Assembly (NCBI GenBank): GCA_947630535.1
Contig: CANRHZ010000002.1
Span: 1 to 64,000 of the forward strand
Direction of reading: 5' to 3'
Source of the DNA: Candidatus Gastranaerophilales bacterium
GTDB taxonomy: Bacteria > Cyanobacteriota > Vampirovibrionia > Gastranaerophilales > Gastranaerophilaceae
Length of the DNA: 64,000 nucleotides
The notes beneath the pieces are model-generated. The model was not told the DNA's origin, did no database searches, and worked only from the letters and a program-made list of their open reading frames with translations. Of this stretch, positions 1 through 64,000 are shown piece after piece; position 1 is the first letter of the stretch; every line of letters begins with the position of its first letter. The position numbers and the translations under genes are program-made.

Positions 1-273
1 TTTCAATACCGCACCTGCTTTTTCGCAGGTGATTTTTTATACCGAAAACCAAGGTTTTCTCGGGCAATTGAGCTAATCCCCCATATTAAATTTTCAATAC
101 CGCACCTGCTTTTTCGCAGGTGATTTTTTATACCGAAAACCAAGGTTTTCTCGGGCAATTGAGCTAATCCCCCATATTAAATTTTCAATACCGCACCTGC
201 TTTTTCGCAGGTGATTTTTTATACCGAAAACCAAGGTTTTCTCGGGCAATTGAGCTAATTTCCATATAAGAAA
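1..273. repeat. Three tandem copies of a 91-bp unit, each carrying a terminator-like hairpin
   Basis: Copies start at 1, 92 and 183, a period of 91 bp. The first two look identical; the third diverges after about 258. Each unit contains a perfect 7-bp stem (CACCTGC/GCAGGTG, 6-nt loop) followed by ATTTTTTAT, which is an intrinsic terminator reading on the + strand. About 13 nt later comes a second inverted repeat (CCGAAAACC / GGTTTTCTCGG, one bulge). The array touches the window edge, so more copies may lie upstream. The minus-strand reading frame through it repeats with the array and is not a credible gene. Confidence 0.9.
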
Positions 274-328
274 TTGTTCAACCTGTTTAATATTACCAAA
301 CACAAAAAAAATAATCAACTATAAATTT

Positions 329-351
329 TATAATATGTTAAAATAATTTCT
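329..351 (+). promoter_or_regulatory. Promoter directly before the glycosyltransferase gene
   Basis: An extended -10 (TG at 336-337, T, TAAAAT at 339-344) sits only 7 nt before the ATG at 352. A second TATAAT lies at 329-334. No Shine-Dalgarno sequence is visible, so the transcript would be leaderless or have a very short leader. Confidence 0.5.
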
Positions 352-1311
352 ATGGAAAATCTAAGACCCTTTAAAACTCCTAAAATAAGCGCTATTATAA
401 CCTGCCATAATCTTGGAAAATATCTTATGGAGTGCACTAATAGCATATTAAATCAAAAGTATAAAAACTTTGAGATTATTGTTGTGGATGATTGCTCAAC
501 CGATAATACAAAAGAGGTTTTAAATTCCTTACCGGAGCAAATCAAAAAAATAAGCTTAAAAGAAAATATGGGACAATTTGGCGCATTTTTGGAAGGGTTG
601 AAAATTGCAGATGGTGAATTTGTATCTTTAATTGATGCGGATGATGTTTTGCTCCCAGATTATTTTTCCACCCATATTGACGTACATATGAAAGTTCAAG
701 TTGCATTCAGTTCATCTAATCAAATAGAAATTGATGAAAATTCAACTTTGTTAGGGTTTAATTTATTTAAAGGAAACAAATACGACGACAAAATAAAATC
801 ATTAGACGAGATTTTTAATTTATCAAGACTGAATGAGAATTATACGGTAAATGTTTTAAACATAAAAAAATGCCCGTTTGGAAGCTGGAATTGGAACCCC
901 ACAACATCGGCCGTTATGAGAAAATCGGCAGCCGAAATTTTATTAAAGTATGATACCCCACAAGATTGGATGAAGGGTGCAGATAAAATTCTTTTTTCTT
1001 TCCTTCATTTAATAGGCGGTTCTGCTACAATATCCGCTCCGCTTTACGCCTATAGAAGGCATAACACAAATATTTCTCAAACAAACCCTGTAATCGGAGA
1101 TTTCCGCTATTTAAAGCCCTATACAATTAAGCTTTATGTCGGATACAACAAAAGAATAAGAGGGGATGTACTAAAATTTATATTTAAAAACTATCCCTAT
1201 TTTAAAGAAAAATTCAATCCCTTAAATGTTAGAAAAATGATATTTAGAATTATTTTTTCATTCGACAGAAATACCATAAAAAGAATAATTAAATCTTTTT
1301 TTGTAAGATAA
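352..1311 (+). CDS. Family 2 glycosyltransferase (GT-A fold)
   Basis: This 319-residue protein would transfer a sugar from a nucleotide-sugar donor onto a glycan or lipid acceptor at the cytoplasmic membrane. The N-terminus has the classic GT2 pattern: ISAIITCHN, then ILNQKYKNFEIIVVDDCSTDNT, then the metal-binding acidic motif LIDADD around residue 100. No convincing transmembrane helix is seen, only a basic C-terminus. The acceptor cannot be told from sequence, although O-antigen or capsule assembly would be usual. The start has no ribosome site, but an extended -10 box sits 7 nt upstream. It is a single gene between the 91-bp repeats and a terminator. Confidence 0.85.
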   Translation: MENLRPFKTPKISAIITCHNLGKYLMECTNSILNQKYKNFEIIVVDDCSTDNTKEVLNSLPEQIKKISLKENMGQFGAFLEGLKIADGEFVSLIDADDVLLPDYFSTHIDVHMKVQVAFSSSNQIEIDENSTLLGFNLFKGNKYDDKIKSLDEIFNLSRLNENYTVNVLNIKKCPFGSWNWNPTTSAVMRKSAAEILLKYDTPQDWMKGADKILFSFLHLIGGSATISAPLYAYRRHNTNISQTNPVIGDFRYLKPYTIKLYVGYNKRIRGDVLKFIFKNYPYFKEKFNPLNVRKMIFRIIFSFDRNTIKRIIKSFFVR

Positions 1312-1318
1312 ATATACT

Positions 1319-1346
1319 AAAAAAGAGGCAAATGCCTCTTTTTTTT
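1319..1346 (+). terminator. Intrinsic terminator after the glycosyltransferase gene
   Basis: The stem AGAGGC/GCCTCT has a 4-nt loop and is followed by an eight-T run. The A-rich 5' flank could let it work for the convergent minus-strand gene as well. Confidence 0.85.
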
Positions 1347-1369
1347 AAATCTCCATCTTATCTTATAGT

Positions 1370-1675
1370 TTATCCAACAAGAAATAATTTATGATCATCG
1401 GGGTTGTTTGTTCCACCAAGTCCGTTATAAAATCCTTGAGCTTTGTTATATCCGATTGAAGCAACTTCACCTAAATCATTTGCATGAGAAATTTTTCCTG
1501 AAGCGGGAGCATGTTTTGCTCCTGAAACTCCAATCGATTCCGTTGGGAAAGAAAACGGATTTATAGTGTTGTTTTGAGCGAAAATACTGTTTTGATTTGC
1601 ACCGTAAGGTTGCCCACCGGCAGCCTTTGTATATGCATTTAATGCTCCATAATTGTTAATTGCGTTTATACTCAA
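1370..1675 (-). CDS. Small protein of unknown function, 101 aa, TTG start
   Basis: I do not recognise this protein. It is rich in Asn, Gly and Ala (NNYGALNAYTKAAGGQPYG near the start) and lacks a signal peptide or transmembrane segment. The frame is open back to a stop just upstream. The only ordinary start is TTG at 1673-1675, with AAGG about 9 nt before it, so translation is plausible but not certain. It stands alone and converges on the glycosyltransferase gene. Gly/Asn-rich N-termini of this kind recur among the unrecognised proteins of this window. Confidence 0.5.
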   Translation of the reverse strand: MSINAINNYGALNAYTKAAGGQPYGANQNSIFAQNNTINPFSFPTESIGVSGAKHAPASGKISHANDLGEVASIGYNKAQGFYNGLGGTNNPDDHKLFLVG

Positions 1676-1863
1676 AATAATCGTGCCTTATAACTTACTA
1701 CATTTAAATAAAAACATTTTCCTAACTTAAATTTCCAATTAAATGAAATCTTTTACAAATGTTTACATTTAAAATATATAACCTTTTTGTTTTATCTTTC
1801 TTGCTAATGTAACCCTTTTATTTGAATGCAAAAATTTTGATATGTAAAAGAAAGGATTTGATA

Positions 1864-2328
1864 ATGAGATTTAATTTAATTAAAAGGGAACCCTCATATT
1901 TTTTTGAAAACATCCATGAGGACTTGGAAAGATTTTTAAAAGAAACTTTCGGCGAATTAGAACCCGTTCTAAAAGACAATGCTCCGTTTGAAAGAAGGTA
2001 CCATCCCGCTATTCAAATTGTTGAAAATAAAGATTCATACAAAATTGATGTTGAATTGACAGGAGTTAAAAAAGAAGATATCGACCTTGAATTAAGCGAA
2101 GATGCACTTAAAATATCTGCCGAAACAAAATTTGAAAAAAGAGAAAATGATGATAATTTAAGATTTAGTGAATTTCGTTACGGCAAATTTATTAGAACTA
2201 TCCCCTTTGAAGATAAAGTAAATACCGAAAATCCTACAACCGAATATAAAGACGGAGTTTTACACATTATGTTGAATAAAAAAGAGCCAAAGAAAAATAA
2301 TGAAGTTAAAAAACTTACTATAAACTAA
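1864..2328 (+). CDS. Small heat shock protein, Hsp20/alpha-crystallin family
   Basis: This is an ATP-independent holdase chaperone that binds unfolding proteins as oligomers in the cytoplasm. The alpha-crystallin domain spans roughly residues 40-150 of 154, with PAIQIVENKDSYKIDVELTGVKKEDIDLEL at its start and the conserved GVLHIMLNKKE near its end. A short IxI-like tail (KLTIN) closes the protein. I chose ATG 1864 because GAAAGG sits about 8 nt upstream. An in-frame ATG at 1822 would add 14 residues without a ribosome site. No CIRCE element is visible upstream. The imperfect repeat TTTACAAATG/TTTACATTTA at 1752-1772 may be regulatory. Confidence 0.9.
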   Translation: MRFNLIKREPSYFFENIHEDLERFLKETFGELEPVLKDNAPFERRYHPAIQIVENKDSYKIDVELTGVKKEDIDLELSEDALKISAETKFEKRENDDNLRFSEFRYGKFIRTIPFEDKVNTENPTTEYKDGVLHIMLNKKEPKKNNEVKKLTIN

Positions 2329-2332
2329 CTCC

Positions 2333-2366
2333 TTATGCGGAAGGTATTGTTCCTTCCGCATTCTTT
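2333..2366 (+). terminator. Terminator after hsp20
   Basis: A 10-bp stem (ATGCGGAAGG/CCTTCCGCAT) with a 7-nt loop is followed by a T-rich stretch. Confidence 0.8.
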
Positions 2367-2386
2367 ATGCCCCGAAATATTTAATA

Positions 2387-2395
2387 TGTTATAAT
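2387..2395 (+). promoter_or_regulatory. Extended -10 promoter for the pyrophosphatase-like gene
   Basis: TG-T-TATAAT at 2387-2395 matches an extended -10. No good -35 is seen 17 nt upstream. The expected leader is about 25 nt and contains a weak AAGGA. Confidence 0.5.
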
Positions 2396-2426
2396 CAATC
2401 CTGTTAATTTTTTAAGGATTTATTAT

Positions 2427-4319
2427 ATGGAAAACACTAAAAAATATCTGTATTACGGGGGATTTTTCTTTTTGCTTTTATATGCGATTTATTTAATCGG
2501 TTTTGTCTATGCTCCCGACTTTACATCCGAAGTTAAAATTTTAAGAGCCGGAATCATAGCAGGCACACTTTCAGTTTTATACTATGCCATAAAACTTTAT
2601 GGTATCAATCTCAAAACCGCAAATAAAAGCCTTTTTGGCGGGGATTATTTGCCTTGCTTTATAAAACGATATTCAATCTTATCATCCCTGATTTCTGTTT
2701 TTGCGTCTTTAATAATTTATTTGTTGTTGACTAAAGTATATGGCATTTGTTTTTTTATTGGATATTTTTCAGTTCTAATCCTTTCATTTTTTAGTTTTTA
2801 TATATCTAAAAAATCCGACATAAATTCTGATTTAAAAGAAAATAACCCTATAGAGCAATTCTCTTATTCGTCAATGCTTTCTGTTGTTTATTTAGGGCTT
2901 TTATCTTTTATTTTGTCTTTATGTTTTATGTTTTTTAAAGACCCAAAAGCCTTATTTTTCCTTCTTTTTGGCGCTATATTTGAAGGGGTGTTTTTATTTG
3001 TTTCAGGATGCGTTTATTTTAAATCAATTGAACTTTTATCTAATTCGGTTGACTTTTTTGATAACAAAGAGTCTATAGCACTAAAACAGAACATAAGTTC
3101 CGTATTTGATTTAACTGTTTCAAATATATCTTTGTTTTTGTCTTTATTTGCGGTTATTTTTTCATCCGTTATGACAGGTTCGGAAATTCTTGATTTAATG
3201 GGAAGCATTATTCCTTTAACCTTGCTTGCTTTTTTGGTCCTATCTTTAATTTTATCCTTTGTTTTAAACCCTATAAATCCTTCAAAAAACCAAAAATTAA
3301 GCATTGTATTTATAGGGATATCTTCTGTTATTTTGTTTTTAGCTTTTTCATATTATTTAATTAAAATTGTTTTTTTAAAAGGTTTTTTTGGAATTTTTGA
3401 AAACATATTAATCGGTGTTATTTTAGCTCTTTTAATATTTGCTATCAATTACTTTTGTTTTAAAAAAAGCTCCAAAAAAGAAAGTATAACCCCAAATTAT
3501 TATAACCCTTATATCTTATCTTCAATATTTAAGGGAACTAAAATTTCTTTTTTGTCCTCTGTTTTAATAGCAGTTTTTTGTATTTTTTCATTTTTAATTA
3601 TAGGGGGATATAATAACTTCTGGGCAGGCGTATACGGGATTTCACTCCTTGCTGTCGGGGAATTGGCATTTTATGGCATAACTGTATTTTTGAATACTTA
3701 TTTTAATCTATGCGGGGAAAAATTTGCAAAAAAATCTTTTCTGCCTTATAAAACCTATTCAATATCAATCGGACTTATAGGTTCTATCTTACTTTTTATT
3801 TGCTTTATTAAGTTTATAAATCAGGGCGAAATTGATATTTTAAACCCGTTTGGAATGTTCTTTGCATTGATTGGTGCCGCCCTTCCTTATGCTTCGTTGG
3901 CTTTTTTGTTTCGAACATCAAATGTTGCATACGATAAAATATCTTCTTATAAAAAAGGAAAAAGCGATTTATCTAAAATATTAAAATCAAACTGCTTATT
4001 CTCACTATCATCTTCCGCTCTGTTTTTGATACTTTCTCTTTCAGTTCCTTTTGTTGTCGTTTTATTGTTTTTTAGATATGTTGATAAAATAAATGCACTA
4101 AATTCACTGTGCGCTATGAATTTAGGGTTTATTATTTCGGGATATTTATTATCCTTTATGCTGACAAACTTCAAACAGTCGTTGATTTTAAATAAAAACG
4201 AAATAAATAAAGATATAAAACATTTTTGCGATATATCAAGACCGATTATTGATATAAGCATAAAAGTATTTATTATGGCTTCTTTTATGAGCGCCATTAT
4301 TCTTCAATATTCCGTTTAA
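2427..4319 (+). CDS. Degenerate membrane pyrophosphatase (HppA-like) homologue lacking catalytic residues
   Basis: This 630-residue protein has about 15-16 hydrophobic segments. Its segment order follows ion-pumping membrane pyrophosphatases. CFFIGYFSVLILSFFSFYISKKSDI aligns with the GFLLGALFS..AGY.GM..AT.ANVRT region. SGCVYFKSIELLSNSVDFFDNK aligns with GGGIFTKAADVGADLVGK. GVYGISLLAVGELAFYG (from residue 401) aligns with GLYGIAIAAVGMLST.G, and the C-terminal RPIIDISIKVF aligns with GPALNILIKVM. The pyrophosphate and Mg sites are gone. DNVGDNVGD becomes QNISSVFDL at residue 221; the DAYGP..DN region becomes NTYFN..GE; and of the Asp/Lys residues of GDTVGDPFKD only the last Asp remains. It therefore probably neither hydrolyses PPi nor pumps by that route, and its function is unknown. 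The homology call is my alignment by eye. It is monocistronic. Confidence 0.7.
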   Translation: MENTKKYLYYGGFFFLLLYAIYLIGFVYAPDFTSEVKILRAGIIAGTLSVLYYAIKLYGINLKTANKSLFGGDYLPCFIKRYSILSSLISVFASLIIYLLLTKVYGICFFIGYFSVLILSFFSFYISKKSDINSDLKENNPIEQFSYSSMLSVVYLGLLSFILSLCFMFFKDPKALFFLLFGAIFEGVFLFVSGCVYFKSIELLSNSVDFFDNKESIALKQNISSVFDLTVSNISLFLSLFAVIFSSVMTGSEILDLMGSIIPLTLLAFLVLSLILSFVLNPINPSKNQKLSIVFIGISSVILFLAFSYYLIKIVFLKGFFGIFENILIGVILALLIFAINYFCFKKSSKKESITPNYYNPYILSSIFKGTKISFLSSVLIAVFCIFSFLIIGGYNNFWAGVYGISLLAVGELAFYGITVFLNTYFNLCGEKFAKKSFLPYKTYSISIGLIGSILLFICFIKFINQGEIDILNPFGMFFALIGAALPYASLAFLFRTSNVAYDKISSYKKGKSDLSKILKSNCLFSLSSSALFLILSLSVPFVVVLLFFRYVDKINALNSLCAMNLGFIISGYLLSFMLTNFKQSLILNKNEINKDIKHFCDISRPIIDISIKVFIMASFMSAIILQYSV

Positions 4320-4322
4320 AAA

Positions 4323-4331
4323 TGGTATAAT
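4323..4331 (+). promoter_or_regulatory. Extended -10 promoter for the M24 peptidase gene
   Basis: TG-G-TATAAT is a perfect extended -10, with a weak TTCAAT 17 nt upstream. The leader would be about 22 nt and carries AAGGAC before ATG 4360. Confidence 0.6.
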
Positions 4332-4359
4332 AAACTCTGATTTAAGGACAATATAAATT

Positions 4360-5922
4360 ATGGTAAGGCATAAAATAAACGAATATAAACTAATTAAATC
4401 AAAAGATGATTATTCATTTGAGCACTATAAAAATTCTCCTCTTGAAAAACAAACAGGTTTTAGCGGTACGGCAGGAGAAGCAATTATTGATGATAACTCC
4501 CATATAACTTTGTTTGTTGACCCCAGATACCATATACAGGCAAAATTACAGACAAAAAATAAAAATGTAGATGTTGTTGAAATGCAATCTCAATTTGGTT
4601 TTATCACATATTTAAAAAACTTTCTTCCAAAAAATTCAACCCTTTTTATACCCGAAAAATCAACAAGTCTTTTATCTTATTTGAATATGAAAAAAGAACT
4701 AAAAGGGGTTAAAATTGAAACCTATATAACGGATGAAGATTGTTATTCAATTGATAATGAAAAAAGCCCCGTTTTTGAAGTCGATAAAAAAATTGCGGGA
4801 AAATCGGCACAAGATAAAATAAAAAGCTTAAAAATTGAAAATTTGCTCATTGTTGACCTTGAACAGATTGCCTATTTGTTAAATTTAAGGTCATATAAAA
4901 CCAAAAATGCTTCTACTTTCAGAGCAAAACTCTTTATAAAAAACAGTAGCGAAGTATATTTATTTTGTGATTATAAGCTTCCTAAAACCTTTGAATTTAT
5001 TAAGGTGCTTCCTTTATCAAAATTTGAAAGTTTCATAAAAAAAATAAACGATTCTATTGAGCTTGACTATAAAACGGTTTCTTTACATGAGTATAATTTG
5101 ATAAAGAATCCTAAAAATCTTGAAAAAAACCCGATTGTAAAAATGATGTCTGCAAAAAACAGTGCAGAAATAAAACACTATATAGATTCATTTAAGCGTC
5201 TTGATGTGGCCCTTTTTAAATTCAAAAGTCAGCTTAAAGAGGGTTTATCGGAGTTTGAATTAAATAAAATTTTTGAAAGAGAATTGTTAAGTGCGGGAGC
5301 AAAAACGACAAGCTTTAAAACAATTCTTGCACTGGATGATAATTCAAGCATAATCCACTATACGGCCTGTTCAAAAGAAAAAATATTGAAAAAAGGAAGC
5401 GTTATTTTGCTTGATTGCGGCGGATACTATGAAGGGGGCTATGCAACCGATATTACAAGGGTTTTTGGGTTTGGCGAAGAATTTTGCGATACCATAAAAG
5501 AAATATACACGGCCGTTTTAAAGGCGCAGCTTAATGTTTATCATTCCAATACTCTTATGACGGATGAACTTGATAGGATTGCAAAAAAAATATTAAATAA
5601 ATACGAAAAAAAAGGCTTTTATTTTCCGCATGGACTTGGGCATGGGCTTGGTATAGCGGTACATCAACCCCCCATAATTTTATCTTCAAAAGTTAAAATG
5701 AAATTGAAAAATAAAAACGTATTTACAATAGAACCGGGACTCTATTCCGAAGGAAAATTCGGAGTAAGGCTTGAAAACAGTGTATATATTGATAAGGGCA
5801 AAATTATTTCTCTTTCCCATTTTCCCTATGATGAAAAATTAATTGACTATAAAATGTTAAACAAAAAAGAACTCAATTGGCTTAAAATCTGGCAGGATTA
5901 TGCAAAAAGGATTTATGAATGA
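4360..5922 (+). CDS. M24 family metallopeptidase (Xaa-Pro aminopeptidase type)
   Basis: This cytoplasmic two-metal peptidase is expected to remove N-terminal residues preceding proline. Residues 1 to about 270 form a creatinase-type N-terminal region, and the pita-bread catalytic domain follows. Metal ligands are visible: Asp in VILLDCGGYYEGGYATDITRVF (two Asp), His in FPHGLGHGLGIAVH, Glu in FTIEPGLYSEG, and Glu in GVRLENSVYI. At 520 residues it is longer than a minimal PepQ/PepP, mainly in the N-terminal half. It starts a likely two-gene operon, because its stop overlaps the next start (ATGA at 5919-5922). AAGGAC precedes the start. Substrate preference between Xaa-Pro and other N-termini is uncertain. 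Confidence 0.88.
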   Translation: MVRHKINEYKLIKSKDDYSFEHYKNSPLEKQTGFSGTAGEAIIDDNSHITLFVDPRYHIQAKLQTKNKNVDVVEMQSQFGFITYLKNFLPKNSTLFIPEKSTSLLSYLNMKKELKGVKIETYITDEDCYSIDNEKSPVFEVDKKIAGKSAQDKIKSLKIENLLIVDLEQIAYLLNLRSYKTKNASTFRAKLFIKNSSEVYLFCDYKLPKTFEFIKVLPLSKFESFIKKINDSIELDYKTVSLHEYNLIKNPKNLEKNPIVKMMSAKNSAEIKHYIDSFKRLDVALFKFKSQLKEGLSEFELNKIFERELLSAGAKTTSFKTILALDDNSSIIHYTACSKEKILKKGSVILLDCGGYYEGGYATDITRVFGFGEEFCDTIKEIYTAVLKAQLNVYHSNTLMTDELDRIAKKILNKYEKKGFYFPHGLGHGLGIAVHQPPIILSSKVKMKLKNKNVFTIEPGLYSEGKFGVRLENSVYIDKGKIISLSHFPYDEKLIDYKMLNKKELNWLKIWQDYAKRIYE

Positions 5923-6656
5923 AAGAAATTTCAAGTTTATCAAACAGTATCGTAAAAGAAATAACAAAGCTCCACTCTAAAAAATACAGATTGGAAAATA
6001 TCTTATTGGAAGGTAAAAAATCCCTTGAAGAAGCTATAAATTCAAAACAAACAATAAAATATATATTATCCTCAAATAAAGACATATGCGAAAAATACTC
6101 TAATTATGATGTTTATTTTGTATCTGATGCAATCATGAAAAAAGTTTCCACAACAGACTCTCCCGCTTCCGTTGTTGCAGTCATAAAGAAACCTTCGTAT
6201 TCTATAGACCTGTTTAAAAAATATAAAAAAATTGTTCTTTTGGATGGCATAAAGGATGCCGGAAATCTGGGTACAATAATAAGGGCATGCTCCGCTTTTA
6301 GCGTTGAAGGGATACTTTTATATAATGATACGGTGGACGAATTTTCTCCCAAAACCATAAGGTCGGCGGCGGGAAATATTTTCAAGCTTCCCATATTAAA
6401 AATAGACGACAAAGAACTTTTAAAACTCAAAAAAACTCACAAATTCCTTGCTTGCGTTGTTAATTCGAATAAATATCTTGATAAATACAAACATCCCGAG
6501 TTTTTGGTTGTCATGTTCGGATCGGAAGCCGAAGGGCTTTGTAAAAAATTATTAAACTTATCGGATGATTTTGTTACCATAAAGATGTCAAACAATGTTG
6601 AATCTTTGAATTTGGCCCTATCAAGCGCAATCGTTTTATACGAATTACAAAAATAA
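5919..6656 (+). CDS. RNA 2'-O-methyltransferase, TrmH/SpoU family
   Basis: This 245-residue SPOUT enzyme methylates a ribose 2'-OH in rRNA or tRNA using S-adenosylmethionine. The N-terminal substrate-binding region includes ILLEGKKSLEEAI. The three SpoU motifs then appear in order: IVLLDGIKDAGNLGTIIRAC, VVMFGSEAEGL and VTIKMSNNVESLNLALSSAI, the last forming the knotted SAM site. Which nucleotide it modifies (RlmB-like G2251 or another) cannot be decided. Its start codon lies inside the stop of the peptidase gene, so the two are probably translationally coupled. Confidence 0.88.
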   Translation: MKEISSLSNSIVKEITKLHSKKYRLENILLEGKKSLEEAINSKQTIKYILSSNKDICEKYSNYDVYFVSDAIMKKVSTTDSPASVVAVIKKPSYSIDLFKKYKKIVLLDGIKDAGNLGTIIRACSAFSVEGILLYNDTVDEFSPKTIRSAAGNIFKLPILKIDDKELLKLKKTHKFLACVVNSNKYLDKYKHPEFLVVMFGSEAEGLCKKLLNLSDDFVTIKMSNNVESLNLALSSAIVLYELQK

Positions 6657-6684
6657 AAATTTTTATAATTATTCTTCTTTCTTA

Positions 6685-6713
6685 TTGCACACAACATTAT
6701 TATATGGTATATT
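6685..6713 (+). promoter_or_regulatory. Sigma-70 type promoter for the small gene and gpsA
   Basis: TTGCAC at 6685-6690, a 17-nt spacer, then TATATT at 6708-6713 with an extended TG at 6705-6706. This is one of the best canonical promoters in the window. Confidence 0.65.
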
Positions 6714-6750
6714 TATCTCTGAAAATAATTGTATGGAGTCGATTTTATAT

Positions 6751-6951
6751 ATGCGCATTTTGCCGATATTTGCGAATAAATCCCGAGTTAATTCAACCGC
6801 TATGGGACAGGGATTTCAAAAAGTCAATTGCAAAAAACCGCATATAGCTTCATTAAAAATGGATAATACGGACGTATATATGCGCTTAGCTGAAGCGAGT
6901 ATGAGAGATAACCGAATAGAGCATGAATTAAAATCAATGGGGCTCATTTAA
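6751..6951 (+). CDS. Small basic protein of unknown function upstream of gpsA
   Basis: I do not recognise this 66-residue protein. It begins MRILPIFANKSRVNST, contains GQGFQKVNCKK, and ends in a charged helical stretch (DVYMRLAEASMRDNRIEHELKSMG). ATG 6751 is preceded by GGAG about 12 nt upstream. An in-frame ATG at 6733 would add six residues but has no ribosome site. A strong promoter lies just before it and gpsA starts 14 nt after its stop, so it probably heads that operon. There is no membrane segment or signal peptide. Confidence 0.5.
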   Translation: MRILPIFANKSRVNSTAMGQGFQKVNCKKPHIASLKMDNTDVYMRLAEASMRDNRIEHELKSMGLI

Positions 6952-6965
6952 ATTTAGGGGTGTAA

Positions 6966-7976
6966 ATGAAACTTGCTGTTTTGGGTTTAGGATGTTGGGG
7001 ATTGGTATTAACCAAGCTTTTATCTGATAATTTTGATAAAGTTACGGGTTGGTCAAGAAAAGAAGATTTATCTGATGAATTAATTAACTTTAAAAGAACA
7101 ACAAAACCATTTTGTGTTCAATTGGACGATAAAGTTGAGATTACATCCGATTTAAGTTATGCAATTGAAGATGCGGACATTATTCTCCTTGTGGTTGCAA
7201 CGTCTGCAATTAGGGCGGTATGCAAACAGTTAAAGGAAGCTAACATCAAAGATGCGCAAATTCTTGTCAATGCATCAAAAGGTTTAGAGCAAGGCTCACT
7301 CAAAAGAATGAGCGAAGTCATAAAAGACGAACTTCCAAATCAAACAATTGCGGTTTTATCGGGCCCCACGCTTGCACGTGAAGTTTTAGACGGGCAACCT
7401 ACCGCAGCATGCGTTGCCTCAGAATCCCTTGAAGTTTCAAAAAAAGTTCAACAGGCGCTCTCTGTCAAAAATAAATTCAGACTATATACTAATGACGATA
7501 TGATTGGGGTTGAACTGGGGGGAAGCCTGAAAAACGTAATTGCAATTGCGGCAGGCTTTTTAGATGAAATGAAATACGGAGATAATTCCAAAGGTGCGCT
7601 TCTTGCAAGAGGAATGGCAGAAATTGTGAGAGTCAGCGTACATCTTGGCGCAAACCCTTCAACTTTGTGGGGGTTATCAGGCATGGGAGATTTAATTGCA
7701 ACCTGTAACAGTCACTTAAGCAGAAATAATACAGTGGGAAGAATGCTTGCAAAAGGTAAAAAAATTGACGATATTTTAAATGAACTCGGGTCTGTAGCCG
7801 AAGGAGTTAAAACATCAAAAGCTATATGCGAACTTGCGGATAAAATTAATATCGAAACCCCGATTTCAAAAGCCATATACAAAGCCGTTTATTCAAAAGA
7901 AAATTCTAAAGAAGTTTTCCTTGAACTTATGAACAGAACCCTGAAAAACGAAGAAAACTTTTCAAAAATTAACTGA
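6966..7976 (+). CDS. gpsA: Glycerol-3-phosphate dehydrogenase [NAD(P)+]
   Basis: GpsA reduces dihydroxyacetone phosphate to sn-glycerol 3-phosphate, the backbone for phospholipid synthesis, in the cytoplasm. The 336-residue length is typical. The N-terminal Rossmann site is LGLGCWGLVL (the third glycine of GxGxxG is Trp-Gly here). Further family signatures are SGPTLAREV, GGSLKNVIAIAAG (catalytic Lys), and GLSGMGDLIATC with the following SRN. AGGGG precedes the start by about 6 nt. It follows a small unknown gene with a short gap. Confidence 0.95.
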   Translation: MKLAVLGLGCWGLVLTKLLSDNFDKVTGWSRKEDLSDELINFKRTTKPFCVQLDDKVEITSDLSYAIEDADIILLVVATSAIRAVCKQLKEANIKDAQILVNASKGLEQGSLKRMSEVIKDELPNQTIAVLSGPTLAREVLDGQPTAACVASESLEVSKKVQQALSVKNKFRLYTNDDMIGVELGGSLKNVIAIAAGFLDEMKYGDNSKGALLARGMAEIVRVSVHLGANPSTLWGLSGMGDLIATCNSHLSRNNTVGRMLAKGKKIDDILNELGSVAEGVKTSKAICELADKINIETPISKAIYKAVYSKENSKEVFLELMNRTLKNEENFSKIN

Positions 7977-8004
7977 TTTTTAATCTGCATTTTCACCCTT
8001 CTTC

Positions 8005-8033
8005 TTGATATTGACACATTCTTAGAGTATAAT
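8005..8033 (+). promoter_or_regulatory. Promoter of upp
   Basis: TTGATA at 8005-8010, a 17-nt spacer and a perfect TATAAT at 8028-8033. The expected transcript start is near 8040. Confidence 0.7.
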
Positions 8034-8063
8034 TTTAAAACAGAGAAGATGGAAAAAGAATAT

Positions 8064-8726
8064 ATGGAAACAATTATAAAGAGCAACTTTACCGTTTTAA
8101 ATCACCCCCTGATTAAGCACAATATAGCAATATTAAGAAGCAAAGATACAAGCAGTGAAGCTTTTAATATGGCACTTAAAAGAATTTCTTATGCTCTTTT
8201 CTTTGAAGCATCAAAATACTTGCCGACCGAAACCATCAAAGTTGAAACCCCTATACAGGAAGCGGAAAACGAAGTTATAAAAAAAGATATCGAAGTTATT
8301 GTTGCCCCAATTTTAAGAGCAGGGCTTGTTTTTTCGGATATTGCTCAAACGCTTTTACCTTTTTGTCATGTTCATCATTTAGGAATGTACAGAAACGAGG
8401 AAACGCTTGAACCTATTTGGTACTACAACAAGATGAAGGGTAAATTTAAAAACCCTGAAAACACGTATGTTTTTATACTTGACCCCATGCTTGCCACGGG
8501 AAATTCAGGATATGACGCCGTTCATAATTTTGTAAAACAGGGAATAAAAGAAGAAAATATTGTGTTTATGAGTTTAATTTCCGCTCCATGCGGAGTAAAG
8601 AAGCTTCAAGAAGCTTATAAAAATTTAAAAATTGTGACTGCCCAGCTGGATATTTGCTTGAATGCAAAAGGATACATTGTTCCCGGGCTTGGTGATGCGG
8701 GAGACAGAATATTTAATACACTCTAA
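8064..8726 (+). CDS. upp: Uracil phosphoribosyltransferase
   Basis: Upp salvages uracil by joining it to PRPP to make UMP. The family order is complete: TVLNHPLIKHNIAILR at the N-terminus, VAPILRAGLVFSD, HHLGMYRNEETLEPIWYYNKMK, the PRPP loop FILDPMLATGNSG, and the uracil-binding C-terminus YIVPGLGDAGDRIFNT. The start at 8064 (220 residues) follows GGAAAAAG. An in-frame ATG at 8049 would add five residues (MEKEY) and would leave a leader of only about 9 nt. The usual family length near 209 favours the shorter form. A sigma factor gene follows after 11 nt. Confidence 0.95.
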   Translation: METIIKSNFTVLNHPLIKHNIAILRSKDTSSEAFNMALKRISYALFFEASKYLPTETIKVETPIQEAENEVIKKDIEVIVAPILRAGLVFSDIAQTLLPFCHVHHLGMYRNEETLEPIWYYNKMKGKFKNPENTYVFILDPMLATGNSGYDAVHNFVKQGIKEENIVFMSLISAPCGVKKLQEAYKNLKIVTAQLDICLNAKGYIVPGLGDAGDRIFNTL

Positions 8727-8737
8727 AAACTATAACT

Positions 8738-9544
8738 ATGCTAGAAGAAGAACAAAATATTGAAAATATAGACATAAACAGTTGGCTTTTAGAATACAAA
8801 AACACCGACGATGAAAAAATCAAAAAAAAGCTAAAGGGGCTTATTGTTATGGCATATATGCCGCTTGTGACAAAAGTTGCCCGCTCTCTTGCACGTCGCT
8901 CAAGCGACCCTGTTGAAGATATTGTGCAAGTTGGCTCAATCGGGCTTTTAAAGGCGGTTGACCTTTTTTCAAATTCTAAAAACACCGGCTTTAAAACTTA
9001 TGCAACTTATCTTATAACGGGAGAAATAAGGCATTATCTAAGAGACAAAACTTCAATGATAAGGGCGCCAAGAGAAATTAAAGAGCTTTCTTACCGTGTC
9101 CATAAAATCACAATGGAATTAACCCAAAAATTTGGTGCGCCTCCTACTGATGAGCAACTTGCAAGGGCACTACAGATGCCCCAGACAAAAATTGAAGAAG
9201 TCATAGACTTAGACAGAAGAACATCAACCATCTCAATTGAACAAATTACAACAAGCGATAACGACGATTCTCAAGGTCAATCCATTGTTGAAAAAATTGC
9301 GGACGAAAGCCAAAAAACGGGACAAGAGATTTTTGAAAACAAGATTATACTTGAAGAAGCCCTAAAGACGCTTTCTGATGAGGACAGAAAAATTATAACT
9401 CTTTCTTTTTATGACGGTTTAAACCAAAGAGAAATTTCGGATAAATTAAAAATAAGTCCCATGCAGGTTTCAAGAAAAATGAAAAAAGCCCTCGATAAGC
9501 TTTTTAAGTATGTAACAAGCAGAGGGGTTGTTTCTTATGAATGA
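8738..9544 (+). CDS. Sigma-70 family factor, SigF/SigB type (group 3)
   Basis: This alternative sigma factor directs RNA polymerase to a restricted promoter set. Region 2 (DPVEDIVQVGSIGLLKAVDLF, then TYATYLITGEIRHYLRDK), region 3 (KELSYRVHKITMELTQKFGAPPTDEQLA) and region 4 (LSDEDRKIITLSFYDGLNQREISDKLKISPMQVSRKMKKAL) are all present in 268 residues. The sequence resembles cyanobacterial SigF and Gram-positive SigB/F/G more than FliA, which may be encoded separately at 21947. Its 3' end overlaps the prepilin peptidase start by 8 nt, suggesting a link to pilus or surface gene control. In cyanobacteria SigF governs pilin genes, so a similar role is inferred here. Confidence 0.88.
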   Translation: MLEEEQNIENIDINSWLLEYKNTDDEKIKKKLKGLIVMAYMPLVTKVARSLARRSSDPVEDIVQVGSIGLLKAVDLFSNSKNTGFKTYATYLITGEIRHYLRDKTSMIRAPREIKELSYRVHKITMELTQKFGAPPTDEQLARALQMPQTKIEEVIDLDRRTSTISIEQITTSDNDDSQGQSIVEKIADESQKTGQEIFENKIILEEALKTLSDEDRKIITLSFYDGLNQREISDKLKISPMQVSRKMKKALDKLFKYVTSRGVVSYE

Positions 9545-10526
9545 AATTCTTCAAAATAGTGAAATTTATATATTTTTTTCCGTTTGGATATTTGTTGTGG
9601 GATTATGTATAGGGAGCTTTTTAAATGTTGTTGTAATAAGAGGTTTAAACGGGGATAGTATAGTATATCCGCCCTCAAAATGTCCAACTTGCGGCAACAA
9701 ACTTCGTTTTTGGATGAATATACCCGTTTTATCCTATATATTCTTAAGAGGAAAATGCGGTTTTTGCAAATCAAAAATATCTTTTCAATATCCGCTTGTC
9801 GAATTCATTTGCGGGTTGTTTTTTTATCTTATATTTTATAAATTTTCTTATTCGGTTGAAACCGTTTTTTATCTTATAGCTTTTTGCTTACTTTTGGTAA
9901 TGAGCATAACAGATATTAAAGAACAGATTATATTTGATTGCCATGCCTACATTCTTGCATTTTTCGGGGTTTTATACAATTTAATAAATAATGGCACTAA
10001 CGGTTTAATTTTTTCTTTAAGCGGTGCTATATCAGGGTTTTTGATATATGAAATAATTGCAAGGACCGGCTATATTTTTGCAAAACAGAGAGCATTCGGC
10101 GAAGGCGATAGCTATATAGCCTTAGGAATAGGGGCTTTTTTCGGATGGAAATATATGATTGTATCCGTTATTTTAAGCGTCATTGTTATGGCGATATTCA
10201 GTATTCCTGTTTTATTCATTAACTCTTTTAAATTCGGCAAAAAAAAGACATGTTATTCTTTAATATTTTCTATTTTACTTATATTAATTTGCCTTATGGT
10301 TTCAAAATATAACCTGATAACTGATTTTCTGCCCGCTATTTTATTTACGATTTTTGTTATGGTTACTGTTTTGTTATGCGCAAAAGGAATTTTATCCGAT
10401 ATGAATAAATTGGATGAAAACGGTAACAAGTCGCTTTGTATGCTGCCGTTCGGGCCTTCAATGGCTATTTCTTTTTTATTAATTATGTTTTTTCAAAAAG
10501 AGTTTTCTTCTTTTTTAATTTTTTAA
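9537..10526 (+). CDS. Prepilin peptidase / leader peptidase, A24 family
   Basis: This membrane aspartyl protease cleaves and usually N-methylates type IV prepilins. The N-terminal methylase region carries paired CxxC motifs (CPTCGNK and CGFCKSK). The first catalytic Asp is in SITDIKEQIIFD and the second in the GxGD motif FGEGDSYIALGIGAFFGWK. Several membrane helices extend to the end. At 329 residues it is longer than most, with two extra C-terminal hydrophobic segments. I chose ATG 9537, which has AGAGGGG about 9 nt upstream and overlaps the sigma factor stop. TTG 9528 is an alternative. The Flp-type pilin at 62644 is a possible substrate, though it lies far away. Confidence 0.88.
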   Translation: MNEILQNSEIYIFFSVWIFVVGLCIGSFLNVVVIRGLNGDSIVYPPSKCPTCGNKLRFWMNIPVLSYIFLRGKCGFCKSKISFQYPLVEFICGLFFYLIFYKFSYSVETVFYLIAFCLLLVMSITDIKEQIIFDCHAYILAFFGVLYNLINNGTNGLIFSLSGAISGFLIYEIIARTGYIFAKQRAFGEGDSYIALGIGAFFGWKYMIVSVILSVIVMAIFSIPVLFINSFKFGKKKTCYSLIFSILLILICLMVSKYNLITDFLPAILFTIFVMVTVLLCAKGILSDMNKLDENGNKSLCMLPFGPSMAISFLLIMFFQKEFSSFLIF

Positions 10527-10618
10527 TTTGTAAAGCTTTGTTAACATTTGGAAGTAAAATAAGCAATTTTTTATGATATATATTTTTTATATATATGTTA
10601 GATAAACACGAGGATAAA

Positions 10619-10894
10619 ATGTCAGCAAACATTGGTGTAAACGGTTCGAATTCAATTCAAAATGCTACCGATTCAATACATTTTACCAATATTGAAGGGC
10701 TTAAAAGTACATTGGACGAAATTGATGTACTTAACATAAGAACTTCGTTTAAAACTGCAAAAGATCCTATATATCTGGCATTTGACCATATAGATAAACA
10801 ACCTTTAAAGAGAGTTGCAAAAGACTTTGTAAGAGATTTATCAGACGGGTTTGTGGAATTTATAACTTCGCTACCGTCACTCTTCCAAGCTTAA
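10619..10894 (+). CDS. Small acidic protein of unknown function, 91 aa
   Basis: I do not recognise this protein. It starts MSANIGVNGSNSIQNATD, a Ser/Asn-rich leader, and continues as a charged, probably helical domain ending DLSDGFVEFITSLPSLFQA. I placed the start at ATG 10619 because GAGG lies 5 nt upstream. The in-frame ATG at 10595 would add eight residues. There is no signal peptide or membrane helix. It is monocistronic, with a terminator shared with the opposite gene. Confidence 0.55.
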   Translation: MSANIGVNGSNSIQNATDSIHFTNIEGLKSTLDEIDVLNIRTSFKTAKDPIYLAFDHIDKQPLKRVAKDFVRDLSDGFVEFITSLPSLFQA

Positions 10895-10935
10895 AAAAGA
10901 ATTACCACGAATTAGAGAAGGCATAAGGTTATTTT

Positions 10936-10965
10936 GAAAAGACCGTTTTTTTAAACGGTCTTTAT
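10936..10965. terminator. Bidirectional terminator between convergent genes
   Basis: The stem AAAGACCGTTT/AAACGGTCTTT has A-rich and T-rich flanks on the two sides, serving 10894 (+) and 10968 (-). Confidence 0.8.
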
Positions 10966-10967
10966 TG

Positions 10968-12830
10968 TTATTTAACTAATTGAGATGATATTTTAGAATA
11001 GATGGGGTTATTTGTAAGTTTTTTAAAATGCCTGCTAAAGCGCAAAGTGTTTGCCTGAGGAGTTTTATAAGCATTATCTTTTTGGGACGGGAAAATCGTT
11101 TTGGGGTCAAAAATAATGTTTTGTTTTTTCTGTTGTTCCAAAATAGCCTTTCTTTTTGCTTCTTTTTTGTTTGTTACATGCTTGTTATACATTGGAAGCA
11201 ATACCCCAAGAAGCGTTATTGAAAATCCCAGTCCTCCTATTTTTGCAAGAGAACGGTAATTTGTGTATTCTTTTGGTATTTCATCAAAGGTTTTTATGCT
11301 TGTATCTTTTATCCAGCCCGTAAATTTTTGGATGATATTTTTATATTCTTCAGGGTTTTTTGTTCTGTTGAACATATTTAACTTGCCTTCTCTTGCGGGT
11401 TTAGAGAATTTTTGAATTCCTGTTGCAACTAATTTTTCCGCATAGTCGCCAAGGAAATACAATCCCGCAAATGATGCTAAATCCCTTACAGTGCTTTCTC
11501 TTAGTTCGTTAGGGTCTTCTGAAGCAAGCATTCTTGATGCAAAAGTTGAGGTTGCAATAACCCTGCACTGGTTTATAGTTGGGAACTTTGTATTAAACTG
11601 AAGCATGCTAATTGCATCATTTAAGTTTTTTGGAATATTTTTGCCCATTGAAAGAAGCGCAAGCCCTACTATGGATGAAACTGCAAGCGGTTTTGTTACT
11701 TTGAGTTGTTTTTTTTCTTTGTCGGTTAAAACCCTCTGCTCTTTTTCAAAATCTTTGTATATGGGGGCACCCGAATGCTTGTATTTGTGACGGGTGATTG
11801 CCCTGTTTATATATTGCATACTCATTGCAAGCGGAATTATAACTCCAAGCCCCATTAAGCTTTTTGTATTTACCATTTTGGTAAGATTTTTTGCAAAGCG
11901 GGCAGGATTCATCCGTGCTTCTTTGGATTGGGATAAAGCACTTCCTATATCAACTGTATCTCTCAAAAGGTTTTTTAAATCCGAACCGATTACTTTGCCG
12001 TTAAATTTGAGGTTTTGTGCCGCATTAAAGCCTTCGTCCGCTACTTTATATATAACATTTTTATTAAGTTCGTTTTTGGCCGTATATTCGCCCCTGACAA
12101 GAACATTATAAGCATTTTTTATACATCTGTTTTTTCTTGAGTTGTATTCCAACCTTCCTAACAGTCCTTTTTTTGTGGTTGTTTTATCCATGGCGGGCGC
12201 CAAGAGTTCAGATGCTTTTTCTATTAAACTGTCATAGTCGGATAGTCTTTTCCAATTGTCGGTTCCATCCAGCCCTTCCACTTTTTTAAGCGCATTTTTT
12301 ATAAAACCTGTGTGGGTATAATTTTTGGTTTTAAGAGTGTTGAGTGCTTCTTCTTTAAGCTTTTCATCCGTAATTTCGCAAACATCTCTTGTAAGGCCTG
12401 TGTATTCGCTCCATACTCCGGTTAAATTTCTGATTGCTTCACCGTTTGCCCACGATGACGACATGTTGACAATTTTACCGTTAGGGGCTTTATAATCTTT
12501 CATAAAGTGGTTATTTATTAGTTTTGCGGCACCAAATACAAAACCGCCAGGAATTAAACAGTTTACAAAAAGCCCGGAAAATTCACGTCTTGCCGTTTCG
12601 GCAGCCGCAGGTATACCCGTTTGATGAAGGTCAACAAGCGTTCTTGGAATGTTTGTCGCAACGGTATCGGTAACGGAAACTCCAATCATGGGAATTTCAT
12701 CACAAATTTTAAAGAACTCCCCGGCACCTTGCATTGCCATTGTTCCTATGCCTTTAAAACCCGTATTTTTGTTAAAAGCTTTTAAATTCTGATTGTAACT
12801 GTCTGTTGTTCGGATACTTTGTGTTTGCAT
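10968..12830 (-). CDS. Large conserved-looking protein of unknown function, 620 aa
   Basis: I do not recognise a family. The N-terminus (MQTQSIRTTDSYNQN...NTGFKGIG) is low-complexity with a short GFKG element like those on other unknown proteins of this group. At least three hydrophobic stretches are visible: NCLIPGGFVFGAAKLI, SLMGLGVIIPLAMSMQ and IGGLGFSITLLGVLLPMY. A long Lys-rich segment (KHVTNKKEAKRKAILEQQKKQ) and a basic tail follow. It may sit in or at a membrane. I moved the start from TTG/CTG-type upstream codons to ATG 12830. Its promoter region, shared with the divergent metal ATPase, contains the palindrome TTACATTTGTAA. Confidence 0.6.
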   Translation of the reverse strand: MQTQSIRTTDSYNQNLKAFNKNTGFKGIGTMAMQGAGEFFKICDEIPMIGVSVTDTVATNIPRTLVDLHQTGIPAAAETARREFSGLFVNCLIPGGFVFGAAKLINNHFMKDYKAPNGKIVNMSSSWANGEAIRNLTGVWSEYTGLTRDVCEITDEKLKEEALNTLKTKNYTHTGFIKNALKKVEGLDGTDNWKRLSDYDSLIEKASELLAPAMDKTTTKKGLLGRLEYNSRKNRCIKNAYNVLVRGEYTAKNELNKNVIYKVADEGFNAAQNLKFNGKVIGSDLKNLLRDTVDIGSALSQSKEARMNPARFAKNLTKMVNTKSLMGLGVIIPLAMSMQYINRAITRHKYKHSGAPIYKDFEKEQRVLTDKEKKQLKVTKPLAVSSIVGLALLSMGKNIPKNLNDAISMLQFNTKFPTINQCRVIATSTFASRMLASEDPNELRESTVRDLASFAGLYFLGDYAEKLVATGIQKFSKPAREGKLNMFNRTKNPEEYKNIIQKFTGWIKDTSIKTFDEIPKEYTNYRSLAKIGGLGFSITLLGVLLPMYNKHVTNKKEAKRKAILEQQKKQNIIFDPKTIFPSQKDNAYKTPQANTLRFSRHFKKLTNNPIYSKISSQLVK

Positions 12831-12933
12831 AATAATATATAAACTATCTGGATTAATGGATTGGCACAAAATTTATTTTTACAAAGTTATAAAACATGAA
12901 CAAAATAAAATTTTCTCAAAAATTTTTAAATTG

Positions 12934-12945
12934 TTACATTTGTAA
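12934..12945. promoter_or_regulatory. Perfect 12-bp palindrome in a divergent promoter region
   Basis: TTACATTTGTAA lies between the divergent starts at 12830 (-) and 13056 (+). The same palindrome on the other strand (TTACAAATGTAA) occurs at 55653-55664 upstream of tpsA. It could be an operator; no regulator is known. Confidence 0.35.
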
Positions 12946-13014
12946 TAATAAAATAAAAAAATTTAAAATGCAAGCCGTTTTATTTGAAAAACTTTAAATC
13001 TGTCAAAAATTTTT

Positions 13015-13023
13015 TGGTATAAT
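13015..13023 (+). promoter_or_regulatory. Extended -10 promoter for the P-type ATPase gene
   Basis: TG-G-TATAAT ends at 13023. The leader is about 25 nt and contains AAGGAT 6 nt before ATG 13056. Confidence 0.6.
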
Positions 13024-13055
13024 GGCCTTGAAAAAAGCTAATTTAAGGATGAAAT

Positions 13056-14909
13056 ATGTTAGAAAAATTCTGTTGTTTTTTAAGCGGTTTAAAAATGACG
13101 CTTGTATCTTTGTTTTTTTTAATACTGTCAATTATAACAAAGGTTTTTCATATCGCCTCGCCCGTTGATTTTGCGTGTTTTACGATAATTATCTCCGGAA
13201 TTCCCATCATATATTGGGGTTTAAAGATGTTTTTTGTAAAACATAAGATAACGGCATCTTTCCTGATTACAATAGCAATGTTTGCGGCTATTTTAACAAA
13301 CGAAACATTTGCTGCTGCCGAAGTTGCGATAATTATGGCAATAGGCGGTATTCTTGAAGATTTAACCATAGATAAGGCAAAAAAAGGCATTAAAAGGCTC
13401 ATTAACCTTGTTCCTAAAAATGCAAGAAAAATTGTTAATTCAAAAGAAGAAATAATTTTGGCAAAAGAAGTTAAAAATGGAGATGTTATAAGAGTTTTAG
13501 CCGGAGAAGATATTCCGATTGACGGGATAATAATACAGGGTGAAACATCAATAAATCAGGCCGTAATGACGGGAGAATCCATACCCGTTGATAAAAAAGA
13601 GGGAGATAGTGTTTATTCCGGAACTACAAACTGTTTTGGGGTCATTGAAATAAAAGCAAACAAAGACTATTCTGATTCTTCAATTCAAAAACTCGTCAAC
13701 CTTGTTAAAGAAGCACAAAACAATAAAGCGCCCACGGAAAGAATTGTGGACAAATATGCAAGGGTAATTATACCTCTTGCAATAGTTTTTGCTTTTCTTG
13801 TGTATATTGTAACAGGCGAAGTTTCAAGGGCGGTAACGGTTCTTGTTGTTTTTTGTCCGTGTTCTCTTTTTCTTGCTACCCCGACATCTATTGTTGCATC
13901 AATTGCACATGCGGCAAAGAACAATATAATTGTAAAAACGGGTGAAGCTCTTGAAATTGTAGGAAAATGTGACGTATTTGCATTTGATAAAACAGGAACA
14001 TTGACCGAAGGCAAATTGAGCGTTTCAGAAATTGAAGAAATTGCAAACGAAAACAAGGATGAAATTTTAAGACTGATTGCATCATCAGAACTTAAATCAG
14101 AACATCCGATAGGACGTTGTATTGTCGAATATGCAAAAGTAAATAACATAAATATTCAATCCCCCGAAGATTTTAAAATGTCAGCGGGCAGAGGTATTTA
14201 TGCCAAAGTTGAAGGTAAAAAAATCCATGCCGGAAACGAAAAGTTTATGGAAGATAACGGAATTGAACTTTCATCAGAGATAAAAAAGAAGATAAATTCA
14301 AAACGTCTTGAAGGTAAAATAGCCCTTATTGTTTCTGTTAACAGTGTTGTATCCGCAATAATTACACTTTCTGACACCATAAGAAAGAGCGCAACAGGTG
14401 CAATTGAAGAATTAAATAACCTGTCTAAGACCCTTCTATTAACGGGCGACAACAGTTTTACGGCAGAATACTTTGCTAAAAAAATCGGCATACAATCTTT
14501 TCAATCCAATATGCTTCCGAAAGAAAAAGCTTCTTATATTGAAAAATTACAAAAAGAAGGAAAATCAGTCTGTATGACGGGGGATGGCATTAATGATGCC
14601 GTGGCATTAAAGGTTGCAGATGTCGGTATATCAATGGGAACATTTGGTTCCGATATGGCTATAGAAAGCTCGGATATTATAATAACGGGAGACAATCTGC
14701 AAAAGATTTCCTATTTAAGAAAATTGTCTAAAATTTGTATAAAAACGATTAAAGTAAATATAATTTTTGCAATGAGCGTTAACGTTATATCTTTAACTCT
14801 TTCTGCTCTTGGAATGCTTGTTCCTGCCACAGGTGCTATTGTCCATAACATTATATCAATACTTGTCGTTTTAAATGCAGCCCTAATTTATGACAAAAAA
14901 ATAGTATAA
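13056..14909 (+). CDS. Heavy-metal translocating P1B-type ATPase
   Basis: This inner-membrane pump uses ATP to move soft metal ions, most likely as an exporter. In order it shows paired N-terminal helices, the actuator motif MTGESIP (residue ~171), the CPC ion-binding motif in FCPCSLFLATPTS (~268), the phosphorylation site FDKTGTLTEGK (Asp ~311), the P1B-specific HP dipeptide in SEHPIGRCIVEYA, and the hinge MTGDGINDAVAL (~507). At 617 residues it lacks the N-terminal HMA metal-binding domain common in CopA and ZntA. The metal (Zn/Cd/Co versus Cu) cannot be assigned from CPC alone. It is monocistronic with its own promoter and terminator. Confidence 0.92.
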   Translation: MLEKFCCFLSGLKMTLVSLFFLILSIITKVFHIASPVDFACFTIIISGIPIIYWGLKMFFVKHKITASFLITIAMFAAILTNETFAAAEVAIIMAIGGILEDLTIDKAKKGIKRLINLVPKNARKIVNSKEEIILAKEVKNGDVIRVLAGEDIPIDGIIIQGETSINQAVMTGESIPVDKKEGDSVYSGTTNCFGVIEIKANKDYSDSSIQKLVNLVKEAQNNKAPTERIVDKYARVIIPLAIVFAFLVYIVTGEVSRAVTVLVVFCPCSLFLATPTSIVASIAHAAKNNIIVKTGEALEIVGKCDVFAFDKTGTLTEGKLSVSEIEEIANENKDEILRLIASSELKSEHPIGRCIVEYAKVNNINIQSPEDFKMSAGRGIYAKVEGKKIHAGNEKFMEDNGIELSSEIKKKINSKRLEGKIALIVSVNSVVSAIITLSDTIRKSATGAIEELNNLSKTLLLTGDNSFTAEYFAKKIGIQSFQSNMLPKEKASYIEKLQKEGKSVCMTGDGINDAVALKVADVGISMGTFGSDMAIESSDIIITGDNLQKISYLRKLSKICIKTIKVNIIFAMSVNVISLTLSALGMLVPATGAIVHNIISILVVLNAALIYDKKIV

Positions 14910-14915
14910 AACCAA

Positions 14916-14951
14916 AAGGGCGGGATTATATCCCGACCCTTAAATTTTTTA
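14916..14951 (+). terminator. Terminator after the P-type ATPase gene
   Basis: A GC-rich stem (AAGGGCGGGA/TCCCGACCCTT, one bulged A) is followed by AAATTTTTT. Confidence 0.75.
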
Positions 14952-14966
14952 TGGTATGCCATAAAA
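14947..14966. repeat. Palindrome with arms TTTTATGG/CCATAAAA at a convergent gene end
   Basis: Perfect 8-bp arms with the loop TATG lie 1 nt before the flgC stop region. Near-copies occur at 19300-19319 and 27262-27281. Confidence 0.6.
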
Positions 14967-15410
14967 TTATTCGCCTATTTGTAAGGCCCTATTCGACATG
15001 GTTTTTGCGATTGACATAACCCCGAGACTTGCCTCATATGCTCTTTGTGCAAGAACTGCATCTGCCATATCAACCATTGGGTTAACATTTGACATTCTTA
15101 CATATCCCTCCTCATCAGCATCGGGATGCCCCGGGCGATAAATTTTTTCTCCCTGTGTCGGGTCTTCAACAAGCCCTGTGAACCTTACACCTCCCGAAAT
15201 AAAAGGAATAGTGCCGATACCAAAAACATCTTCTTTCATTGTATTTAAAAGTCCCGCAAATGAAATATCTTCCGTTGCATTTAAAACGGGAATTTTTCTT
15301 ACATAGTTAGGTGTATCAAGATTTGCTATATTCTTTGCTGCAATCTGTATTCTTTTTGAATGAACATTTAATCCTTGTCTGCCGACTTCATATGTGTCCA
15401 TTATTCCCAT
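14967..15410 (-). CDS. flgC: Flagellar basal-body rod protein FlgC
   Basis: FlgC is a proximal rod subunit of the flagellar basal body, exported by the flagellar type III apparatus into the periplasm. The 147-residue protein has the N-terminal heptad motif (AAKNIANLDTPNYVRK), the FlgC-specific MSNVNPMVDMADAVLAQRAYEASLGVM near the C-terminus and a terminal helix. AAAGGGG lies 7 nt before the start. It is the last gene of the minus-strand cluster, 15 nt after flgB. No fliE follows, which is unusual because flgB-flgC-fliE is a common order. Confidence 0.93.
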   Translation of the reverse strand: MGIMDTYEVGRQGLNVHSKRIQIAAKNIANLDTPNYVRKIPVLNATEDISFAGLLNTMKEDVFGIGTIPFISGGVRFTGLVEDPTQGEKIYRPGHPDADEEGYVRMSNVNPMVDMADAVLAQRAYEASLGVMSIAKTMSNRALQIGE

Positions 15411-15425
15411 ATTTTACCCCTTTCG

Positions 15426-15773
15426 CTAGCTTCCGACATTTATTACGGTTTTCATTTCCGTTATTGTCGAGGTTAATTTTTTTGCCACAACACCGTACAA
15501 CATTGAATTTTTTTGCATTATTGCAAGTTCATCCGTAACCGAAAGCGTTTGTTCTCTTGGTTCAATTACACCTGAGGGCCCCAATTTTTGGCTCAATTTG
15601 GTTTCAAGAGACCCCGGCATAGTGTTTAGATATTGAGAAAATTCAACATCTTTTCTCACGTAATTTGGAGTATCCATGTTTGCAATGTTGCTCGAAATTG
15701 CTTCTTGTCTGTTTGCAATTAAATCAAGCAACAGTTGTGATTTTTGTATAGGATCGCCGGGCAGATAACTCAT
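15426..15773 (-). CDS. flgB: Flagellar basal-body rod protein FlgB
   Basis: FlgB forms the most proximal part of the flagellar rod. The 115-residue length and N-terminal motif ISSNIANMDTPNYVRKDVEF are typical, as is the C-terminal helix with MLYGVVAKKLTSTITEMKTVIN. It shares the DTPNYVRK signature with the downstream flgC. The gap to the upstream rod gene is only 5 nt, so it is clearly co-transcribed. Confidence 0.92.
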   Translation of the reverse strand: MSYLPGDPIQKSQLLLDLIANRQEAISSNIANMDTPNYVRKDVEFSQYLNTMPGSLETKLSQKLGPSGVIEPREQTLSVTDELAIMQKNSMLYGVVAKKLTSTITEMKTVINVGS

Positions 15774-15778
15774 TTATT

Positions 15779-16501
15779 TTACTCCCTTATGTTTATAGCT
15801 TTATCGTACATTTGATCAACTGCGCTCATAAGCGTTGTTGATGCAAGAAGTGATGCGTTAACCCTCATAACCGAATTAACATGGTCAAATAAATCAACAT
15901 TTGACCTTTCAATTGAATACTGTGAAAATCTTGTATGGTCAACCACAAGTTGTTCTTCACCTGATATTTCGGTTTTTATATATTTGTTATCCCCCACTTC
16001 TTTTAGGCCTTCCGGGTTATCAAATATTACAAGCGGGATATTTCCTTTGTATTCGGGCTCTTTTGATAAATCTTTATATGTGTACACGTCCCCGTTTTTA
16101 TCAATTTTTACTTTAACGGTATCTGCCCCGATTTTAATTCCTGAGCCTACCATATCTCCCGTTTGAGTCATTAAAATGCCGTCTTTGCCAAGACAGAAAG
16201 AACCGTCCCTTGTGTAAAATATTTCACCGGACGGAGAAGTTATCGGAACAAACCCCGGACCTGTTAGTGCAACATCAAGCTCTCTTTTTGTTACCTGAAC
16301 GCTTCCTTGTTTGTGGTCTGTTCTTAAAATGCCTGTTGCATAACCATTTTCTCCCAATATTTCTTCAAAGCGGGTTGCTTTGTATGCGTTGGTGGAGTAA
16401 TTTGAAATATTTTCGGAATAATACCCCATACGCTCAAATTGGGTAAGAGCATTAATTGTACTTCTTCTTATAATCCCTTGTAAGTTATATCCGCTTGGCA
16501 T
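15779..16501 (-). CDS. Flagellar rod / hook-basal body protein (FlgF/FlgG family), copy 2
   Basis: This 240-residue axial protein belongs to the family of distal rod and hook subunits. It has the N-terminal heptad region (ENISNYSTNAYKATRFEEI), the central fold signature ALTGPGFVPITSPSGEIFYTRDGSF, and the C-terminal SNVDLFDHVNSVMRVNASLLA. FlgG normally has SNV.L..E...MI..QRAYE at that place, and the QRAYE part is replaced here, so FlgF or a diverged FlgG is possible. It lies 13 nt after the other rod gene and 5 nt before flgB. Confidence 0.85.
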   Translation of the reverse strand: MPSGYNLQGIIRRSTINALTQFERMGYYSENISNYSTNAYKATRFEEILGENGYATGILRTDHKQGSVQVTKRELDVALTGPGFVPITSPSGEIFYTRDGSFCLGKDGILMTQTGDMVGSGIKIGADTVKVKIDKNGDVYTYKDLSKEPEYKGNIPLVIFDNPEGLKEVGDNKYIKTEISGEEQLVVDHTRFSQYSIERSNVDLFDHVNSVMRVNASLLASTTLMSAVDQMYDKAINIRE

Positions 16502-16514
16502 TTATATTACCTTT

Positions 16515-17213
16515 CTAGTTGCTTGCCAACTGTTGTATGGCACTTGTCAAAGCTTCGTTTTGGAGTCTGAACAGTTGTCTGTTTGCATCAAAATTTTTCC
16601 TGTACGGAAGCATTTCTAAAAATTCTTGCGCCAAATTAACATTTGAAAATTCCAGACACCCCTGTTTTATGTCAGGCTGCATAACCGCTTTTCCGTCTGA
16701 TGAAACAACCGATATTGTATCTACGTATTCAAGTTTCCTTTTTTCATTGTTAAATATAAAAAGCTTGCCGTCTTTATCCACTTTTAAATCTTTAAGAGAT
16801 TCAGGCATGAAAGGAAGTACAATAGGGCTTCCCCCTTGGGTTAAAACCTTTTGGTCCTCAAGTCCTAAAAGTTCCCCCTTTTCATTAATTTTAAAACGGC
16901 CGTCCCTTGTGAGTTGGATTGTTCCGTCTTTATTTAAAACTTGAAAATATCCCTTTTGAGCTATTGCTAAATCAAGAGGCTGAGCGGTTTCAGCAATTCT
17001 TCCCACTCTGTCATCCACCGATTCAGACAGTGCATGAATTCCTATAACATCTGCAAAAGACGAAACAACGGGGTCTTTTCTTTGATAGCCGACCTTATCA
17101 AAACCCTGAACATTGGCATTACCTATTCCCATAAGCTCCATTTGCATGTGCATTGCACCTATTGAATCGTGAATGCCCCTTTGTGCGTTTGAAACTGTTC
17201 CTTGAAGTAACAT
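16515..17213 (-). CDS. Flagellar rod / hook-basal body protein (FlgF/FlgG family), copy 1
   Basis: This 232-residue axial protein starts MLLQGTVSNAQRGIHDSIGAM and carries the heptad-like NANVQGFDKVGYQRKDP, the core PLDLAIAQKGYFQVLNKDGTIQLTRDGRFKINEKG, and the C-terminal GCLEFSNVNLAQEFLEMLPYRKNFDANRQLFRLQNEAL, close to FlgF/FlgG. I set the start at ATG 17213 because AAAGGA precedes it. The longer frame to 17279 runs through the promoter. A near-consensus sigma-28 promoter lies about 45-70 nt upstream. With the next rod gene and flgB/flgC it forms one operon. Confidence 0.87.
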   Translation of the reverse strand: MLLQGTVSNAQRGIHDSIGAMHMQMELMGIGNANVQGFDKVGYQRKDPVVSSFADVIGIHALSESVDDRVGRIAETAQPLDLAIAQKGYFQVLNKDGTIQLTRDGRFKINEKGELLGLEDQKVLTQGGSPIVLPFMPESLKDLKVDKDGKLFIFNNEKRKLEYVDTISVVSSDGKAVMQPDIKQGCLEFSNVNLAQEFLEMLPYRKNFDANRQLFRLQNEALTSAIQQLASN

Positions 17214-17256
17214 AATATTCCTTTTTAGCTTTTTTGAATATAACAATACAATTTTC

Positions 17257-17283
17257 AAGTCGGCCTTAAAATTTATCACTTTA
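17257..17283 (-). promoter_or_regulatory. Sigma-28 (FliA) type flagellar promoter
   Basis: Read on the minus strand, TAAAGTGA (17283-17276), an 11-nt spacer and GCCGACTT (17264-17257) match the enterobacterial sigma-28 consensus TAAAGTTT-N11-GCCGATAA at 12 of 16 positions with exact spacing. It lies directly upstream of the rod-protein operon and supports the fliA call at 21947. Confidence 0.7.
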
Positions 17284-17322
17284 GCCGATTTTTATTATTT
17301 CATACATTTATATGAGAACACA

Positions 17323-18354
17323 CTATTGCTTATTAATGATAAAATCCGAGGAGTCAACATCAATTATAATTTTTATCAAATTATGCGCACACAATATGAG
17401 CCTTGGAGAAACGTAATTTGAAGATGTGATTTTTATATTTTGTTTTAATTTTTCGGATGTTTCGGGGTCTTTGTTTTTTTCAATTGTTGTGTGGCTTGTT
17501 ATATTGGATTTTTTGTTTTCAAGTTTCAGTCTTTCCATAACCTCTTTTTCAGGGAAACTCTCCGTTGCTGAAATAAAAACTTCAATATCGTTGTTTAAAG
17601 TGTTTTCAAGTGTTGCAAGCACGTTAGAAAAATTTGCCGTTTGAATCATAATTTTTATTATTTCAGTATCAGATTCACTTTCGGGGTCTTGCCCTTGGAT
17701 TTTATCAAAAATATCTATATTAAAATCAAGATTCATATCCGCCCTTACAGATAGCGGCAAATAAGGTAAATAGAGCAAAATAAGGTTTTTCAGGGTTTGA
17801 ATGGAATCCATACCCCCTTTTGCTCCCGAAAAAAGGTTCATGATTTCTTTAAGCTGATTAACATCATTGGAGCCCATTTTTGAAACCGTCATTATTGTCA
17901 TCATAAGTTTTTGGATGGCATCTTTTGAGCTTTGATTTAAAATAGAAGATAAAAGATTTAAATTAATTTTCCCCCCGATTAAAAGTTTGTCTAAATCTTT
18001 TAAAATGGCAACATTGGGGTTATTTCCTTCTATTTGGTTTATAAGTGTTTGAAAATCCCTCGGAAGGTTTAGTAAATCTTTTATATAGTTTGCTCTCATT
18101 TCAACTTCGACCGTGGAAATAATTGATTGTTGAGCGTTTGATAGAGCGGGAGGAAGGTTATTTATGGTTCCGTTTTGAGCGTAATTAATATAGGGAGCGT
18201 TTGTATTTTGATTAACATTTAATCCCTGATTTTGAATTGCTCCGTTTTGCACCCCCATATTTGATGTATTTTGAGCATTTTGGTTGGCAAAATTATTTAT
18301 ATTGGCAACACCCATTGTATTAAATATTAAATTTATAGGATTAAAACTGCCCAT
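17323..18354 (-). CDS. Unknown helical protein at the head of the flagellar rod cluster, 343 aa
   Basis: I cannot assign a family. Residues 1-75 are Asn/Gln-rich and probably disordered (INNFANQNAQNTSNMGVQN). A helical middle follows (YIKDLLNLPRDFQTLINQIEG, LLYLPYLPLSVRADMNLDF), with an acidic region and a Lys-rich C-terminus ending in LILCAHNLIKIIIDVDSSDF. Its position just before the rod genes, a disordered N-terminus and a compact later part would suit a FliK-like hook-length or export protein, but this is inference. It stops 39 nt before the sigma-28 promoter. TTGCAA and TATATT-like boxes lie upstream of its start. Confidence 0.55.
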   Translation of the reverse strand: MGSFNPINLIFNTMGVANINNFANQNAQNTSNMGVQNGAIQNQGLNVNQNTNAPYINYAQNGTINNLPPALSNAQQSIISTVEVEMRANYIKDLLNLPRDFQTLINQIEGNNPNVAILKDLDKLLIGGKINLNLLSSILNQSSKDAIQKLMMTIMTVSKMGSNDVNQLKEIMNLFSGAKGGMDSIQTLKNLILLYLPYLPLSVRADMNLDFNIDIFDKIQGQDPESESDTEIIKIMIQTANFSNVLATLENTLNNDIEVFISATESFPEKEVMERLKLENKKSNITSHTTIEKNKDPETSEKLKQNIKITSSNYVSPRLILCAHNLIKIIIDVDSSDFIINKQ

Positions 18355-18433
18355 AGTTTAATATAATAATGCTTTTATAGGATATTGCAACAAAAAAATA
18401 AATATAATAAAATAAAGGTTGTATAGAGGAATT

Positions 18434-19312
18434 ATGATAGAAACATATTTTGTAAATAGTATCCCAAACTGGTTTTCAGACGCAGTAATTGACAGTATAA
18501 AAACGCTTCCCTTTTTATTTTTCGTGTTTTTGTTTATAGAAATTTTTGAACACTTTTTTGCGGATAAAATCAAAGATTTTTTAACACATTCAAAAAAGGA
18601 AGGCCCCATAATAGGAGCCATAACCTCATCTATCCCACAGTGCGGGTTTTCCGTTGTTGCAAGTACTCTCTTTTCTGAAGGGTATCTAACAAAAGGAACT
18701 ATAATTGCCGTATATCTTGCAACAAGTGATGAAGCAATACCTGTTCTTCTAACTTATCCAAAGTATTTGCCTTATATTTTGCCCTTAATTTTAATTAAGC
18801 TTCTTGTAGCAATTCCATGCGGGTATTTGATAGATTGTATATTTAAAAAAACGGTTTTAAACAATACATTTGACCATAATGAAATCGGAATTGAAGGGTG
18901 TTGCAGGCATGATATAACCAACCACAAAAAAAGGGACTTTTTAATTCACCCCATAAAGCATACTTTGAGCATATTTGTATTTATTCTGATTATTACCGTA
19001 ATATTAAATTATCTTATTGAATCATTCGATATACAGTCTTTATTCCTTTTAAAATCAAGGTATCTGGCGCCTTTAATTTCTTCACTTTTTGGCTTAATTC
19101 CAAATTGTGCGGTATCTGTCGGGCTTTGTCTTTTATTTATAAAAGGAACAATTACTTTCGGTACAATGGTTTCAGGCCTTATGACATCATCAGGAATAGG
19201 CCTTTTAGTCCTTTTTAAAAGCATTAAAAATAAAAAAGAAATTTTTCAAATCCTTTTCATATTGACCGTCATAGGTTATATAACGGGTCTTGTGATAGAT
19301 TTTATGGTATAA
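18434..19312 (+). CDS. Putative 10-TM heavy-metal exporter (ArsP_2-type permease)
   Basis: This 292-residue integral membrane protein is expected to export an arsenic or other heavy-metal species. Each half carries a related motif. The first is GAITSSIPQCGFSVVASTLFSEGYLTKGTIIAVYLATSDEAIPVLL, and the second is SLFGLIPNCAVSVGLCLLFIKGTITFGTMVSGLMTSSGIGLLVL, so it is an internal duplication. Cys residues in IPQCGF and IPNCAV may bind the substrate, and a Cys-His pair (GCCRH) sits in the central loop. ATG 18434 follows GAGGAAT, and the upstream ATG 18419 is less likely. It lies within the flagellar region but has no evident link to it. Confidence 0.8.
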   Translation: MIETYFVNSIPNWFSDAVIDSIKTLPFLFFVFLFIEIFEHFFADKIKDFLTHSKKEGPIIGAITSSIPQCGFSVVASTLFSEGYLTKGTIIAVYLATSDEAIPVLLTYPKYLPYILPLILIKLLVAIPCGYLIDCIFKKTVLNNTFDHNEIGIEGCCRHDITNHKKRDFLIHPIKHTLSIFVFILIITVILNYLIESFDIQSLFLLKSRYLAPLISSLFGLIPNCAVSVGLCLLFIKGTITFGTMVSGLMTSSGIGLLVLFKSIKNKKEIFQILFILTVIGYITGLVIDFMV

Positions 19313-19319
19313 CATAAAA
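19300..19319. repeat. Palindrome with arms TTTTATG/CATAAAA overlapping a stop codon
   Basis: The inverted repeat spans the stop codon of the exporter gene. It is related to the copies at 14947 and 27262. Confidence 0.5.
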
Positions 19320-19352
19320 CTCCTCTTAAAATTGATTTAAGAGGAGTTTTGT
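19316..19352. terminator. Bidirectional terminator between exporter gene and pgi
   Basis: A 15-bp stem (AAAACTCCTCTTAAA/TTTAAGAGGAGTTTT) with a 5-nt loop serves both convergent genes. Confidence 0.85.
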
Positions 19353-19364
19353 TTGTTTTTTTAT

Positions 19365-20603
19365 TTAATTTAAAAGTGCTTTTTTAACTTCTTTTTTATA
19401 AATTTCAACATTTGGCTGAAGAACTTCTGCCATAGCTTCATTTGCGGGGGTTATATTTCCTTCTTTTCTTCTTAAAATATTTCCCGTATAAAGAGTTTCA
19501 AAATGCTTTAATTCAATAAGCCAAGCAACAGATTCCAAGTCAAATCCGTCTGTTTCAACAACGCAAACGGGATGCATATTTGAATATGCGCTTATAACAC
19601 CCGATAAAACAGCATTTGTTGTCTTATCGTCCGTTTTTGCATAAACAAAAGTAAAGAAAGAATCTTTGTTATTAACATCAAGGTCAGCTTCCGCATTGTA
19701 GTGAAGGTACCCCGGGCCAACGTTTGTGTCCGTTGAAATTCTTGCCTTTAAAGATTCGTTTTTGAGTTGCTTTTCCCAAAGGGTTGTGCCTAAAAAGGCA
19801 TCTCCAAAGTATTCAATGAAGTGTTTATTTTTGCCGTTTAATTTTGAGTTTACATTAAATGCCGCAAGTTGAAGTGCAGGGTTAGAGTTAATATCTGAAC
19901 CCATAAAGATTTCCTGAGCGCTCAAGGATGCCCTCAACATTGTTTCTACATCCGATTTGCCGTATCCTGCCCAAAAGAGGGTAAAGATTGTTGCATCATC
20001 AAAAATGGAAAATCTTCCGCCCACATCATCATGAACATATCCTGAGCCCTTTAATTCCCCGCTATCAACAAGACGTCTGAGAGCGCTTTTTTCGCTTGAA
20101 GCATCCGTCATTGCGTAAAATCTGTCTGAAACATCATTTTTATTTAAATGTTTTTGCATTAACTCTTTTGCATAGTTGTATGCCGTTGTTGTTTCAAGAG
20201 TTCCTCCGGATTTTGAAACAACAAGAAAAATTGTTTTATCTAAATCAAGAGTGTCTGAAAACCTTTTAAAACTAACTGGGTCAACCGAAGAATAAAAGTG
20301 TATGTTTTTATCAACCCCAAGCATTTTAACCATAGATTCGGTTGTGTGTCTTGAACCGCCAATGCCTAAAATTGCTAAATCGCTATATTTGCCCGCTTTT
20401 GCGTTTTGACATAAACTGTATAAAGAATCTAAATTTTGAAGTTGAATGTTTTGCAATTTATTTATCCAATTTAAAAATTGGCCGGATTTTCCCGCTCTTG
20501 ATTGAACATCTTCAATTGCCTCTTTTGCAACTTGTGAAAACGCATTAAAATCAACACTGTTTTTAAAGTTAACTCTAACTTTCATTTTAGTCATTGTTGT
20601 CAT
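19365..20603 (-). CDS. pgi: Glucose-6-phosphate isomerase
   Basis: Pgi interconverts glucose 6-phosphate and fructose 6-phosphate in the cytoplasm, linking glycolysis with the glycogen enzymes encoded nearby (malQ, GH13). The two SIS domains show LAILGIGGSRHTTESMVKML, the phosphate-binding LVVSKSGGTLETT, and GGRFSIFDDATIFTLFWAG. The protein is short (412 residues), as in bacterial minimal forms, compared with about 550 in E. coli. I chose ATG 20603 because AGAGG lies 5 nt upstream; the frame stays open 30 nt further. It is monocistronic on the minus strand. Confidence 0.92.
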   Translation of the reverse strand: MTTMTKMKVRVNFKNSVDFNAFSQVAKEAIEDVQSRAGKSGQFLNWINKLQNIQLQNLDSLYSLCQNAKAGKYSDLAILGIGGSRHTTESMVKMLGVDKNIHFYSSVDPVSFKRFSDTLDLDKTIFLVVSKSGGTLETTTAYNYAKELMQKHLNKNDVSDRFYAMTDASSEKSALRRLVDSGELKGSGYVHDDVGGRFSIFDDATIFTLFWAGYGKSDVETMLRASLSAQEIFMGSDINSNPALQLAAFNVNSKLNGKNKHFIEYFGDAFLGTTLWEKQLKNESLKARISTDTNVGPGYLHYNAEADLDVNNKDSFFTFVYAKTDDKTTNAVLSGVISAYSNMHPVCVVETDGFDLESVAWLIELKHFETLYTGNILRRKEGNITPANEAMAEVLQPNVEIYKKEVKKALLN

Positions 20604-20693
20604 ATTTTTCCTCTTTCTTAATTTACCCTTCAATTTATTTTACCATACATAAATTTTTTTAACCCCATGCTTTTTATAGTTCATAATTCAAGT

Positions 20694-20705
20694 TATAATA
20701 ATTTT
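20694..20705 (+). promoter_or_regulatory. -10 box directly before flhB, consistent with a leaderless transcript
   Basis: A perfect TATAAT (20694-20699) ends exactly 6 nt before ATG 20706. No Shine-Dalgarno sequence is visible. Confidence 0.5.
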
Positions 20706-21869
20706 ATGGGTGATGAAGACAAGCAATTTGAGGCCTCTCAACAAAAATTGAGAAAAGCAAGGAAAGAAGGACAGGTTGTTAAATCTAAAGACTTTTCAAC
20801 CGCAATTTCCTTAATTATCATGTTTCTGGTTATATACGGACTTGGTACTACAATATGGGGGCTTATTTCAGGGCTTTTTTCAGACCTTTATGAACAAATT
20901 CCAAATGCCCACCTTGAAACTATAGGATATTCCTATCTGCTTTTTTCCACACTCAAGGGCTCTTGTTTAATTATTGTTCCTCTTGTATGCATATCCGCAT
21001 TTGTTTCAATGCTCGGAGATTTAATTCAGGTTGGTCCTTTGTTTACCATTACTCCTCTTATGCCAAAACCTGACAAATTAAATCCCACAAAGTATTTTAA
21101 GAACCTAATGAACCCTAAAACTCTTTTTGAACTTGTTAAAAACATTGCAAAAGTTTTAATACTGGGATTTATTGGCTATGTTGTTTATATGGAGCATTTT
21201 CCTTCCATTTTGGGGCTTGCGCTTATTGATAACGAGTTTGCAACACTGAATGCTTTCGGGTCTTTAATTGTGGATTTTATTTTAAAGGCGGGAATTGCTT
21301 TTTTGATAATTGCTATATTGGATTACGGGGTTACAAAGTGGAAATTTCTTCAGGACCAAAAAATGTCTTTTAAAGAGGTTAAAGACGAATACAAAAACTC
21401 TGAAGGTGACCCGCATGTTAAGGCCGCACTAAGACAAAAAAGGCAGCAACTTTTAAGACAGTCTATGAAAGATGCTATCCCTGATGCTGATTTTGTCGTA
21501 ACTAATCCAATCCATGTTGCATGTGCTCTTAAATATGATGCACAAACAATGGATTCTCCGGTCTTGCTTGCAAAAGGGGCGGAATTGTTTGCCAAAGAAA
21601 TAAAAGATATCGCAAGGGCTCATGACGTTCCTATTATAGAAAATCCGCCCGTGGCACGTGCTATATACAGGCTTGTAGATGTGAATAAACAAATACCGCC
21701 CGATTTATACAAGGCCGTTGCTGAAATTTTGATATTTGTTTATAAATCCAAAAAAGAAAAAGAAGAAAAAATCAAAGCCCAAATACAACAAATGCAAGAA
21801 CAACAGGAAAGAAACGACGCTAAATATTATAAAGAAGATGCAGAAAAAAAAGACAATTCAAAAAACTAA
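20706..21869 (+). CDS. flhB: Flagellar type III export switch protein FlhB
   Basis: FlhB is an inner-membrane part of the flagellar export gate that switches from rod/hook to filament substrates. The N-terminus (DKQFEASQQKLRKARKEGQVVKSKDFSTA) is diagnostic. Four membrane helices follow, then the basic linker (QKMSFKEVKDEYKNSEGDPHVKAALRQKRQ) and the cytoplasmic autocleavage domain. The cleavage motif reads NPIH at residues 267-270 instead of the usual NPTH. The tail is Lys/Glu-rich. Start 20706 is preferred over 20667 because a TATAAT ends 6 nt before it. A sigma-28-like factor gene follows after about 80 nt. Confidence 0.92.
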   Translation: MGDEDKQFEASQQKLRKARKEGQVVKSKDFSTAISLIIMFLVIYGLGTTIWGLISGLFSDLYEQIPNAHLETIGYSYLLFSTLKGSCLIIVPLVCISAFVSMLGDLIQVGPLFTITPLMPKPDKLNPTKYFKNLMNPKTLFELVKNIAKVLILGFIGYVVYMEHFPSILGLALIDNEFATLNAFGSLIVDFILKAGIAFLIIAILDYGVTKWKFLQDQKMSFKEVKDEYKNSEGDPHVKAALRQKRQQLLRQSMKDAIPDADFVVTNPIHVACALKYDAQTMDSPVLLAKGAELFAKEIKDIARAHDVPIIENPPVARAIYRLVDVNKQIPPDLYKAVAEILIFVYKSKKEKEEKIKAQIQQMQEQQERNDAKYYKEDAEKKDNSKN

Positions 21870-21946
21870 TCTAAATAATCGGTTTAATTTGCATAAACTC
21901 TAAAAAAATTGTAAAATTTACTTAAAATGTGGCACTTTTAACATAG

Positions 21947-22630
21947 ATGAATATGACTGCGCAATCAAAATTAAAAGATTATATTGATATAATCCAAAAA
22001 GTAGCTAAGGTAGAATACCGTAGAATTCCTTCGCATATGGTAGAATGCGAAGAACTTGTTTCCATTGGTATTATTGCTATTCAGGCCCTTATTAAAAACA
22101 AAACCGATGAACAGTTAGAAAAATACAATTCATCATACATTGCAACCGCAGTCAGATGGGCTATAAGGAATGAACTTAGAAACAGGTATAAATGGTATAC
22201 CTTAAAACACAAAAAAGACAACGAAGATGGCGACTATATTGAAGGAGAAAGTGTTCAATCGGAAGGTGTTTCAAGTTTGGATGTTTCCCCGGGGAAGGTC
22301 AGAGAAGCAATCTATGAAACAATTCTTTCGATAGATTCGATTGCAAGTGCATCTTCAGATAACGATTCTCCTTTTGACTTCATAAAAGATACCCATGCTA
22401 CCCCCGATGAAAATGCGGAAATCACCGAACTGGGTCGTATAATAAGAGAAGCCATTGCAAAACTGCCTCAAAAAGACAGAACAATTGTTGAATACAGATT
22501 TTATAGAAATATGCAAGTTAAACAAATTGCCCAGATGGTTGGTCTGTCAAGTTCCAGAATAACAAGAATAGTGCAGTCCTCGCTCAATACCGTAAGAGAA
22601 TATTTGGAAAAAAGAGGGCTATCATATTAA
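21947..22630 (+). CDS. fliA: Sigma-70 family factor, probable flagellar sigma-28 (FliA-like)
   Basis: This 227-residue sigma factor probably directs late flagellar transcription. Region 2 is recognisable but diverged (VECEELVSIGIIAIQALI, then SSYIATAVRWAIRNELRNRYKW). Region 4 is clear (LPQKDRTIVEYRFYRNMQVKQIAQMVGLSSSRITRIVQSSLNTVREYL). An acidic central segment lies between them. The case for FliA rests on its place after flhB and on a sigma-28-type promoter at 17257-17283, and a general stress role is not excluded. No ribosome site is seen before ATG 21947 or the in-frame ATG 21953. malQ starts 29 nt after its stop. Confidence 0.75.
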   Translation: MNMTAQSKLKDYIDIIQKVAKVEYRRIPSHMVECEELVSIGIIAIQALIKNKTDEQLEKYNSSYIATAVRWAIRNELRNRYKWYTLKHKKDNEDGDYIEGESVQSEGVSSLDVSPGKVREAIYETILSIDSIASASSDNDSPFDFIKDTHATPDENAEITELGRIIREAIAKLPQKDRTIVEYRFYRNMQVKQIAQMVGLSSSRITRIVQSSLNTVREYLEKRGLSY

Positions 22631-22659
22631 TATAATTTAGTATAAGGGAAGGACAATAA

Positions 22660-24549
22660 ATGCAAACAACGGAATCTCAAAAAATTAACGAAAAGTATAA
22701 ACAAACGGTATCATCTGCGCTTAAAGTTTTGGGTAAAAAGCACATGGCACTTATTTGTCATGGGGTTAGTTTCCCTTCCAATGAAGGTGAAAACACGGGT
22801 TTTGGAACCTATAATTCGGATGGTGCAAAGAAATTTTTTAAGTTTCTGGGCAACATGTTTAATGTTATTCAACTCGGGCCAAACGGCAAAACCAAACAGT
22901 CTGACCCTTCTCCATATACCGGAACCGTATTTTCGGTTAACCCGCTTTTTGTTGATTTAAAAAGTTTGACGGAAGATAAATGGCATAAATTATTGTCGAA
23001 AAATACTTTTAATAAAATAGTTAATTCAAACCCTAAAAAAGATACCAACAGGGCCGCATATAATTATGCACAAGAAAGCTACAATATGGCTTTCAATGAA
23101 GTATATTCAAATTTCAAAAATCTAAAAGATAAAAAATTAAATAAAGAATTTGAAAATTTTAAAAAGGAAAATTCATACTGGCTTGATAACGATTCTCTAT
23201 ACGAAGCTTTATCCATAGAAAATGACAGTGACTATTGGCCGAACTGGAAATTTGAACTTGATAAAAATCTTTTCTTCAAGGCAGATAAAAATGAGGCAAA
23301 AAAAAGAATTGAAGAAATAAATAAAAAATACAAAGATGAAATTGAAAAATATAAGCTTATTCAATTTATAGTAAGCAGGCAATCTGATGAAACAAGAGAA
23401 TTTGCAAAAAATAACAATTTAAAAATGATTGCAGACAGACAGGTTGCATTTTCAGACAGGGACTGTTGGGCTTACCAATCACTGTTTTTGGAAGGTTGGG
23501 CGCTCGGGTGTCCTCCTGATTATTTTTCAAAAGACGGTCAGGCATGGGATTTTTCAGTTGTTGATCCCGACAAATTGTTTAATAAAGACGGCTCTTTAGG
23601 AGAAGCGGGCAAGCTTTTAAAAAGACTTTATTTAAAAATGTTTAAAGAAAACCCCGGCGGGGTTAGAATTGACCATACGGTCGGCTTAATTGACCCGTGG
23701 GTTTATAAAAAAGGTTGTAAACCCAAATATCAGGAAGGCGCAGGCAGACTGTATTCTTCGCCCAATCATCCGGAGCTTTCAAAGTATTCAATTATAAAAG
23801 AAGCTGATACAGACCCGAATTATAAGCCGGATGAAGAAAAATGGGTTAAAACCTTAACTGATGAGCAGATTGAAAAATATGGCGCAATGATTGAAAAAAT
23901 TGTTATTAAAAGTGCAAAAGAAGCGGGTCTTGATAAAAGTGCAATTGTGGCAGAGGACTTAGGAACGCTTACTTATCCTGTTGTGCAGGTTATGAAAAAG
24001 TACGAACTTTCAGGCATGAAACTGGTTCAATTTGTTGTAGCAACCGAACCTGAACATCCGTACAGATGTAAAAATATAAATGAAAATTCATGGACAATGG
24101 TAGGTACGCATGATAATCGCCCAATAAGACTTTGGGCTAAAGATACGGTAAATACGGAAGCAGACACCCCGCATGTGAATAACTTAATGGAAGATTTGTA
24201 TTCGCAATTTGATGATAAAGATATGATAAGACATAAATTATATACGGATGAAAAATTCCTTGCCTTTTCAAAGCTGGTTGAAATTTTTGCATCAAAAGCC
24301 CAAAATATTCAAATTTTCTTCACGGACTTCTTTGGAATACAAGAAACCTACAATGTTCCCGGGACAAATTCTGATGACAACTGGTCGCTTAGAATTCCTG
24401 ATAATTTTGAAGAACTGTATTATAATAATCTTAAATCTTTTGATGCGCTAAACCTTCCTTTGGCATTAAGCTATGCCATAAAAGCAAGAGGAAAAGAATT
24501 TGCAGATAAAAATAGAGAACTCCTTTTGGAATTGGAAAAGCTGGTATAA
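22660..24549 (+). CDS. malQ: 4-alpha-glucanotransferase (amylomaltase), GH77
   Basis: MalQ transfers alpha-1,4-glucan segments between maltodextrins in the cytoplasm, as part of glycogen or starch-breakdown product use. Catalytic motifs are visible: the nucleophile Asp in GVRIDHTVGLIDPW, the acid/base Glu in IVAEDLGTLT, and the transition-state Asp in MVGTHDNRP. QLGPNGKTKQSDPSPY near residue 75 is the family's N-terminal signature. At 629 residues it exceeds the common 500, mainly through a charged helical insert around residues 130-235. AAGGGAAGGAC precedes the start. The next gene begins 3 nt after the stop. Confidence 0.92.
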   Translation: MQTTESQKINEKYKQTVSSALKVLGKKHMALICHGVSFPSNEGENTGFGTYNSDGAKKFFKFLGNMFNVIQLGPNGKTKQSDPSPYTGTVFSVNPLFVDLKSLTEDKWHKLLSKNTFNKIVNSNPKKDTNRAAYNYAQESYNMAFNEVYSNFKNLKDKKLNKEFENFKKENSYWLDNDSLYEALSIENDSDYWPNWKFELDKNLFFKADKNEAKKRIEEINKKYKDEIEKYKLIQFIVSRQSDETREFAKNNNLKMIADRQVAFSDRDCWAYQSLFLEGWALGCPPDYFSKDGQAWDFSVVDPDKLFNKDGSLGEAGKLLKRLYLKMFKENPGGVRIDHTVGLIDPWVYKKGCKPKYQEGAGRLYSSPNHPELSKYSIIKEADTDPNYKPDEEKWVKTLTDEQIEKYGAMIEKIVIKSAKEAGLDKSAIVAEDLGTLTYPVVQVMKKYELSGMKLVQFVVATEPEHPYRCKNINENSWTMVGTHDNRPIRLWAKDTVNTEADTPHVNNLMEDLYSQFDDKDMIRHKLYTDEKFLAFSKLVEIFASKAQNIQIFFTDFFGIQETYNVPGTNSDDNWSLRIPDNFEELYYNNLKSFDALNLPLALSYAIKARGKEFADKNRELLLELEKLV

Positions 24550-24552
24550 AAT

Positions 24553-25710
24553 ATGAATAAAACAATTACTAAACTCTTTTTATTTTTACTTGTTACTTTT
24601 TTTGGAACAAACTTTGCTTGGGCTGATTTTTCTTTTAACGAGATAGAACTGAAATTTGCTCAGGTGTCGGATGTCCATACATCTGATGCTCCAGATACCG
24701 AATACAAAGTTTTATCTCATTCAAAAGAACTTTTCTGTGATGCCATAAAAACAATAAACAACATTAAAGGACTTGATTTTGTTATATTCACGGGAGATAT
24801 GGTTAATCTTCCCGATAAAAATTCATACAGGGATTTCTTTTTAAACCTCACTAAATTGAGATATCCTTCTCTTTTGGTTTTGGGAAACCATGACAGTGCA
24901 ATCAACAATGATAGCGAAGAATATCTTGATAAAACAACCGTCCATGGGGTTATAAGGAAATACAATCCGTATCAAAACTATGATAACCCGTATTTTGCGT
25001 TTTCTCCCAATCCCAATTACAGGGTAATTGTTCTGGATACAACGGTCGGAATGGGCGCAAAAACATCTAACGGTTTTTTGCCTGATGAACAACTTGCATT
25101 TCTTGATAATGAAATAGCGCAAAATCAAGACAAAGTTATTTTGATTTTTCAGCACCACCCTGTAATTGAGCCATTTAAAAGTAATGACCACAAACTTTTA
25201 AACGCAGGAGCATATACAGAAATATTCAAAAAATATGAAAAAGTTCCGATAGCAGTATTTGCAGGACACTACCACGCTTCAAAGATTGTAAGAAAAGGAA
25301 ATGTTATATATGTTGCATCTCCCGCCCTTGTAACGTATCCTAATGCGTTCAGAACGGTAGATATTACCGATTATAAAGACAGAGTCATATTTAAATTCAA
25401 ATTCCATGAAACAAACTTAAAAGATATTCAGGAACTCTCAAAGTCGGGTCTTATTGCACAGGCTGCATTTAGCGGTATGGCATCTGATAGAAATGATGAA
25501 ATAATGATTAGAAAAGGGTATGTGCCAAAAGAAAAACTGACAAAAGATGAAATTAGAGCAAAGAAACTTGAACAAAAAGCTAAAAAAGAGGAAATGAAGC
25601 TGGATAAAGAAAAGCAAAAACAGGAAGTAAAAGCTCTAAGAGAAGCTGAAAAACGTGCAAAACAAGAAGAAAAAAGAAATAAAAAACTCTTAAAACAACA
25701 AGAAACATAA
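24553..25710 (+). CDS. Secreted metallophosphoesterase (calcineurin-like)
   Basis: This 385-residue phosphoesterase has an N-terminal signal peptide (MNKTITKLFLFLLVTFFGTNFAWA), so it probably works in the periplasm or on the envelope. The two-metal site motifs appear in order: AQVSDVHTSD, IFTGDMVN, VLGNHDS, LIFQHHP and FAGHYHASK. The C-terminal 70 residues are an extremely Lys/Glu-rich coiled coil that may bind membrane, polyanion or wall. The substrate is unknown; phosphodiester, phosphomonoester and UDP-sugar hydrolases all share this fold. It is almost contiguous with malQ and is followed after 11 nt by a metallo-beta-lactamase-fold gene. Confidence 0.87.
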   Translation: MNKTITKLFLFLLVTFFGTNFAWADFSFNEIELKFAQVSDVHTSDAPDTEYKVLSHSKELFCDAIKTINNIKGLDFVIFTGDMVNLPDKNSYRDFFLNLTKLRYPSLLVLGNHDSAINNDSEEYLDKTTVHGVIRKYNPYQNYDNPYFAFSPNPNYRVIVLDTTVGMGAKTSNGFLPDEQLAFLDNEIAQNQDKVILIFQHHPVIEPFKSNDHKLLNAGAYTEIFKKYEKVPIAVFAGHYHASKIVRKGNVIYVASPALVTYPNAFRTVDITDYKDRVIFKFKFHETNLKDIQELSKSGLIAQAAFSGMASDRNDEIMIRKGYVPKEKLTKDEIRAKKLEQKAKKEEMKLDKEKQKQEVKALREAEKRAKQEEKRNKKLLKQQET

Positions 25711-25721
25711 GGAAAAAAAGT

Positions 25722-26648
25722 TTGACTTTTAAAGTTAAATTCAGAGGAGTGCGGGGTTCTTACCCTACACCAAAAAGTACACATTTAAAATATGGCGGAA
25801 ATACAAGTTGTGTTGAGGTTAATATAAACGATAACCTTATAATCCTTGATGCGGGAACCGGTATAGTTGAGTTGGGCGAAACTCTTACAAGGGAGCATAT
25901 ACTCTCAGGTACATCAATTAAGGATAGAGCCCCGATTAATGCAACTATAATTTTAAGTCACATTCATCAAGACCATATTCAAGGGCTTCCTTTCTTTTCA
26001 CCTGCATTTATAAAAACCGCAAGACTTGATATATATGGTCCGGATACAAACAAAGAAAAACTAAAAGATAACCTCTCTAACCTTCTTTTTGACAAGAGTT
26101 TTCCCGTCAGTTTGGAAGAAATTCAGGGTTCCCTGAAAATTAACTCTTTTAGCCAAAGGCAAGTCCTTATTATAAATAAAAATAAAGAACATATACTTAT
26201 GGATGCTTCCGATTTTGTTAAAGAAGATGCCAATAAGGATGATATTATAATAACTGCGCACAAAACAACCGCACACCCTAAAAACGGTTGCCTTTGCATA
26301 AAAATTTCTTATAAAGATAAAGTACTTGTATATGCAACGGATAAAGAATGCTATGTGGGTTCTGATAAAAAGTTTATCGAATTTGCATACGGGTGCGATT
26401 TATTAATACATGATTCCCAATATACTCATCAGGACTATATTTCACCGATTATGCCACGTCAAGGATACGGACATTCGACTTTTAATATGGCAATAGAAAC
26501 CGCAAAACTTGCAAAGGCAAAAAAGCTTTATTTCTTCCACTATGACCCGAACTATGACGATAATATCCTTGATATGCTTGATAAAGATTTTAACAATATG
26601 ACTGTTGATTTTAATTTTTCTAAGGAAAATCTTGAAATTGCGCTATAA
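25722..26648 (+). CDS. Metallo-beta-lactamase-fold hydrolase
   Basis: This 308-residue cytoplasmic protein of the RNase Z/phosphodiesterase-like MBL group starts FRGVRGSYPTPKSTHLKYGGNTSCVEV and has the zinc motif SHIHQDHIQG (HxHxDH). The later ligands are in the ATDKE and HDSQYT regions, and GYGHST and the FHYDP motif follow. Similar proteins are sometimes fused to cyclic-nucleotide or response-regulator modules, but none is fused here. The start is TTG 25722, with AAGGA about 8 nt upstream. Its substrate is not known. Its 3' end overlaps the TPR gene. Confidence 0.82.
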   Translation: MTFKVKFRGVRGSYPTPKSTHLKYGGNTSCVEVNINDNLIILDAGTGIVELGETLTREHILSGTSIKDRAPINATIILSHIHQDHIQGLPFFSPAFIKTARLDIYGPDTNKEKLKDNLSNLLFDKSFPVSLEEIQGSLKINSFSQRQVLIINKNKEHILMDASDFVKEDANKDDIIITAHKTTAHPKNGCLCIKISYKDKVLVYATDKECYVGSDKKFIEFAYGCDLLIHDSQYTHQDYISPIMPRQGYGHSTFNMAIETAKLAKAKKLYFFHYDPNYDDNILDMLDKDFNNMTVDFNFSKENLEIAL

Positions 26649-27261
26649 AATATTTATTTTAACTTTTCTTGCCATTTTTAACCCCTGTTTTGCGGATTTA
26701 GGGAAGGCCTCCATTGTTTCGCCCATCGAAGCTCAAAATAATGCCCAAATGCACAACAACCTTGGCAATTACTATCTTAAAGACAAGGATTTGTTTGCTG
26801 CAATTAAAGAATACAGAATTGCAATCGGAATTAACCCTGATTCTCAGACAACTGCCACTTACTTTAATAATTTGGGAAAAGTTTATTTAATTTTGGGAGA
26901 AATTCAAAAAAGAAACGGGCTTCCCCTTCAAGGGTGGGACGATTTTTCCATAATGGCTCAGGTATCCTTTGAGGAGGCAATAAAAAAAGACTGTATGAAG
27001 CTTGAATATTATCAAAATTTGGTTAAGGCATATGAACTTGTTGGTATAACCGAAGAAAAGAAGCAGTATTATTTAAATAACACAAAAAACAATCCATTTA
27101 ATGTTATCCCTGCTGCAATTATTCTTGAAAAACAAGGGCAATTGCATTATGCAAATATGCTTTTGGATGATTTTGTAAATGAAAATCCTGATATTATAAT
27201 AAGCAAGGATTTAAAAAAAGTAATTAAGCAAAACCTAAAAAACGCACCTGAAAGTCTATGA
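26632..27261 (+). CDS. Secreted TPR-repeat protein, TTG start
   Basis: After a signal peptide (KLRYKIFILTFLAIFNPCFA) the protein has TPR-like helical pairs: AQMHNNLGNYYLKDKDLFAAIKEYRIAIGINPDS and TYFNNLGKVYLILGEIQKRNG. It probably serves as a periplasmic or envelope scaffold for protein contacts. There is no ATG start. TTG 26632, 5 nt after AAGGA, gives a perfect signal peptide, whereas TTG 26605 would add an unneeded basic leader. It overlaps the upstream gene by 17 nt and so is translationally linked to it. The specific partner is unknown. Confidence 0.72.
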   Translation: MKLRYKIFILTFLAIFNPCFADLGKASIVSPIEAQNNAQMHNNLGNYYLKDKDLFAAIKEYRIAIGINPDSQTTATYFNNLGKVYLILGEIQKRNGLPLQGWDDFSIMAQVSFEEAIKKDCMKLEYYQNLVKAYELVGITEEKKQYYLNNTKNNPFNVIPAAIILEKQGQLHYANMLLDDFVNENPDIIISKDLKKVIKQNLKNAPESL

Positions 27262-27281
27262 TTTTATGGTATACCGTAAAA
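27262..27281. repeat. Palindrome with arms TTTTATGG/CCGTAAAA at a convergent gene end
   Basis: The arms pair throughout if one G-T wobble is allowed; the loop is TATA. It fills the 20 nt between the two convergent stop codons. It is related to 14947 and 19300 and may act as a terminator. Confidence 0.55.
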
Positions 27282-27800
27282 TTAATATTCAACTCTTTTT
27301 TCTATGGGTTCTTTGTTTTTATCCAGTTTTACATATAAGGTTCCGCCCTTAGTATCTGCATTATAATATATTGCATCTGCCGTACCGTCAGGATGTTTTT
27401 CAACGTAAGATAAACGTGAACCGTCAATATTATACATAAGAGATTTATAACTGCCGTCCGGTTTATAATCCACGGTAAGCTTAATTGAACCGTTTTCGTA
27501 ATAATCTATTACTTTTATTAATTTTTTATCTTTACTTTTTTCCGAATATGAAGTTTTTAGTCCGAGGTCATTATATTTGATTTCGATTATTTTACCCGAT
27601 TTTTTGTGTATTATTTTTTCCCCCACAAGCTTTTCTTTTTCATCAAAAAATTGAGACATTTTCCCTTCTTCAACTTCTTTGATTTTAATTGATTTTAGAG
27701 GAACATTAATAAATTCTGAAGCCTTAAGTTCCTTTTCTTCGTCCTCAAAATCTATATCGGTATAAACATCTTCTGAAGTATTTTTGATTTCTTCATCCAT
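27282..27800 (-). CDS. Acidic protein with MORN-like YENG repeats, 172 aa
   Basis: I cannot name a family. The N-terminal 35 residues are very acidic (DVYTDIDFEDEEKELKAS). The rest is a series of beta-hairpin-like repeats such as IHKKSGKIIEIKYNDLG, VIDYYENGSIKLTVDYKPDG and YVEKHPDGTADAIYYN, resembling bacterial MORN-type repeats. No signal peptide or membrane helix is present. AAAGGG lies 6 nt before the ATG. It follows nadA after 12 nt, so it is the last gene of the biosynthetic run; no functional link to NAD synthesis is evident. Confidence 0.6.
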   Translation of the reverse strand: MDEEIKNTSEDVYTDIDFEDEEKELKASEFINVPLKSIKIKEVEEGKMSQFFDEKEKLVGEKIIHKKSGKIIEIKYNDLGLKTSYSEKSKDKKLIKVIDYYENGSIKLTVDYKPDGSYKSLMYNIDGSRLSYVEKHPDGTADAIYYNADTKGGTLYVKLDKNKEPIEKRVEY

Positions 27801-27812
27801 TTTTTATCCCTT

Positions 27813-28745
27813 TTATTTTATATTGAAAACGCTTTTCCCTTTTATTTGTATCATTTTGTTTATTGATTCAAGCGCTTTTCTTGCAATTTCAGGTTCGGGG
27901 TTTACTTCATAGGTTTCATTTTTTAGTGAGTTCAATATGTCATCAAGTGAATTTTGCTTCATATTGTGGCATACAACCCTATTATTAACAAGGTAGAATG
28001 TTTTTTCTTTATAATCTCTTTGAAGCCTGTCAAATACCCCTTTTTCGGTACATATAATATATTTTTTATAGTTGGTTTTTTGAACGTAATCAAACATTTG
28101 TGTGGTGGAACCGATAAAATCCCCAAGCTTTACGACTTCACTTGTACATTCAGGATGCACAAGTACAACCCCATCGGGATTTAATTCTTTTGCTTTTATA
28201 ATGTCGTCGGGTGTAATTCTAAGGTGTGTCGGACAATATCCGGGGAATGATATAACTTCAATATCAGATAAGTTTTTTTGAACCCAGCTTCCAAGGTAAC
28301 AATCCGGCGCAAAAAGAATTTTTTTAACACCAAGCGACTTTACAACTTCAATTGCATTTGCGCTTGTACAACATATATCGCATTGCGCCTTAACTTCGGC
28401 AGATGAATTTACATAACACACTAAAGGCACATCAGGGTATTTTTCTTTAAACTCTTTTACCATTTTTAAATCAATCATATCGGCCATATTGCAGCCTGAT
28501 TTTAAATTTGGCAAAAGTACCTTTTTATTTGGTGAAAGAATTTTTGCGGTTTCTGCCATAAAATATACTCCCGCAAAAACAATAATATCCGCATCAGTCT
28601 TGCTTGCAAGTCTGCTTAAACCTAATGAATCGCCAACATAATCAGCTACTTCGTCAATTTCGGGGTTTTGATAACAGTGAGCAAGAATTATTGCGTTTTT
28701 CTCTCTCTTTAATTTTTTTATTTCTTCAATTAATTCTATGTTCAA
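27813..28745 (-). CDS. nadA: Quinolinate synthase A
   Basis: NadA condenses iminoaspartate with dihydroxyacetone phosphate to give quinolinate for NAD synthesis, using an oxygen-sensitive [4Fe-4S] cluster. The protein shows IILAHCYQNPEIDEVADYVGDSL, the cluster Cys in LKSGCNMADM, YVNSSAEVKAQCDICCTSANA, FAPDCYLG, VHPECTSEV and ICTEKGV. The longer frame begins at TTG 28796, but that codon overlaps a TATAAT-like box. Alignment with the usual family N-terminus favours TTG 28745, with AAGGA about 13 nt upstream. No nadB or nadC is in the window. It lies in a minus-strand run after proA. Confidence 0.9.
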   Translation of the reverse strand: MNIELIEEIKKLKREKNAIILAHCYQNPEIDEVADYVGDSLGLSRLASKTDADIIVFAGVYFMAETAKILSPNKKVLLPNLKSGCNMADMIDLKMVKEFKEKYPDVPLVCYVNSSAEVKAQCDICCTSANAIEVVKSLGVKKILFAPDCYLGSWVQKNLSDIEVISFPGYCPTHLRITPDDIIKAKELNPDGVVLVHPECTSEVVKLGDFIGSTTQMFDYVQKTNYKKYIICTEKGVFDRLQRDYKEKTFYLVNNRVVCHNMKQNSLDDILNSLKNETYEVNPEPEIARKALESINKMIQIKGKSVFNIK

Positions 28746-28799
28746 TTTTAATATTTGTTCCTTGGTTGTTAATGTTTGAATTATATTATAAAACAAAAA

Positions 28800-30041
28800 T
28801 TAAATATTTTTGTGAGTGAATTTTTTTTGCCCGCTTACATAGTCTGCGACTATTTGATTTTTGCCCCTGATTATATATTTATACGTACAAAGCCCATCCA
28901 TTCCGACAGGCCCCCTTGCAAGGGTTTTATTTGTTGAAATTCCGACTTCCGCTCCAAAACCGTATCTGAAACCGTCTGAAAATCTTGTGGAAACGTTGTG
29001 AAAGACATTTGCACTATCCACGCTTGATAAGAATTCTTCGGCATTTTTTTTGTTTTCGGTTAATATTGCATCTGTATGATTTGAGCCGTATTTATTTATA
29101 TGATTTATTGCATCCTCCAGTGAGTCAACTATTTTTACGGATAAAATTTTATCCGAGTATTCCGTTTCGTAGTTTTTTGGGTTTTCAACTATTTCAATTC
29201 CGTTTTCCTTTAAAAATTGAATTAAATCATCCTTGTGGGGATAATTTTTATGTATTAAAAGGGTTTCAACACTGTTACATGCTGAAGGATACTGGGCTTT
29301 AGAATCAAGGACTATGTTTTTAACTTCGTCTTTTTTTGCGCTTTCATCAACAAAAATATGACAAATTCCGGATGCATGCCCTAAAACAGGGATTTTTGTA
29401 TTTTCCTGTATGTATTTTACAAGAGAATTTGAACCCCTTGGAATAATTAAGTCAATATATTCATTCATCTTTAGCATGTTTGCTACATCCTCACGGGTAT
29501 GTATAAGATTAACAGCTTCGAGCGGAAATCCTTCAACATTTTTAATTGAACTTATAATGGTATCAAAAAAGGCCTTATTTGTGTTTTGCGCTTCCCTTCC
29601 TCCTTTTAAAATAACCACATTGGATGTTTTAATTGTAAGAGATGTAATTTGCACAATAACATCAGGTCTTGCTTCAAATATAACCCCGATAACACCAATC
29701 GGTGAACTTATTTTTTCAAGAATTAAATCAGAGTCAAGTTCCCTTCGCCATTCAACCTTATCTGTCGGGCTCTTTAGCCTGATTATGTCATGGATGCCTT
29801 TTATCATTATGGCAAGCTTTCTTTCATCAAGTTTGAGCCTGTCATATATTGCTTTTGTAATTTCTCCTTCTTCTAAGAGCTTTTTTGCGTTCTTTAAGTC
29901 TTGATTGTTTGCATCAATTATTTTTTTTGCGTTATTTTGTATGCCAAAGGCAATATTCATCAAAGCTTCATCCTTTTTCATTTCAGAAAGCTCTTTGAGT
30001 TTTGTTTTAGCTTCTTTTGCTTTTTTAAACATTTCAAGCAT
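28800..30041 (-). CDS. proA: Gamma-glutamyl phosphate reductase
   Basis: ProA reduces glutamyl 5-phosphate to glutamate semialdehyde, the second step of proline synthesis. The aldehyde-dehydrogenase-like fold has its nucleophilic Cys in SKAQYPSACNSVETLLIH, the signature SSPIGVIGVIFEARPDV, and the C-terminal FSDGFRYGFGAEVGISTNKTLARGPVGMDGL. The 413-residue length is normal. proB lies 19 nt upstream, so the two steps are encoded together. Confidence 0.95.
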   Translation of the reverse strand: MLEMFKKAKEAKTKLKELSEMKKDEALMNIAFGIQNNAKKIIDANNQDLKNAKKLLEEGEITKAIYDRLKLDERKLAIMIKGIHDIIRLKSPTDKVEWRRELDSDLILEKISSPIGVIGVIFEARPDVIVQITSLTIKTSNVVILKGGREAQNTNKAFFDTIISSIKNVEGFPLEAVNLIHTREDVANMLKMNEYIDLIIPRGSNSLVKYIQENTKIPVLGHASGICHIFVDESAKKDEVKNIVLDSKAQYPSACNSVETLLIHKNYPHKDDLIQFLKENGIEIVENPKNYETEYSDKILSVKIVDSLEDAINHINKYGSNHTDAILTENKKNAEEFLSSVDSANVFHNVSTRFSDGFRYGFGAEVGISTNKTLARGPVGMDGLCTYKYIIRGKNQIVADYVSGQKKFTHKNI

Positions 30042-30060
30042 GGGTTTTTTCTTTCTTTTT

Positions 30061-31173
30061 TTAAAGTAGCACTAAATTATCTTTATTAATTACATCATCG
30101 CTTTGCATATATCCCAAGACATTTTTAATTTCCACACTGTGAAGCCCCTTGATTTTTTCGCACTCGTCGGAGTTATAATTTGCAACCCCTCTTGCAAACT
30201 CGTTATTTTCTTCATCAAAAATACAGACAACTTCCCCTGCTTCAAATTTCCCGTTTATAGAGGTTATACCAATCGGAAGAAGGCTTGTTTGTTTTTCGAT
30301 TAATGCGGCCTTTGCACCTTTATTTACGATAATTTCCCCTCTTACGTTTGTAGCATAAGCAATCCAACGTTGCTTTGAGGATAGTTTGTTGTTAGATAAA
30401 AAAAGTGTACCAATGTGCTCTTCGCTAAACACTTTTTTTATTATATTGGGTACAAGACCGTTAACTATCATTGCATTAGAGCCTGAATTGGTGACGACTT
30501 TTGCGGCATTTAATTTGGTAATCATTCCCCCTCTGCCGCCCAATGATGCACCTTGAGCCAGTTTTTCAATTTTGGGGGTTACTTTTTGTACGGTTTGAAT
30601 GAGTTTTGCATCTTTATATTCTTTGGGATTTTTATCAAAAAGCCCGTCAATATCAGACACCATAACAAGCAAATCCGCATCAAGCTTACTTGCAACAAGG
30701 GCTGACAATTTATCATTATCGGAAAAGCTTACATGCTCAAGCTCCGAAGGTAATATTACGTCATTTTGGTTGATAACGGGAATAATACCCGCTTCAAGAA
30801 GCCGTGAAAGTGTACTTCTTAAAGATAAATACCTTTTTCTGTTTGAAAAATCATCTTCAATTAAAAGAATTTGAGAAATGTTAATTCCAAACCTATCGAA
30901 GCCATCCTGCCATATTTCAATTAGCATGGGCTGACCTATTGAAGCGGCAGCTTGCTTATCAACAACGGTTTCTGGAGTTTTCATGCCCAGCTTCTTAACC
31001 CCTAAGCCCACAGCTCCTGAAGTTACAATTAAAACTTCTTTGCCTTCTTTATATAGCCTTGCTATGTCCTCAATAAAGGAATAAAGCCTTGAAAGGCAAA
31101 TATCCCCTTCTTCGTTTCTTAAAATATTTGTTCCGAACTTGAAAACTATTCTTTTAACTTTGTTTTTGTCCAT
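30061..31173 (-). CDS. proB: Glutamate 5-kinase
   Basis: ProB phosphorylates glutamate as the first, normally proline-inhibited, step of proline synthesis. The amino-acid kinase domain (VFKFGTNIL, VTSGAVGLGV, QNDVI, FSDNDKLSALVA, GRGGMITKLNAA) is followed by a C-terminal PUA domain (residues ~280-370, including KGAKAALIEKQTSLLPIGI). This is the full-length 370-residue form. Its start codon shares one base with the stop of ald (TAATG), so the two are translationally coupled. Confidence 0.95.
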   Translation of the reverse strand: MDKNKVKRIVFKFGTNILRNEEGDICLSRLYSFIEDIARLYKEGKEVLIVTSGAVGLGVKKLGMKTPETVVDKQAAASIGQPMLIEIWQDGFDRFGINISQILLIEDDFSNRKRYLSLRSTLSRLLEAGIIPVINQNDVILPSELEHVSFSDNDKLSALVASKLDADLLVMVSDIDGLFDKNPKEYKDAKLIQTVQKVTPKIEKLAQGASLGGRGGMITKLNAAKVVTNSGSNAMIVNGLVPNIIKKVFSEEHIGTLFLSNNKLSSKQRWIAYATNVRGEIIVNKGAKAALIEKQTSLLPIGITSINGKFEAGEVVCIFDEENNEFARGVANYNSDECEKIKGLHSVEIKNVLGYMQSDDVINKDNLVLL

Positions 31174-32312
31174 TATAGCACCTTAAACCCAACAAGGAGC
31201 GATAATTCGGTATGTTTTAAATTGAATGTTTTTGCAAGCCCCTCATTCGTTACTTTTCCCCTAAAGGTGTTAACGCCGCTTCCGATTGAATCGACTTCTT
31301 TTATTGCGCTAAAACCTCCCATTTGAGCTATTTGCATGATATAAGGAAGAATTGCATAAGAGTATGCAAAAGAAGAAGTTTTAGGAGTTAATGAAGGCAA
31401 ATTCGAAATGGCGCAGTGTGTTATATCGAATTTTTCATAAACAGGATTAGTCAGAGTAGTTGTTTGAATGTTTTCAACATTTCCGCCCTGATCAACCGCA
31501 ATATCTATTAAAAATGACCCCTTTTTCATTTGTTTAACAATATCTTCCGTTATTAAAACCGGAGCTTTAACATTCGGCTTTGCAACCGCAGCAACCAGAA
31601 TATCCGCCTTTTTTACTTCTTCTGTTAGGGTTGTGGAGTTGAAATAATGAGTTTTTATACTTCCGTTAAAAACTAAGTCCAAAAACGCAAGCCTTTTTGA
31701 ATCTATATCAAGAACTGAAACATCCGCACCCATTCCGAGAGCAACTTTTGCCGCATTGGCACCTACTACTCCGCCTCCGACTATTACGACTTTGCCGGGT
31801 TGTACCCCGGGAACCCCCCCAAGGAGAACACCCGAGCCGCCATTATTCAATTCAAGATAGTGAGCACCCAATTGAATACTCAATCTTCCCGCAACTTCAG
31901 ACATTGGTCTTAAAAGGGGGAATTCGCCGTTTTTCGTTTGTATGGACTCTGCGCAAATTGCAAGCACTTTTTTATTGATAAGATTCATAACAAGATCTTC
32001 CTCAATTGCAAGGTGCATATAACCAAATATAATCTGGTCCTCTTTAAAAAGCTTGTATTCTTCCTTTTGAGGTTCCTTAACTTTGACAATTATGTTTGCA
32101 ATATCCCAAAGTTCTTCTTTTGTATCAAGTATTTTTGCGCCCGCTTCAATGTACATATCATTACAAAAGCCCGCATTTAAACCCGCATTTTTTTCAACAT
32201 AAACTTCATGGTTATCATCTGTCAATATTTTAACGGAATCAGGGGTTAAAGAAACCCTGCTTTCATCGGTCTTTAATTCTTTAGGTATACCAAAAATTGA
32301 TTTTGTTTTCAT
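31173..32312 (-). CDS. ald: Alanine dehydrogenase
   Basis: Ald interconverts L-alanine and pyruvate plus ammonia with NAD. Family motifs include FGIPKELKTDESRVSLTPDSV, VKVKEPQKEEY, GYMHLA, MSEVAGRLS, the Rossmann loop VIVGGGVVGANAAKVALGMGADV, and the catalytic Asp/His regions (IDIAVDQGG). GVLLGGVPGV is the standard alanine-dehydrogenase loop. The length of 379 fits the family. Sitting between pyrF and proB, it suggests a nitrogen or amino-acid balance operon. Confidence 0.94.
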   Translation of the reverse strand: MKTKSIFGIPKELKTDESRVSLTPDSVKILTDDNHEVYVEKNAGLNAGFCNDMYIEAGAKILDTKEELWDIANIIVKVKEPQKEEYKLFKEDQIIFGYMHLAIEEDLVMNLINKKVLAICAESIQTKNGEFPLLRPMSEVAGRLSIQLGAHYLELNNGGSGVLLGGVPGVQPGKVVIVGGGVVGANAAKVALGMGADVSVLDIDSKRLAFLDLVFNGSIKTHYFNSTTLTEEVKKADILVAAVAKPNVKAPVLITEDIVKQMKKGSFLIDIAVDQGGNVENIQTTTLTNPVYEKFDITHCAISNLPSLTPKTSSFAYSYAILPYIMQIAQMGGFSAIKEVDSIGSGVNTFRGKVTNEGLAKTFNLKHTELSLLVGFKVL

Positions 32313-32324
32313 TTTATATTCCTT

Positions 32325-33083
32325 TTATACCCTTGTAAGCTTATTATTAAGGGTATCTTCAATTTCTTGACTTATAAGCTCTATCGCCTCAATTTTGTTT
32401 TCTGCCGTTGTAACAGGGCGCCCTACAACCATAAAATCAACCCCCGCTTTGATTGCATCAGAGGGTCTTACAACTCTTACCTGATCGTTAACCACACTCC
32501 AAGTCGGACGAACGGCAGGACAGACAATCAGAAAATCTTCTCCGCAAACCTCTCTTATAATAGGAGCTTCTGATGCGGATGCAACCACACCGGATAAACC
32601 GGAATCAAGAGCCGTTCTTGCAAGCCTTGATACGTATTCATCTATACTCATATTAACATTCAATTCTTGTGTTAAGGTTTTTTGACCGAAGCTGGAAAGG
32701 AGTGTAACACCTAAAATTGTAGGAGGTTCAACCCCGTATTTTTTTGCGGTTTCCATTGCAAGCTTGACGGTTGCGCTCATCATTTTTGAGCCGCCTTTTA
32801 TATGCAGGTCAAAAAAATCAATTCCCCTTTTAACAAGATTTGCACTGGCTCTTGCAACAGTGTTAGGTATATCATGGAATTTCATGTCATAAAAAACTTT
32901 AGCCCCGTGGCGCTTAATCATTTCATTTACTTCAAAACCATAGCTTTGCAGTTGCAGACCCACTTTAAAGTAATCTACATAATCTTTTAATTCAACAACC
33001 AGTTTTTCCGCTTCTTCAACAGTGTCAACATCCAGAGCTAAAATAATTCTTTCCTTTGCGGAACGGGGTTTTAAAACGGTCAT
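32325..33083 (-). CDS. pyrF: Orotidine 5'-phosphate decarboxylase
   Basis: PyrF makes UMP from OMP, the last step of de novo pyrimidine synthesis. The TIM-barrel motifs are ILALDVDTVEEAEKLV, the catalytic FYDMKFHDIPNTVARA (Asp-Lys-x-x-x-Asp), DFFDLHIKGG and the phosphate loop FMVVGRPVTTA. I chose ATG 33083, with AAGG 9 nt upstream, over TTG 33092. It is the first gene of the minus-strand run pyrF-ald-proB-proA-nadA. A TATTAT/TATAAA-like box lies just before it. Confidence 0.94.
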   Translation of the reverse strand: MTVLKPRSAKERIILALDVDTVEEAEKLVVELKDYVDYFKVGLQLQSYGFEVNEMIKRHGAKVFYDMKFHDIPNTVARASANLVKRGIDFFDLHIKGGSKMMSATVKLAMETAKKYGVEPPTILGVTLLSSFGQKTLTQELNVNMSIDEYVSRLARTALDSGLSGVVASASEAPIIREVCGEDFLIVCPAVRPTWSVVNDQVRVVRPSDAIKAGVDFMVVGRPVTTAENKIEAIELISQEIEDTLNNKLTRV

Positions 33084-33305
33084 GTTTTCCAACCTTTATA
33101 ATAATACTGCGCCAGGATATTTTACCATAAAAAAAATGAATTTTCAAAAGTACTCTAATCTTTTAATACAAGTATATCTAGCGCCCTAAAAGCTCTAAAA
33201 AATGTGCAAATTAAATATTTTAACTTTAACCAAATAATTGAGCAAATTTATATAGGCCAAAAAACCCTTTTAAGCCATAAAATTCCAAAAAACAAGAAAA
33301 ATTTT

Positions 33306-33398
33306 CAATAAAAAATGAGCCGACAAAATCATTTTTCCCTGTTCAAAATTTATTATCGCAACCCCGAAATTGGATAACAGGTGGTTTCATCGACTCAC
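33306..33398 (-). ncRNA. Candidate structured small RNA, family unknown
   Basis: This lies in the 372-nt gap between pyrF and the ABC permeases. Read on the minus strand, the ends pair (TGAGTCGA with TCGGCTCA, one G-U) and the 3' arm runs into TTTTTT, as in an RNA closed by its own terminator. Inside, CCTGTT pairs with AACAGG, and TTATC...GATAA encloses a small CAATT/GGTTG hairpin. TATAAT at 33404-33399 abuts the 5' arm. It is slightly too close for the first bases of the stem to be transcribed from it, so another start may be used. It does not match 4.5S or 6S RNA by eye. The rest of the gap (33093-33305) shows nothing. Confidence 0.35.
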
Positions 33399-33464
33399 AT
33401 TATAATCATAACTTATCTTAACATGCTTTTTATCGCCTAAAATAATTAATTCTTAAGAATTAAT

Positions 33465-34304
33465 TTATCCTTTAACCGCACCTTCATTTGTACCTTTTAT
33501 AAAATGTTTTTGAAGGAGCAGGAAAAATACTATTATGGGTATAATAGAGATAATTGAACCCGCTGCAATAAGTCTGTAATCAGCACTAAAGGCTCCCTGT
33601 AGTTCATTTATTCCAACGGGTAAGGTAAAAAGTTCCTGTTTTGTTAAAATTATGCTTGGCCATAAAAATTCTCCCCAGCTACCCACAAAAGTAAAAATGG
33701 CTAATACTGATAAAGAAGGTTTGATAAGGGGAAGAAGTATTTTATAAAAAAGTTCAAAAGAATTGCACCCATCTATAATTGCTGATTCTTCTATTTCTTT
33801 TGGTATGGTTAAAAAGGCCTGTCTTAAAAGGAAAATTCCAAACGCATTAACGCAAAAAGGCAAAATCATCCCCAAATATCCCATTGTATCAGACACAGAG
33901 TCAACCAAATTCATTTTTAAAACAATAATATAAACGGGAAGCATAATTGCTTGAAAGGGCACGGTTAAAGTTAAAAGAACCATAAAAAATATAAAATTTT
34001 TACCCCTGAATTCCATTCTTGCAAGCGGGTATGCAGCAAGGGCGGAAAAAACCAAATTTAAAATAACGGTAAAAAATGCGACAATAAAACTATTTATTGC
34101 ATATTTTATAATGGGAACAAGTTCTAAAACTCTTAAAAAATTAGCAAAAGTAGGGTATTTGGGAATTAAGACCGGCGGATATTGGAATATATTTTCACTT
34201 GCCCCCTTCATGGCAGTTGAAGTCAGCCATAAAAAAGGAAGCATGCAAAAAATGCAAAGAACTATAAGACCAAGATGTATAAAAAACCCTTTTATGTGTT
34301 TCAT
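33465..34304 (-). CDS. ABC transporter permease, carbohydrate CUT1 type (MalG/UgpE-like)
   Basis: This is one of two membrane channel subunits of a sugar importer. The 279-residue protein has six predicted helices and the ABC-contacting EAA loop EIEESAIIDGCNSFELFYKILLPLIKPSL. Its first helix and the conserved PFLWLTSTAMK region are MalG-like. It overlaps the upstream permease gene by 4 nt (ATGA), so the pair is made together. The cargo could be maltodextrin, glycerol 3-phosphate or another sugar. No binding protein or ATPase is encoded beside it. Confidence 0.9.
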   Translation of the reverse strand: MKHIKGFFIHLGLIVLCIFCMLPFLWLTSTAMKGASENIFQYPPVLIPKYPTFANFLRVLELVPIIKYAINSFIVAFFTVILNLVFSALAAYPLARMEFRGKNFIFFMVLLTLTVPFQAIMLPVYIIVLKMNLVDSVSDTMGYLGMILPFCVNAFGIFLLRQAFLTIPKEIEESAIIDGCNSFELFYKILLPLIKPSLSVLAIFTFVGSWGEFLWPSIILTKQELFTLPVGINELQGAFSADYRLIAAGSIISIIPIIVFFLLLQKHFIKGTNEGAVKG

Positions 34305-35170
34305 AGTCCGTATTTTTCCCTCTCAAAACAAAAAATATTAACTAAAGAAAACCCCATAACAAGAATTAAAAGTATAACACAAGCACTTGATGCCATCCCC
34401 AAATCAAGACTTTCAAACGCTTTTTCGTATATGTAATATACGATTGTTTTTGTTGAATTTAAGGGCCCGCCTTTTGTCATAACATAAATTTCAACAAAAA
34501 CCTTGAGGGCAGAAATTGAGCTAATCGTAGATACCAGCGCAATAGTGGGCATAATATGCGGAATGGTAACCGTCAGGTGTTTTTTGATTTCCCCCGCACC
34601 GTCAATTTCGGCTGCCTCTAACAATTCTTTGGGAACGGAAGTTAGGGAAGCAAGATATATCATCATATAGTATCCGATTCCTTTAAAAATGGTAACAATT
34701 GCAACGGATGCCATGGCAACTTTGGGGCTTGTAAGCCAAGGAACGGAATTTATATGAAAAAGTCCTAAAAAATAATTCAAAAGCCCTTGCGGCTGATATA
34801 GCCATTTAAAAGCAATTGCAACAACAACAATTGAAACAACCACGGGTATATAAATTATTAATTTATACAGGTTATCAAATTTTATTTTTTGGTCAATAAG
34901 AATTGCAACAATCAGCGGAAATATTACAAGAAAAGGAACGCAGAGAATTAAAAACCAAAATGTATTCAGTATGGATTTTATAAAAATTTCCGATTTTAAA
35001 ATTGTAAAATAATTTTCAAGCCCAACAAATATAGGGTTATAGAACTCTTTTGTATAGTCAAAAAAGCTCATAATTGCGGTTTGAAAAAAAGGTATGAAAA
35101 AAAATACCAAAAGTAAAACCATGGCGGGCAATAAAAATATATAAGGAGTCAGCTTAAAACTTTTGTTCAT
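34301..35170 (-). CDS. ABC transporter permease, carbohydrate CUT1 type (MalF/UgpA-like)
   Basis: This is the partner permease of the gene at 33465. The 289 residues include six helices, the N-terminal FLLPAMVLLLVFFFIPFFQTAIMSFFDYT typical of MalF/UgpA, and an EAA loop ELLEAAEIDGAGEIKKHLTVTIPHIMPT. It is the first gene of a two-gene unit divergent from the SpoIID gene. The solute-binding protein and ATPase must be elsewhere, as in organisms where one shared MsmX-type ATPase serves several importers. Confidence 0.9.
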   Translation of the reverse strand: MNKSFKLTPYIFLLPAMVLLLVFFFIPFFQTAIMSFFDYTKEFYNPIFVGLENYFTILKSEIFIKSILNTFWFLILCVPFLVIFPLIVAILIDQKIKFDNLYKLIIYIPVVVSIVVVAIAFKWLYQPQGLLNYFLGLFHINSVPWLTSPKVAMASVAIVTIFKGIGYYMMIYLASLTSVPKELLEAAEIDGAGEIKKHLTVTIPHIMPTIALVSTISSISALKVFVEIYVMTKGGPLNSTKTIVYYIYEKAFESLDLGMASSACVILLILVMGFSLVNIFCFEREKYGL

Positions 35171-35242
35171 AGCTCAATAATAAAATAATTTTCTTTAAGG
35201 GTAAAGCCTTTTTATTACTTTTTGTTGTAAAATTGTTATGTT

Positions 35243-37069
35243 ATGAAAAAGCTTTTTTGGAGTTTATTACTTTTATATTTATTTATATTTATTCCCATAG
35301 CAAAAGCGGAAGAAAAAACCACTATCAGGGTGGGCATTTCAAATAGCAGCTTTTCAGGGTATGAACACAATAATATGACTTTCATTTCCCCTTCTGAAAT
35401 GAACATTGTTAATATGGAGGAGGGAAATAATATCCCCGTTTCTCCTTTTGTTCCAATTCAAATAAAAATAAAAGACGGGAATTTTACCGTTCTTTCTTCC
35501 GATGAAAAAATAATTGATAATTCAAAAGGTCCGATAGTCTTAACGGGGACAGACAAGATAGGAATAAAGGAAATCTCAAGAAAAGCTGATAGCGCCTATT
35601 ATTCGGGGATGATTGAATTAAGGGGGGTAAAGCCTGATAAATATAACATAATAAATGTTTTAGATATGCAAAGTTATCTTAAAGGGGTTGTGCCAAATGA
35701 AATGCCGATTAGTTTCGGGCTTGAAGCCCTTAAAGCTCAGGCAGTAGCCGCAAGAAATTACGCAAATCGCCCTAATACATACTACACTAACTATGATGTA
35801 TGCGATTCAACCGCATGTCAGGTTTATTACGGCGAAAATAGCAGAACTCAAATATCGGATAAGGCGGTAGATGAAACTTTGGGAATTTATGCACTATATA
35901 ATAATCAAATAATTTTGGCACTTTATTCTTCAACTTCATCAGGCATAAGCGGAAATTATTTTGAAACATTCGGAAACTTTATCTCAGATATACCGTATTT
36001 AAGGTCGGTTTGCGATAATCCTGATTTAGAGGGTCTTAAAAGTGAAGATGATATAAAAAAATACTTTCAATCAAATCCGCCTTCTTTTGATATGAAATCT
36101 CCAAAATACAGATGGCAAAAATCCTTTAAAAGAGAAGAATTGGAAGATATTTTATCTAAAACTCTATATGAACAATCAAAATCGGGAAATGTTACTCCCC
36201 CATACAGTATAGGAAATAAAATTGAGGGTTTGAAGGAAATAAATGTTTTAAAAAGGGGGGCTTCATATAAAGTTTTAGAACTTGAAATAAAGTCTGAAAG
36301 TGGCGATTATACGGTAAAAAAAGAGCTTCCGATAAGAAGAATTTTTAAACAAAACGGCTCATACCTTCCATCCGCAAACTTTTTTGTTGAAGCCAAAAAA
36401 ACAAATAAAGAAAATAAAGAGGAAATAAAAAAAGATAAAAAAGAAGATAAAAAGGAAGCGATATTTCAAAGCGAAGAAAAAGAAGAAAAGGTAAAGCTTC
36501 TTCCCTCTATAGGAGGCTTAATTAAAAAACATAAAAATCTGCCCGATACTTTTGATTTCTACGGAGCCGGCTTCGGGCATGGGGTTGGTATGAGCCAATA
36601 TGGCGCAGGCTATCTTTCAAGCTACGGGGTTTCTTATGATGAAATATTGAAACACTATTATAAAGGAATAAATCTGGGTACAATCCCAAAAACGGTTCAG
36701 TATAATAATGTTGAGCTTGATTATGGGGTTGAGTTTTATTTTACCAAACAAAAAAATAAAACCCCGCAAGCGCTAAATCCTTCTAAAAGCCCTCTAAAAA
36801 ACGAATTAATGAAACTGTCGGATACAAACAAAAATAAAAAATGCACGCTTATAATTGAAAATAAAGACAAAATAGACGAGTTTGAATTTTTCATAAACGA
36901 TTACTACTTTAGAGTGACAACGGAAGCATTTAAAAAGAAGCTTCTTGAAACAGACATAACAAAATATTTAAACAACGGGAAAAATAAGGTTGTATTTAAG
37001 CCGCTTCAAGAAAAGAATAAACATAAAAAAGCCTTGTTTTATCTTATTATAGGGGAAGAAGATGAGTGA
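35243..37069 (+). CDS. SpoIID/LytB-domain secreted protein (amidase enhancer or lytic transglycosylase-like)
   Basis: This exported 608-residue protein (signal peptide MKKLFWSLLLLYLFIFIPIAKA) probably acts on peptidoglycan. Its SpoIID core begins YLKGVVPNEMPISFGLEALKAQAVAARNYA, with the catalytic-type Glu at residue 153 as in SpoIID. It continues through ALYSSTSSGISG and closes with GFGHGVGMSQYGAGYLSSYGVSYDEILKHYYKG. A Lys/Glu-rich linker (residues ~385-420) splits the core between these parts, and a C-terminal beta domain follows. TAAAAT ends 9 nt before the ATG and no ribosome site is seen. It overlaps murJ by 8 nt, which supports an envelope role. Confidence 0.85.
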   Translation: MKKLFWSLLLLYLFIFIPIAKAEEKTTIRVGISNSSFSGYEHNNMTFISPSEMNIVNMEEGNNIPVSPFVPIQIKIKDGNFTVLSSDEKIIDNSKGPIVLTGTDKIGIKEISRKADSAYYSGMIELRGVKPDKYNIINVLDMQSYLKGVVPNEMPISFGLEALKAQAVAARNYANRPNTYYTNYDVCDSTACQVYYGENSRTQISDKAVDETLGIYALYNNQIILALYSSTSSGISGNYFETFGNFISDIPYLRSVCDNPDLEGLKSEDDIKKYFQSNPPSFDMKSPKYRWQKSFKREELEDILSKTLYEQSKSGNVTPPYSIGNKIEGLKEINVLKRGASYKVLELEIKSESGDYTVKKELPIRRIFKQNGSYLPSANFFVEAKKTNKENKEEIKKDKKEDKKEAIFQSEEKEEKVKLLPSIGGLIKKHKNLPDTFDFYGAGFGHGVGMSQYGAGYLSSYGVSYDEILKHYYKGINLGTIPKTVQYNNVELDYGVEFYFTKQKNKTPQALNPSKSPLKNELMKLSDTNKNKKCTLIIENKDKIDEFEFFINDYYFRVTTEAFKKKLLETDITKYLNNGKNKVVFKPLQEKNKHKKALFYLIIGEEDE

Positions 37070-38663
37070 AAATACTATAAATAAGAGTGAAGAACAGGGA
37101 CTTTTTAAGGTTGCGGGTTTTATTGCAATAATTATTTTGCTTTCCAAAATTGCGGGTTTTTTAAGAGATGTGGTAATTGCAAACTATTACGGGGCAAGTA
37201 TTGTATCGGATGCTTATTTTTATGCATATCAAATTCCGGCGCTTGTTCTTGTTATATTGGGCGGGGTAGGAGGACCTTTTCACAGTGCTACGGTTGCGGT
37301 ATTTTCAAAGCTTATAAAGGATTTCAACAAAAAGCCCGAAGATTCGGTTAAAAAACTCTTTAATACTTTTGAAACATTTAGTGTGATTTTGTTTTCAATT
37401 TTGGGGCTTATATGCTTTTTTATTCCTGACGTACTTATGAGGCTTATTATAAGCGGGGAAAACTATGAATTGCTTGCGCTTTCTTCAAAACTTTTAAAAA
37501 TTATGTCCCCCGTTATATTGATTGGCGCAATTATTGGTCTTTATTACGGGATATTGGTTACATATAAAAGGTTTTTGTTGCCCAACATTTCCCCTTCAAT
37601 GCTATCTTTGGGGATTATTATTGTTCTTTTGATTTCAAAGGGCGATAAAACAGGCTTTTATCTTGCACTTGGTACGCTTTTCGGTGCACTTCTTCAATTT
37701 TTGCTTCAAATGCCCGTTGTAAGAAATCTGGGATATTCTTTTAAACCCTCTTTCGATTTTTTCAAAAATAAAAATTTTAATGAAATACTTGAACTTCTTT
37801 TTCCGGCTTTTTTAAGCTCCACTATAGGTCAATTGGGAATATACGTTGATATGTTCTTTTCTTCGTCCTTAAAAGAGGGTGCATGGACTGCGTTCGGGTA
37901 TGCAAACAGAATTTTTCAATTTCCCACAGGTATGCTTTTAACCGCAATACTTGTTCCCCTGTTTCCTTTATTTTCAAGGCTGGTTGCCCAAAGTGATACC
38001 GAAGGGGTCAGACACTATTACAAAAAAGGACTTGGTTCATTAATATACGCAGGTGCTTTTTTAATGACAATTATTTTTGTTGTCAGAACGGATGCCATCT
38101 CGCTTGCCCTTCAAAGAGGCGCATTTGACGGCGAAGCAACATTTGTTGTGTCTGAAATACTGTTTTTTATAACACTTTCAATTATTCCATACGTTATAAG
38201 AGATAGTGCCACAAGGCTTTTTTATTCATACGGCGATTCAAAAACTCCTTTTTTGATTGCAATGTGTTGCATTGTTTTAAAAGTTATATTAAATCTGCTT
38301 CTTGTAAAACCAATGGGAATAAACGGAATAGCTCTTTCAACCACTCTTGTTACTTTGTTTAATGCTCTGTCTCTTACCATTTTCTTAAGAAAAAAGATTT
38401 CTATAGGTTATAAATCGCTCATATCAAGCTTTATTAAAATAGCTTTTTCATGTTTGATTACATTTGTTGTCGGAATGTCAGTTTCAAAAATATATTCTAA
38501 CTTTATTGAATGGAACTTTATATCAGGGTTAATAAAGCTTATAGTTGTTTGTTTTAGTATGATTGTTACTTACTTTATTTCTTCAATTATTTTAAAAATT
38601 GAGTATATGCAGGAAGTTTTGATAAAAATAAAAAATAAATTCGGAAAAAAAGATGTACGATAA
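37062..38663 (+). CDS. murJ: Lipid II flippase MurJ
   Basis: MurJ moves lipid II across the inner membrane for peptidoglycan synthesis. The 533-residue MOP-superfamily protein has about 14 helices. It shows KIAGFLRDVVIANYYGASIVSDAYFYAYQIP at the N-terminus, a conserved RxG region (LQRGAFD), and PYVIRDSATRLFYSYGDSKTPF in the C-terminal half. It starts inside the 3' end of the SpoIID gene and overlaps the next gene by 11 nt, so three envelope and translation genes are tightly packed. Confidence 0.92.
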   Translation: MSENTINKSEEQGLFKVAGFIAIIILLSKIAGFLRDVVIANYYGASIVSDAYFYAYQIPALVLVILGGVGGPFHSATVAVFSKLIKDFNKKPEDSVKKLFNTFETFSVILFSILGLICFFIPDVLMRLIISGENYELLALSSKLLKIMSPVILIGAIIGLYYGILVTYKRFLLPNISPSMLSLGIIIVLLISKGDKTGFYLALGTLFGALLQFLLQMPVVRNLGYSFKPSFDFFKNKNFNEILELLFPAFLSSTIGQLGIYVDMFFSSSLKEGAWTAFGYANRIFQFPTGMLLTAILVPLFPLFSRLVAQSDTEGVRHYYKKGLGSLIYAGAFLMTIIFVVRTDAISLALQRGAFDGEATFVVSEILFFITLSIIPYVIRDSATRLFYSYGDSKTPFLIAMCCIVLKVILNLLLVKPMGINGIALSTTLVTLFNALSLTIFLRKKISIGYKSLISSFIKIAFSCLITFVVGMSVSKIYSNFIEWNFISGLIKLIVVCFSMIVTYFISSIILKIEYMQEVLIKIKNKFGKKDVR

Positions 38664-39201
38664 AAATGAAATTTTAGGATTTGAAACGGATACAGTTTGG
38701 GGGATGGGGTGTCATCCCCTAAATAAAAATTCGGTTGAAAAAATTTATCAAATAAAAGGAAGAAATGTAAAAAAGCCGCTTATATTGATGAGTTCTGATA
38801 TCAGGCATGTTGTGCCTTACATAAAAAAAATACCCGATTATGGCCACACTTTAATTAAAAAATATTTCCCCGGTGCTCTTACTTTGATTTTTGAAAAAGA
38901 GGACATTTGCCCTGATTTTGTCACATCAGGGTTTAATACCATAGGAGTCAGAATTCCAAACCACAAAGGATTTTATGGTATAGCAGAAAATTTTGAAGGA
39001 AAGGTTCTTGCAACGACATCTCTTAACTATTCAAATCAAAATCCCGTAGCCGATTATAATGAAGCAAAGCTTAAATTCGGCTCTATAATAAATGTTATAA
39101 AGCCTGAAATTGAAACTAATATTCAAGGGATAGCTTCAACCGTTGTATTATGCACAAAAGATAAACCCGTTATTTTAAGGCAAGGCAACATATTTATTTA
39201 A
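38653..39201 (+). CDS. L-threonylcarbamoyladenylate synthase, YrdC/TsaC type
   Basis: This enzyme makes threonylcarbamoyl-AMP for the t6A modification of ANN-decoding tRNAs. The 182-residue YrdC domain shows FETDTVWGMGCHP, KIYQIKGRNVKKPLILMSS, the FPGALTLIFE region, VTSGFNTIGVRIPNH, and LATTSLNYSNQNPVADY. It lacks the extra C-terminal Sua5 domain, so it is the TsaC type. Its 3' end overlaps the convergent isochorismatase-family gene by 8 nt. Confidence 0.88.
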   Translation: MYDKNEILGFETDTVWGMGCHPLNKNSVEKIYQIKGRNVKKPLILMSSDIRHVVPYIKKIPDYGHTLIKKYFPGALTLIFEKEDICPDFVTSGFNTIGVRIPNHKGFYGIAENFEGKVLATTSLNYSNQNPVADYNEAKLKFGSIINVIKPEIETNIQGIASTVVLCTKDKPVILRQGNIFI

Positions 39202-39739
39202 TAAGGGCTTGAACCTCTTTAAATTTCGGATTTTTTGAATTTTTAAGCCACATAAAAAGTGCCATTTCAATCGTTATTATATTAACCCCTCTGTTTTTTA
39301 AATTTTGCACTGCAATCTCTTTTTGGTATTCATCTCTTGAAAAAATGCAATCGTCTAAAACATAAACCTCGTATCCGTTTTCCTGAAGGCTTAATGCGGT
39401 TTGATATACGCAAATATGTGCTTCAATTCCCGCTAAAACTATTTGTTTTTTTTCCGATTTTAATATTTTATCAAATATGCTTTTTTCATCAGTTGTTGAA
39501 AAAGAGGTCTTTTCATAACGACAAAGGGTTTTGTTTAAAATATTTGTAATGTTTGGTATGGTTTCCCCTAACCCCCTTGGATACTGTTCTGTAATAAGGG
39601 TTTCAACATTTAATATTTTAGCTGCCTTTGTTATTTTTTCAAAATTTTTTATGGCATTAACTTTTTTTACACTAAGCATGTTAAGGAGCTTTTCTTGCGC
39701 ATCAATTATGACAAGCATTGAACTGTTTGTATCAAGCAT
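39194..39739 (-). CDS. Isochorismatase-family cysteine hydrolase
   Basis: This 181-residue cytosolic hydrolase belongs to the group that includes nicotinamidase. The catalytic triad is recognisable as Asp in MLVIIDAQEKLLNML, a Lys in the CRYEKTSFS region, and Cys in VLAGIEAHICVYQTAL. YEVYVLDDCIFSRDEYQKEIAVQNLKNRGV is the standard C-terminal half. It resembles the YcaC/hydrolase branch more than PncA, because the metal-binding His residues are not evident. The substrate is not determined. It is a single gene on the minus strand. Confidence 0.83.
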   Translation of the reverse strand: MLDTNSSMLVIIDAQEKLLNMLSVKKVNAIKNFEKITKAAKILNVETLITEQYPRGLGETIPNITNILNKTLCRYEKTSFSTTDEKSIFDKILKSEKKQIVLAGIEAHICVYQTALSLQENGYEVYVLDDCIFSRDEYQKEIAVQNLKNRGVNIITIEMALFMWLKNSKNPKFKEVQALIK

Positions 39740-39785
39740 TTTTTAAGCTCCCTCCAATTAATAATTTTCTTTTATTTTAATTATA

Positions 39786-39801
39786 TGATAAAATCATGCC
39801 T
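39786..39801 (+). promoter_or_regulatory. Extended -10 placing a leaderless start at 39802
   Basis: TG-A-TAAAAT (39786-39794) ends 7 nt before ATG 39802. The upstream ATG 39796 would lie before the expected transcript start. Confidence 0.5.
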
Positions 39802-40413
39802 ATGAAAAAGTTATTGATTATATTTGTGATTTTTTTGTCTTTAACGGGGGCTTCATACGCTCATAATGTTCTTGTTCAAAGTTTAAGCGATTTTTCTAAG
39901 GATGATAGCAATAAAGATTTTAGCGCAAAGGTTATTGAAGATGTTGAATTTGATTCGGGTCTTAAATTTGAAGCAAACTCCACAATAAACGGTAAAATTT
40001 TAAAGGTTGTGGACGCTAAAAGAGGAAAAAGGGATGCTTATATTGTAATTACACCCGTATCTAACACAAAAGTTGACGGGAATATTTCCCTGATAGAAGA
40101 TTCTAACCTTGAAGCAAAAGTTGTCGGATATTCAAAAAAAGATTGGAAACAAATGGGACTTGATGCCGGTCTTGCTGTCGGCGGTCAGTTTGTTAAGGGG
40201 TTAGGGCAAATGTTTTATTTTTCTAAAGGTTTAATTAAACCTGATGAAGGAAGAAACAGGGTTCAGACCGCTTTTCATAATGTTTATGAAAGCACCCCTT
40301 TTGTTTATGCGGAAAAAGGCAAAGACGTTGATATAAACCAAGGCGATTTACTTGTTTTAAAATTCTATCATACTGATGTACCAAAATGGCGTCCTATAAA
40401 AAGGCAAAAATAA
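39802..40413 (+). CDS. Secreted protein of unknown function, 203 aa
   Basis: I do not recognise a family. A clear signal peptide (MKKLLIIFVIFLSLTGASYA) precedes a mature protein with beta-rich features: DFSAKVIEDVEFDSGLKFEANSTINGKILKVVDAKRGKRDAYIVITPV, then a Gly-rich loop (LAVGGQFVKGLGQMF) and a C-terminal GDLLVLKFYHTDVPKWRP. The pattern of a surface-exposed Ser/Asn/Gly stretch between strands suggests an envelope protein. Promoter position favours ATG 39802 over 39796. It is a single gene with no clear partner. Confidence 0.6.
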   Translation: MKKLLIIFVIFLSLTGASYAHNVLVQSLSDFSKDDSNKDFSAKVIEDVEFDSGLKFEANSTINGKILKVVDAKRGKRDAYIVITPVSNTKVDGNISLIEDSNLEAKVVGYSKKDWKQMGLDAGLAVGGQFVKGLGQMFYFSKGLIKPDEGRNRVQTAFHNVYESTPFVYAEKGKDVDINQGDLLVLKFYHTDVPKWRPIKRQK

Positions 40414-40467
40414 ACCTTAAAATGTTTTTATTATTATAAGGTGGTACCAGTTTAAAAGCGATTTCAG

Positions 40468-42870
40468 ATGAAAATAGAAAAAATTAATCAGGTTTATCGG
40501 CAAAATGTTCCCAATCGGTCTAAAACCGAAGATGCAAGAGTGTATAGTTCTGATAAAAATAATTTTGAACTATCTAAAGTGTATTATAAACCTCTTGCAT
40601 TTGGTAAAAAGTTAGAAGAACATAATAGCTGGGGTGCAAGAATTAACCCGAAAACAAATGAGTTGAGTTTTAAAATATTTACATTTCCTGATGCCAAGGA
40701 AGTTTATGCTCTTATATATAAAGAAGATGAAAAAGACATAAAAGAAAAAATCAAGCTTGAAAACAAAGGCGACGGGGTATTTGAATCTGACAGTATTCCT
40801 AAAGACAAAGTAAAAGAAGGAGATAAGTATTTATTTGAAATACATAAAAATAATGATGAAATAGAAATTGTAAAGGACCCCTACACTTTTAAGCAAGAGA
40901 AAATTAACGGCGCTTCAAGTGTATATAATCAATCAAGCTACAAGTGGCAAAGTGACAATACTTGGAAAAATAATCCGAACAGAATAACAAGAAAATCAGA
41001 CGGAAAAGACGGAAACCGCTCCTTAAGGGAAGCAAGGATTTTTGCTCTAAATCCTGATACATTTACCGATAAAAGAAGTTATGAAGGTGTTATACCAAAA
41101 CTAAAAGAGATAAAAGCAAACGGCTTTAACACAGTTGAAATCATGCACGTTGAAAACACTTACAGTTTCAACTGGGGATATGACGGTGTGGATAAAATGG
41201 CGCCAAGTAATTATCTTGGCGGGCCCGATAAGCTGAAAGAACTTGTTGATGAAGCCCACAAAGAGGGACTTAACGTGGTTTTTGATATTATACCCAATCA
41301 CCTTGGTCCTGACGGTGCACAACTCGGAAGAACGGGCCCTTATATAAAAGGCCCTAATGATTTTGGGGAAGCATTCAATTTTGAAGGAGAAAATTCCGAA
41401 TTTGTTCGTGATTATATTATAAATTCGGCAATGAACTGGGTTGAAAATTATCATGTAGACGGGCTCAGACTTGATATGACAAAGTATATGCAGTCTGATA
41501 ATACCCTAAAACAGCTGGCAAGTGAAATAAATTATCATTATCCCGATTGCTTCCTTATTGCAGAAGATGGCAGGGGCGGAGTCAGTGTGGATGATGTTGG
41601 CAACTACTGGCAAAATGAAGATGAAGTCCATGATAAAAGGGTGACAAATAAACTAAAACCCGAAGAATACGGCGAAGGGGAAGATGAAGAAACTCACACT
41701 AAAAAAATTGAAGAAATAATAAAGGATAAAGGCAATCTATCAAGGCTTGGCATGGATTCAGAGTGGGACTTTAACTTTTACCATCAGCTCGATTCTTCTT
41801 TGTATACAATCAACACATCCAACTTGATTAAAGGCGCAATTAATGCCCAAGATAGCGTAAAATATTTGGCAAGTCATGATGAAATAGGAAACTATGAAGG
41901 AACAAGAAAGCTTGCAAAACTTATGGTTCCGAAGCTCATGCTTAATGAAAATGTAGTTTTGGGCGATGAAGATTATAAAAGAGCATCTGAATATGCAAAG
42001 ACGAAAAACAAAAGCATTGAAGAAGCTACAAATATAATAAGATGCCAAAAAGCTCAGTTTGTGGCAGAAGAACTCGCAATAAAATTTCAAAAAGGCGAAC
42101 TTGATAAGTATGAATTAAAACCCTCAATGACACATGAAGAAAGCCGCAAACTAAGAGAATGTTTTAAAGGCGAAGTATTAAGGCCTCTTGACATAAATCC
42201 GGATGTAAGAATGTCATTCAGTAAAATAAAAACGGCATTCTACAGGTCATATAACCAAATTAAAATGGCATCAGCTCTTGTATATTCAATCCCGGGGCCT
42301 AAAATGGTATTTCAGGGGGACGAAAATGCCGACCTTACTCCGTTTAGGTTCTTTAGAAGGTTTGAATCCGTTCCCTATGAAGGATATTTATATATGGAAA
42401 AAGGGTATGAGCCTGCTGAACCTGCACTTGCAGCTTCTACCATAGGAAAAATTAAATACTCTCCTGACGGTAAAAAAAGAATGGACGGCTTTAATTTACT
42501 TATGAAGGATTTGGCCAAATTGAATGAAGAAAACCCGGCATTAAGGCTTGGGCACATAAACAAGGACTTTGTTGTAGACCATTCAATGTCAAACCTTGTT
42601 GCATTTGATATTAAGGATAAAAATTCGGATAACGAAATATTTACCGTAAGTAATTTAGGTGTTGCAAATTACAGAGAAGATAAAGATAACGAATATTATA
42701 TAACATTCCCGGAAGGTGAGTGGATTGAGGTATTAAACACTGACGATATCAAGTATCAGGGAACTTCAAGACACGCAAATAAAGATGAAATAATTCAGGG
42801 GGACGGTCACTCAATTAAACCTATTAACATAGGCGGATATTCAACAATATACTTTAAAAAAGTAGGATAA
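40468..42870 (+). CDS. GH13 alpha-glucan enzyme (branching enzyme / TreZ-like)
   Basis: This 800-residue enzyme works on alpha-glucans in the cytoplasm. An N-terminal CBM48-like beta domain (GARINPKTNELSFKIFTFPDAKEVYALIY) precedes the GH13 barrel. Catalytic motifs are IPNHLGPDG, the nucleophile Asp in DGLRLDMTKY, the acid/base Glu in FLIAEDGRG, and the stabilising HD in LASHDE. NWGYDGVDKMAPSNYLGGPDKLKELV and NHLGPDGAQL resemble malto-oligosyltrehalose hydrolase as much as GlgB. A charged helical insert of about 100 residues follows ASHDE. The first ~50 residues are a non-catalytic leader. No treY is nearby, so branching activity is my first guess. Confidence 0.8.
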   Translation: MKIEKINQVYRQNVPNRSKTEDARVYSSDKNNFELSKVYYKPLAFGKKLEEHNSWGARINPKTNELSFKIFTFPDAKEVYALIYKEDEKDIKEKIKLENKGDGVFESDSIPKDKVKEGDKYLFEIHKNNDEIEIVKDPYTFKQEKINGASSVYNQSSYKWQSDNTWKNNPNRITRKSDGKDGNRSLREARIFALNPDTFTDKRSYEGVIPKLKEIKANGFNTVEIMHVENTYSFNWGYDGVDKMAPSNYLGGPDKLKELVDEAHKEGLNVVFDIIPNHLGPDGAQLGRTGPYIKGPNDFGEAFNFEGENSEFVRDYIINSAMNWVENYHVDGLRLDMTKYMQSDNTLKQLASEINYHYPDCFLIAEDGRGGVSVDDVGNYWQNEDEVHDKRVTNKLKPEEYGEGEDEETHTKKIEEIIKDKGNLSRLGMDSEWDFNFYHQLDSSLYTINTSNLIKGAINAQDSVKYLASHDEIGNYEGTRKLAKLMVPKLMLNENVVLGDEDYKRASEYAKTKNKSIEEATNIIRCQKAQFVAEELAIKFQKGELDKYELKPSMTHEESRKLRECFKGEVLRPLDINPDVRMSFSKIKTAFYRSYNQIKMASALVYSIPGPKMVFQGDENADLTPFRFFRRFESVPYEGYLYMEKGYEPAEPALAASTIGKIKYSPDGKKRMDGFNLLMKDLAKLNEENPALRLGHINKDFVVDHSMSNLVAFDIKDKNSDNEIFTVSNLGVANYREDKDNEYYITFPEGEWIEVLNTDDIKYQGTSRHANKDEIIQGDGHSIKPINIGGYSTIYFKKVG

Positions 42871-42872
42871 AA

Positions 42873-42910
42873 AAACCCCTTGTAATGAAAATTACAAGGG
42901 TTGATTGTTT
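42873..42910. terminator. Bidirectional terminator between convergent genes
   Basis: The 12-bp stem AACCCCTTGTAAT/ATTACAAGGGTT has a GAAA loop and suitable flanks on both strands. Confidence 0.85.
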
Positions 42911-42927
42911 GTTAAATATTACAGTCT

Positions 42928-43575
42928 CTATGCTTTATTATCTATTGCCTTGTTTGTTAAATATAATATTTCCGTGTTTGGGCCTAAACCCTCAAGTAAA
43001 ACATTAGCCATAGTTAATTTTTCAGGATGTTTTCCTTCGTTTTCTTCTTCGGGCAGGCATGATTTAAATGCGTTTACCATAATTTGACCGCTCATTGCAA
43101 ATAATGCACCTGCTATAGCAAAGAACGCAAGAGGTCTTGATGCTTTCGCAGCGTTTTTAATATTTGATACTTCCACATGCTGCTTTGCTATGCCGACTTT
43201 ATCCACTCTTGATAAAAGAGCACTGAAACCGGCTTTAATATTATCCGGCATGCTCTCTAACAACTCATGAGCAACTTTGGGGTTTTTTGAAATATCGCCT
43301 GAGTGAGCTTCAAACACATCAAATGCATCCTTAGCTACATTTAATGTGCCATGATTAAATTCATCAGACATTATTTTAATTTCGTTTGCTCTTACTTTTG
43401 AAACTTTTTGTTTAATTGCATTTTGAGCCGAAGAATTAAAGTACAGTTTAAATTCTTCCGTAGTTAAAGGAGCAACCTTACGAACAAGCGCACCGCCCAC
43501 TGCACCAATTGTTGCAGCCTTAAGCACACCTGTCGGTTTCGTGTTATTCTCTTGTCCTACACTAGTTACTCTCAT
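42928..43575 (-). CDS. Unknown protein with membrane segments, 215 aa
   Basis: I do not recognise this protein. It has a polar leader (MRVTSVGQENNTKPTG), a Gly/Ala-rich short hydrophobic stretch (AATIGAVGGALVRKVA), a long helical middle (FNSSAQNAIKQKVSKVRANEIKIM), and a membrane helix at SRPLAFFAIAGALFAMSGQIMVNAF. A short acidic and polar C-terminus follows. The plan is similar to that of the large unknown protein at 10968: polar leader, Gly-rich hydrophobic patch, helices and a late membrane segment. The start has no strong ribosome site. Confidence 0.6.
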   Translation of the reverse strand: MRVTSVGQENNTKPTGVLKAATIGAVGGALVRKVAPLTTEEFKLYFNSSAQNAIKQKVSKVRANEIKIMSDEFNHGTLNVAKDAFDVFEAHSGDISKNPKVAHELLESMPDNIKAGFSALLSRVDKVGIAKQHVEVSNIKNAAKASRPLAFFAIAGALFAMSGQIMVNAFKSCLPEEENEGKHPEKLTMANVLLEGLGPNTEILYLTNKAIDNKA

Positions 43576-43733
43576 TGTTTCCCTATTTCACACAATTAAA
43601 CCATGCCTATAAATGGGTAGATTTAAAAGACATGTGATTTTATCTTAAAAAATTTAAAAAAAAAATTAAATTTTTTTCAAATTTTTAATAGTCTACCATG
43701 CAAAAACAACTTTGTCAACACTTTATAAAAAAC

Positions 43734-44789
43734 TTATTTTTCATATTCCTTTAATTTTTTATAAAGCTTTATCTCCTCATCGCTCAAATCTTTTTTTACG
43801 GATATTTTTACTTTGATATTAAGGTTGCCAAACCCCCCCTCTTTTTTGGGAAGGCCAAGCCCCTTCATTCTGAGCATTGTGCCTGAAGAAGATTTTTGAG
43901 GAATTGTAATGTTGAAATTCCCATGGGGAGTTACAATTTCTTTTTTTGTTCCTAAGACGGCTTCAGGGGGAGTTATTTCAACTTCTTTAGTTAAATCTGT
44001 TCCTTCAACTTCATATATCGGGTCTTGAATTTTAACGGTAAGATATAAATCGCCTTTGTTACCGTAGGCGTCCTGTTTGCCTTCTCCTTTTAGTCTTATT
44101 CTTTGCCCTTCTTTACAGAATTTTGGTATGTTTACATTAAGGTGTTTTGAAGTTTTTTCAATGCCGGAACCTGCGCAGTTAGGGCAAAATGTCCTTGTGT
44201 TGCCTCCGCAATGGGGACACTTTCTAAAGTCATTTATTGTAATTCCTTTGGTACCGGAAAGGAAAATGTCGTTAACGCTTAAAATAATATTTTGTGTAAT
44301 ATCAAGATTTTCAGAAGGTTTTCTTGCTCCTGCTTCTCCTTTTGTGTTTCTAAAACCGCCCATATTCTGGCCGAAACCTTGTCCGAAAGCATCAAAACCG
44401 TTGCTATAAGTTCTTGTATATCCGCCTTGAGCGCCTTTTGACATTAAGTCGCCGAATATTGCGGAAAAGAAATCCGAAAAGCCACCCATTGAGCCTGTTG
44501 ATGAGCTATTTGCAAACTGTGAAAAATCAAAATCTCCGAAATTTGGAGGGGGGGTAAAATCCGCACCGCCTTGCCAGCTTGAACCAAGACTGTCATATCT
44601 TTGGCGCTTCTGTTTGTCGCCCAATACTTCATAGGCTTCGTTTATGTCTTTAAATTTTTCTTCCGCACCCTTCTCTTTGTTTACGTCAGGGTGATATTTT
44701 CTTGCAAGCTTTCTGTATGCCGATTTAATTTCGGCCTCGCTTGCATCTTTTTTTACTCCTAAAATTTCATAGTAGTCTTTGTATTTCAT
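43734..44789 (-). CDS. DnaJ-family co-chaperone with a half zinc finger
   Basis: This is an Hsp70 co-chaperone. The J-domain ([38 protein letters not shown] intact) is followed by a Gly/Phe-rich region (residues ~75-140). Then come two CxxCxG motifs (CPHCGGN and CPNCAGSG) where DnaJ has four, giving one zinc site, and finally the two beta-rich substrate domains with DLYLTVKI and [17 protein letters not shown]. It is thus between full DnaJ and zinc-free CbpA. No dnaK or grpE is adjacent. TAATAT ends 6 nt before the ATG and no ribosome site is seen. Confidence 0.9.
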
Positions 44790-44840
44790 AACTTTATATT
44801 AACGGGAAAAATTTAAAAATCATATAAAATTAATAATTTA

Positions 44841-45692
44841 TTAATTATTCTTCTTGTACCTTTTTCCTTCAACTTCATGGACATTTTCAACCGCTATAAA
44901 GGATGCGGGGTCAATGTCGTTTACAATTTCTTTAATTTTTTGAATTTCGATTTTTGTAATAACGCAATATATCATTTTTGATTTTACACCTGAATATCCG
45001 CCTTCAGCACTTAAATAAGTGACGCTTTTATCCAATTTTTTCATGATGGCTTTTCCTATTTCATCATATTTGGAGCTTATAATGAAAATAGACTTAGCTT
45101 CATTTAATCCTTGCAACACAAGGTCAATTACCCTGTATGCAATGAAATATGTGAGTGCGGAATACATTGCCTTGTCTGCGCCATATACAAAGCCTGCCAG
45201 AATAAAAATGAAAAAGTTGAAAAACATTATAATTTCGCCAACTGAAAACGGTTGTTTTTTTGCAAGTTTTATTGCCAAAATTTCGGTACCGTCCAAAGAT
45301 GCATTGCTCTTTAACACAAGTCCGACACCGGCGCCAAGGATTATACCCCCAAAAAGAGACGCAAGCAAAGTATCTGAGGTTATAATGTAGTTTGATCTGT
45401 GGAAAATTTCAGAAAAAACGGAAAGCAACGTAACCCCGAAAAACATTAAAAAGACAAAGTCCCGACCAAATTTCTGGTATGCCATAATAATAAAAGGTAA
45501 GTTAAGAACAATTAAAAATATACCCAAAGAATAATCCGTTAAATAACTGAGCATAATTGAAATACCAACTACACCGCCGTCAATTACCTCGTTCGGAATT
45601 AATACGCATTCAAGTGAAAAGCCCGCAATGAGCGTTCCTATCGTAATCCAAAACATTCTAAAAAGGGTTAGTTTTAATGTTACTTTATTCAT
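44841..45692 (-). CDS. YitT-family membrane protein
   Basis: This 283-residue inner-membrane protein of unknown transport function has five or six helices. It starts FRMFWITIGTLIAGFSLECVLIPNEVIDGGVVGISIMLSYLTDYSLG and carries the conserved GAGVGLVLKSNASLDGTEILAIKLAKK. A C-terminal cytoplasmic DUF2179 domain (EAKSIFIISSKYDEIGKAIMKKLDKSVTYLSAEGGYSG...VITKIEIQKIKEIV) follows. I set the start at ATG 45692 because the longer frame runs through the divergent promoter region. Its promoter region is shared with the binding-protein gene. Confidence 0.85.
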   Translation of the reverse strand: MNKVTLKLTLFRMFWITIGTLIAGFSLECVLIPNEVIDGGVVGISIMLSYLTDYSLGIFLIVLNLPFIIMAYQKFGRDFVFLMFFGVTLLSVFSEIFHRSNYIITSDTLLASLFGGIILGAGVGLVLKSNASLDGTEILAIKLAKKQPFSVGEIIMFFNFFIFILAGFVYGADKAMYSALTYFIAYRVIDLVLQGLNEAKSIFIISSKYDEIGKAIMKKLDKSVTYLSAEGGYSGVKSKMIYCVITKIEIQKIKEIVNDIDPASFIAVENVHEVEGKRYKKNN

Positions 45693-45699
45693 GTCTTTA

Positions 45700-45714
45700 T
45701 GGTAGTATGAAAAT
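45700..45714 (+). promoter_or_regulatory. Extended -10 exactly 6 nt before ATG 45715
   Basis: TG-G-TAGTAT (45700-45708) ends 6 nt before the start codon, consistent with a leaderless transcript. Confidence 0.45.
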
Positions 45715-46509
45715 ATGAAAAAGTTAAGTATTTTATTTTTATTGTTGACGTTTTTATTAACGGGATGCTCCGAGCAAAAAGAACCTGATGATTTGCTTAA
45801 AACCATAAAAAAAAGAGGTAAGCTTATTGTCGGGATAAAAACGGATTCAAAGCCTTTCGGGTTTTATCAAAACGAAGAAATAAAGGGCTTTGATGTCGAT
45901 ATTTCACAACAGATAGCATCCGACATATTTAATACAAACGCTAAAGACAATATAGAGTTTGTTTCTCTTACTCCATACGAAAGAATAAGCGCTCTTAATT
46001 CGGGAAAAGTTGATATTCTGGTTGCAACATTAAGCATTAATGAAAAAAGAAAAGAAATAATAGATTTTTCAATTCCCTATTTTGTTGCAGGTCAAGCTCT
46101 AATGGTTCCGATTAATTCAAATGTCCGCTCAATTAATAATTTGAACGGAAAAAGGGCTGCCGTTGTGTTGGGTACTACGGGCGAAAAAACCTTGAGGATG
46201 CTTGCTCCGAATGCAACTTCAATGGGTGCAATGAATTATAAAGATGCTTTTAATATGCTGAAAGAAAACAAGGTTGAAGCCATACTGGCGGATGATAGCC
46301 TTTTATACGGTATTTTGATTGATAATAAGGGATACAGGATTTTACCTTCAAGATTTACGGAAGAATATTATGCAGTTGGCATAAGAAAAGGCCCGGAAAA
46401 TGAAAACCTTAAAAAACTTGTCAATTCGTCTATCAACAGTATTGATAAAAACGGCAAACTAAACAAAATTAAAGCAGAATGGATACCAAAAACGGGGTAT
46501 ATAAAATAG
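45715..46509 (+). CDS. Amino-acid ABC transporter binding lipoprotein (SBP family 3)
   Basis: This 264-residue periplasmic binding protein is anchored by lipid at the lipobox (LLTFLLTGC, Cys ~18). It shows KRGKLIVGIKTDSKPFGFYQNEEIKGFDVDISQQIASDI, the DILVATLSINEKRKEIIDFSIPYFVAGQALMV region, and the later VEAILADDSLLYG and YYAVGIRKG. It would capture polar amino acids. No permease or ATPase follows. The start has no ribosome site but a well-placed -10. Confidence 0.9.
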   Translation: MKKLSILFLLLTFLLTGCSEQKEPDDLLKTIKKRGKLIVGIKTDSKPFGFYQNEEIKGFDVDISQQIASDIFNTNAKDNIEFVSLTPYERISALNSGKVDILVATLSINEKRKEIIDFSIPYFVAGQALMVPINSNVRSINNLNGKRAAVVLGTTGEKTLRMLAPNATSMGAMNYKDAFNMLKENKVEAILADDSLLYGILIDNKGYRILPSRFTEEYYAVGIRKGPENENLKKLVNSSINSIDKNGKLNKIKAEWIPKTGYIK

Positions 46510-46545
46510 TTTTTAAAATTTTTTTGTTTGTAATAGAATAAGGAT

Positions 46546-48615
46546 ATGGAAAACAATAATTTTTTACTGGAAATTTTAGTTCAAGAGCTCCCTTACCAAT
46601 TTATTCCGAGTGCACAGGGGCAGCTTGAAACTCTTTTTAAAAAACTTTTGGATGAAAACAAATTAAGCTATAAAACTGTTAAAACGTATGCAACTCCAAG
46701 ACGTCTTGCCGTTTTGATTGAGGGACTTCCTCTTTCAAAAGAAGATGTAATAAAGGATGTTAAAGGCCCGATTTTAACAATTGCGATTGACGGAAACGGT
46801 AATTATTCTCCTTCTGCACTTGGTTTTGCAAAGAAAAACGGAATTACAACCGATAAACTTTATCAAAAAGATGGCTACATCTGGGCTAAAATCGAACAAA
46901 AGGGTAAAAATACAAAAGAACTTTTAAAAGAAAATATAAAACCTTTGGTTATGAAGCTTCAAGGTTCCCACTTTATGAGATGGGGCTATTTTGAAGAAAA
47001 ATTTTCAAGACCCATAGAAAACCTTGTTTGCCTTTTTAATGACGAAATTGTTGATGTTGAACTGTTTAATATAAAAGCGGGAAACACTACAAAAGGTCAC
47101 AGATTTTCCGATATAAAAGAAATTACAATTAAAACTCCTGATGAATACCTTGGTGCTCTTGAAAAAGTTAATGTCTATGCAGACGTTGAAAAGAGAAGAA
47201 ATTTGATTGTCGAACTTGCGGACAAAAAAGCCAAAGAGCATGACCTTACTATTAATTTTGATGATTTAGGGGACCTTTTGGATGAAGTAACATATATAAC
47301 CGAATACCCCGTTCCCGTTGTTTGTGAATTTAAAGAAGATTACCTTCAAATACCGGATATTGTCACCGTTACGGTTATGTCAAAGCACCAGAGGTATTTC
47401 CCCTTGTATGAAAAATCGGGAAAACTTTCAAACAAATTTATTACCATGGCAAATTTTGTCGGGAAAGATATTGAATCTTTTGAAAATATAAAAAGAGGAA
47501 ACCAAAGGGTTATATCTGCACGTCTTGAGGACGGTAAATTTTTCTATGACGAAGACATAAAAACCACACTTATTGATAAACTTCCTTCTCTTAAGGGAAT
47601 GACATTTCAAAGAGGGCTTGGAACTCTTTATGACAAAACTTTAAGAATTGAAAAGTTGTCTGATTTTATTGCGGACAGATTAAACATAACCGATAAGACC
47701 GACATTTTAAGAACCGCAAGGTTATCTAAAGCCGATTTATCCACAAAGCTTGTTTTTGAATTTACCGAACTCCAAGGCTTTATAGGCGAAAACTATGCAC
47801 TGAAATCAAAAGAAAATGAAAATGTAGCTCTCGGTATAAAAGAACACTATTTTCCCCTTCAGGCAGGTTCCAATCTTCCTTCAAAAACGGAAGGAATAGT
47901 TGTTTCAATTGCAGACAAAATTGATACCATCTGCGCCGTGTTTTTATCTACTCAGGAGGACAAGAAAAAAAGACCCACGGGCTCAAATGATCCTCTAGGG
48001 GTAAGACGTGCAATTTTGGGGATAGTAAAAACCGTTATAAATTATAAGCTCAATATTGATTTATCAGAGCTCATCAAGTATTCTTTTGATATTCTCTCAA
48101 AAGAATTCAATATAAACCTAAAGCCTGAAACAGTTAGCGAACTTATGGACTTTATTTATAGCAGAGTTAATGTAATTTATGAAAATACATACAGAAACGA
48201 TGTTTTATCTGCTTGTAAAACCTATTGTCCGCTTTCAAATTTAAATATTTGGCTTGATAGGGTTCAAGCGGTTAACAGTTTTGTGGGTTCTCTAAATTCA
48301 TCAGAAATTTTAGAAACAGTCAACCGTGTTTTAAGAATTACGGCAGGCCATAAAACTAAAGAAAAAGTTAATCCGTCTTTATTTGTTCAGGAGGAAGAAA
48401 AATTTCTCTACAATTCCATATTAAATTCAAAAGAGATAACCTACAAAAATATTGAAGAAATAAGGGAATTTATCCTTCCCTTAAATAAATTTTTTGATAA
48501 GGTTCTTGTTATGGATAAAGATGAGAATATTAAAAACAACCGATTAAATCTTTTATCTGTGCTCGAAGAAAAGTTTAATACAATTTGCGACTTTACAAAA
48601 ATTTTATCCAAGTAA
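46546..48615 (+). CDS. glyS: Glycyl-tRNA synthetase beta subunit
   Basis: GlyS is the large, tRNA-binding subunit of the bacterial alpha2beta2 glycyl-tRNA synthetase. The 689-residue length is typical. It starts FLLEILVQELPYQFIPSAQGQLETLF and carries TYATPRRLAVLI, KRNG-like KKNGITTDKLYQKDGYIWA, MRWGYFEEKFSRPIENLVCLF, and the HD-domain region. The end is an anticodon-binding domain. The alpha subunit gene (glyQ), often adjacent, is not in the window. AAGG lies close to the start, and a GT4 gene follows after 15 nt. Confidence 0.93.
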   Translation: MENNNFLLEILVQELPYQFIPSAQGQLETLFKKLLDENKLSYKTVKTYATPRRLAVLIEGLPLSKEDVIKDVKGPILTIAIDGNGNYSPSALGFAKKNGITTDKLYQKDGYIWAKIEQKGKNTKELLKENIKPLVMKLQGSHFMRWGYFEEKFSRPIENLVCLFNDEIVDVELFNIKAGNTTKGHRFSDIKEITIKTPDEYLGALEKVNVYADVEKRRNLIVELADKKAKEHDLTINFDDLGDLLDEVTYITEYPVPVVCEFKEDYLQIPDIVTVTVMSKHQRYFPLYEKSGKLSNKFITMANFVGKDIESFENIKRGNQRVISARLEDGKFFYDEDIKTTLIDKLPSLKGMTFQRGLGTLYDKTLRIEKLSDFIADRLNITDKTDILRTARLSKADLSTKLVFEFTELQGFIGENYALKSKENENVALGIKEHYFPLQAGSNLPSKTEGIVVSIADKIDTICAVFLSTQEDKKKRPTGSNDPLGVRRAILGIVKTVINYKLNIDLSELIKYSFDILSKEFNINLKPETVSELMDFIYSRVNVIYENTYRNDVLSACKTYCPLSNLNIWLDRVQAVNSFVGSLNSSEILETVNRVLRITAGHKTKEKVNPSLFVQEEEKFLYNSILNSKEITYKNIEEIREFILPLNKFFDKVLVMDKDENIKNNRLNLLSVLEEKFNTICDFTKILSK

Positions 48616-48630
48616 AAATCGGGTATTTAG

Positions 48631-49749
48631 ATGAACATACTGTTTGTTACTGACTTATGCCCCATAAATGATGAAGAAAATCTTCCTATAGTGCTTCAAA
48701 ATTTTATTTTGGATTTTAAAAAGCTCGAACACAATGTAACGCTTTTAAGACCAAATGTTATACCGAATGTTTTAATAAGAAAAAGAAAAATATATAAAGA
48801 CGCTACTACATTTTATAAGGGTATAAAATGTATAAATAAAAACTTTTTGACCCCGTTTTTTAAGCTTTCCGATTTCAAATTTTTATCAGGCGATAAATAT
48901 GATGTTATATTATCTCACATGCCATCAGGAATTTTAGCAGCAAATAAAATTTCAAAACTTTTAAATATTCCATACTATGCTTCCGTTCATTCAAGCGATA
49001 TAAAAGTTCTTTCGGATAAGAAATACTCTTTTCTTTTTCATTCCATGAAAATGGCATACCTTGAAGCTGCAAATGTACTTCCAAGGTCTTATTGGCTTAA
49101 AGACAAAATAACAGAACTTATCCCCGAAGTAAAAGCCAAAACATATATTGTACCATCCGGTATAAATAGCGAATATCTGTTAAATGATAAGCATATTTAT
49201 AAAAAGGCTCAAAAATTTTATGGTATACCTTTAAAAATTTTTTCGGTCGGCCAATTAATCAAAAGAAAAAACTTCAAAAATTTAATTCTTGCAATAAGTG
49301 AAATTGAAGATATAGAGCTTTTAATTGCAGGTGAGGGCCCGGAAAAAAAGAATTTAACAAGGCTTATAAAAGCGCTGAATTTGGAAAACAGGGTAAAACT
49401 TTTAGGAAAACTTGAGCATTTGGAAGTATTAAAGCATATGGAAAACATACCTGTCTTTATCCTTCCTTCTTTATTTGAAACGTTTGGCATGGTGTATCTG
49501 GAAGCCTTAGCAAAAGCATCCGTTGTTATTTGTTCTGAAAATTCGGGTATGGCAGGTTTTATAAAAAACGGCTATAACGGCTTTTTAACCAAGACGGACA
49601 AAAATTCTATAAAAGAAACTCTTGAGCACATCAAAAATCTTGTTAACCCTGAAGAAATAATGCAAAATGCGTATAATTCGGCATTGAATATGGACAGATT
49701 AAAAATGGCGGAAAATTATTTAAATATAATTCAAAATATTCTTGTTTAA
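48631..49749 (+). CDS. Family 4 glycosyltransferase (GT-B fold)
   Basis: This 372-residue glycosyltransferase probably uses a nucleotide sugar to extend a lipid or polysaccharide. The N-terminal Rossmann domain starts MNILFVTDLCP. The C-terminal domain has FSVGQLIKRKNFKNLILAIS, LLIAGEGPEKKNLTRLIKALNLENRVKLLGKLEH, and the donor-binding FILPSLFETFGMVYLEALAKASVVICSENSG with its E-x7-E element. The acceptor is unknown. It lies between glyS and nusB and does not belong to a glycan cluster. Confidence 0.87.
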   Translation: MNILFVTDLCPINDEENLPIVLQNFILDFKKLEHNVTLLRPNVIPNVLIRKRKIYKDATTFYKGIKCINKNFLTPFFKLSDFKFLSGDKYDVILSHMPSGILAANKISKLLNIPYYASVHSSDIKVLSDKKYSFLFHSMKMAYLEAANVLPRSYWLKDKITELIPEVKAKTYIVPSGINSEYLLNDKHIYKKAQKFYGIPLKIFSVGQLIKRKNFKNLILAISEIEDIELLIAGEGPEKKNLTRLIKALNLENRVKLLGKLEHLEVLKHMENIPVFILPSLFETFGMVYLEALAKASVVICSENSGMAGFIKNGYNGFLTKTDKNSIKETLEHIKNLVNPEEIMQNAYNSALNMDRLKMAENYLNIIQNILV

Positions 49750-49751
49750 GA

Positions 49752-49757
49752 TATAAT
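49752..49757 (+). promoter_or_regulatory. -10 box of nusB
   Basis: A perfect TATAAT, with TTCAAA at 49730-49735 (16-nt spacer). The leader is about 23 nt with AAGGAAA. Confidence 0.55.
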
Positions 49758-49786
49758 CTAATTATCACATATAAGGAAATTAAAAC

Positions 49787-50440
49787 ATGCAAGCAAGACG
49801 TGCATCCAGAGAAATGGCTTTGATATTATTTTCTCAACTTGGAAAAGATATAGATAAATATTCGCTTAACGATTTTAAAGATATACTTTTAAATTCCATA
49901 AGAACGCTTATCGGTAACTCTTATGACGAGCTTCAGGTTGTAACAAGCGAACTGAATGAAATAAGGGATTATATAATCGAATATGAAAACAATCATAAAG
50001 ATAATCTTGAAAGGCCGCTGGATGCTCCCAATATTCCCGTTAAATTGCCTTTAACGGATGATATGTCAAATAAAATTGAAACACTTATGAATTCTGCCGA
50101 AAAATCATTATCTGCGCTTGAAGTTGCTGAAATGTCCATTCTTTCAGACAGAAATGATGTTAAAAAATACATTGAATCAATTTTTAAGACCTACAAAGCA
50201 AAAAAAGACGAAATAGACGGAATAATAAAAAAATATGCAATAGGCTGGGATATAGAAAGACTCTTTAAAATTGACAAAGATATTTTAAGGATTGCCATAA
50301 TAGAAATAGCTTACCTCAAAGATGCGCCCGTTAAAGTTGTAATTGATGAAGCGCTTGAACTTGCTAAAAAATATTCTACCGACGATTCTCCTTCATTTGT
50401 TAACGGTATTCTTGCAAAAGTGGTTGAGTGTTATGCTTAA
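49787..50440 (+). CDS. nusB: Transcription antitermination factor NusB, long cyanobacterial form
   Basis: NusB binds boxA RNA with S10 to support rRNA transcription. The first residues (MQARRASREMALILFSQL) match the cyanobacterial NusB N-terminus. The C-terminal helical core (WDIERLFKIDKDILRIAIIEIAYLKDAPVKVVIDEALELAKKYSTDDSPSFVNGILAKVV) is canonical. At 217 residues it is about 75 longer than E. coli NusB because of an insert around residues 40-125 (ELNEIRDYIIEYENNHKDN...). This long architecture is characteristic of cyanobacteria and supports the lineage call. Its stop overlaps the ftsY start. Confidence 0.9.
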   Translation: MQARRASREMALILFSQLGKDIDKYSLNDFKDILLNSIRTLIGNSYDELQVVTSELNEIRDYIIEYENNHKDNLERPLDAPNIPVKLPLTDDMSNKIETLMNSAEKSLSALEVAEMSILSDRNDVKKYIESIFKTYKAKKDEIDGIIKKYAIGWDIERLFKIDKDILRIAIIEIAYLKDAPVKVVIDEALELAKKYSTDDSPSFVNGILAKVVECYA

Positions 50441-51365
50441 TTTTTTTAAAAAAAATGATAACGAAGAAAACAAAAGCGCTTTTAGCACACTGAAAGAGGC
50501 AGTTTCTAAAACTTCAGAAGCGCTTGTTAAAAATGTTTTGAATATTATAGGCAATAACAACGATATTGACGAATTTATGCTTGAAGATATAGAAGAAGCG
50601 CTCATAAAAGCTGATATAGGTGTGGATTTAGCCGTTTTACTAACCGAAAAAATTAAAAATAACAAGTTGAAATCATCTTCAATTAAGGATTTTTTAAAAA
50701 AGGAATTTATTGAACTGTTGAATAATGCCGGTTCTAATGCTCTAAATTATGAACCGAATAAGCTAAACATCTACTTCATAACAGGAATTAACGGTGCAGG
50801 CAAAACCACTCTTATAGCAAAACTTGCATACAGATTGAAAAACGAAGGCAAAAAAGTACTTTTAGCCGCCGCTGATACATTCAGGGCTGCTGCGGAAGAA
50901 CAACTTGATATTTGGTCCAAAAGGGCCGGGGTTGATATTTTAAGGGATGATGGGGCGGATTCGGCTTCTGTTGTTTATAGGGCAATAGATAAAGCTAAAA
51001 ACGAAGGTTATGATACATTAATCATAGATACCGCAGGAAGGCTTCAAAACAAATTTAATCTAATTGAAGAATTGAAAAAAATAAAGGGGGTAATTGATAA
51101 AAAAGCCCCTGATGCAAATGTTGAAAGCATCCTTGTATTGGATGCAAATTTGGGTCAAAACGGGCTTTCACAGGCAAAAGTTTTTAGGGAAGCCGTTCAA
51201 ATAACGGGAGCCGCCCTTACAAAACTGGATGGTTCCTCTAAAGGCGGAATTATATTTGCAATTGCAAAGGAATACAATATCCCAACCAAATTAATCGGAA
51301 TCGGTGAAAAAATTACCGACCTTAAGGATTTTAAAAAAGACGAATTTATAGAAGCAATATTTTAA
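50433..51365 (+). CDS. ftsY: Signal recognition particle receptor FtsY
   Basis: FtsY docks SRP-ribosome complexes at the inner membrane. The 310-residue protein starts with a short basic/hydrophobic leader (MLNFFKKND) and a reduced acidic A domain, then the N domain (DEFMLEDIEEALIKADIGVDLA). The G domain carries GINGAGKTTLIAKLA, DTFRAAAEEQL, DTAGRLQN and the guanine motif TKLDGSSKGG. I chose ATG 50433, which overlaps the nusB stop. The longer frame begins inside nusB. It ends a nusB-ftsY operon at a terminator. Confidence 0.93.
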   Translation: MLNFFKKNDNEENKSAFSTLKEAVSKTSEALVKNVLNIIGNNNDIDEFMLEDIEEALIKADIGVDLAVLLTEKIKNNKLKSSSIKDFLKKEFIELLNNAGSNALNYEPNKLNIYFITGINGAGKTTLIAKLAYRLKNEGKKVLLAAADTFRAAAEEQLDIWSKRAGVDILRDDGADSASVVYRAIDKAKNEGYDTLIIDTAGRLQNKFNLIEELKKIKGVIDKKAPDANVESILVLDANLGQNGLSQAKVFREAVQITGAALTKLDGSSKGGIIFAIAKEYNIPTKLIGIGEKITDLKDFKKDEFIEAIF

Positions 51366-51388
51366 TTTATAACTAAAACTCTTTATAT

Positions 51389-51425
51389 TCGGGCATTTTA
51401 ACATTATAAAAATGCCCGTTTTTAA
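51389..51425 (+). terminator. Terminator after ftsY
   Basis: The stem CGGGCATTTT/AAAAATGCCCG is followed by TTTTTAAAT. Confidence 0.85.
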
Positions 51426-51457
51426 ATAAACTAAAATAAAAAATATAAGGAGGACTT

Positions 51458-52750
51458 ATGTATAAAATAAATGCAGACAACTTTGAAATAAATTCAAATA
51501 ATGTTACGGAATGGATTACGGAATTTAAAAATTCAATTCTTCCAAAAAGGCTCGAATTAGCTTCATATTACGACGGAACAAACGAAATTATTAAACAAAA
51601 TGCCGTGGAGGGACGCCCTAATTATTCTATAAATGTCAACATGGCAAAATATATAACAGATGTTGCAACGGGTTATACATTTGGAAAACCCGCATCTTAT
51701 AGCATTTCATCCGATGAGTATAAAAAAATACTGGATGGAATTTTAAACGTAAATAAACTTAATCATACTGATGAACTCGATTATCAGATGGGTGGGGATA
51801 TGTCGGTTTTTGGGATTGCATACCAGCTTGTATATTCAAAACAAGAAAACTCTACAATCCCCGTTAAATATAAAAGACTTGATCCGACAAGAACTTTTGC
51901 CGTTTGTGATAATACTATAGAAGAAAATATATTTTGCATGGTTTATTTTCATGAATATCTGGAAAATAAAAACCTAAAAACGAAAGTATACGTATGGGAT
52001 AAGGATTTTCTTTACATTTTTGGCGGAACTTCCAATCTTGTTATGATTGCCTCTAAAACACCTCATTATATGGGGCAGATTCCCGTTATTCAATCCTTAA
52101 ATAATGATGATGGGTATGGTGACTATGAAATGATAACGAGCCTTTTAGACTCTTTAAATCTTATGGTGTCAAATAATACAGATGACCTTCAATCTGTTTC
52201 AAACGCTATTTTGGCGGTATCAGGCGGTAAATTGGGAGAGGATGAAATCAAACAGATAAATAAATATAAAGTTGCAAATCTCCCCATTGGCGCAAATATG
52301 GAATGGATTATTAAAAATGCTAACGTGGAAGGTACTTTAGGACAGGTAAAGCATCTTTTAAATTTTATTTTTCAAATTTCAATGGTTCCTGATTTATCTG
52401 ATGATGCATTTGCGGGAAACCTTTCAGGAGTTGCAATGCAGTTTAAAATGTGGGGAATTGACCAGTTGTGGACTTCTAAAATAAGAAAATATAAAACATC
52501 CGTTTATAAAAGGCTTAAGATGACCCTAAGGGTTCTTGGGTTAAGTGAAAATAACGCCGAGGATGTTCAGATATCTTTTTATAGAAACCTTCCTGAAAAT
52601 ATGGCACAAGACTACGAAATTGCAAAAAATCTAACAGGTGTGCTTTCGCTAAAAACCATATTAAAGAATTTATCCGTTGTTGATGATGTTGAAGCGGAAT
52701 ATAAAGCAATACAAGAAGAAAAAAATATTTCAGACAATAAATTTGCTTAG
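51458..52750 (+). CDS. Orphan phage portal protein (SPP1 Gp6-like)
   Basis: Portal proteins form the dodecameric DNA gate of tailed-phage capsids. This full-length 430-residue protein has the family pattern: a short N-terminus, PKRLELASYYDGTNEI, SINVNMAKYITDVATGYTFGKP, FGIAYQLVYSK with the KRLDPTRTF wing, IPVIQSLNNDDGYGDYEMITSLLDSLNLMVSNNTDD, and the long crown helix followed by NLSGVAMQFKMWGIDQ. No terminase, scaffold, capsid or tail gene is nearby. It has an exceptionally strong ribosome site (AAGGAGG, 5 nt before ATG) and its own terminator. There are no frameshifts, so it is either a recent remnant or a gene kept for another role. Confidence 0.87.
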   Translation: MYKINADNFEINSNNVTEWITEFKNSILPKRLELASYYDGTNEIIKQNAVEGRPNYSINVNMAKYITDVATGYTFGKPASYSISSDEYKKILDGILNVNKLNHTDELDYQMGGDMSVFGIAYQLVYSKQENSTIPVKYKRLDPTRTFAVCDNTIEENIFCMVYFHEYLENKNLKTKVYVWDKDFLYIFGGTSNLVMIASKTPHYMGQIPVIQSLNNDDGYGDYEMITSLLDSLNLMVSNNTDDLQSVSNAILAVSGGKLGEDEIKQINKYKVANLPIGANMEWIIKNANVEGTLGQVKHLLNFIFQISMVPDLSDDAFAGNLSGVAMQFKMWGIDQLWTSKIRKYKTSVYKRLKMTLRVLGLSENNAEDVQISFYRNLPENMAQDYEIAKNLTGVLSLKTILKNLSVVDDVEAEYKAIQEEKNISDNKFA

Positions 52751-52793
52751 AAAGGAGTGGTGGCGACACTATCTTGACTCCAATAATTTATCT
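52751..52793 (+). other. Possible stub of a truncated gene after the portal gene
   Basis: AAAGGAG at 52751 is followed by GTG GTG and then a stop after a few codons. This looks like the ribosome site and first codons of a lost downstream phage gene, or an accidental match. Confidence 0.25.
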
Positions 52794-52822
52794 GCACTCT
52801 GTTTAAACAGAGTGCTTTTTTT
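52794..52822 (+). terminator. Terminator after the portal gene
   Basis: The stem GCACTCTG/CAGAGTGC has the loop TTTAAA and is followed by seven Ts. Confidence 0.85.
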
Positions 52823-52848
52823 ATGGATTATGCTATCATGGTGTTATT

Positions 52849-53148
52849 ATGAAAAAGATTTTTATTTTATATTTAATATTTTTCTCAAGCTTATCTCAGG
52901 TTTATGCAATTAATTTTGGCATGTATAAGCCCGAGGAAGATTACGGACTTATTGACGGCCTTAAATTTAATTTTTCAAGACAAGATAGGGCGGAAGGCAA
53001 ACAGTTAATTCAACTTAAAACCGAAATGCCGGAAGAAAAAGAAAGAATGGAAAAAGAAAAAGCACAGTATGAAGCGGATAAAGACCGAAAAGCGGATGAT
53101 GAGTATCAGATGTTTAAATTCATGCTTGACGATACAATTGCTTTTTAA
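52849..53148 (+). CDS. Small secreted protein of unknown function, 99 aa
   Basis: A signal peptide (MKKIFILYLIFFSSLSQVYA) precedes a mature part of about 80 residues. It begins INFGMYKPEEDYGLIDGLKFNFSRQD and is then strongly charged and helical (EMPEEKERMEKEKAQYEADKDRKADDEYQMF), ending in a Phe. I know no family. TG-C-TATCAT ends 9 nt before the ATG, giving almost no leader. It lies between the portal gene and the TpsB gene, with its own terminator. A periplasmic chaperone-like or structural role is possible but not supported. Confidence 0.6.
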   Translation: MKKIFILYLIFFSSLSQVYAINFGMYKPEEDYGLIDGLKFNFSRQDRAEGKQLIQLKTEMPEEKERMEKEKAQYEADKDRKADDEYQMFKFMLDDTIAF

Positions 53149-53165
53149 AACAAAAAACTTAAAAA

Positions 53166-53200
53166 AAATACCGCTTCTTTTTTCAAGAGGCGGTATTTTG
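53166..53200. terminator. Bidirectional terminator between convergent genes
   Basis: The stem AATACCGCTTCTT/AAGAGGCGGTATT pairs throughout with one G-U and is flanked by A and T runs. It serves 53148 (+) and the TpsB gene (-). Confidence 0.8.
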
Positions 53201-53214
53201 ATATTTATTTAAGC

Positions 53215-55002
53215 CTAGAGTATGTTTGAAGTTACAATAAAGTGTACTCTCAAGTTTGAAGCACCTTCCGGTTTATCCCCAATAGGAACACCGATATATA
53301 CGTTAGCTGATAAGTATCTTGTTAATTTGAGGATAGCGCCGCCGCCTATTGACATTATGTAATCGGGGCCGTCATTTTTAGAGTGCATATTTCCAAACCA
53401 ACCTGCATCATAGAAGCCTGCAAGTCTTATGCTATCGTCAATAAATTTGAGTTTGTCGGGAAGCATCATTCTCAAGAACGGAACAGGGAATCTGATTTCA
53501 GCAGAACCGGTTGCACCGTAGTCTTTAATGAAGTAGCTTTCTTCATAGCCTCTGACTGATGACATACCGCCAAAGCTCATTCTTTCTGAAGGAAGTAAAG
53601 CTCTGCTAGCCCATTGACCTCTTGCTTGTAATACCGCAGTCGATCTTAAAGGTAAAACTTGAATTCTTGCTAAGCTACCGATAACTTTAACACCTTTGTT
53701 GGATGGAATACTGTGTCTTGGAGAACCTGTTAAACCAAAATCAAGGTAATCTGTGGCACCAAACCAATCCATGCCTACTGATGTTCCGACCGTACCAAAC
53801 CATTTGCCGTAGAAGTCGTCTTTAATGTTTGTAAAATTAATTTTTAAATTACGGCTTCTGTATTTGTATAAATCAAAGTCCATTAAAGTGGTTTTTGTAT
53901 TTCTTATATCAAGGCCGATATCACCGTATAATTTATAGTTGTCGGTTTTTATGAACCTTTTTGATAACGTAAAGAATAAGTTATGGGATTTTGATTCAAT
54001 ATCCAATGGTTCAAGAGCCCCTGCAACGCTTGCACCCGAATAAGAGTAGCCGACATTCAATTTTGTTTCTTTAGTTTTGGTTAAAGGCACACTGTACATA
54101 ACACCTTGACCTATTGAATGTCTTGCAAGAGTTGTTGTGGAATATAACTGATCGCCAAATCCGGTTAAGTTATATAAGCCTGCAAAGAAGATTGCCCTGT
54201 GCAGACCGGTTGTTGATGTACCCATATCGTCCCATCTGAAATCGAAGTCTAGCGGAAATCTGTCTTTTACGGTTAATTCTAAGTCTGTAAGCTCTGCGGA
54301 TTCTTCATTGTCCTCCAATGAAATTGCACCTGTCATATATCCGGATGCGTTAATTTCCTGCAAAGATTCTCTAATGTCGTTAACATTTAAAAGAGAACCG
54401 GATTCAATGTATTTATCTTTTAAATATTGGTTATTCAAATAAGAGGTTCTGTTCCATTTGTTTCCGCCTATTGAAATGTTGCCGTATTTACCTTCCATTA
54501 TGTTAATTGTGATGTTACCATCCAATACTTTTTGGGGGGCAAGGTAAGCAACCGATGAAATGTAACCATGCTTTTGGTAATGTTCGGTTACCATATTGGT
54601 TATTCCGACCAAGTCTGCAACCGTAACCGTTGTTCCGATTTTATCGCAAACAAGGTTCATTAATTCTTCTTCGGTAAATGCCGTGTAGCCTTTAAATGTG
54701 ATTGAATTTAAAACAAAACTTGCTTCTTTGTTTGGCAGCTGATCAACCTGAGTTTGGAGGTCTTTGTTCATGGTTATGTCGCCGCCTTCTTTGTGTTTAT
54801 CTCTGCGTTCTTCGCTTGCTTTAAATTCATATTCTTTAAAGTGCATTAAATTGTATGTATCAATAACACCTGAGTCAAAGTTACCGATATTTGAACCAAA
54901 ATTAGTATTTGTTTCAGCTGAAACAGGCTGCCCCATTACCATAATGGCAATAGCAAGAGTTGCTAAGGGCATGACTTTTTTAAAAATATCTTTGCTTTTC
55001 AC
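53215..55002 (-). CDS. TpsB outer-membrane transporter of a two-partner secretion system (FhaC/ShlB-like)
   Basis: This outer-membrane barrel secretes the TpsA protein encoded divergently. After a signal peptide (ending VMGQPVSA) come an N-terminal segment GNFDSGVIDTYNLMHFKEYEFKASEERRDKHK, a POTRA region starting SFVLNSITFKGYTAFTEEELMNL, and a 16-strand-type barrel. The barrel includes the family motif SSVRGYEESYFIKDYGATGSAEIRFPVP (about residue 484). The final strand reads LRVHFIVTSNIL, so the usual C-terminal aromatic residue is replaced by Leu. The start is GTG, with AAGGA upstream. In FhaC the N-terminal helix plugs the pore; here that region is duplicated as the neighbouring small gene. 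Confidence 0.9.
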   Translation of the reverse strand: MKSKDIFKKVMPLATLAIAIMVMGQPVSAETNTNFGSNIGNFDSGVIDTYNLMHFKEYEFKASEERRDKHKEGGDITMNKDLQTQVDQLPNKEASFVLNSITFKGYTAFTEEELMNLVCDKIGTTVTVADLVGITNMVTEHYQKHGYISSVAYLAPQKVLDGNITINIMEGKYGNISIGGNKWNRTSYLNNQYLKDKYIESGSLLNVNDIRESLQEINASGYMTGAISLEDNEESAELTDLELTVKDRFPLDFDFRWDDMGTSTTGLHRAIFFAGLYNLTGFGDQLYSTTTLARHSIGQGVMYSVPLTKTKETKLNVGYSYSGASVAGALEPLDIESKSHNLFFTLSKRFIKTDNYKLYGDIGLDIRNTKTTLMDFDLYKYRSRNLKINFTNIKDDFYGKWFGTVGTSVGMDWFGATDYLDFGLTGSPRHSIPSNKGVKVIGSLARIQVLPLRSTAVLQARGQWASRALLPSERMSFGGMSSVRGYEESYFIKDYGATGSAEIRFPVPFLRMMLPDKLKFIDDSIRLAGFYDAGWFGNMHSKNDGPDYIMSIGGGAILKLTRYLSANVYIGVPIGDKPEGASNLRVHFIVTSNIL

Positions 55003-55040
55003 TTTTTATAATTCCTTATGATTGTTTTTCTTAAATTTTT

Positions 55041-55337
55041 CTATTTGTCAGTTGTTTTGTTATTAAACTGTCTGTCAAATTCCTTTTGCAGTTTTTCGGG
55101 TAATTTTATTTGCCCGTTATGTTTATGTTTTTTCGGATTTTCTTCACTCGGCTTATAGTCATACTGTTTAAATTGAATAAGGTTTGAAGTGTCTATAATG
55201 CCGGAATCGAAGTTTCCGAACGGAGAACCCATTGAGGTTCCCGTGTTAGCTATGGCTTTATCTTGTTGTAATAAAGAAATTATACCGTATAAAACTATAG
55301 CTGTCATAATTTTTTTACAAGGTGCGGAAATTTTCAC
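55041..55337 (-). CDS. Small secreted paralogue of the TpsB N-terminal segment, 98 aa
   Basis: This short protein has a signal peptide-like start (MKISAPCKKIMTAIVLYGIISLLQQDKAIA). Its next 50 residues closely repeat the N-terminus of the adjacent TpsB. GNFDSGIIDTSNLIQFKQYDYKPSEE with KHKHNGQI here corresponds to GNFDSGVIDTYNLMHFKEYEFKASEE with KHKEGGDI there. It then ends with a charged helix and lacks POTRA and barrel. GTG 55337 follows GAAGGA by 6 nt, so it is a translated gene and not a pseudogene by appearance. It lies 38 nt upstream of the TpsB start, probably in one operon. A free plug or regulator of the pore is my inference. Confidence 0.75.
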   Translation of the reverse strand: MKISAPCKKIMTAIVLYGIISLLQQDKAIANTGTSMGSPFGNFDSGIIDTSNLIQFKQYDYKPSEENPKKHKHNGQIKLPEKLQKEFDRQFNNKTTDK

Positions 55338-55788
55338 TCGTATTCCTTCTTGTGCTTGAAGTTCGGATGAAATAATACCATTTCTTTATTAATATACACT
55401 TACAAATATAATATATGGCAATATATATTTATTCAATAAGTTAAATAAATGATATTTATTAGACTACAAAATAATATGCGGTAAACATTTTTTTGCAACC
55501 TGTACCAAAATGAAAAAACTTCTAAATTTTAAAATTTGCTACTTGCAAAATAACTTTTGTGTTATAATAATCGGGCATTTATAATTATATCTCCGAAATC
55601 TTAACAATTTTTTACAAAAACTGTCAAAAAACTTTATTTTAAGATTGAATAATTACAAATGTAATGATATGTAAATTTATTAAAATTTTTAGAGCAATTT
55701 ATTAAATTTTCATGTTTTTTGTACGATAGAAACCTATAGTTGGTTTGTAATTTTTGTTATTTTCATAAATCTTTAGAAAGGACTGATA
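55338..55788. promoter_or_regulatory. Divergent promoter region and long tpsA leader
   Basis: This gap separates the divergent secretion genes and is very AT-rich. An extended -10 (TG-T-TATAAT, 55560-55568) points towards tpsA and would give a leader of about 215 nt. Within it lies the palindrome TTACAAATGTAA at 55653-55664. AGAAAGGA precedes ATG 55789. No coding frame is credible. Confidence 0.5.
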
Positions 55789-58700
55789 ATGAAAAATTTT
55801 TCCAGAAAAGAGACGGCAACAAAAAAGGGAATAGCTTCGTTTTTAGCACTTTTGAGTTTTACGGCATATATGCCGGTAAGCAGCCTTCCTGCATTTGCGC
55901 AGATTGCTGCTGATACACTTCCCAGTTTAAGGGATTCTGTTAATGGTAATGTTACAACAGGCGATAAAAGATTAGATGCACATGTAAAGGGCGGTACGGG
56001 TACCGTAGCTCAATTTGATTGGAATACATTTGACGTAGGTAAAGACAGTACGGTAAACTTTGAATTTTCAGCTAATAGCCAAACGGCATTAAACAGGGTG
56101 TTGGGCGGTAAAATGTCTGAAATATACGGACAGTTAACATCCAGCTCGGCTAATAACTGCCCTTCTTGCGTAAATACAAGTAAAGTTATTTTAATTAACC
56201 CCGCAGGTGTGTTGATGGGCGCAGGTTCAAAAGTTAACCTTAACTCATTTACCGCATCAACATACGACATTCAAGGTATAAAAGACCTTAAAACATTAAC
56301 TGAAGCTGAACGTAAAGAATACGCTGGTCAAGGCGGTGCAACAGGCGGTCTTTTCAATTTGGCAGGTTATAACAAAACAATTAAATTCGTTGCTAACGAC
56401 AATATGGTTGATGGCAACGGTAAGTTAGTTGCAGACGGTCAAGGAACAAGACTTGCTTCTATCGTGGCAGACGGTGCAGATATTCAGGCAAATAAAACCA
56501 TTGCATTTGTCGGGAATAAAATTGACGTTAAGAATTCAAAATTAACCACAACTTATGAATCCACACCGAATGCCGTTAACGGTACTCAAACAAGATCAAA
56601 TATCAAACTCGTTACGGGCGACGGTGTTAATTTCTACTATACATCAGCAGGTAACGTTAACAATAAAGTAACCGTTGATAGTGCAAGCAAAAAGCATGCC
56701 GATCAACAGTACGGAATTAATATTGAAAAATCAACATTAAGATCAGGTAACATTCTTGCTTACAACGGTGTTGACGGCACTAATAGCTCTGTTAAAATTA
56801 AAGATTCAACCTTGTATTCTAAAAAATTACTTGGTTCTGAATATACCGATAGCGCTACCGGCAAAAAATATCAACCCACAGAAACAGGTACGGACGGCAA
56901 CCTCACAATTACAAGCAAAGGAACGGTTGATATTGAAGATTCAAACATTCAAACAACAAATGATGCAAAAAACGGTGAAAATATTACAACCGATATCGGA
57001 TACGGTAACTTAACCATCACGGGCAAAAGAGATGTTAATATTAAAAACACTCAATTAAGAACCGCAGATTCTAAATTAAACAAAGCAGGCAAGATTGATG
57101 CAGGTAATATTACAATCACATCTGAGGAAGGCGACATTAACCTTGTACAGGATGCGCCTACTAATAGCGATTTATACAAAAACACCGCTGTTGCCGCAGC
57201 AGGTGATTTAACCTTAAATGCTAAAAAAGGTTCGGTAAGTGCAAAAGGATATAACAAACTTCAAGCTCAAGGACACGGAACCGAACACAATGCAAGTAGC
57301 TACACAGATCGTTCAATCAATGTTAACGCTAAAAATGCTAAATTCGAAGATACTTTATTAAGTGCTAAAAATTTAACGGTTGATGCAGAACAAAACATTG
57401 ATATTAAAGGAACGAATGTTCTTGCGGATAATACAAAACTATACGGTCAAAATACCACAATTGACAATTCGCTTATGCAATATACAGACTTAAGTTTTGT
57501 TAACCCTGCAAACTCTGCAAAGAAAAACAATGTTACCGTTAAAAATGGTTCAACATTCAACGACACTGATTCAGACGGCTTAAAATTATCCACAAACGGT
57601 AATTTAACGATTGATAATTCCCGCTTAAAGAAACAAGCATACGGAGATACAACTCAGACAAATCAAAAATCAGTCGAACTTGAATCTACAGACGGCAACG
57701 TTACACTTCAAAATAGCGCAAGAGTATTTACCTCAAACGGCAAGTTTGATGTTAAAGCAAATAAAGGTTCAATAACCATTGATGACAATTCTGTTGTATA
57801 TGCAACAAACGGTGATACAAACTTGTCAGCAAAAGGCGATATTAATGTTACAAATAAATCTGTTGCTTGGTCGAAAAACGGTAATTTAAATATTAAATCA
57901 GCAGAAGGCAAAGTTACCGCTCACGATTCAAAATTGGCTTCAGAAGGCGGAAACACAACAATTGAACAGGCTCAATCAATGAATCTTGATAAAGATTTCA
58001 AAGATTCACTTATCGGTGCAACAGGTCATTTAACATTAAAATCAAACGGCGATATCACAGGTACGACATATCAACAGGGTACGGGATACATAAACGACGA
58101 TACCGACCTGTTATCATTAAATAATGTTAAAACCGGCGCAAATGTTCGTATGGTATACGGTGATGATGCAACTTTTGATGCCGGCAATGACATCAATATA
58201 ACAGACTTACAATCAGCTAAGAATGTTAATTTCAAAGCCGGAAATGATGTTAAATTAAATAGCACAACTGATATGAACCTTACCAACGTAAAAACACAAT
58301 CAGGAAATAATACCAATGTTGCTGCAGCCGGCAGACTTACTACAGACGGGTTTGAAATTCTTGGCGGCAAAAAGACAACCCTTTCCGGTGACTCTGTTGT
58401 TACAAAAGCTGATTCAGTAATTAAAACAAACCAAAACAAATTGGCCGTTAATGCAAAAGGCGCTATTGATATTGATGTAACCGGTGTTACAAACGCTGCA
58501 AACGGTATTGATATTAATGCTGATGTTAATACATCAAAAGGTTCTGATCCTCTCAGCGGCAGAACAGTTAAAGTTGAAGCTAAAGACGGAACTTTGGCAG
58601 TTTCAAAAATTAAAGCCGATACTTTAGATATTACGGCTGACAAAGTTCTTAAAGGTGATACAACCATAACAGCTGCAAACGACAATGTTTCAGGCCTTGT

Positions 58701-59643
58701 TGCTGACAATGTCAGCCTTGATTCTAAAGGTTATATCGAAGTTAAAACCGAAGGCGGATTTAACCTTGACAAATCAACAAAATATGGCGACAGTGACAGA
58801 GTAGGATACAATAGCACTCATAACGAAACCGTTAATGATACGGTTACAAGAAAATATGATGAAAACACGGTTGTAGATACTAAAGTTGAAGAAGGAAAAG
58901 ACTTAGTTTCCTCAAAAGAAGTTCAAACGGATGAAGTAATCGGGAGACAAGAAACTTCAAGGAGAGAATTAAGCTCCACAACTTCTGAACCTGTTAGAGA
59001 AGACAACGTAACTTCAGAGGACGGCAGAAGGGGTTACACCGAAACAACAACCACAACAACCGAATATGAAGTAACCGAAGATGTTACATACAAGACACAG
59101 TACCAAGATACATATCAAAATACAAAAACAACAACTACAACAACAAAAACAACCCATAAAGAAGATTTCCAAAAAGATACAAAAGGAAATCAACATGATG
59201 TTGTTATTGATGAAGATCAAGATTTCATCCTTGTATACGGCAAAACAAAATCTGAAACAGGTACAAGAGAAGTAAGCTCAGACATAAAAACAGACACAGT
59301 TAAAGAAAATGTTGGTCCTCAATACACTATAACAGACAGTACAAAAACAGGCTCCTATACAAAATCAGAAACTCGCACAGAAACCAAAACGACAACAAAC
59401 AAAACATTCTGCGAATATGAACAACCTATAGAACCTGATATGGGCGATCTTCCCGAACTTGGCGGATATGATGTTGCAAGCACGGTTAAGAACCCCCGCC
59501 ACGCAGAAGGAATTTCGAACTTGGCACCTATTCAAAATGATTTGGCTGACACTTCATCAACAGTAGTCGCTGCAGCTGCAAGACTTCAACTTGATGAAGG
59601 GGATGATGAGTCTGAAGAAGATAACCAAGATATCGAAGAATAA
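55789..59643 (+). CDS. TpsA exoprotein, filamentous-haemagglutinin-like
   Basis: This 1284-residue exoprotein is secreted through the TpsB pore and probably forms a surface beta-helix for adhesion. A long signal region (MKNFSRKETATKKG...LPAFA) precedes the TPS domain (residues ~40-180). That domain includes VAQFDWNTFDVGKDSTVNFEF, TALNRVLGG and the key motif ILINPAGVLMGAGSKVNLNSFTAST, where NPAGV stands for NPNGI. Then come about 800 residues of repeated beta-helix rungs (GNLTI, VNIKNT, GDINVT). A Thr/Glu-rich segment around residues 1080-1150 follows, with an acidic tail (DDESEEDNQDIEE). A CPSC pair sits in the TPS domain. No toxin, RGD or anchor domain is seen, so adhesion is preferred over contact-dependent inhibition. 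Confidence 0.9.
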   Translation: MKNFSRKETATKKGIASFLALLSFTAYMPVSSLPAFAQIAADTLPSLRDSVNGNVTTGDKRLDAHVKGGTGTVAQFDWNTFDVGKDSTVNFEFSANSQTALNRVLGGKMSEIYGQLTSSSANNCPSCVNTSKVILINPAGVLMGAGSKVNLNSFTASTYDIQGIKDLKTLTEAERKEYAGQGGATGGLFNLAGYNKTIKFVANDNMVDGNGKLVADGQGTRLASIVADGADIQANKTIAFVGNKIDVKNSKLTTTYESTPNAVNGTQTRSNIKLVTGDGVNFYYTSAGNVNNKVTVDSASKKHADQQYGINIEKSTLRSGNILAYNGVDGTNSSVKIKDSTLYSKKLLGSEYTDSATGKKYQPTETGTDGNLTITSKGTVDIEDSNIQTTNDAKNGENITTDIGYGNLTITGKRDVNIKNTQLRTADSKLNKAGKIDAGNITITSEEGDINLVQDAPTNSDLYKNTAVAAAGDLTLNAKKGSVSAKGYNKLQAQGHGTEHNASSYTDRSINVNAKNAKFEDTLLSAKNLTVDAEQNIDIKGTNVLADNTKLYGQNTTIDNSLMQYTDLSFVNPANSAKKNNVTVKNGSTFNDTDSDGLKLSTNGNLTIDNSRLKKQAYGDTTQTNQKSVELESTDGNVTLQNSARVFTSNGKFDVKANKGSITIDDNSVVYATNGDTNLSAKGDINVTNKSVAWSKNGNLNIKSAEGKVTAHDSKLASEGGNTTIEQAQSMNLDKDFKDSLIGATGHLTLKSNGDITGTTYQQGTGYINDDTDLLSLNNVKTGANVRMVYGDDATFDAGNDINITDLQSAKNVNFKAGNDVKLNSTTDMNLTNVKTQSGNNTNVAAAGRLTTDGFEILGGKKTTLSGDSVVTKADSVIKTNQNKLAVNAKGAIDIDVTGVTNAANGIDINADVNTSKGSDPLSGRTVKVEAKDGTLAVSKIKADTLDITADKVLKGDTTITAANDNVSGLVADNVSLDSKGYIEVKTEGGFNLDKSTKYGDSDRVGYNSTHNETVNDTVTRKYDENTVVDTKVEEGKDLVSSKEVQTDEVIGRQETSRRELSSTTSEPVREDNVTSEDGRRGYTETTTTTTEYEVTEDVTYKTQYQDTYQNTKTTTTTTKTTHKEDFQKDTKGNQHDVVIDEDQDFILVYGKTKSETGTREVSSDIKTDTVKENVGPQYTITDSTKTGSYTKSETRTETKTTTNKTFCEYEQPIEPDMGDLPELGGYDVASTVKNPRHAEGISNLAPIQNDLADTSSTVVAAAARLQLDEGDDESEEDNQDIEE

Positions 59644-59656
59644 TCAACCAAAATAT

Positions 59657-59693
59657 AAAAAAGGATGGAAACTTGTTTTCCATCCTTTTTTTT
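59657..59693 (+). terminator. Terminator after tpsA
   Basis: The stem AAAGGATGGAAA/TTTTCCATCCTTT is followed by eight Ts. Confidence 0.88.
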
Positions 59694-59750
59694 GTGTAAA
59701 GAATTCTAATTTTATTTTACATATTTTTTTATTTTATATAAAATTTAAAT

Positions 59751-61829
59751 ATGTGCCACTTCACTAATTCAAATAAAAAAAAGTTAAGAAAAACCCTTGC
59801 TTTTATATTGTTATTTGCCTTTTTATCCCAAGGACAGATTGCTTATTGCTCTCCGCTTTCAAAAGAGGCACTTGAAGTTACAAGAAACATAATAGCTTCT
59901 CCAACAAACCAAAATGCGGATGAATTTATAAAAATCATGTTAAAAGAATATAAAAGGGAAAACAGAGCAAAAAATTATGATGATGCTCTGGATTATTTAA
60001 GGTCCGCACTTTATTTTTTAAGGTTAAACCCTAAAACAGAAGCATACAATGAAACTTATTCAAACTATAACAAACTAATTCAAAAAACAGGCTTAGATAC
60101 AAGTCAATCTAACAGACTTGAGGTGGCAAAGAATTTGTATCTTGAACAAAAATACTTTGCTTCTGCCTATGAATTTTCAAAATTGCTGGATGAAAAATAT
60201 AATACGGATATTTGTCTTGAATATTTGGGAGATGTTGCGGGGAAAATCGGTTCGGTTGATGTTGCAATTTCTTATTATAAAAAAGCATACGAAACCAATC
60301 CCAATAATATAAGTGCCGAATATAAATATGCAATGTGTCTTTTGGCCGATAACAAAAAAACAAATGCAATTTTTTATTTGGAAGATGTTATAGAAAAAAC
60401 TAATTCAAAAGAAATAATAAATGAAATCATAAATACTTTTAATCAGAGAATACAAAGAAACCCTGATGATGAGAACAACTACGGTATTTTGGGGCTGGCT
60501 TATCAAAAATTGGGACAGTATGATAAAACTTATAAGTTTTTAAAGCGTTCTCTTATAATTAACCCCAAAGACATTTTCTTAAGGTATTATTTGGGAAATT
60601 TACTGTTTAATATTAACGAATATTCATTTGCAGACGAAATTTATTCTGAAATCTTGGATGAAAACCCTTATGAATCTCAAATCAGAATTTCTCGTGCAAA
60701 AACATATGCAGCATTGAATGATGAAAATAAAGCAATAAAAGATTATCAAGTTGTACTTGCAATGTACCCTGATTCTATTCAGGCCCAATATGGTATATAC
60801 ACTCTTTTAAAAAACAAAATGCCCCTTGAAAAGATAGTTAATCTTTTCTATCCTATAGAACCTGATTTCAAACTAAATTCTGAAGGGTATAACAACCTTG
60901 GTTATCTTGCAAACCAGATGGGAAAAAGTTCGGATGCAAGAGTGTTTTTTGAAAAATCGCTTTCAATTAACCCTAAATCAGAAACCCCCTATATTGAGCT
61001 TTATAAAATCTATCAACTTGAAGGAAGCGATGCAAAGGCAAGGGAGATAATTCAAAAAGCTTATAAACTGTTCCCAAAAAATACTGAAATAAAGCAACTG
61101 TATGGTGCTATAAGCTCTGATAAAACAGACGAAAAGAACAATTTGGCACTTTCTTATATAAATGAAGGGGACTTTAAAAAGGCAATAGCCGCATACAACC
61201 AAATAGAACCCAAAGACGCATCCACATACGAAGCTATTGCAAATTGCTACAGACAACTCGGGGACATTAAAAATGCAATCTTGAATTACCAGAAAGGAAT
61301 AGAATTAAATCCCGATAATTCAGATGCTTACTATATGCTGGGTGTTGCATTTGTTGAAGCAAACGATTTTAAAAAGGCAAAGGACGCCTTCAATAAATCA
61401 ATTCAAAAAGACCCGAAGAACGTAAAATCAAAACAAATGTTGAATTTCCTTGACCAAAAAGAAATCGGAAAGAGCCTTGATGTTGCATACGATTTTTATG
61501 ACAAAAAAGACTATAAAACGGCGCTTTCATATTTAAATAAAGCTTCTAACACTTTTCCAAACGACGCTAAAGTTTACTATTACAGGGCAATGACAAAAGA
61601 TGCGCTAATGGATTATCAGGGTGCAATAAGCGATTATAAACTTGCAATCAAATTGGATAGAAATTATGTGGACGCTTATTACAGGCTTGCAGAGGACTTA
61701 GAAAGAACAAACAGACAAAAAGAGGCTCTATTTATGTATGAAAAATATTTGGGAGCTGAAAATTTGGACCCCGAGCTTGCAAAGAAGGCCGAACAGCGTG
61801 TAATTGAGCTTGGAGAAAGGTATTATTAG
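59751..61829 (+). CDS. Large secreted TPR-repeat protein, 692 aa
   Basis: A signal peptide (KKLRKTLAFILLFAFLSQGQIAYC) precedes about 14 TPR units that fill the protein. Examples are YLEDVIEKTNSKEIINEII, NYGILGLAYQKLGQYDKTYKFLKRSLIINPKD, AYYMLGVAFVEANDFKKAKDAFNKSIQKDPKN and the last DAYYRLAEDLERTNRQKEALFMYEKYLG. Such solenoids usually scaffold envelope complexes such as pilus, exopolysaccharide or secretion machinery. Lying directly after tpsA makes a role with that secretion system plausible, though it has its own promoter. TATAAA ends 8 nt before the ATG and no ribosome site is seen. The stop is 3 nt before kdsB. Confidence 0.82.
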   Translation: MCHFTNSNKKKLRKTLAFILLFAFLSQGQIAYCSPLSKEALEVTRNIIASPTNQNADEFIKIMLKEYKRENRAKNYDDALDYLRSALYFLRLNPKTEAYNETYSNYNKLIQKTGLDTSQSNRLEVAKNLYLEQKYFASAYEFSKLLDEKYNTDICLEYLGDVAGKIGSVDVAISYYKKAYETNPNNISAEYKYAMCLLADNKKTNAIFYLEDVIEKTNSKEIINEIINTFNQRIQRNPDDENNYGILGLAYQKLGQYDKTYKFLKRSLIINPKDIFLRYYLGNLLFNINEYSFADEIYSEILDENPYESQIRISRAKTYAALNDENKAIKDYQVVLAMYPDSIQAQYGIYTLLKNKMPLEKIVNLFYPIEPDFKLNSEGYNNLGYLANQMGKSSDARVFFEKSLSINPKSETPYIELYKIYQLEGSDAKAREIIQKAYKLFPKNTEIKQLYGAISSDKTDEKNNLALSYINEGDFKKAIAAYNQIEPKDASTYEAIANCYRQLGDIKNAILNYQKGIELNPDNSDAYYMLGVAFVEANDFKKAKDAFNKSIQKDPKNVKSKQMLNFLDQKEIGKSLDVAYDFYDKKDYKTALSYLNKASNTFPNDAKVYYYRAMTKDALMDYQGAISDYKLAIKLDRNYVDAYYRLAEDLERTNRQKEALFMYEKYLGAENLDPELAKKAEQRVIELGERYY

Positions 61830-61832
61830 TAT

Positions 61833-62567
61833 ATGGATAAAAAAAATCAGACGGCTATAATTATTCCCGCTCGTCTTGCATCAACCCGATTAAAAAATAA
61901 ACTTCTTCTTGAAGTTGATTCTAAACCTATTATACAGTGGGTTTATGAAAGTGCCAAAAAATCAAAACTGGCATCATCCGTCATTATTGCAACCGACAGT
62001 GAAGAAATTTATAATAAGGCAACTTCTTTTGGCGCAGACGTTGAAATGACATCAAAAGATCATCAATCAGGCTCTGATAGAATTTCAGAAGTTGTAAAAA
62101 GGCATCCTGATTTTGAATATGTGTTAAATATGCAAGGGGATGAGCCGCAAATAACTCCCACGGTTATAGATTTGGCACTTGATGCCATCCAAAACACTAA
62201 TTGTGACATTGTGACTTTAGTAAGAGAAATTAAAGACGAAAATCAGATACAAGATTCAAACTGTGTTAAATGCGTATTTGATAAAAACATGCATGCTCTG
62301 TATTTTTCAAGATACCCTATTCCATACAAAAGAAACAAAGGGTACGAGCATTATTATGCGCATATTGGAATGTATGCTTACAAAAAAGAGTCTTTATTAA
62401 AAATGACAAATTCTAAAAGAGCGGATATTGAAATAACTGAATCTTTAGAACAACTAAGGGCTCTATATTTAGGAATGAAAATAAAAGTAGTATTAACAAG
62501 CCTTAATCCTACAGGGATTGATACAATTGAAGATTATAACAAATTTAAATCTTTTATAGAAAAATAG
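61833..62567 (+). CDS. kdsB: 3-deoxy-manno-octulosonate cytidylyltransferase
   Basis: KdsB activates Kdo as CMP-Kdo for lipid A core assembly, which shows the organism makes LPS. The 244-residue protein begins TAIIIPARLASTRLKNKLLLEVDSKPIIQWVYESAKKS, and then has ATDSEEIYNKATSFGADVEMTSKDHQSGSDRISEV, LNMQGDEPQI, and FSRYPIPYKRN with HIGMYAY. All are CMP-Kdo synthetase motifs. It follows the TPR gene after 3 nt, so the two are probably co-transcribed, and it ends at a terminator. Confidence 0.95.
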   Translation: MDKKNQTAIIIPARLASTRLKNKLLLEVDSKPIIQWVYESAKKSKLASSVIIATDSEEIYNKATSFGADVEMTSKDHQSGSDRISEVVKRHPDFEYVLNMQGDEPQITPTVIDLALDAIQNTNCDIVTLVREIKDENQIQDSNCVKCVFDKNMHALYFSRYPIPYKRNKGYEHYYAHIGMYAYKKESLLKMTNSKRADIEITESLEQLRALYLGMKIKVVLTSLNPTGIDTIEDYNKFKSFIEK

Positions 62568-62583
62568 ATTATAAGTATAAACT

Positions 62584-62616
62584 AAAACCCGATTTTATTT
62601 TTAAAATCGGGTTTTT
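62584..62616. terminator. Terminator after kdsB, possibly bidirectional
   Basis: The stem AAACCCGATTTTA/TAAAATCGGGTTT is followed by TTT on the + side, with A residues on the other flank. It could also end the minus-strand pilin transcript. Confidence 0.85.
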
Positions 62617-62643
62617 TAAACTTGTTTTCAAAATCAGGTTTTA

Positions 62644-62922
62644 TTAATCGCCAGTGCTCGAGCTTGAATCACCGCTATATACGCACTTGCCGTTTTCCCA
62701 TGTAAAATCGTTGCTATCTTTTGAATTCATTGCCTTACAAGCATTTTCGCCTGCGGAATCAGCACCCGTTCCAACGGTATTAGCAGCATTTTTTAATGCG
62801 GTACCGAGGTTATTTCCCAACAATTGGAGTGCTGCAATTGCAACAACGGCAACCATTGCAAGGATAAGAGCATATTCAATTAAACTCTGTGCTTTTTTCT
62901 TAGAATTTAAGATATTTTTCAT
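62644..62922 (-). CDS. Flp/Fap-type (type IVb) pilin
   Basis: This 92-residue prepilin would be assembled into a thin type IVb pilus. The short basic leader (MKNILNSKKKA) is followed by QSLIEYALILAMVAVVAIAALQLLG, with Glu at +5 and Tyr at +6 of the mature form as in Flp pilins. The residue before the cleavage site is Ala instead of the usual Gly. A C-terminal Ser/Asp-rich part with two Cys (ENACKAM and GKCVYSG) follows, longer than in classic 60-residue Flp. AAAGG precedes the start. No tad genes are nearby. The peptidase at 9537 is a candidate processor. Confidence 0.85.
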   Translation of the reverse strand: MKNILNSKKKAQSLIEYALILAMVAVVAIAALQLLGNNLGTALKNAANTVGTGADSAGENACKAMNSKDSNDFTWENGKCVYSGDSSSSTGD

Positions 62923-63077
62923 TTTTAAAACCTTTTTTGTCTATAATTATTAATATGGTAGCATATTTTTTTTTCTTAGTAAATAACTAAAAAACAAACT
63001 ACACCATATTATGTATATACCACAAATAAAACGTCGGATAACAAATTGTGAAACCTTTATTCAAGAGCCTTTTTAGA

Positions 63078-63111
63078 TGAAAAAAATGAGCCTCTTTTTA
63101 AAGAGGCTCAA
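63078..63111 (-). terminator. Terminator of rpsP (minus strand)
   Basis: The stem TGAGCCTCTTT/AAAGAGGCTCA is followed on the minus strand by a run of Ts. Confidence 0.88.
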
Positions 63112-63129
63112 TAAAGTGTTCTTTTTAAA

Positions 63130-63516
63130 TTATTCACCAGCTTTGCTTTCAGCTTCCGGTGCTTCAACATTAGCATCTTGCGCTTTAGCTTCAGCTTCTT
63201 TTTGTGCTTGTTTTTCTTGTTCTAATTTAGCTTGTGCTTTTTTGGATAACTTTTGTTCGGTTTTTTTGTTGTAGATAAGCGCACCGTTTTCATCACAATT
63301 TTTGATTAAATAGCTAACTGTTCCGCTAAGTTGTGCGCCTTTTTTAACCCATTCAAGAGCACTCTGTTTATTTAATTTCATTTCTTTTGTTTTAGGGTTG
63401 TAGTGTCCCAATTCTTCAATTGGAGCCCCTTCTCTTTTTTCACGGGAATCAATTACAACGATTCTGTATGTAGGATTTTTCTTATATCCAAGTCTTTTAA
63501 GTCTGATTTTTACCAC
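63130..63516 (-). CDS. rpsP: Ribosomal protein bS16 with an extended acidic/basic tail
   Basis: S16 is a small-subunit protein that binds 16S rRNA. VVKIRLKRLGYKKNPTYRIVVIDSREKREGAPIEELGHYNPKTKE is the classic S16 sequence. The core ends near residue 80 and is followed by about 45 residues rich in Ala, Glu and Lys (QAKLEQEKQAQKEAEAKAQD...), which is longer than in E. coli. I placed the start at GTG 63516, the position of the family's MVKIRL; the upstream frame has no support. AGAAAG lies about 9 nt before it. A terminator follows; no rimM or trmD is adjacent downstream. Confidence 0.92.
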   Translation of the reverse strand: MVKIRLKRLGYKKNPTYRIVVIDSREKREGAPIEELGHYNPKTKEMKLNKQSALEWVKKGAQLSGTVSYLIKNCDENGALIYNKKTEQKLSKKAQAKLEQEKQAQKEAEAKAQDANVEAPEAESKAGE

Positions 63517-63622
63517 TTTTGTTGTCTTTCTCTTTTTGTTTAACGCTATTAATATGAAACCACAAAGAAAATTCGTTTGCAAGAGTTTTTAAAACACTTT
63601 TTTAAAATTTGTCAATAATTTT

Positions 63623-64000
63623 TTAGGATTTTCCTGTTGAGCCAAATCCTCCAACATCCCTTTTTGTTTCTGTAAGCTCTTTAACTACTTCAATTTGTGC
63701 TTTTGTTACCTGAGATATTATCATTTGGGCAATTCTATCCCCTCTTTTAATTGTATATTCATCACAAGACAAATTTACAAGCCCGACTTTTACTTCACCT
63801 CTGTAATCTTCATCTATTGTTCCTACACAATTTATAAGACTTATTCCGCTTTTTATCGAAAGCCCGCTTCTTGGCCTTATTTGTGCTTCATGGTCTTTAG
63901 GAAGCTCAATTTTAATTCCTGTAGGAACTAAAAATCTTTCAAGCGGTTTTAGGGTTATATCTTCATAATTGGATGCAACCAAATCCATTCCCGCTGCACC
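63623..64000 (-). CDS. dut: dUTP diphosphatase, 5' end beyond the window
   Basis: Dut hydrolyses dUTP to dUMP and PPi, keeping uracil out of DNA and feeding dTMP synthesis. Five trimer motifs are visible. The conserved GAAGMDL is split, because the Gly-Ala-Ala-Gly part is encoded by the last bases of the window, so the gene clearly continues past 64000. Motif 2 is IRPRSGLSIKSGISLINCVGTIDEDYRGEVKVGLVNL, then IKRGDRIAQMII, and motif 5 is DVGGFGSTGKS at the end. The internal ATG at 63988 would remove motif 1 and is not the true start. The end lies about 100 nt downstream of rpsP's upstream region. Confidence 0.95.
   Translation of the reverse strand, partial: GAAGMDLVASNYEDITLKPLERFLVPTGIKIELPKDHEAQIRPRSGLSIKSGISLINCVGTIDEDYRGEVKVGLVNLSCDEYTIKRGDRIAQMIISQVTKAQIEVVKELTETKRDVGGFGSTGKS

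Follow-up and report, generated by a model that had tools for sequence, protein, structure and literature searches.

The closest described systems are the transporters FhaC and CdiB and the bcpAIOB locus of Burkholderia. In FhaC, the N-terminal helix H1 plugs the pore and the linker competes with the substrate for POTRA2 (PMC4490367). In CdiB, H1 influences the level of the transporter, and deletion of H1 and the linker still permits secretion (PMC7644211). On what the TpsB N-terminal helix and linker do, published deletions give different answers for FhaC and CdiB (PMC7644211). BcpO is a small exported protein which is encoded 5' of bcpB and is needed for full activity (PMC3415462). Among the open-licence papers listed by literature searches, none describes two-partner secretion (TPS) in the bacterial group considered here or stand-alone POTRA or TpsB pieces. 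The locus described below, from a gut-associated Gastranaerophilales bacterium, contains a small gene which, judged by alignment, is a 5'-partial paralogue of tpsB and for which a putative role is proposed.

The two-partner secretion locus

The window is the whole stretch of DNA that was analysed (64,000 nucleotides). The following features of the TPS locus were recorded in it:

53215..55002, minus strand: tpsB, 595 aa, ShlB/FhaC-type transporter with POTRA_2 at residues 96-171 (Pfam)
54790..54885, minus strand: homologous N-terminal motif inside tpsB, residues 40-71 (BLASTP alignment)
55003..55040, minus strand: 38-bp spacer separating tpsB from the small gene; the Shine-Dalgarno of tpsB, AAGGA, is at 55013-55017 (inspection)
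55041..55337, minus strand: gene for the small exported protein (98 aa), paralogous to the TpsB N-terminus and free-standing (genome search, BLASTP)
55397..55458, minus strand: putative tpsB promoter block conserved in the genus, 62 bp, now 5' of the small gene (genus comparison)
55789..59643, plus strand: tpsA, 1284 aa, divergent to tpsB (Pfam)

Pfam matches to the TPS domain (PF05860, 3.6e-14), the ShlB barrel (PF03865, 2.1e-25) and POTRA_2 (PF08479, 1.8e-18) mark this as a two-partner locus, and TpsA is the only TPS-domain protein of the genome. TpsB carries the Omp85 signatures VRGY and FYDAG; its closest solved relatives are CdiBs. In six relatives from the genus, the spacer between tpsA and tpsB is 336 to 416 bp long and has the conserved block 5' of tpsB. 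The 62-bp block is nearly invariant across the genus, whereas the flanking spacer diverges; it is likely a promoter or regulator site. There is one copy of it in this genome. As this single block lies 5' of the small gene, which is just 38 bp away from tpsB, the small gene is placed first in the tpsB unit. From this arrangement we infer that the small protein and TpsB are made together.

The position of the small gene at the head of the unit, with tpsB 38 bp 3' of it, would also suit a leader cistron, the protein of which is irrelevant; translation of an upstream reading frame, a longer leader or an internal promoter would then set tpsB expression. A sigma-70-like site (11/12 match; 55307-55279, minus strand) lies within the small gene and could also serve tpsB. 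However, the region has nine promoter-like sites against 6.2 expected from shuffles (sd 2.6), which is near expectation, and a leader requires neither amino-acid constraint nor retention of a motif, both of which are described below. This explanation is considered improbable.

Other genes are found beside the locus. A gene for an SPP1-type phage portal protein (PF05133, E 4e-79) is present at 51458-52750 of the window (plus strand); other phage genes are absent around it, and it looks like a domesticated phage portal. All six same-genus relatives also have a phage portal gene near the TPS locus, beside a gene for a 99-aa exported protein. The latter (NFGMYKPEEDYGLIDGLKFNF) is encoded here at 52849-53148 of the window (plus strand). 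It is kept in the genus and in the neighbouring genus and belongs to no Pfam family.

The small gene and its product

The signals and segments of the small gene are as follows:

55344..55351, minus strand: Shine-Dalgarno AAGAAGGA, 6 nt 5' of the GTG (inspection)
55248..55337, minus strand: signal peptide, residues 1-30, likely cleaved after AIA (read from the sequence)
55122..55217, minus strand: H1-like TpsB N-terminal motif GNFDSGIIDTSNLIQFKQYDYKPSEENPKKHK, residues 41-72 (alignment to conserved positions)

The gene starts with GTG, has no in-frame stops and ends with TAG. An earlier note on this DNA had described a 98-residue exported protein that repeats GNFDSGxIDTxNLxxFKxYxxKxSEE and KHK of the adjacent TpsB, is encoded directly upstream of it, has its own ribosome site and stops before POTRA. 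The reading frame and BLASTP agree with this description: 38 bp lie between the two genes, and AAGAAGGA stands 6 nt from the GTG. Similarity to TpsB covers the signal peptide (TpsB relatives carry theirs at the equivalent position), the motif, KHK and the start of the linker. It ends at about residue 89, before POTRA1, which begins at TpsB residue 96.

Against the adjacent TpsB, 37 of 82 residues are identical (45%; BLASTP E 1e-19), an E-value which rules out chance similarity. A search of the whole genome with the small protein matches only the protein itself and the N-terminus of TpsB (E 6e-18, residues 8-93). It is also recognised as an N-terminal segment homologous to the TpsBs of the lineage (profile A4, E 1.2e-25, a value which includes a self-match because the profile contains the small protein's own sequence). 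The frame of the small gene differs from that of tpsB, so simple read-through into tpsB is impossible; together with the TAG stop, this rules out a fusion.

Several features of a transporter or a lipoprotein are absent. The small protein has no match to any Pfam family at E up to 1, POTRA domains included, and the 98 residues hold neither a 16-strand barrel nor the (V/I)RG(Y/F) or (F/G)xDxG motifs. By inspection there is no lipobox; the sole Cys (residue 7) stands before the hydrophobic core.

The earlier note had called the protein a copy of the TpsB N-terminus. The relationship is genuine, but the copy is a diverged paralogue and not an exact one. Compared over its mature part, it shares 52% of residues with its own TpsB, 57% with the TpsB of one relative (L009) and 50 to 53% with the remaining TpsBs of the genus. 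It is about as distant from these as the neighbouring genus is.

Distribution in relatives

The genus sample comprises nine genomes including the one described here, and TpsB is present in this genome and in six relatives. The small gene is absent from all six; in the other two genomes, G002 (82% complete) and G003 (99% complete), both TpsB and the small gene are missing. It was not found in any other genome of the family that was searched (383), nor in the order and phylum samples. In the family, order and phylum samples, every strong match is either the N-terminus of a TpsB of about 600 aa or a TpsB truncated where its contig stops. Some short frames matched by the profile were rejected as homologues of the small gene: L062, L064 and L068 are TpsBs that run off the end of a contig, in L065 the frame of a TpsB is broken, and the matches to L066 and L067 look like chance. 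A scan of viral contigs for related DNA found nothing. The small gene is known from one genome among those searched.

Absence from related genomes had been put forward in the earlier note as a sign of a transient partial duplication. The relatives do lack the gene. However, the gene is unlike recent debris: its branch point is close to the base of the genus, a neutral model of its branch is rejected, and the motif which is conserved in the family is kept.

Age, constraint and origin

Placement of the small gene by codon likelihood is best at the root of the genus (lnL -1174.3); the stem of this genome and L009 (-1179.9) and the tip of its own TpsB (-1184.9) fit less well. When duplications were simulated on the own tip, the gap in lnL was reached in none of 40 runs; on the stem with L009 it was reached in one of 24. 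By this placement the small gene looks old, branching near the base of the genus and not as a recent duplicate of its own tpsB.

In the codon model, omega on the small-gene branch is about 0.02, similar to TpsB; synonymous sites are saturated. On the mature part, a model with a neutral branch can be rejected (2dlnL 8.9 to 19 across placements). When the regions are tested one by one, the rejection is weak (2dlnL 2.8 to 5.0), and the signal peptide is indistinguishable from neutral. When neutral drift was simulated to an identity of 65% or less with the ancestor, the frame stayed free of stops in 4 to 13% of runs, with indels ignored; over a range of assumed divergences the figure is 4 to 20%. 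The intact open frame and the constraint at the protein level bear out the view that the gene shows no decay.

Constraint can also be followed by position, where a position counts as conserved if 95% or more of 30 TpsBs share it and the split between motif and linker was chosen after seeing the alignment. In the motif, ten of twelve positions are identical and two are conservatively changed (V->I, E->D); of the linker positions on the POTRA side, two of ten are retained. Two linker substitutions (M->L, K->E) fall before the end of the homology, at positions conserved in 97% of TpsBs. Retention of the motif with loss of the linker fits selection on a motif which has no link to POTRA. Over all columns that are invariant in the genus, retention in the small protein is independent of family-wide conservation (Fisher p 0.92); the contrast is seen only with motif and linker taken apart.

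The constraint is averaged along the branch, so these results also fit a divergent full-length tpsB which was truncated recently; the constraint could date from the time when the copy was still full-length. The main rival explanation is of this kind. A homologous tpsB would have arrived or been duplicated alongside a second, divergent tpsB that was native or came from an unsampled relative; the older gene would then have lost its body, leaving a functionless relic of 98 codons which is still intact because the loss is recent. This would suit a gene which branches at the base of the genus yet is missing from all other members of it. Against it, the altered linker positions lie upstream of the end of the homology, and the gene has its own stop, 38 bp ahead of a good tpsB leader. 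Such a relic is rather unlikely; if the small gene is one, it is an ordinary partial duplication.

A mosaic history of tpsB would also point towards a relic. The tpsB N-terminus and 35-nt leader resemble those of L009 (79%, versus 66-69% for the rest), whereas the tpsB body is about equally distant from all members of the genus (84 to 87%), the relationships within which are poorly resolved. A mosaic or replacement origin is thus possible. The 38-bp spacer resembles the 5' leader of the L009 tpsB (shuffle p 0.0005). The order of small gene and tpsB would follow in one step from the duplication in tandem of about 335 bp. However, the leaders of the two genes do not resemble each other significantly, and a simple one-step duplication that includes the leader is unsupported.

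Possible function

The explanation we favour, tentatively, is that a partial tpsB paralogue has been kept as a periplasmic accessory which acts on TpsB or its partner. The part of tpsB nearest the promoter, from the signal peptide through the H1-like segment into the first linker residues, is present twice in tandem, with the upstream copy standing alone. The occurrence of the small gene in one genome only, among those searched, counts against this explanation. The small protein would be secreted into the periplasm and produced alongside TpsB. There, it would be retained for its TpsB-like motif, which may bind the targets of the TpsB N-terminus, be they TpsB's own pore, the POTRA face or a common partner. 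Acting in trans, it would compete with or stabilise the N-terminal segment of TpsB, and could thereby tune the occupancy or assembly of the transporter. A more specific version, in which the TPS system has a third, in-trans partner and a free periplasmic copy of the gating segment competes to set the number of open or stable TpsB pores, is regarded as a long shot.

A free peptide might instead enter the TpsB barrel from the periplasm and block it or set its opening. The small protein matches H1 in position, retains conserved residues of the motif and has a signal peptide; H1 of FhaC enters the pore and, in crystals, can be exchanged between molecules (PMC4490367). However, there are two prolines (YKPSEENPKKHK) within the H1-like stretch, at positions of the putative helix where the sampled TpsBs have none. 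AlphaFold2 gives no confident helix (small protein pLDDT 60, none in the motif); its model of TpsB, from a 9-row alignment, was discarded (pLDDT 30). The 15-residue core lacks an amphipathic helix moment, both in the small protein and in TpsBs. CdiB secretes without H1 and linker (PMC7644211), and an untethered peptide would require a high concentration. Such a plug is considered improbable, and the small protein is more likely an accessory. If the peptide does act on TpsB, it would be a natural in-trans reagent for the role of the TpsB N-terminal helix and linker.

Barrel-less proteins in the family

Free-standing frames of 153-202 aa with a signal peptide, a related D-x-G motif, one ShlB-type POTRA domain (POTRA_2) and no barrel are found in 42 genomes of the family, all in sister genera: 40 from genus g41 and one each from two other genera. 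Inspection covered the sequences from 10 to 12 of these genomes. Examples are L060:2806-3276 (minus strand), L063:2991-3470 (plus strand) and L072-L081; the genes often lie close to tig or lepA. Their match to the motif is weak (profile E 0.0004 to 0.005). A separate exported protein of about 106 aa (L061:2574-2909, minus strand) has the TpsB-motif-like VFDAGAINARNMQMLRDQEFR and no POTRA domain (profile E 0.006); this match is possibly due to chance.

The barrel-less proteins resemble the small protein in having a signal peptide and a related D-x-G motif and in being free-standing with no barrel. They differ in that they have POTRA_2, are not beside tpsB and are conserved across a genus. They suggest a precedent for free-standing TpsB pieces and their repeated use in these bacteria, and as a conserved family they may merit more interest than the small gene.

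Comparison with known systems

The adjacent TpsB is a clear homologue of ShlB, FhaC and CdiB. H1 and the linker of FhaC and CdiB lie after the signal peptide and before POTRA1 in the precursor, as does the segment found in the small protein. Here, in contrast, the segment is also encoded alone, with neither POTRA domains nor a barrel. The likeness to H1 is one of position only: alignments with CdiB start after the segment, and the helix and its insertion into a pore are putative in this system.

BcpO is like the small protein in being exported and encoded directly 5' of the TpsB gene, and its deletion impairs activity. In B. thailandensis, BcpO is predicted to be a lipoprotein and is unlike characterised proteins, whereas the small protein has no lipobox and is related to TpsB; BcpO is present in most Burkholderia-type loci and the small protein in one genome. 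By analogy, BcpO may be taken as a positional precedent for the small protein.
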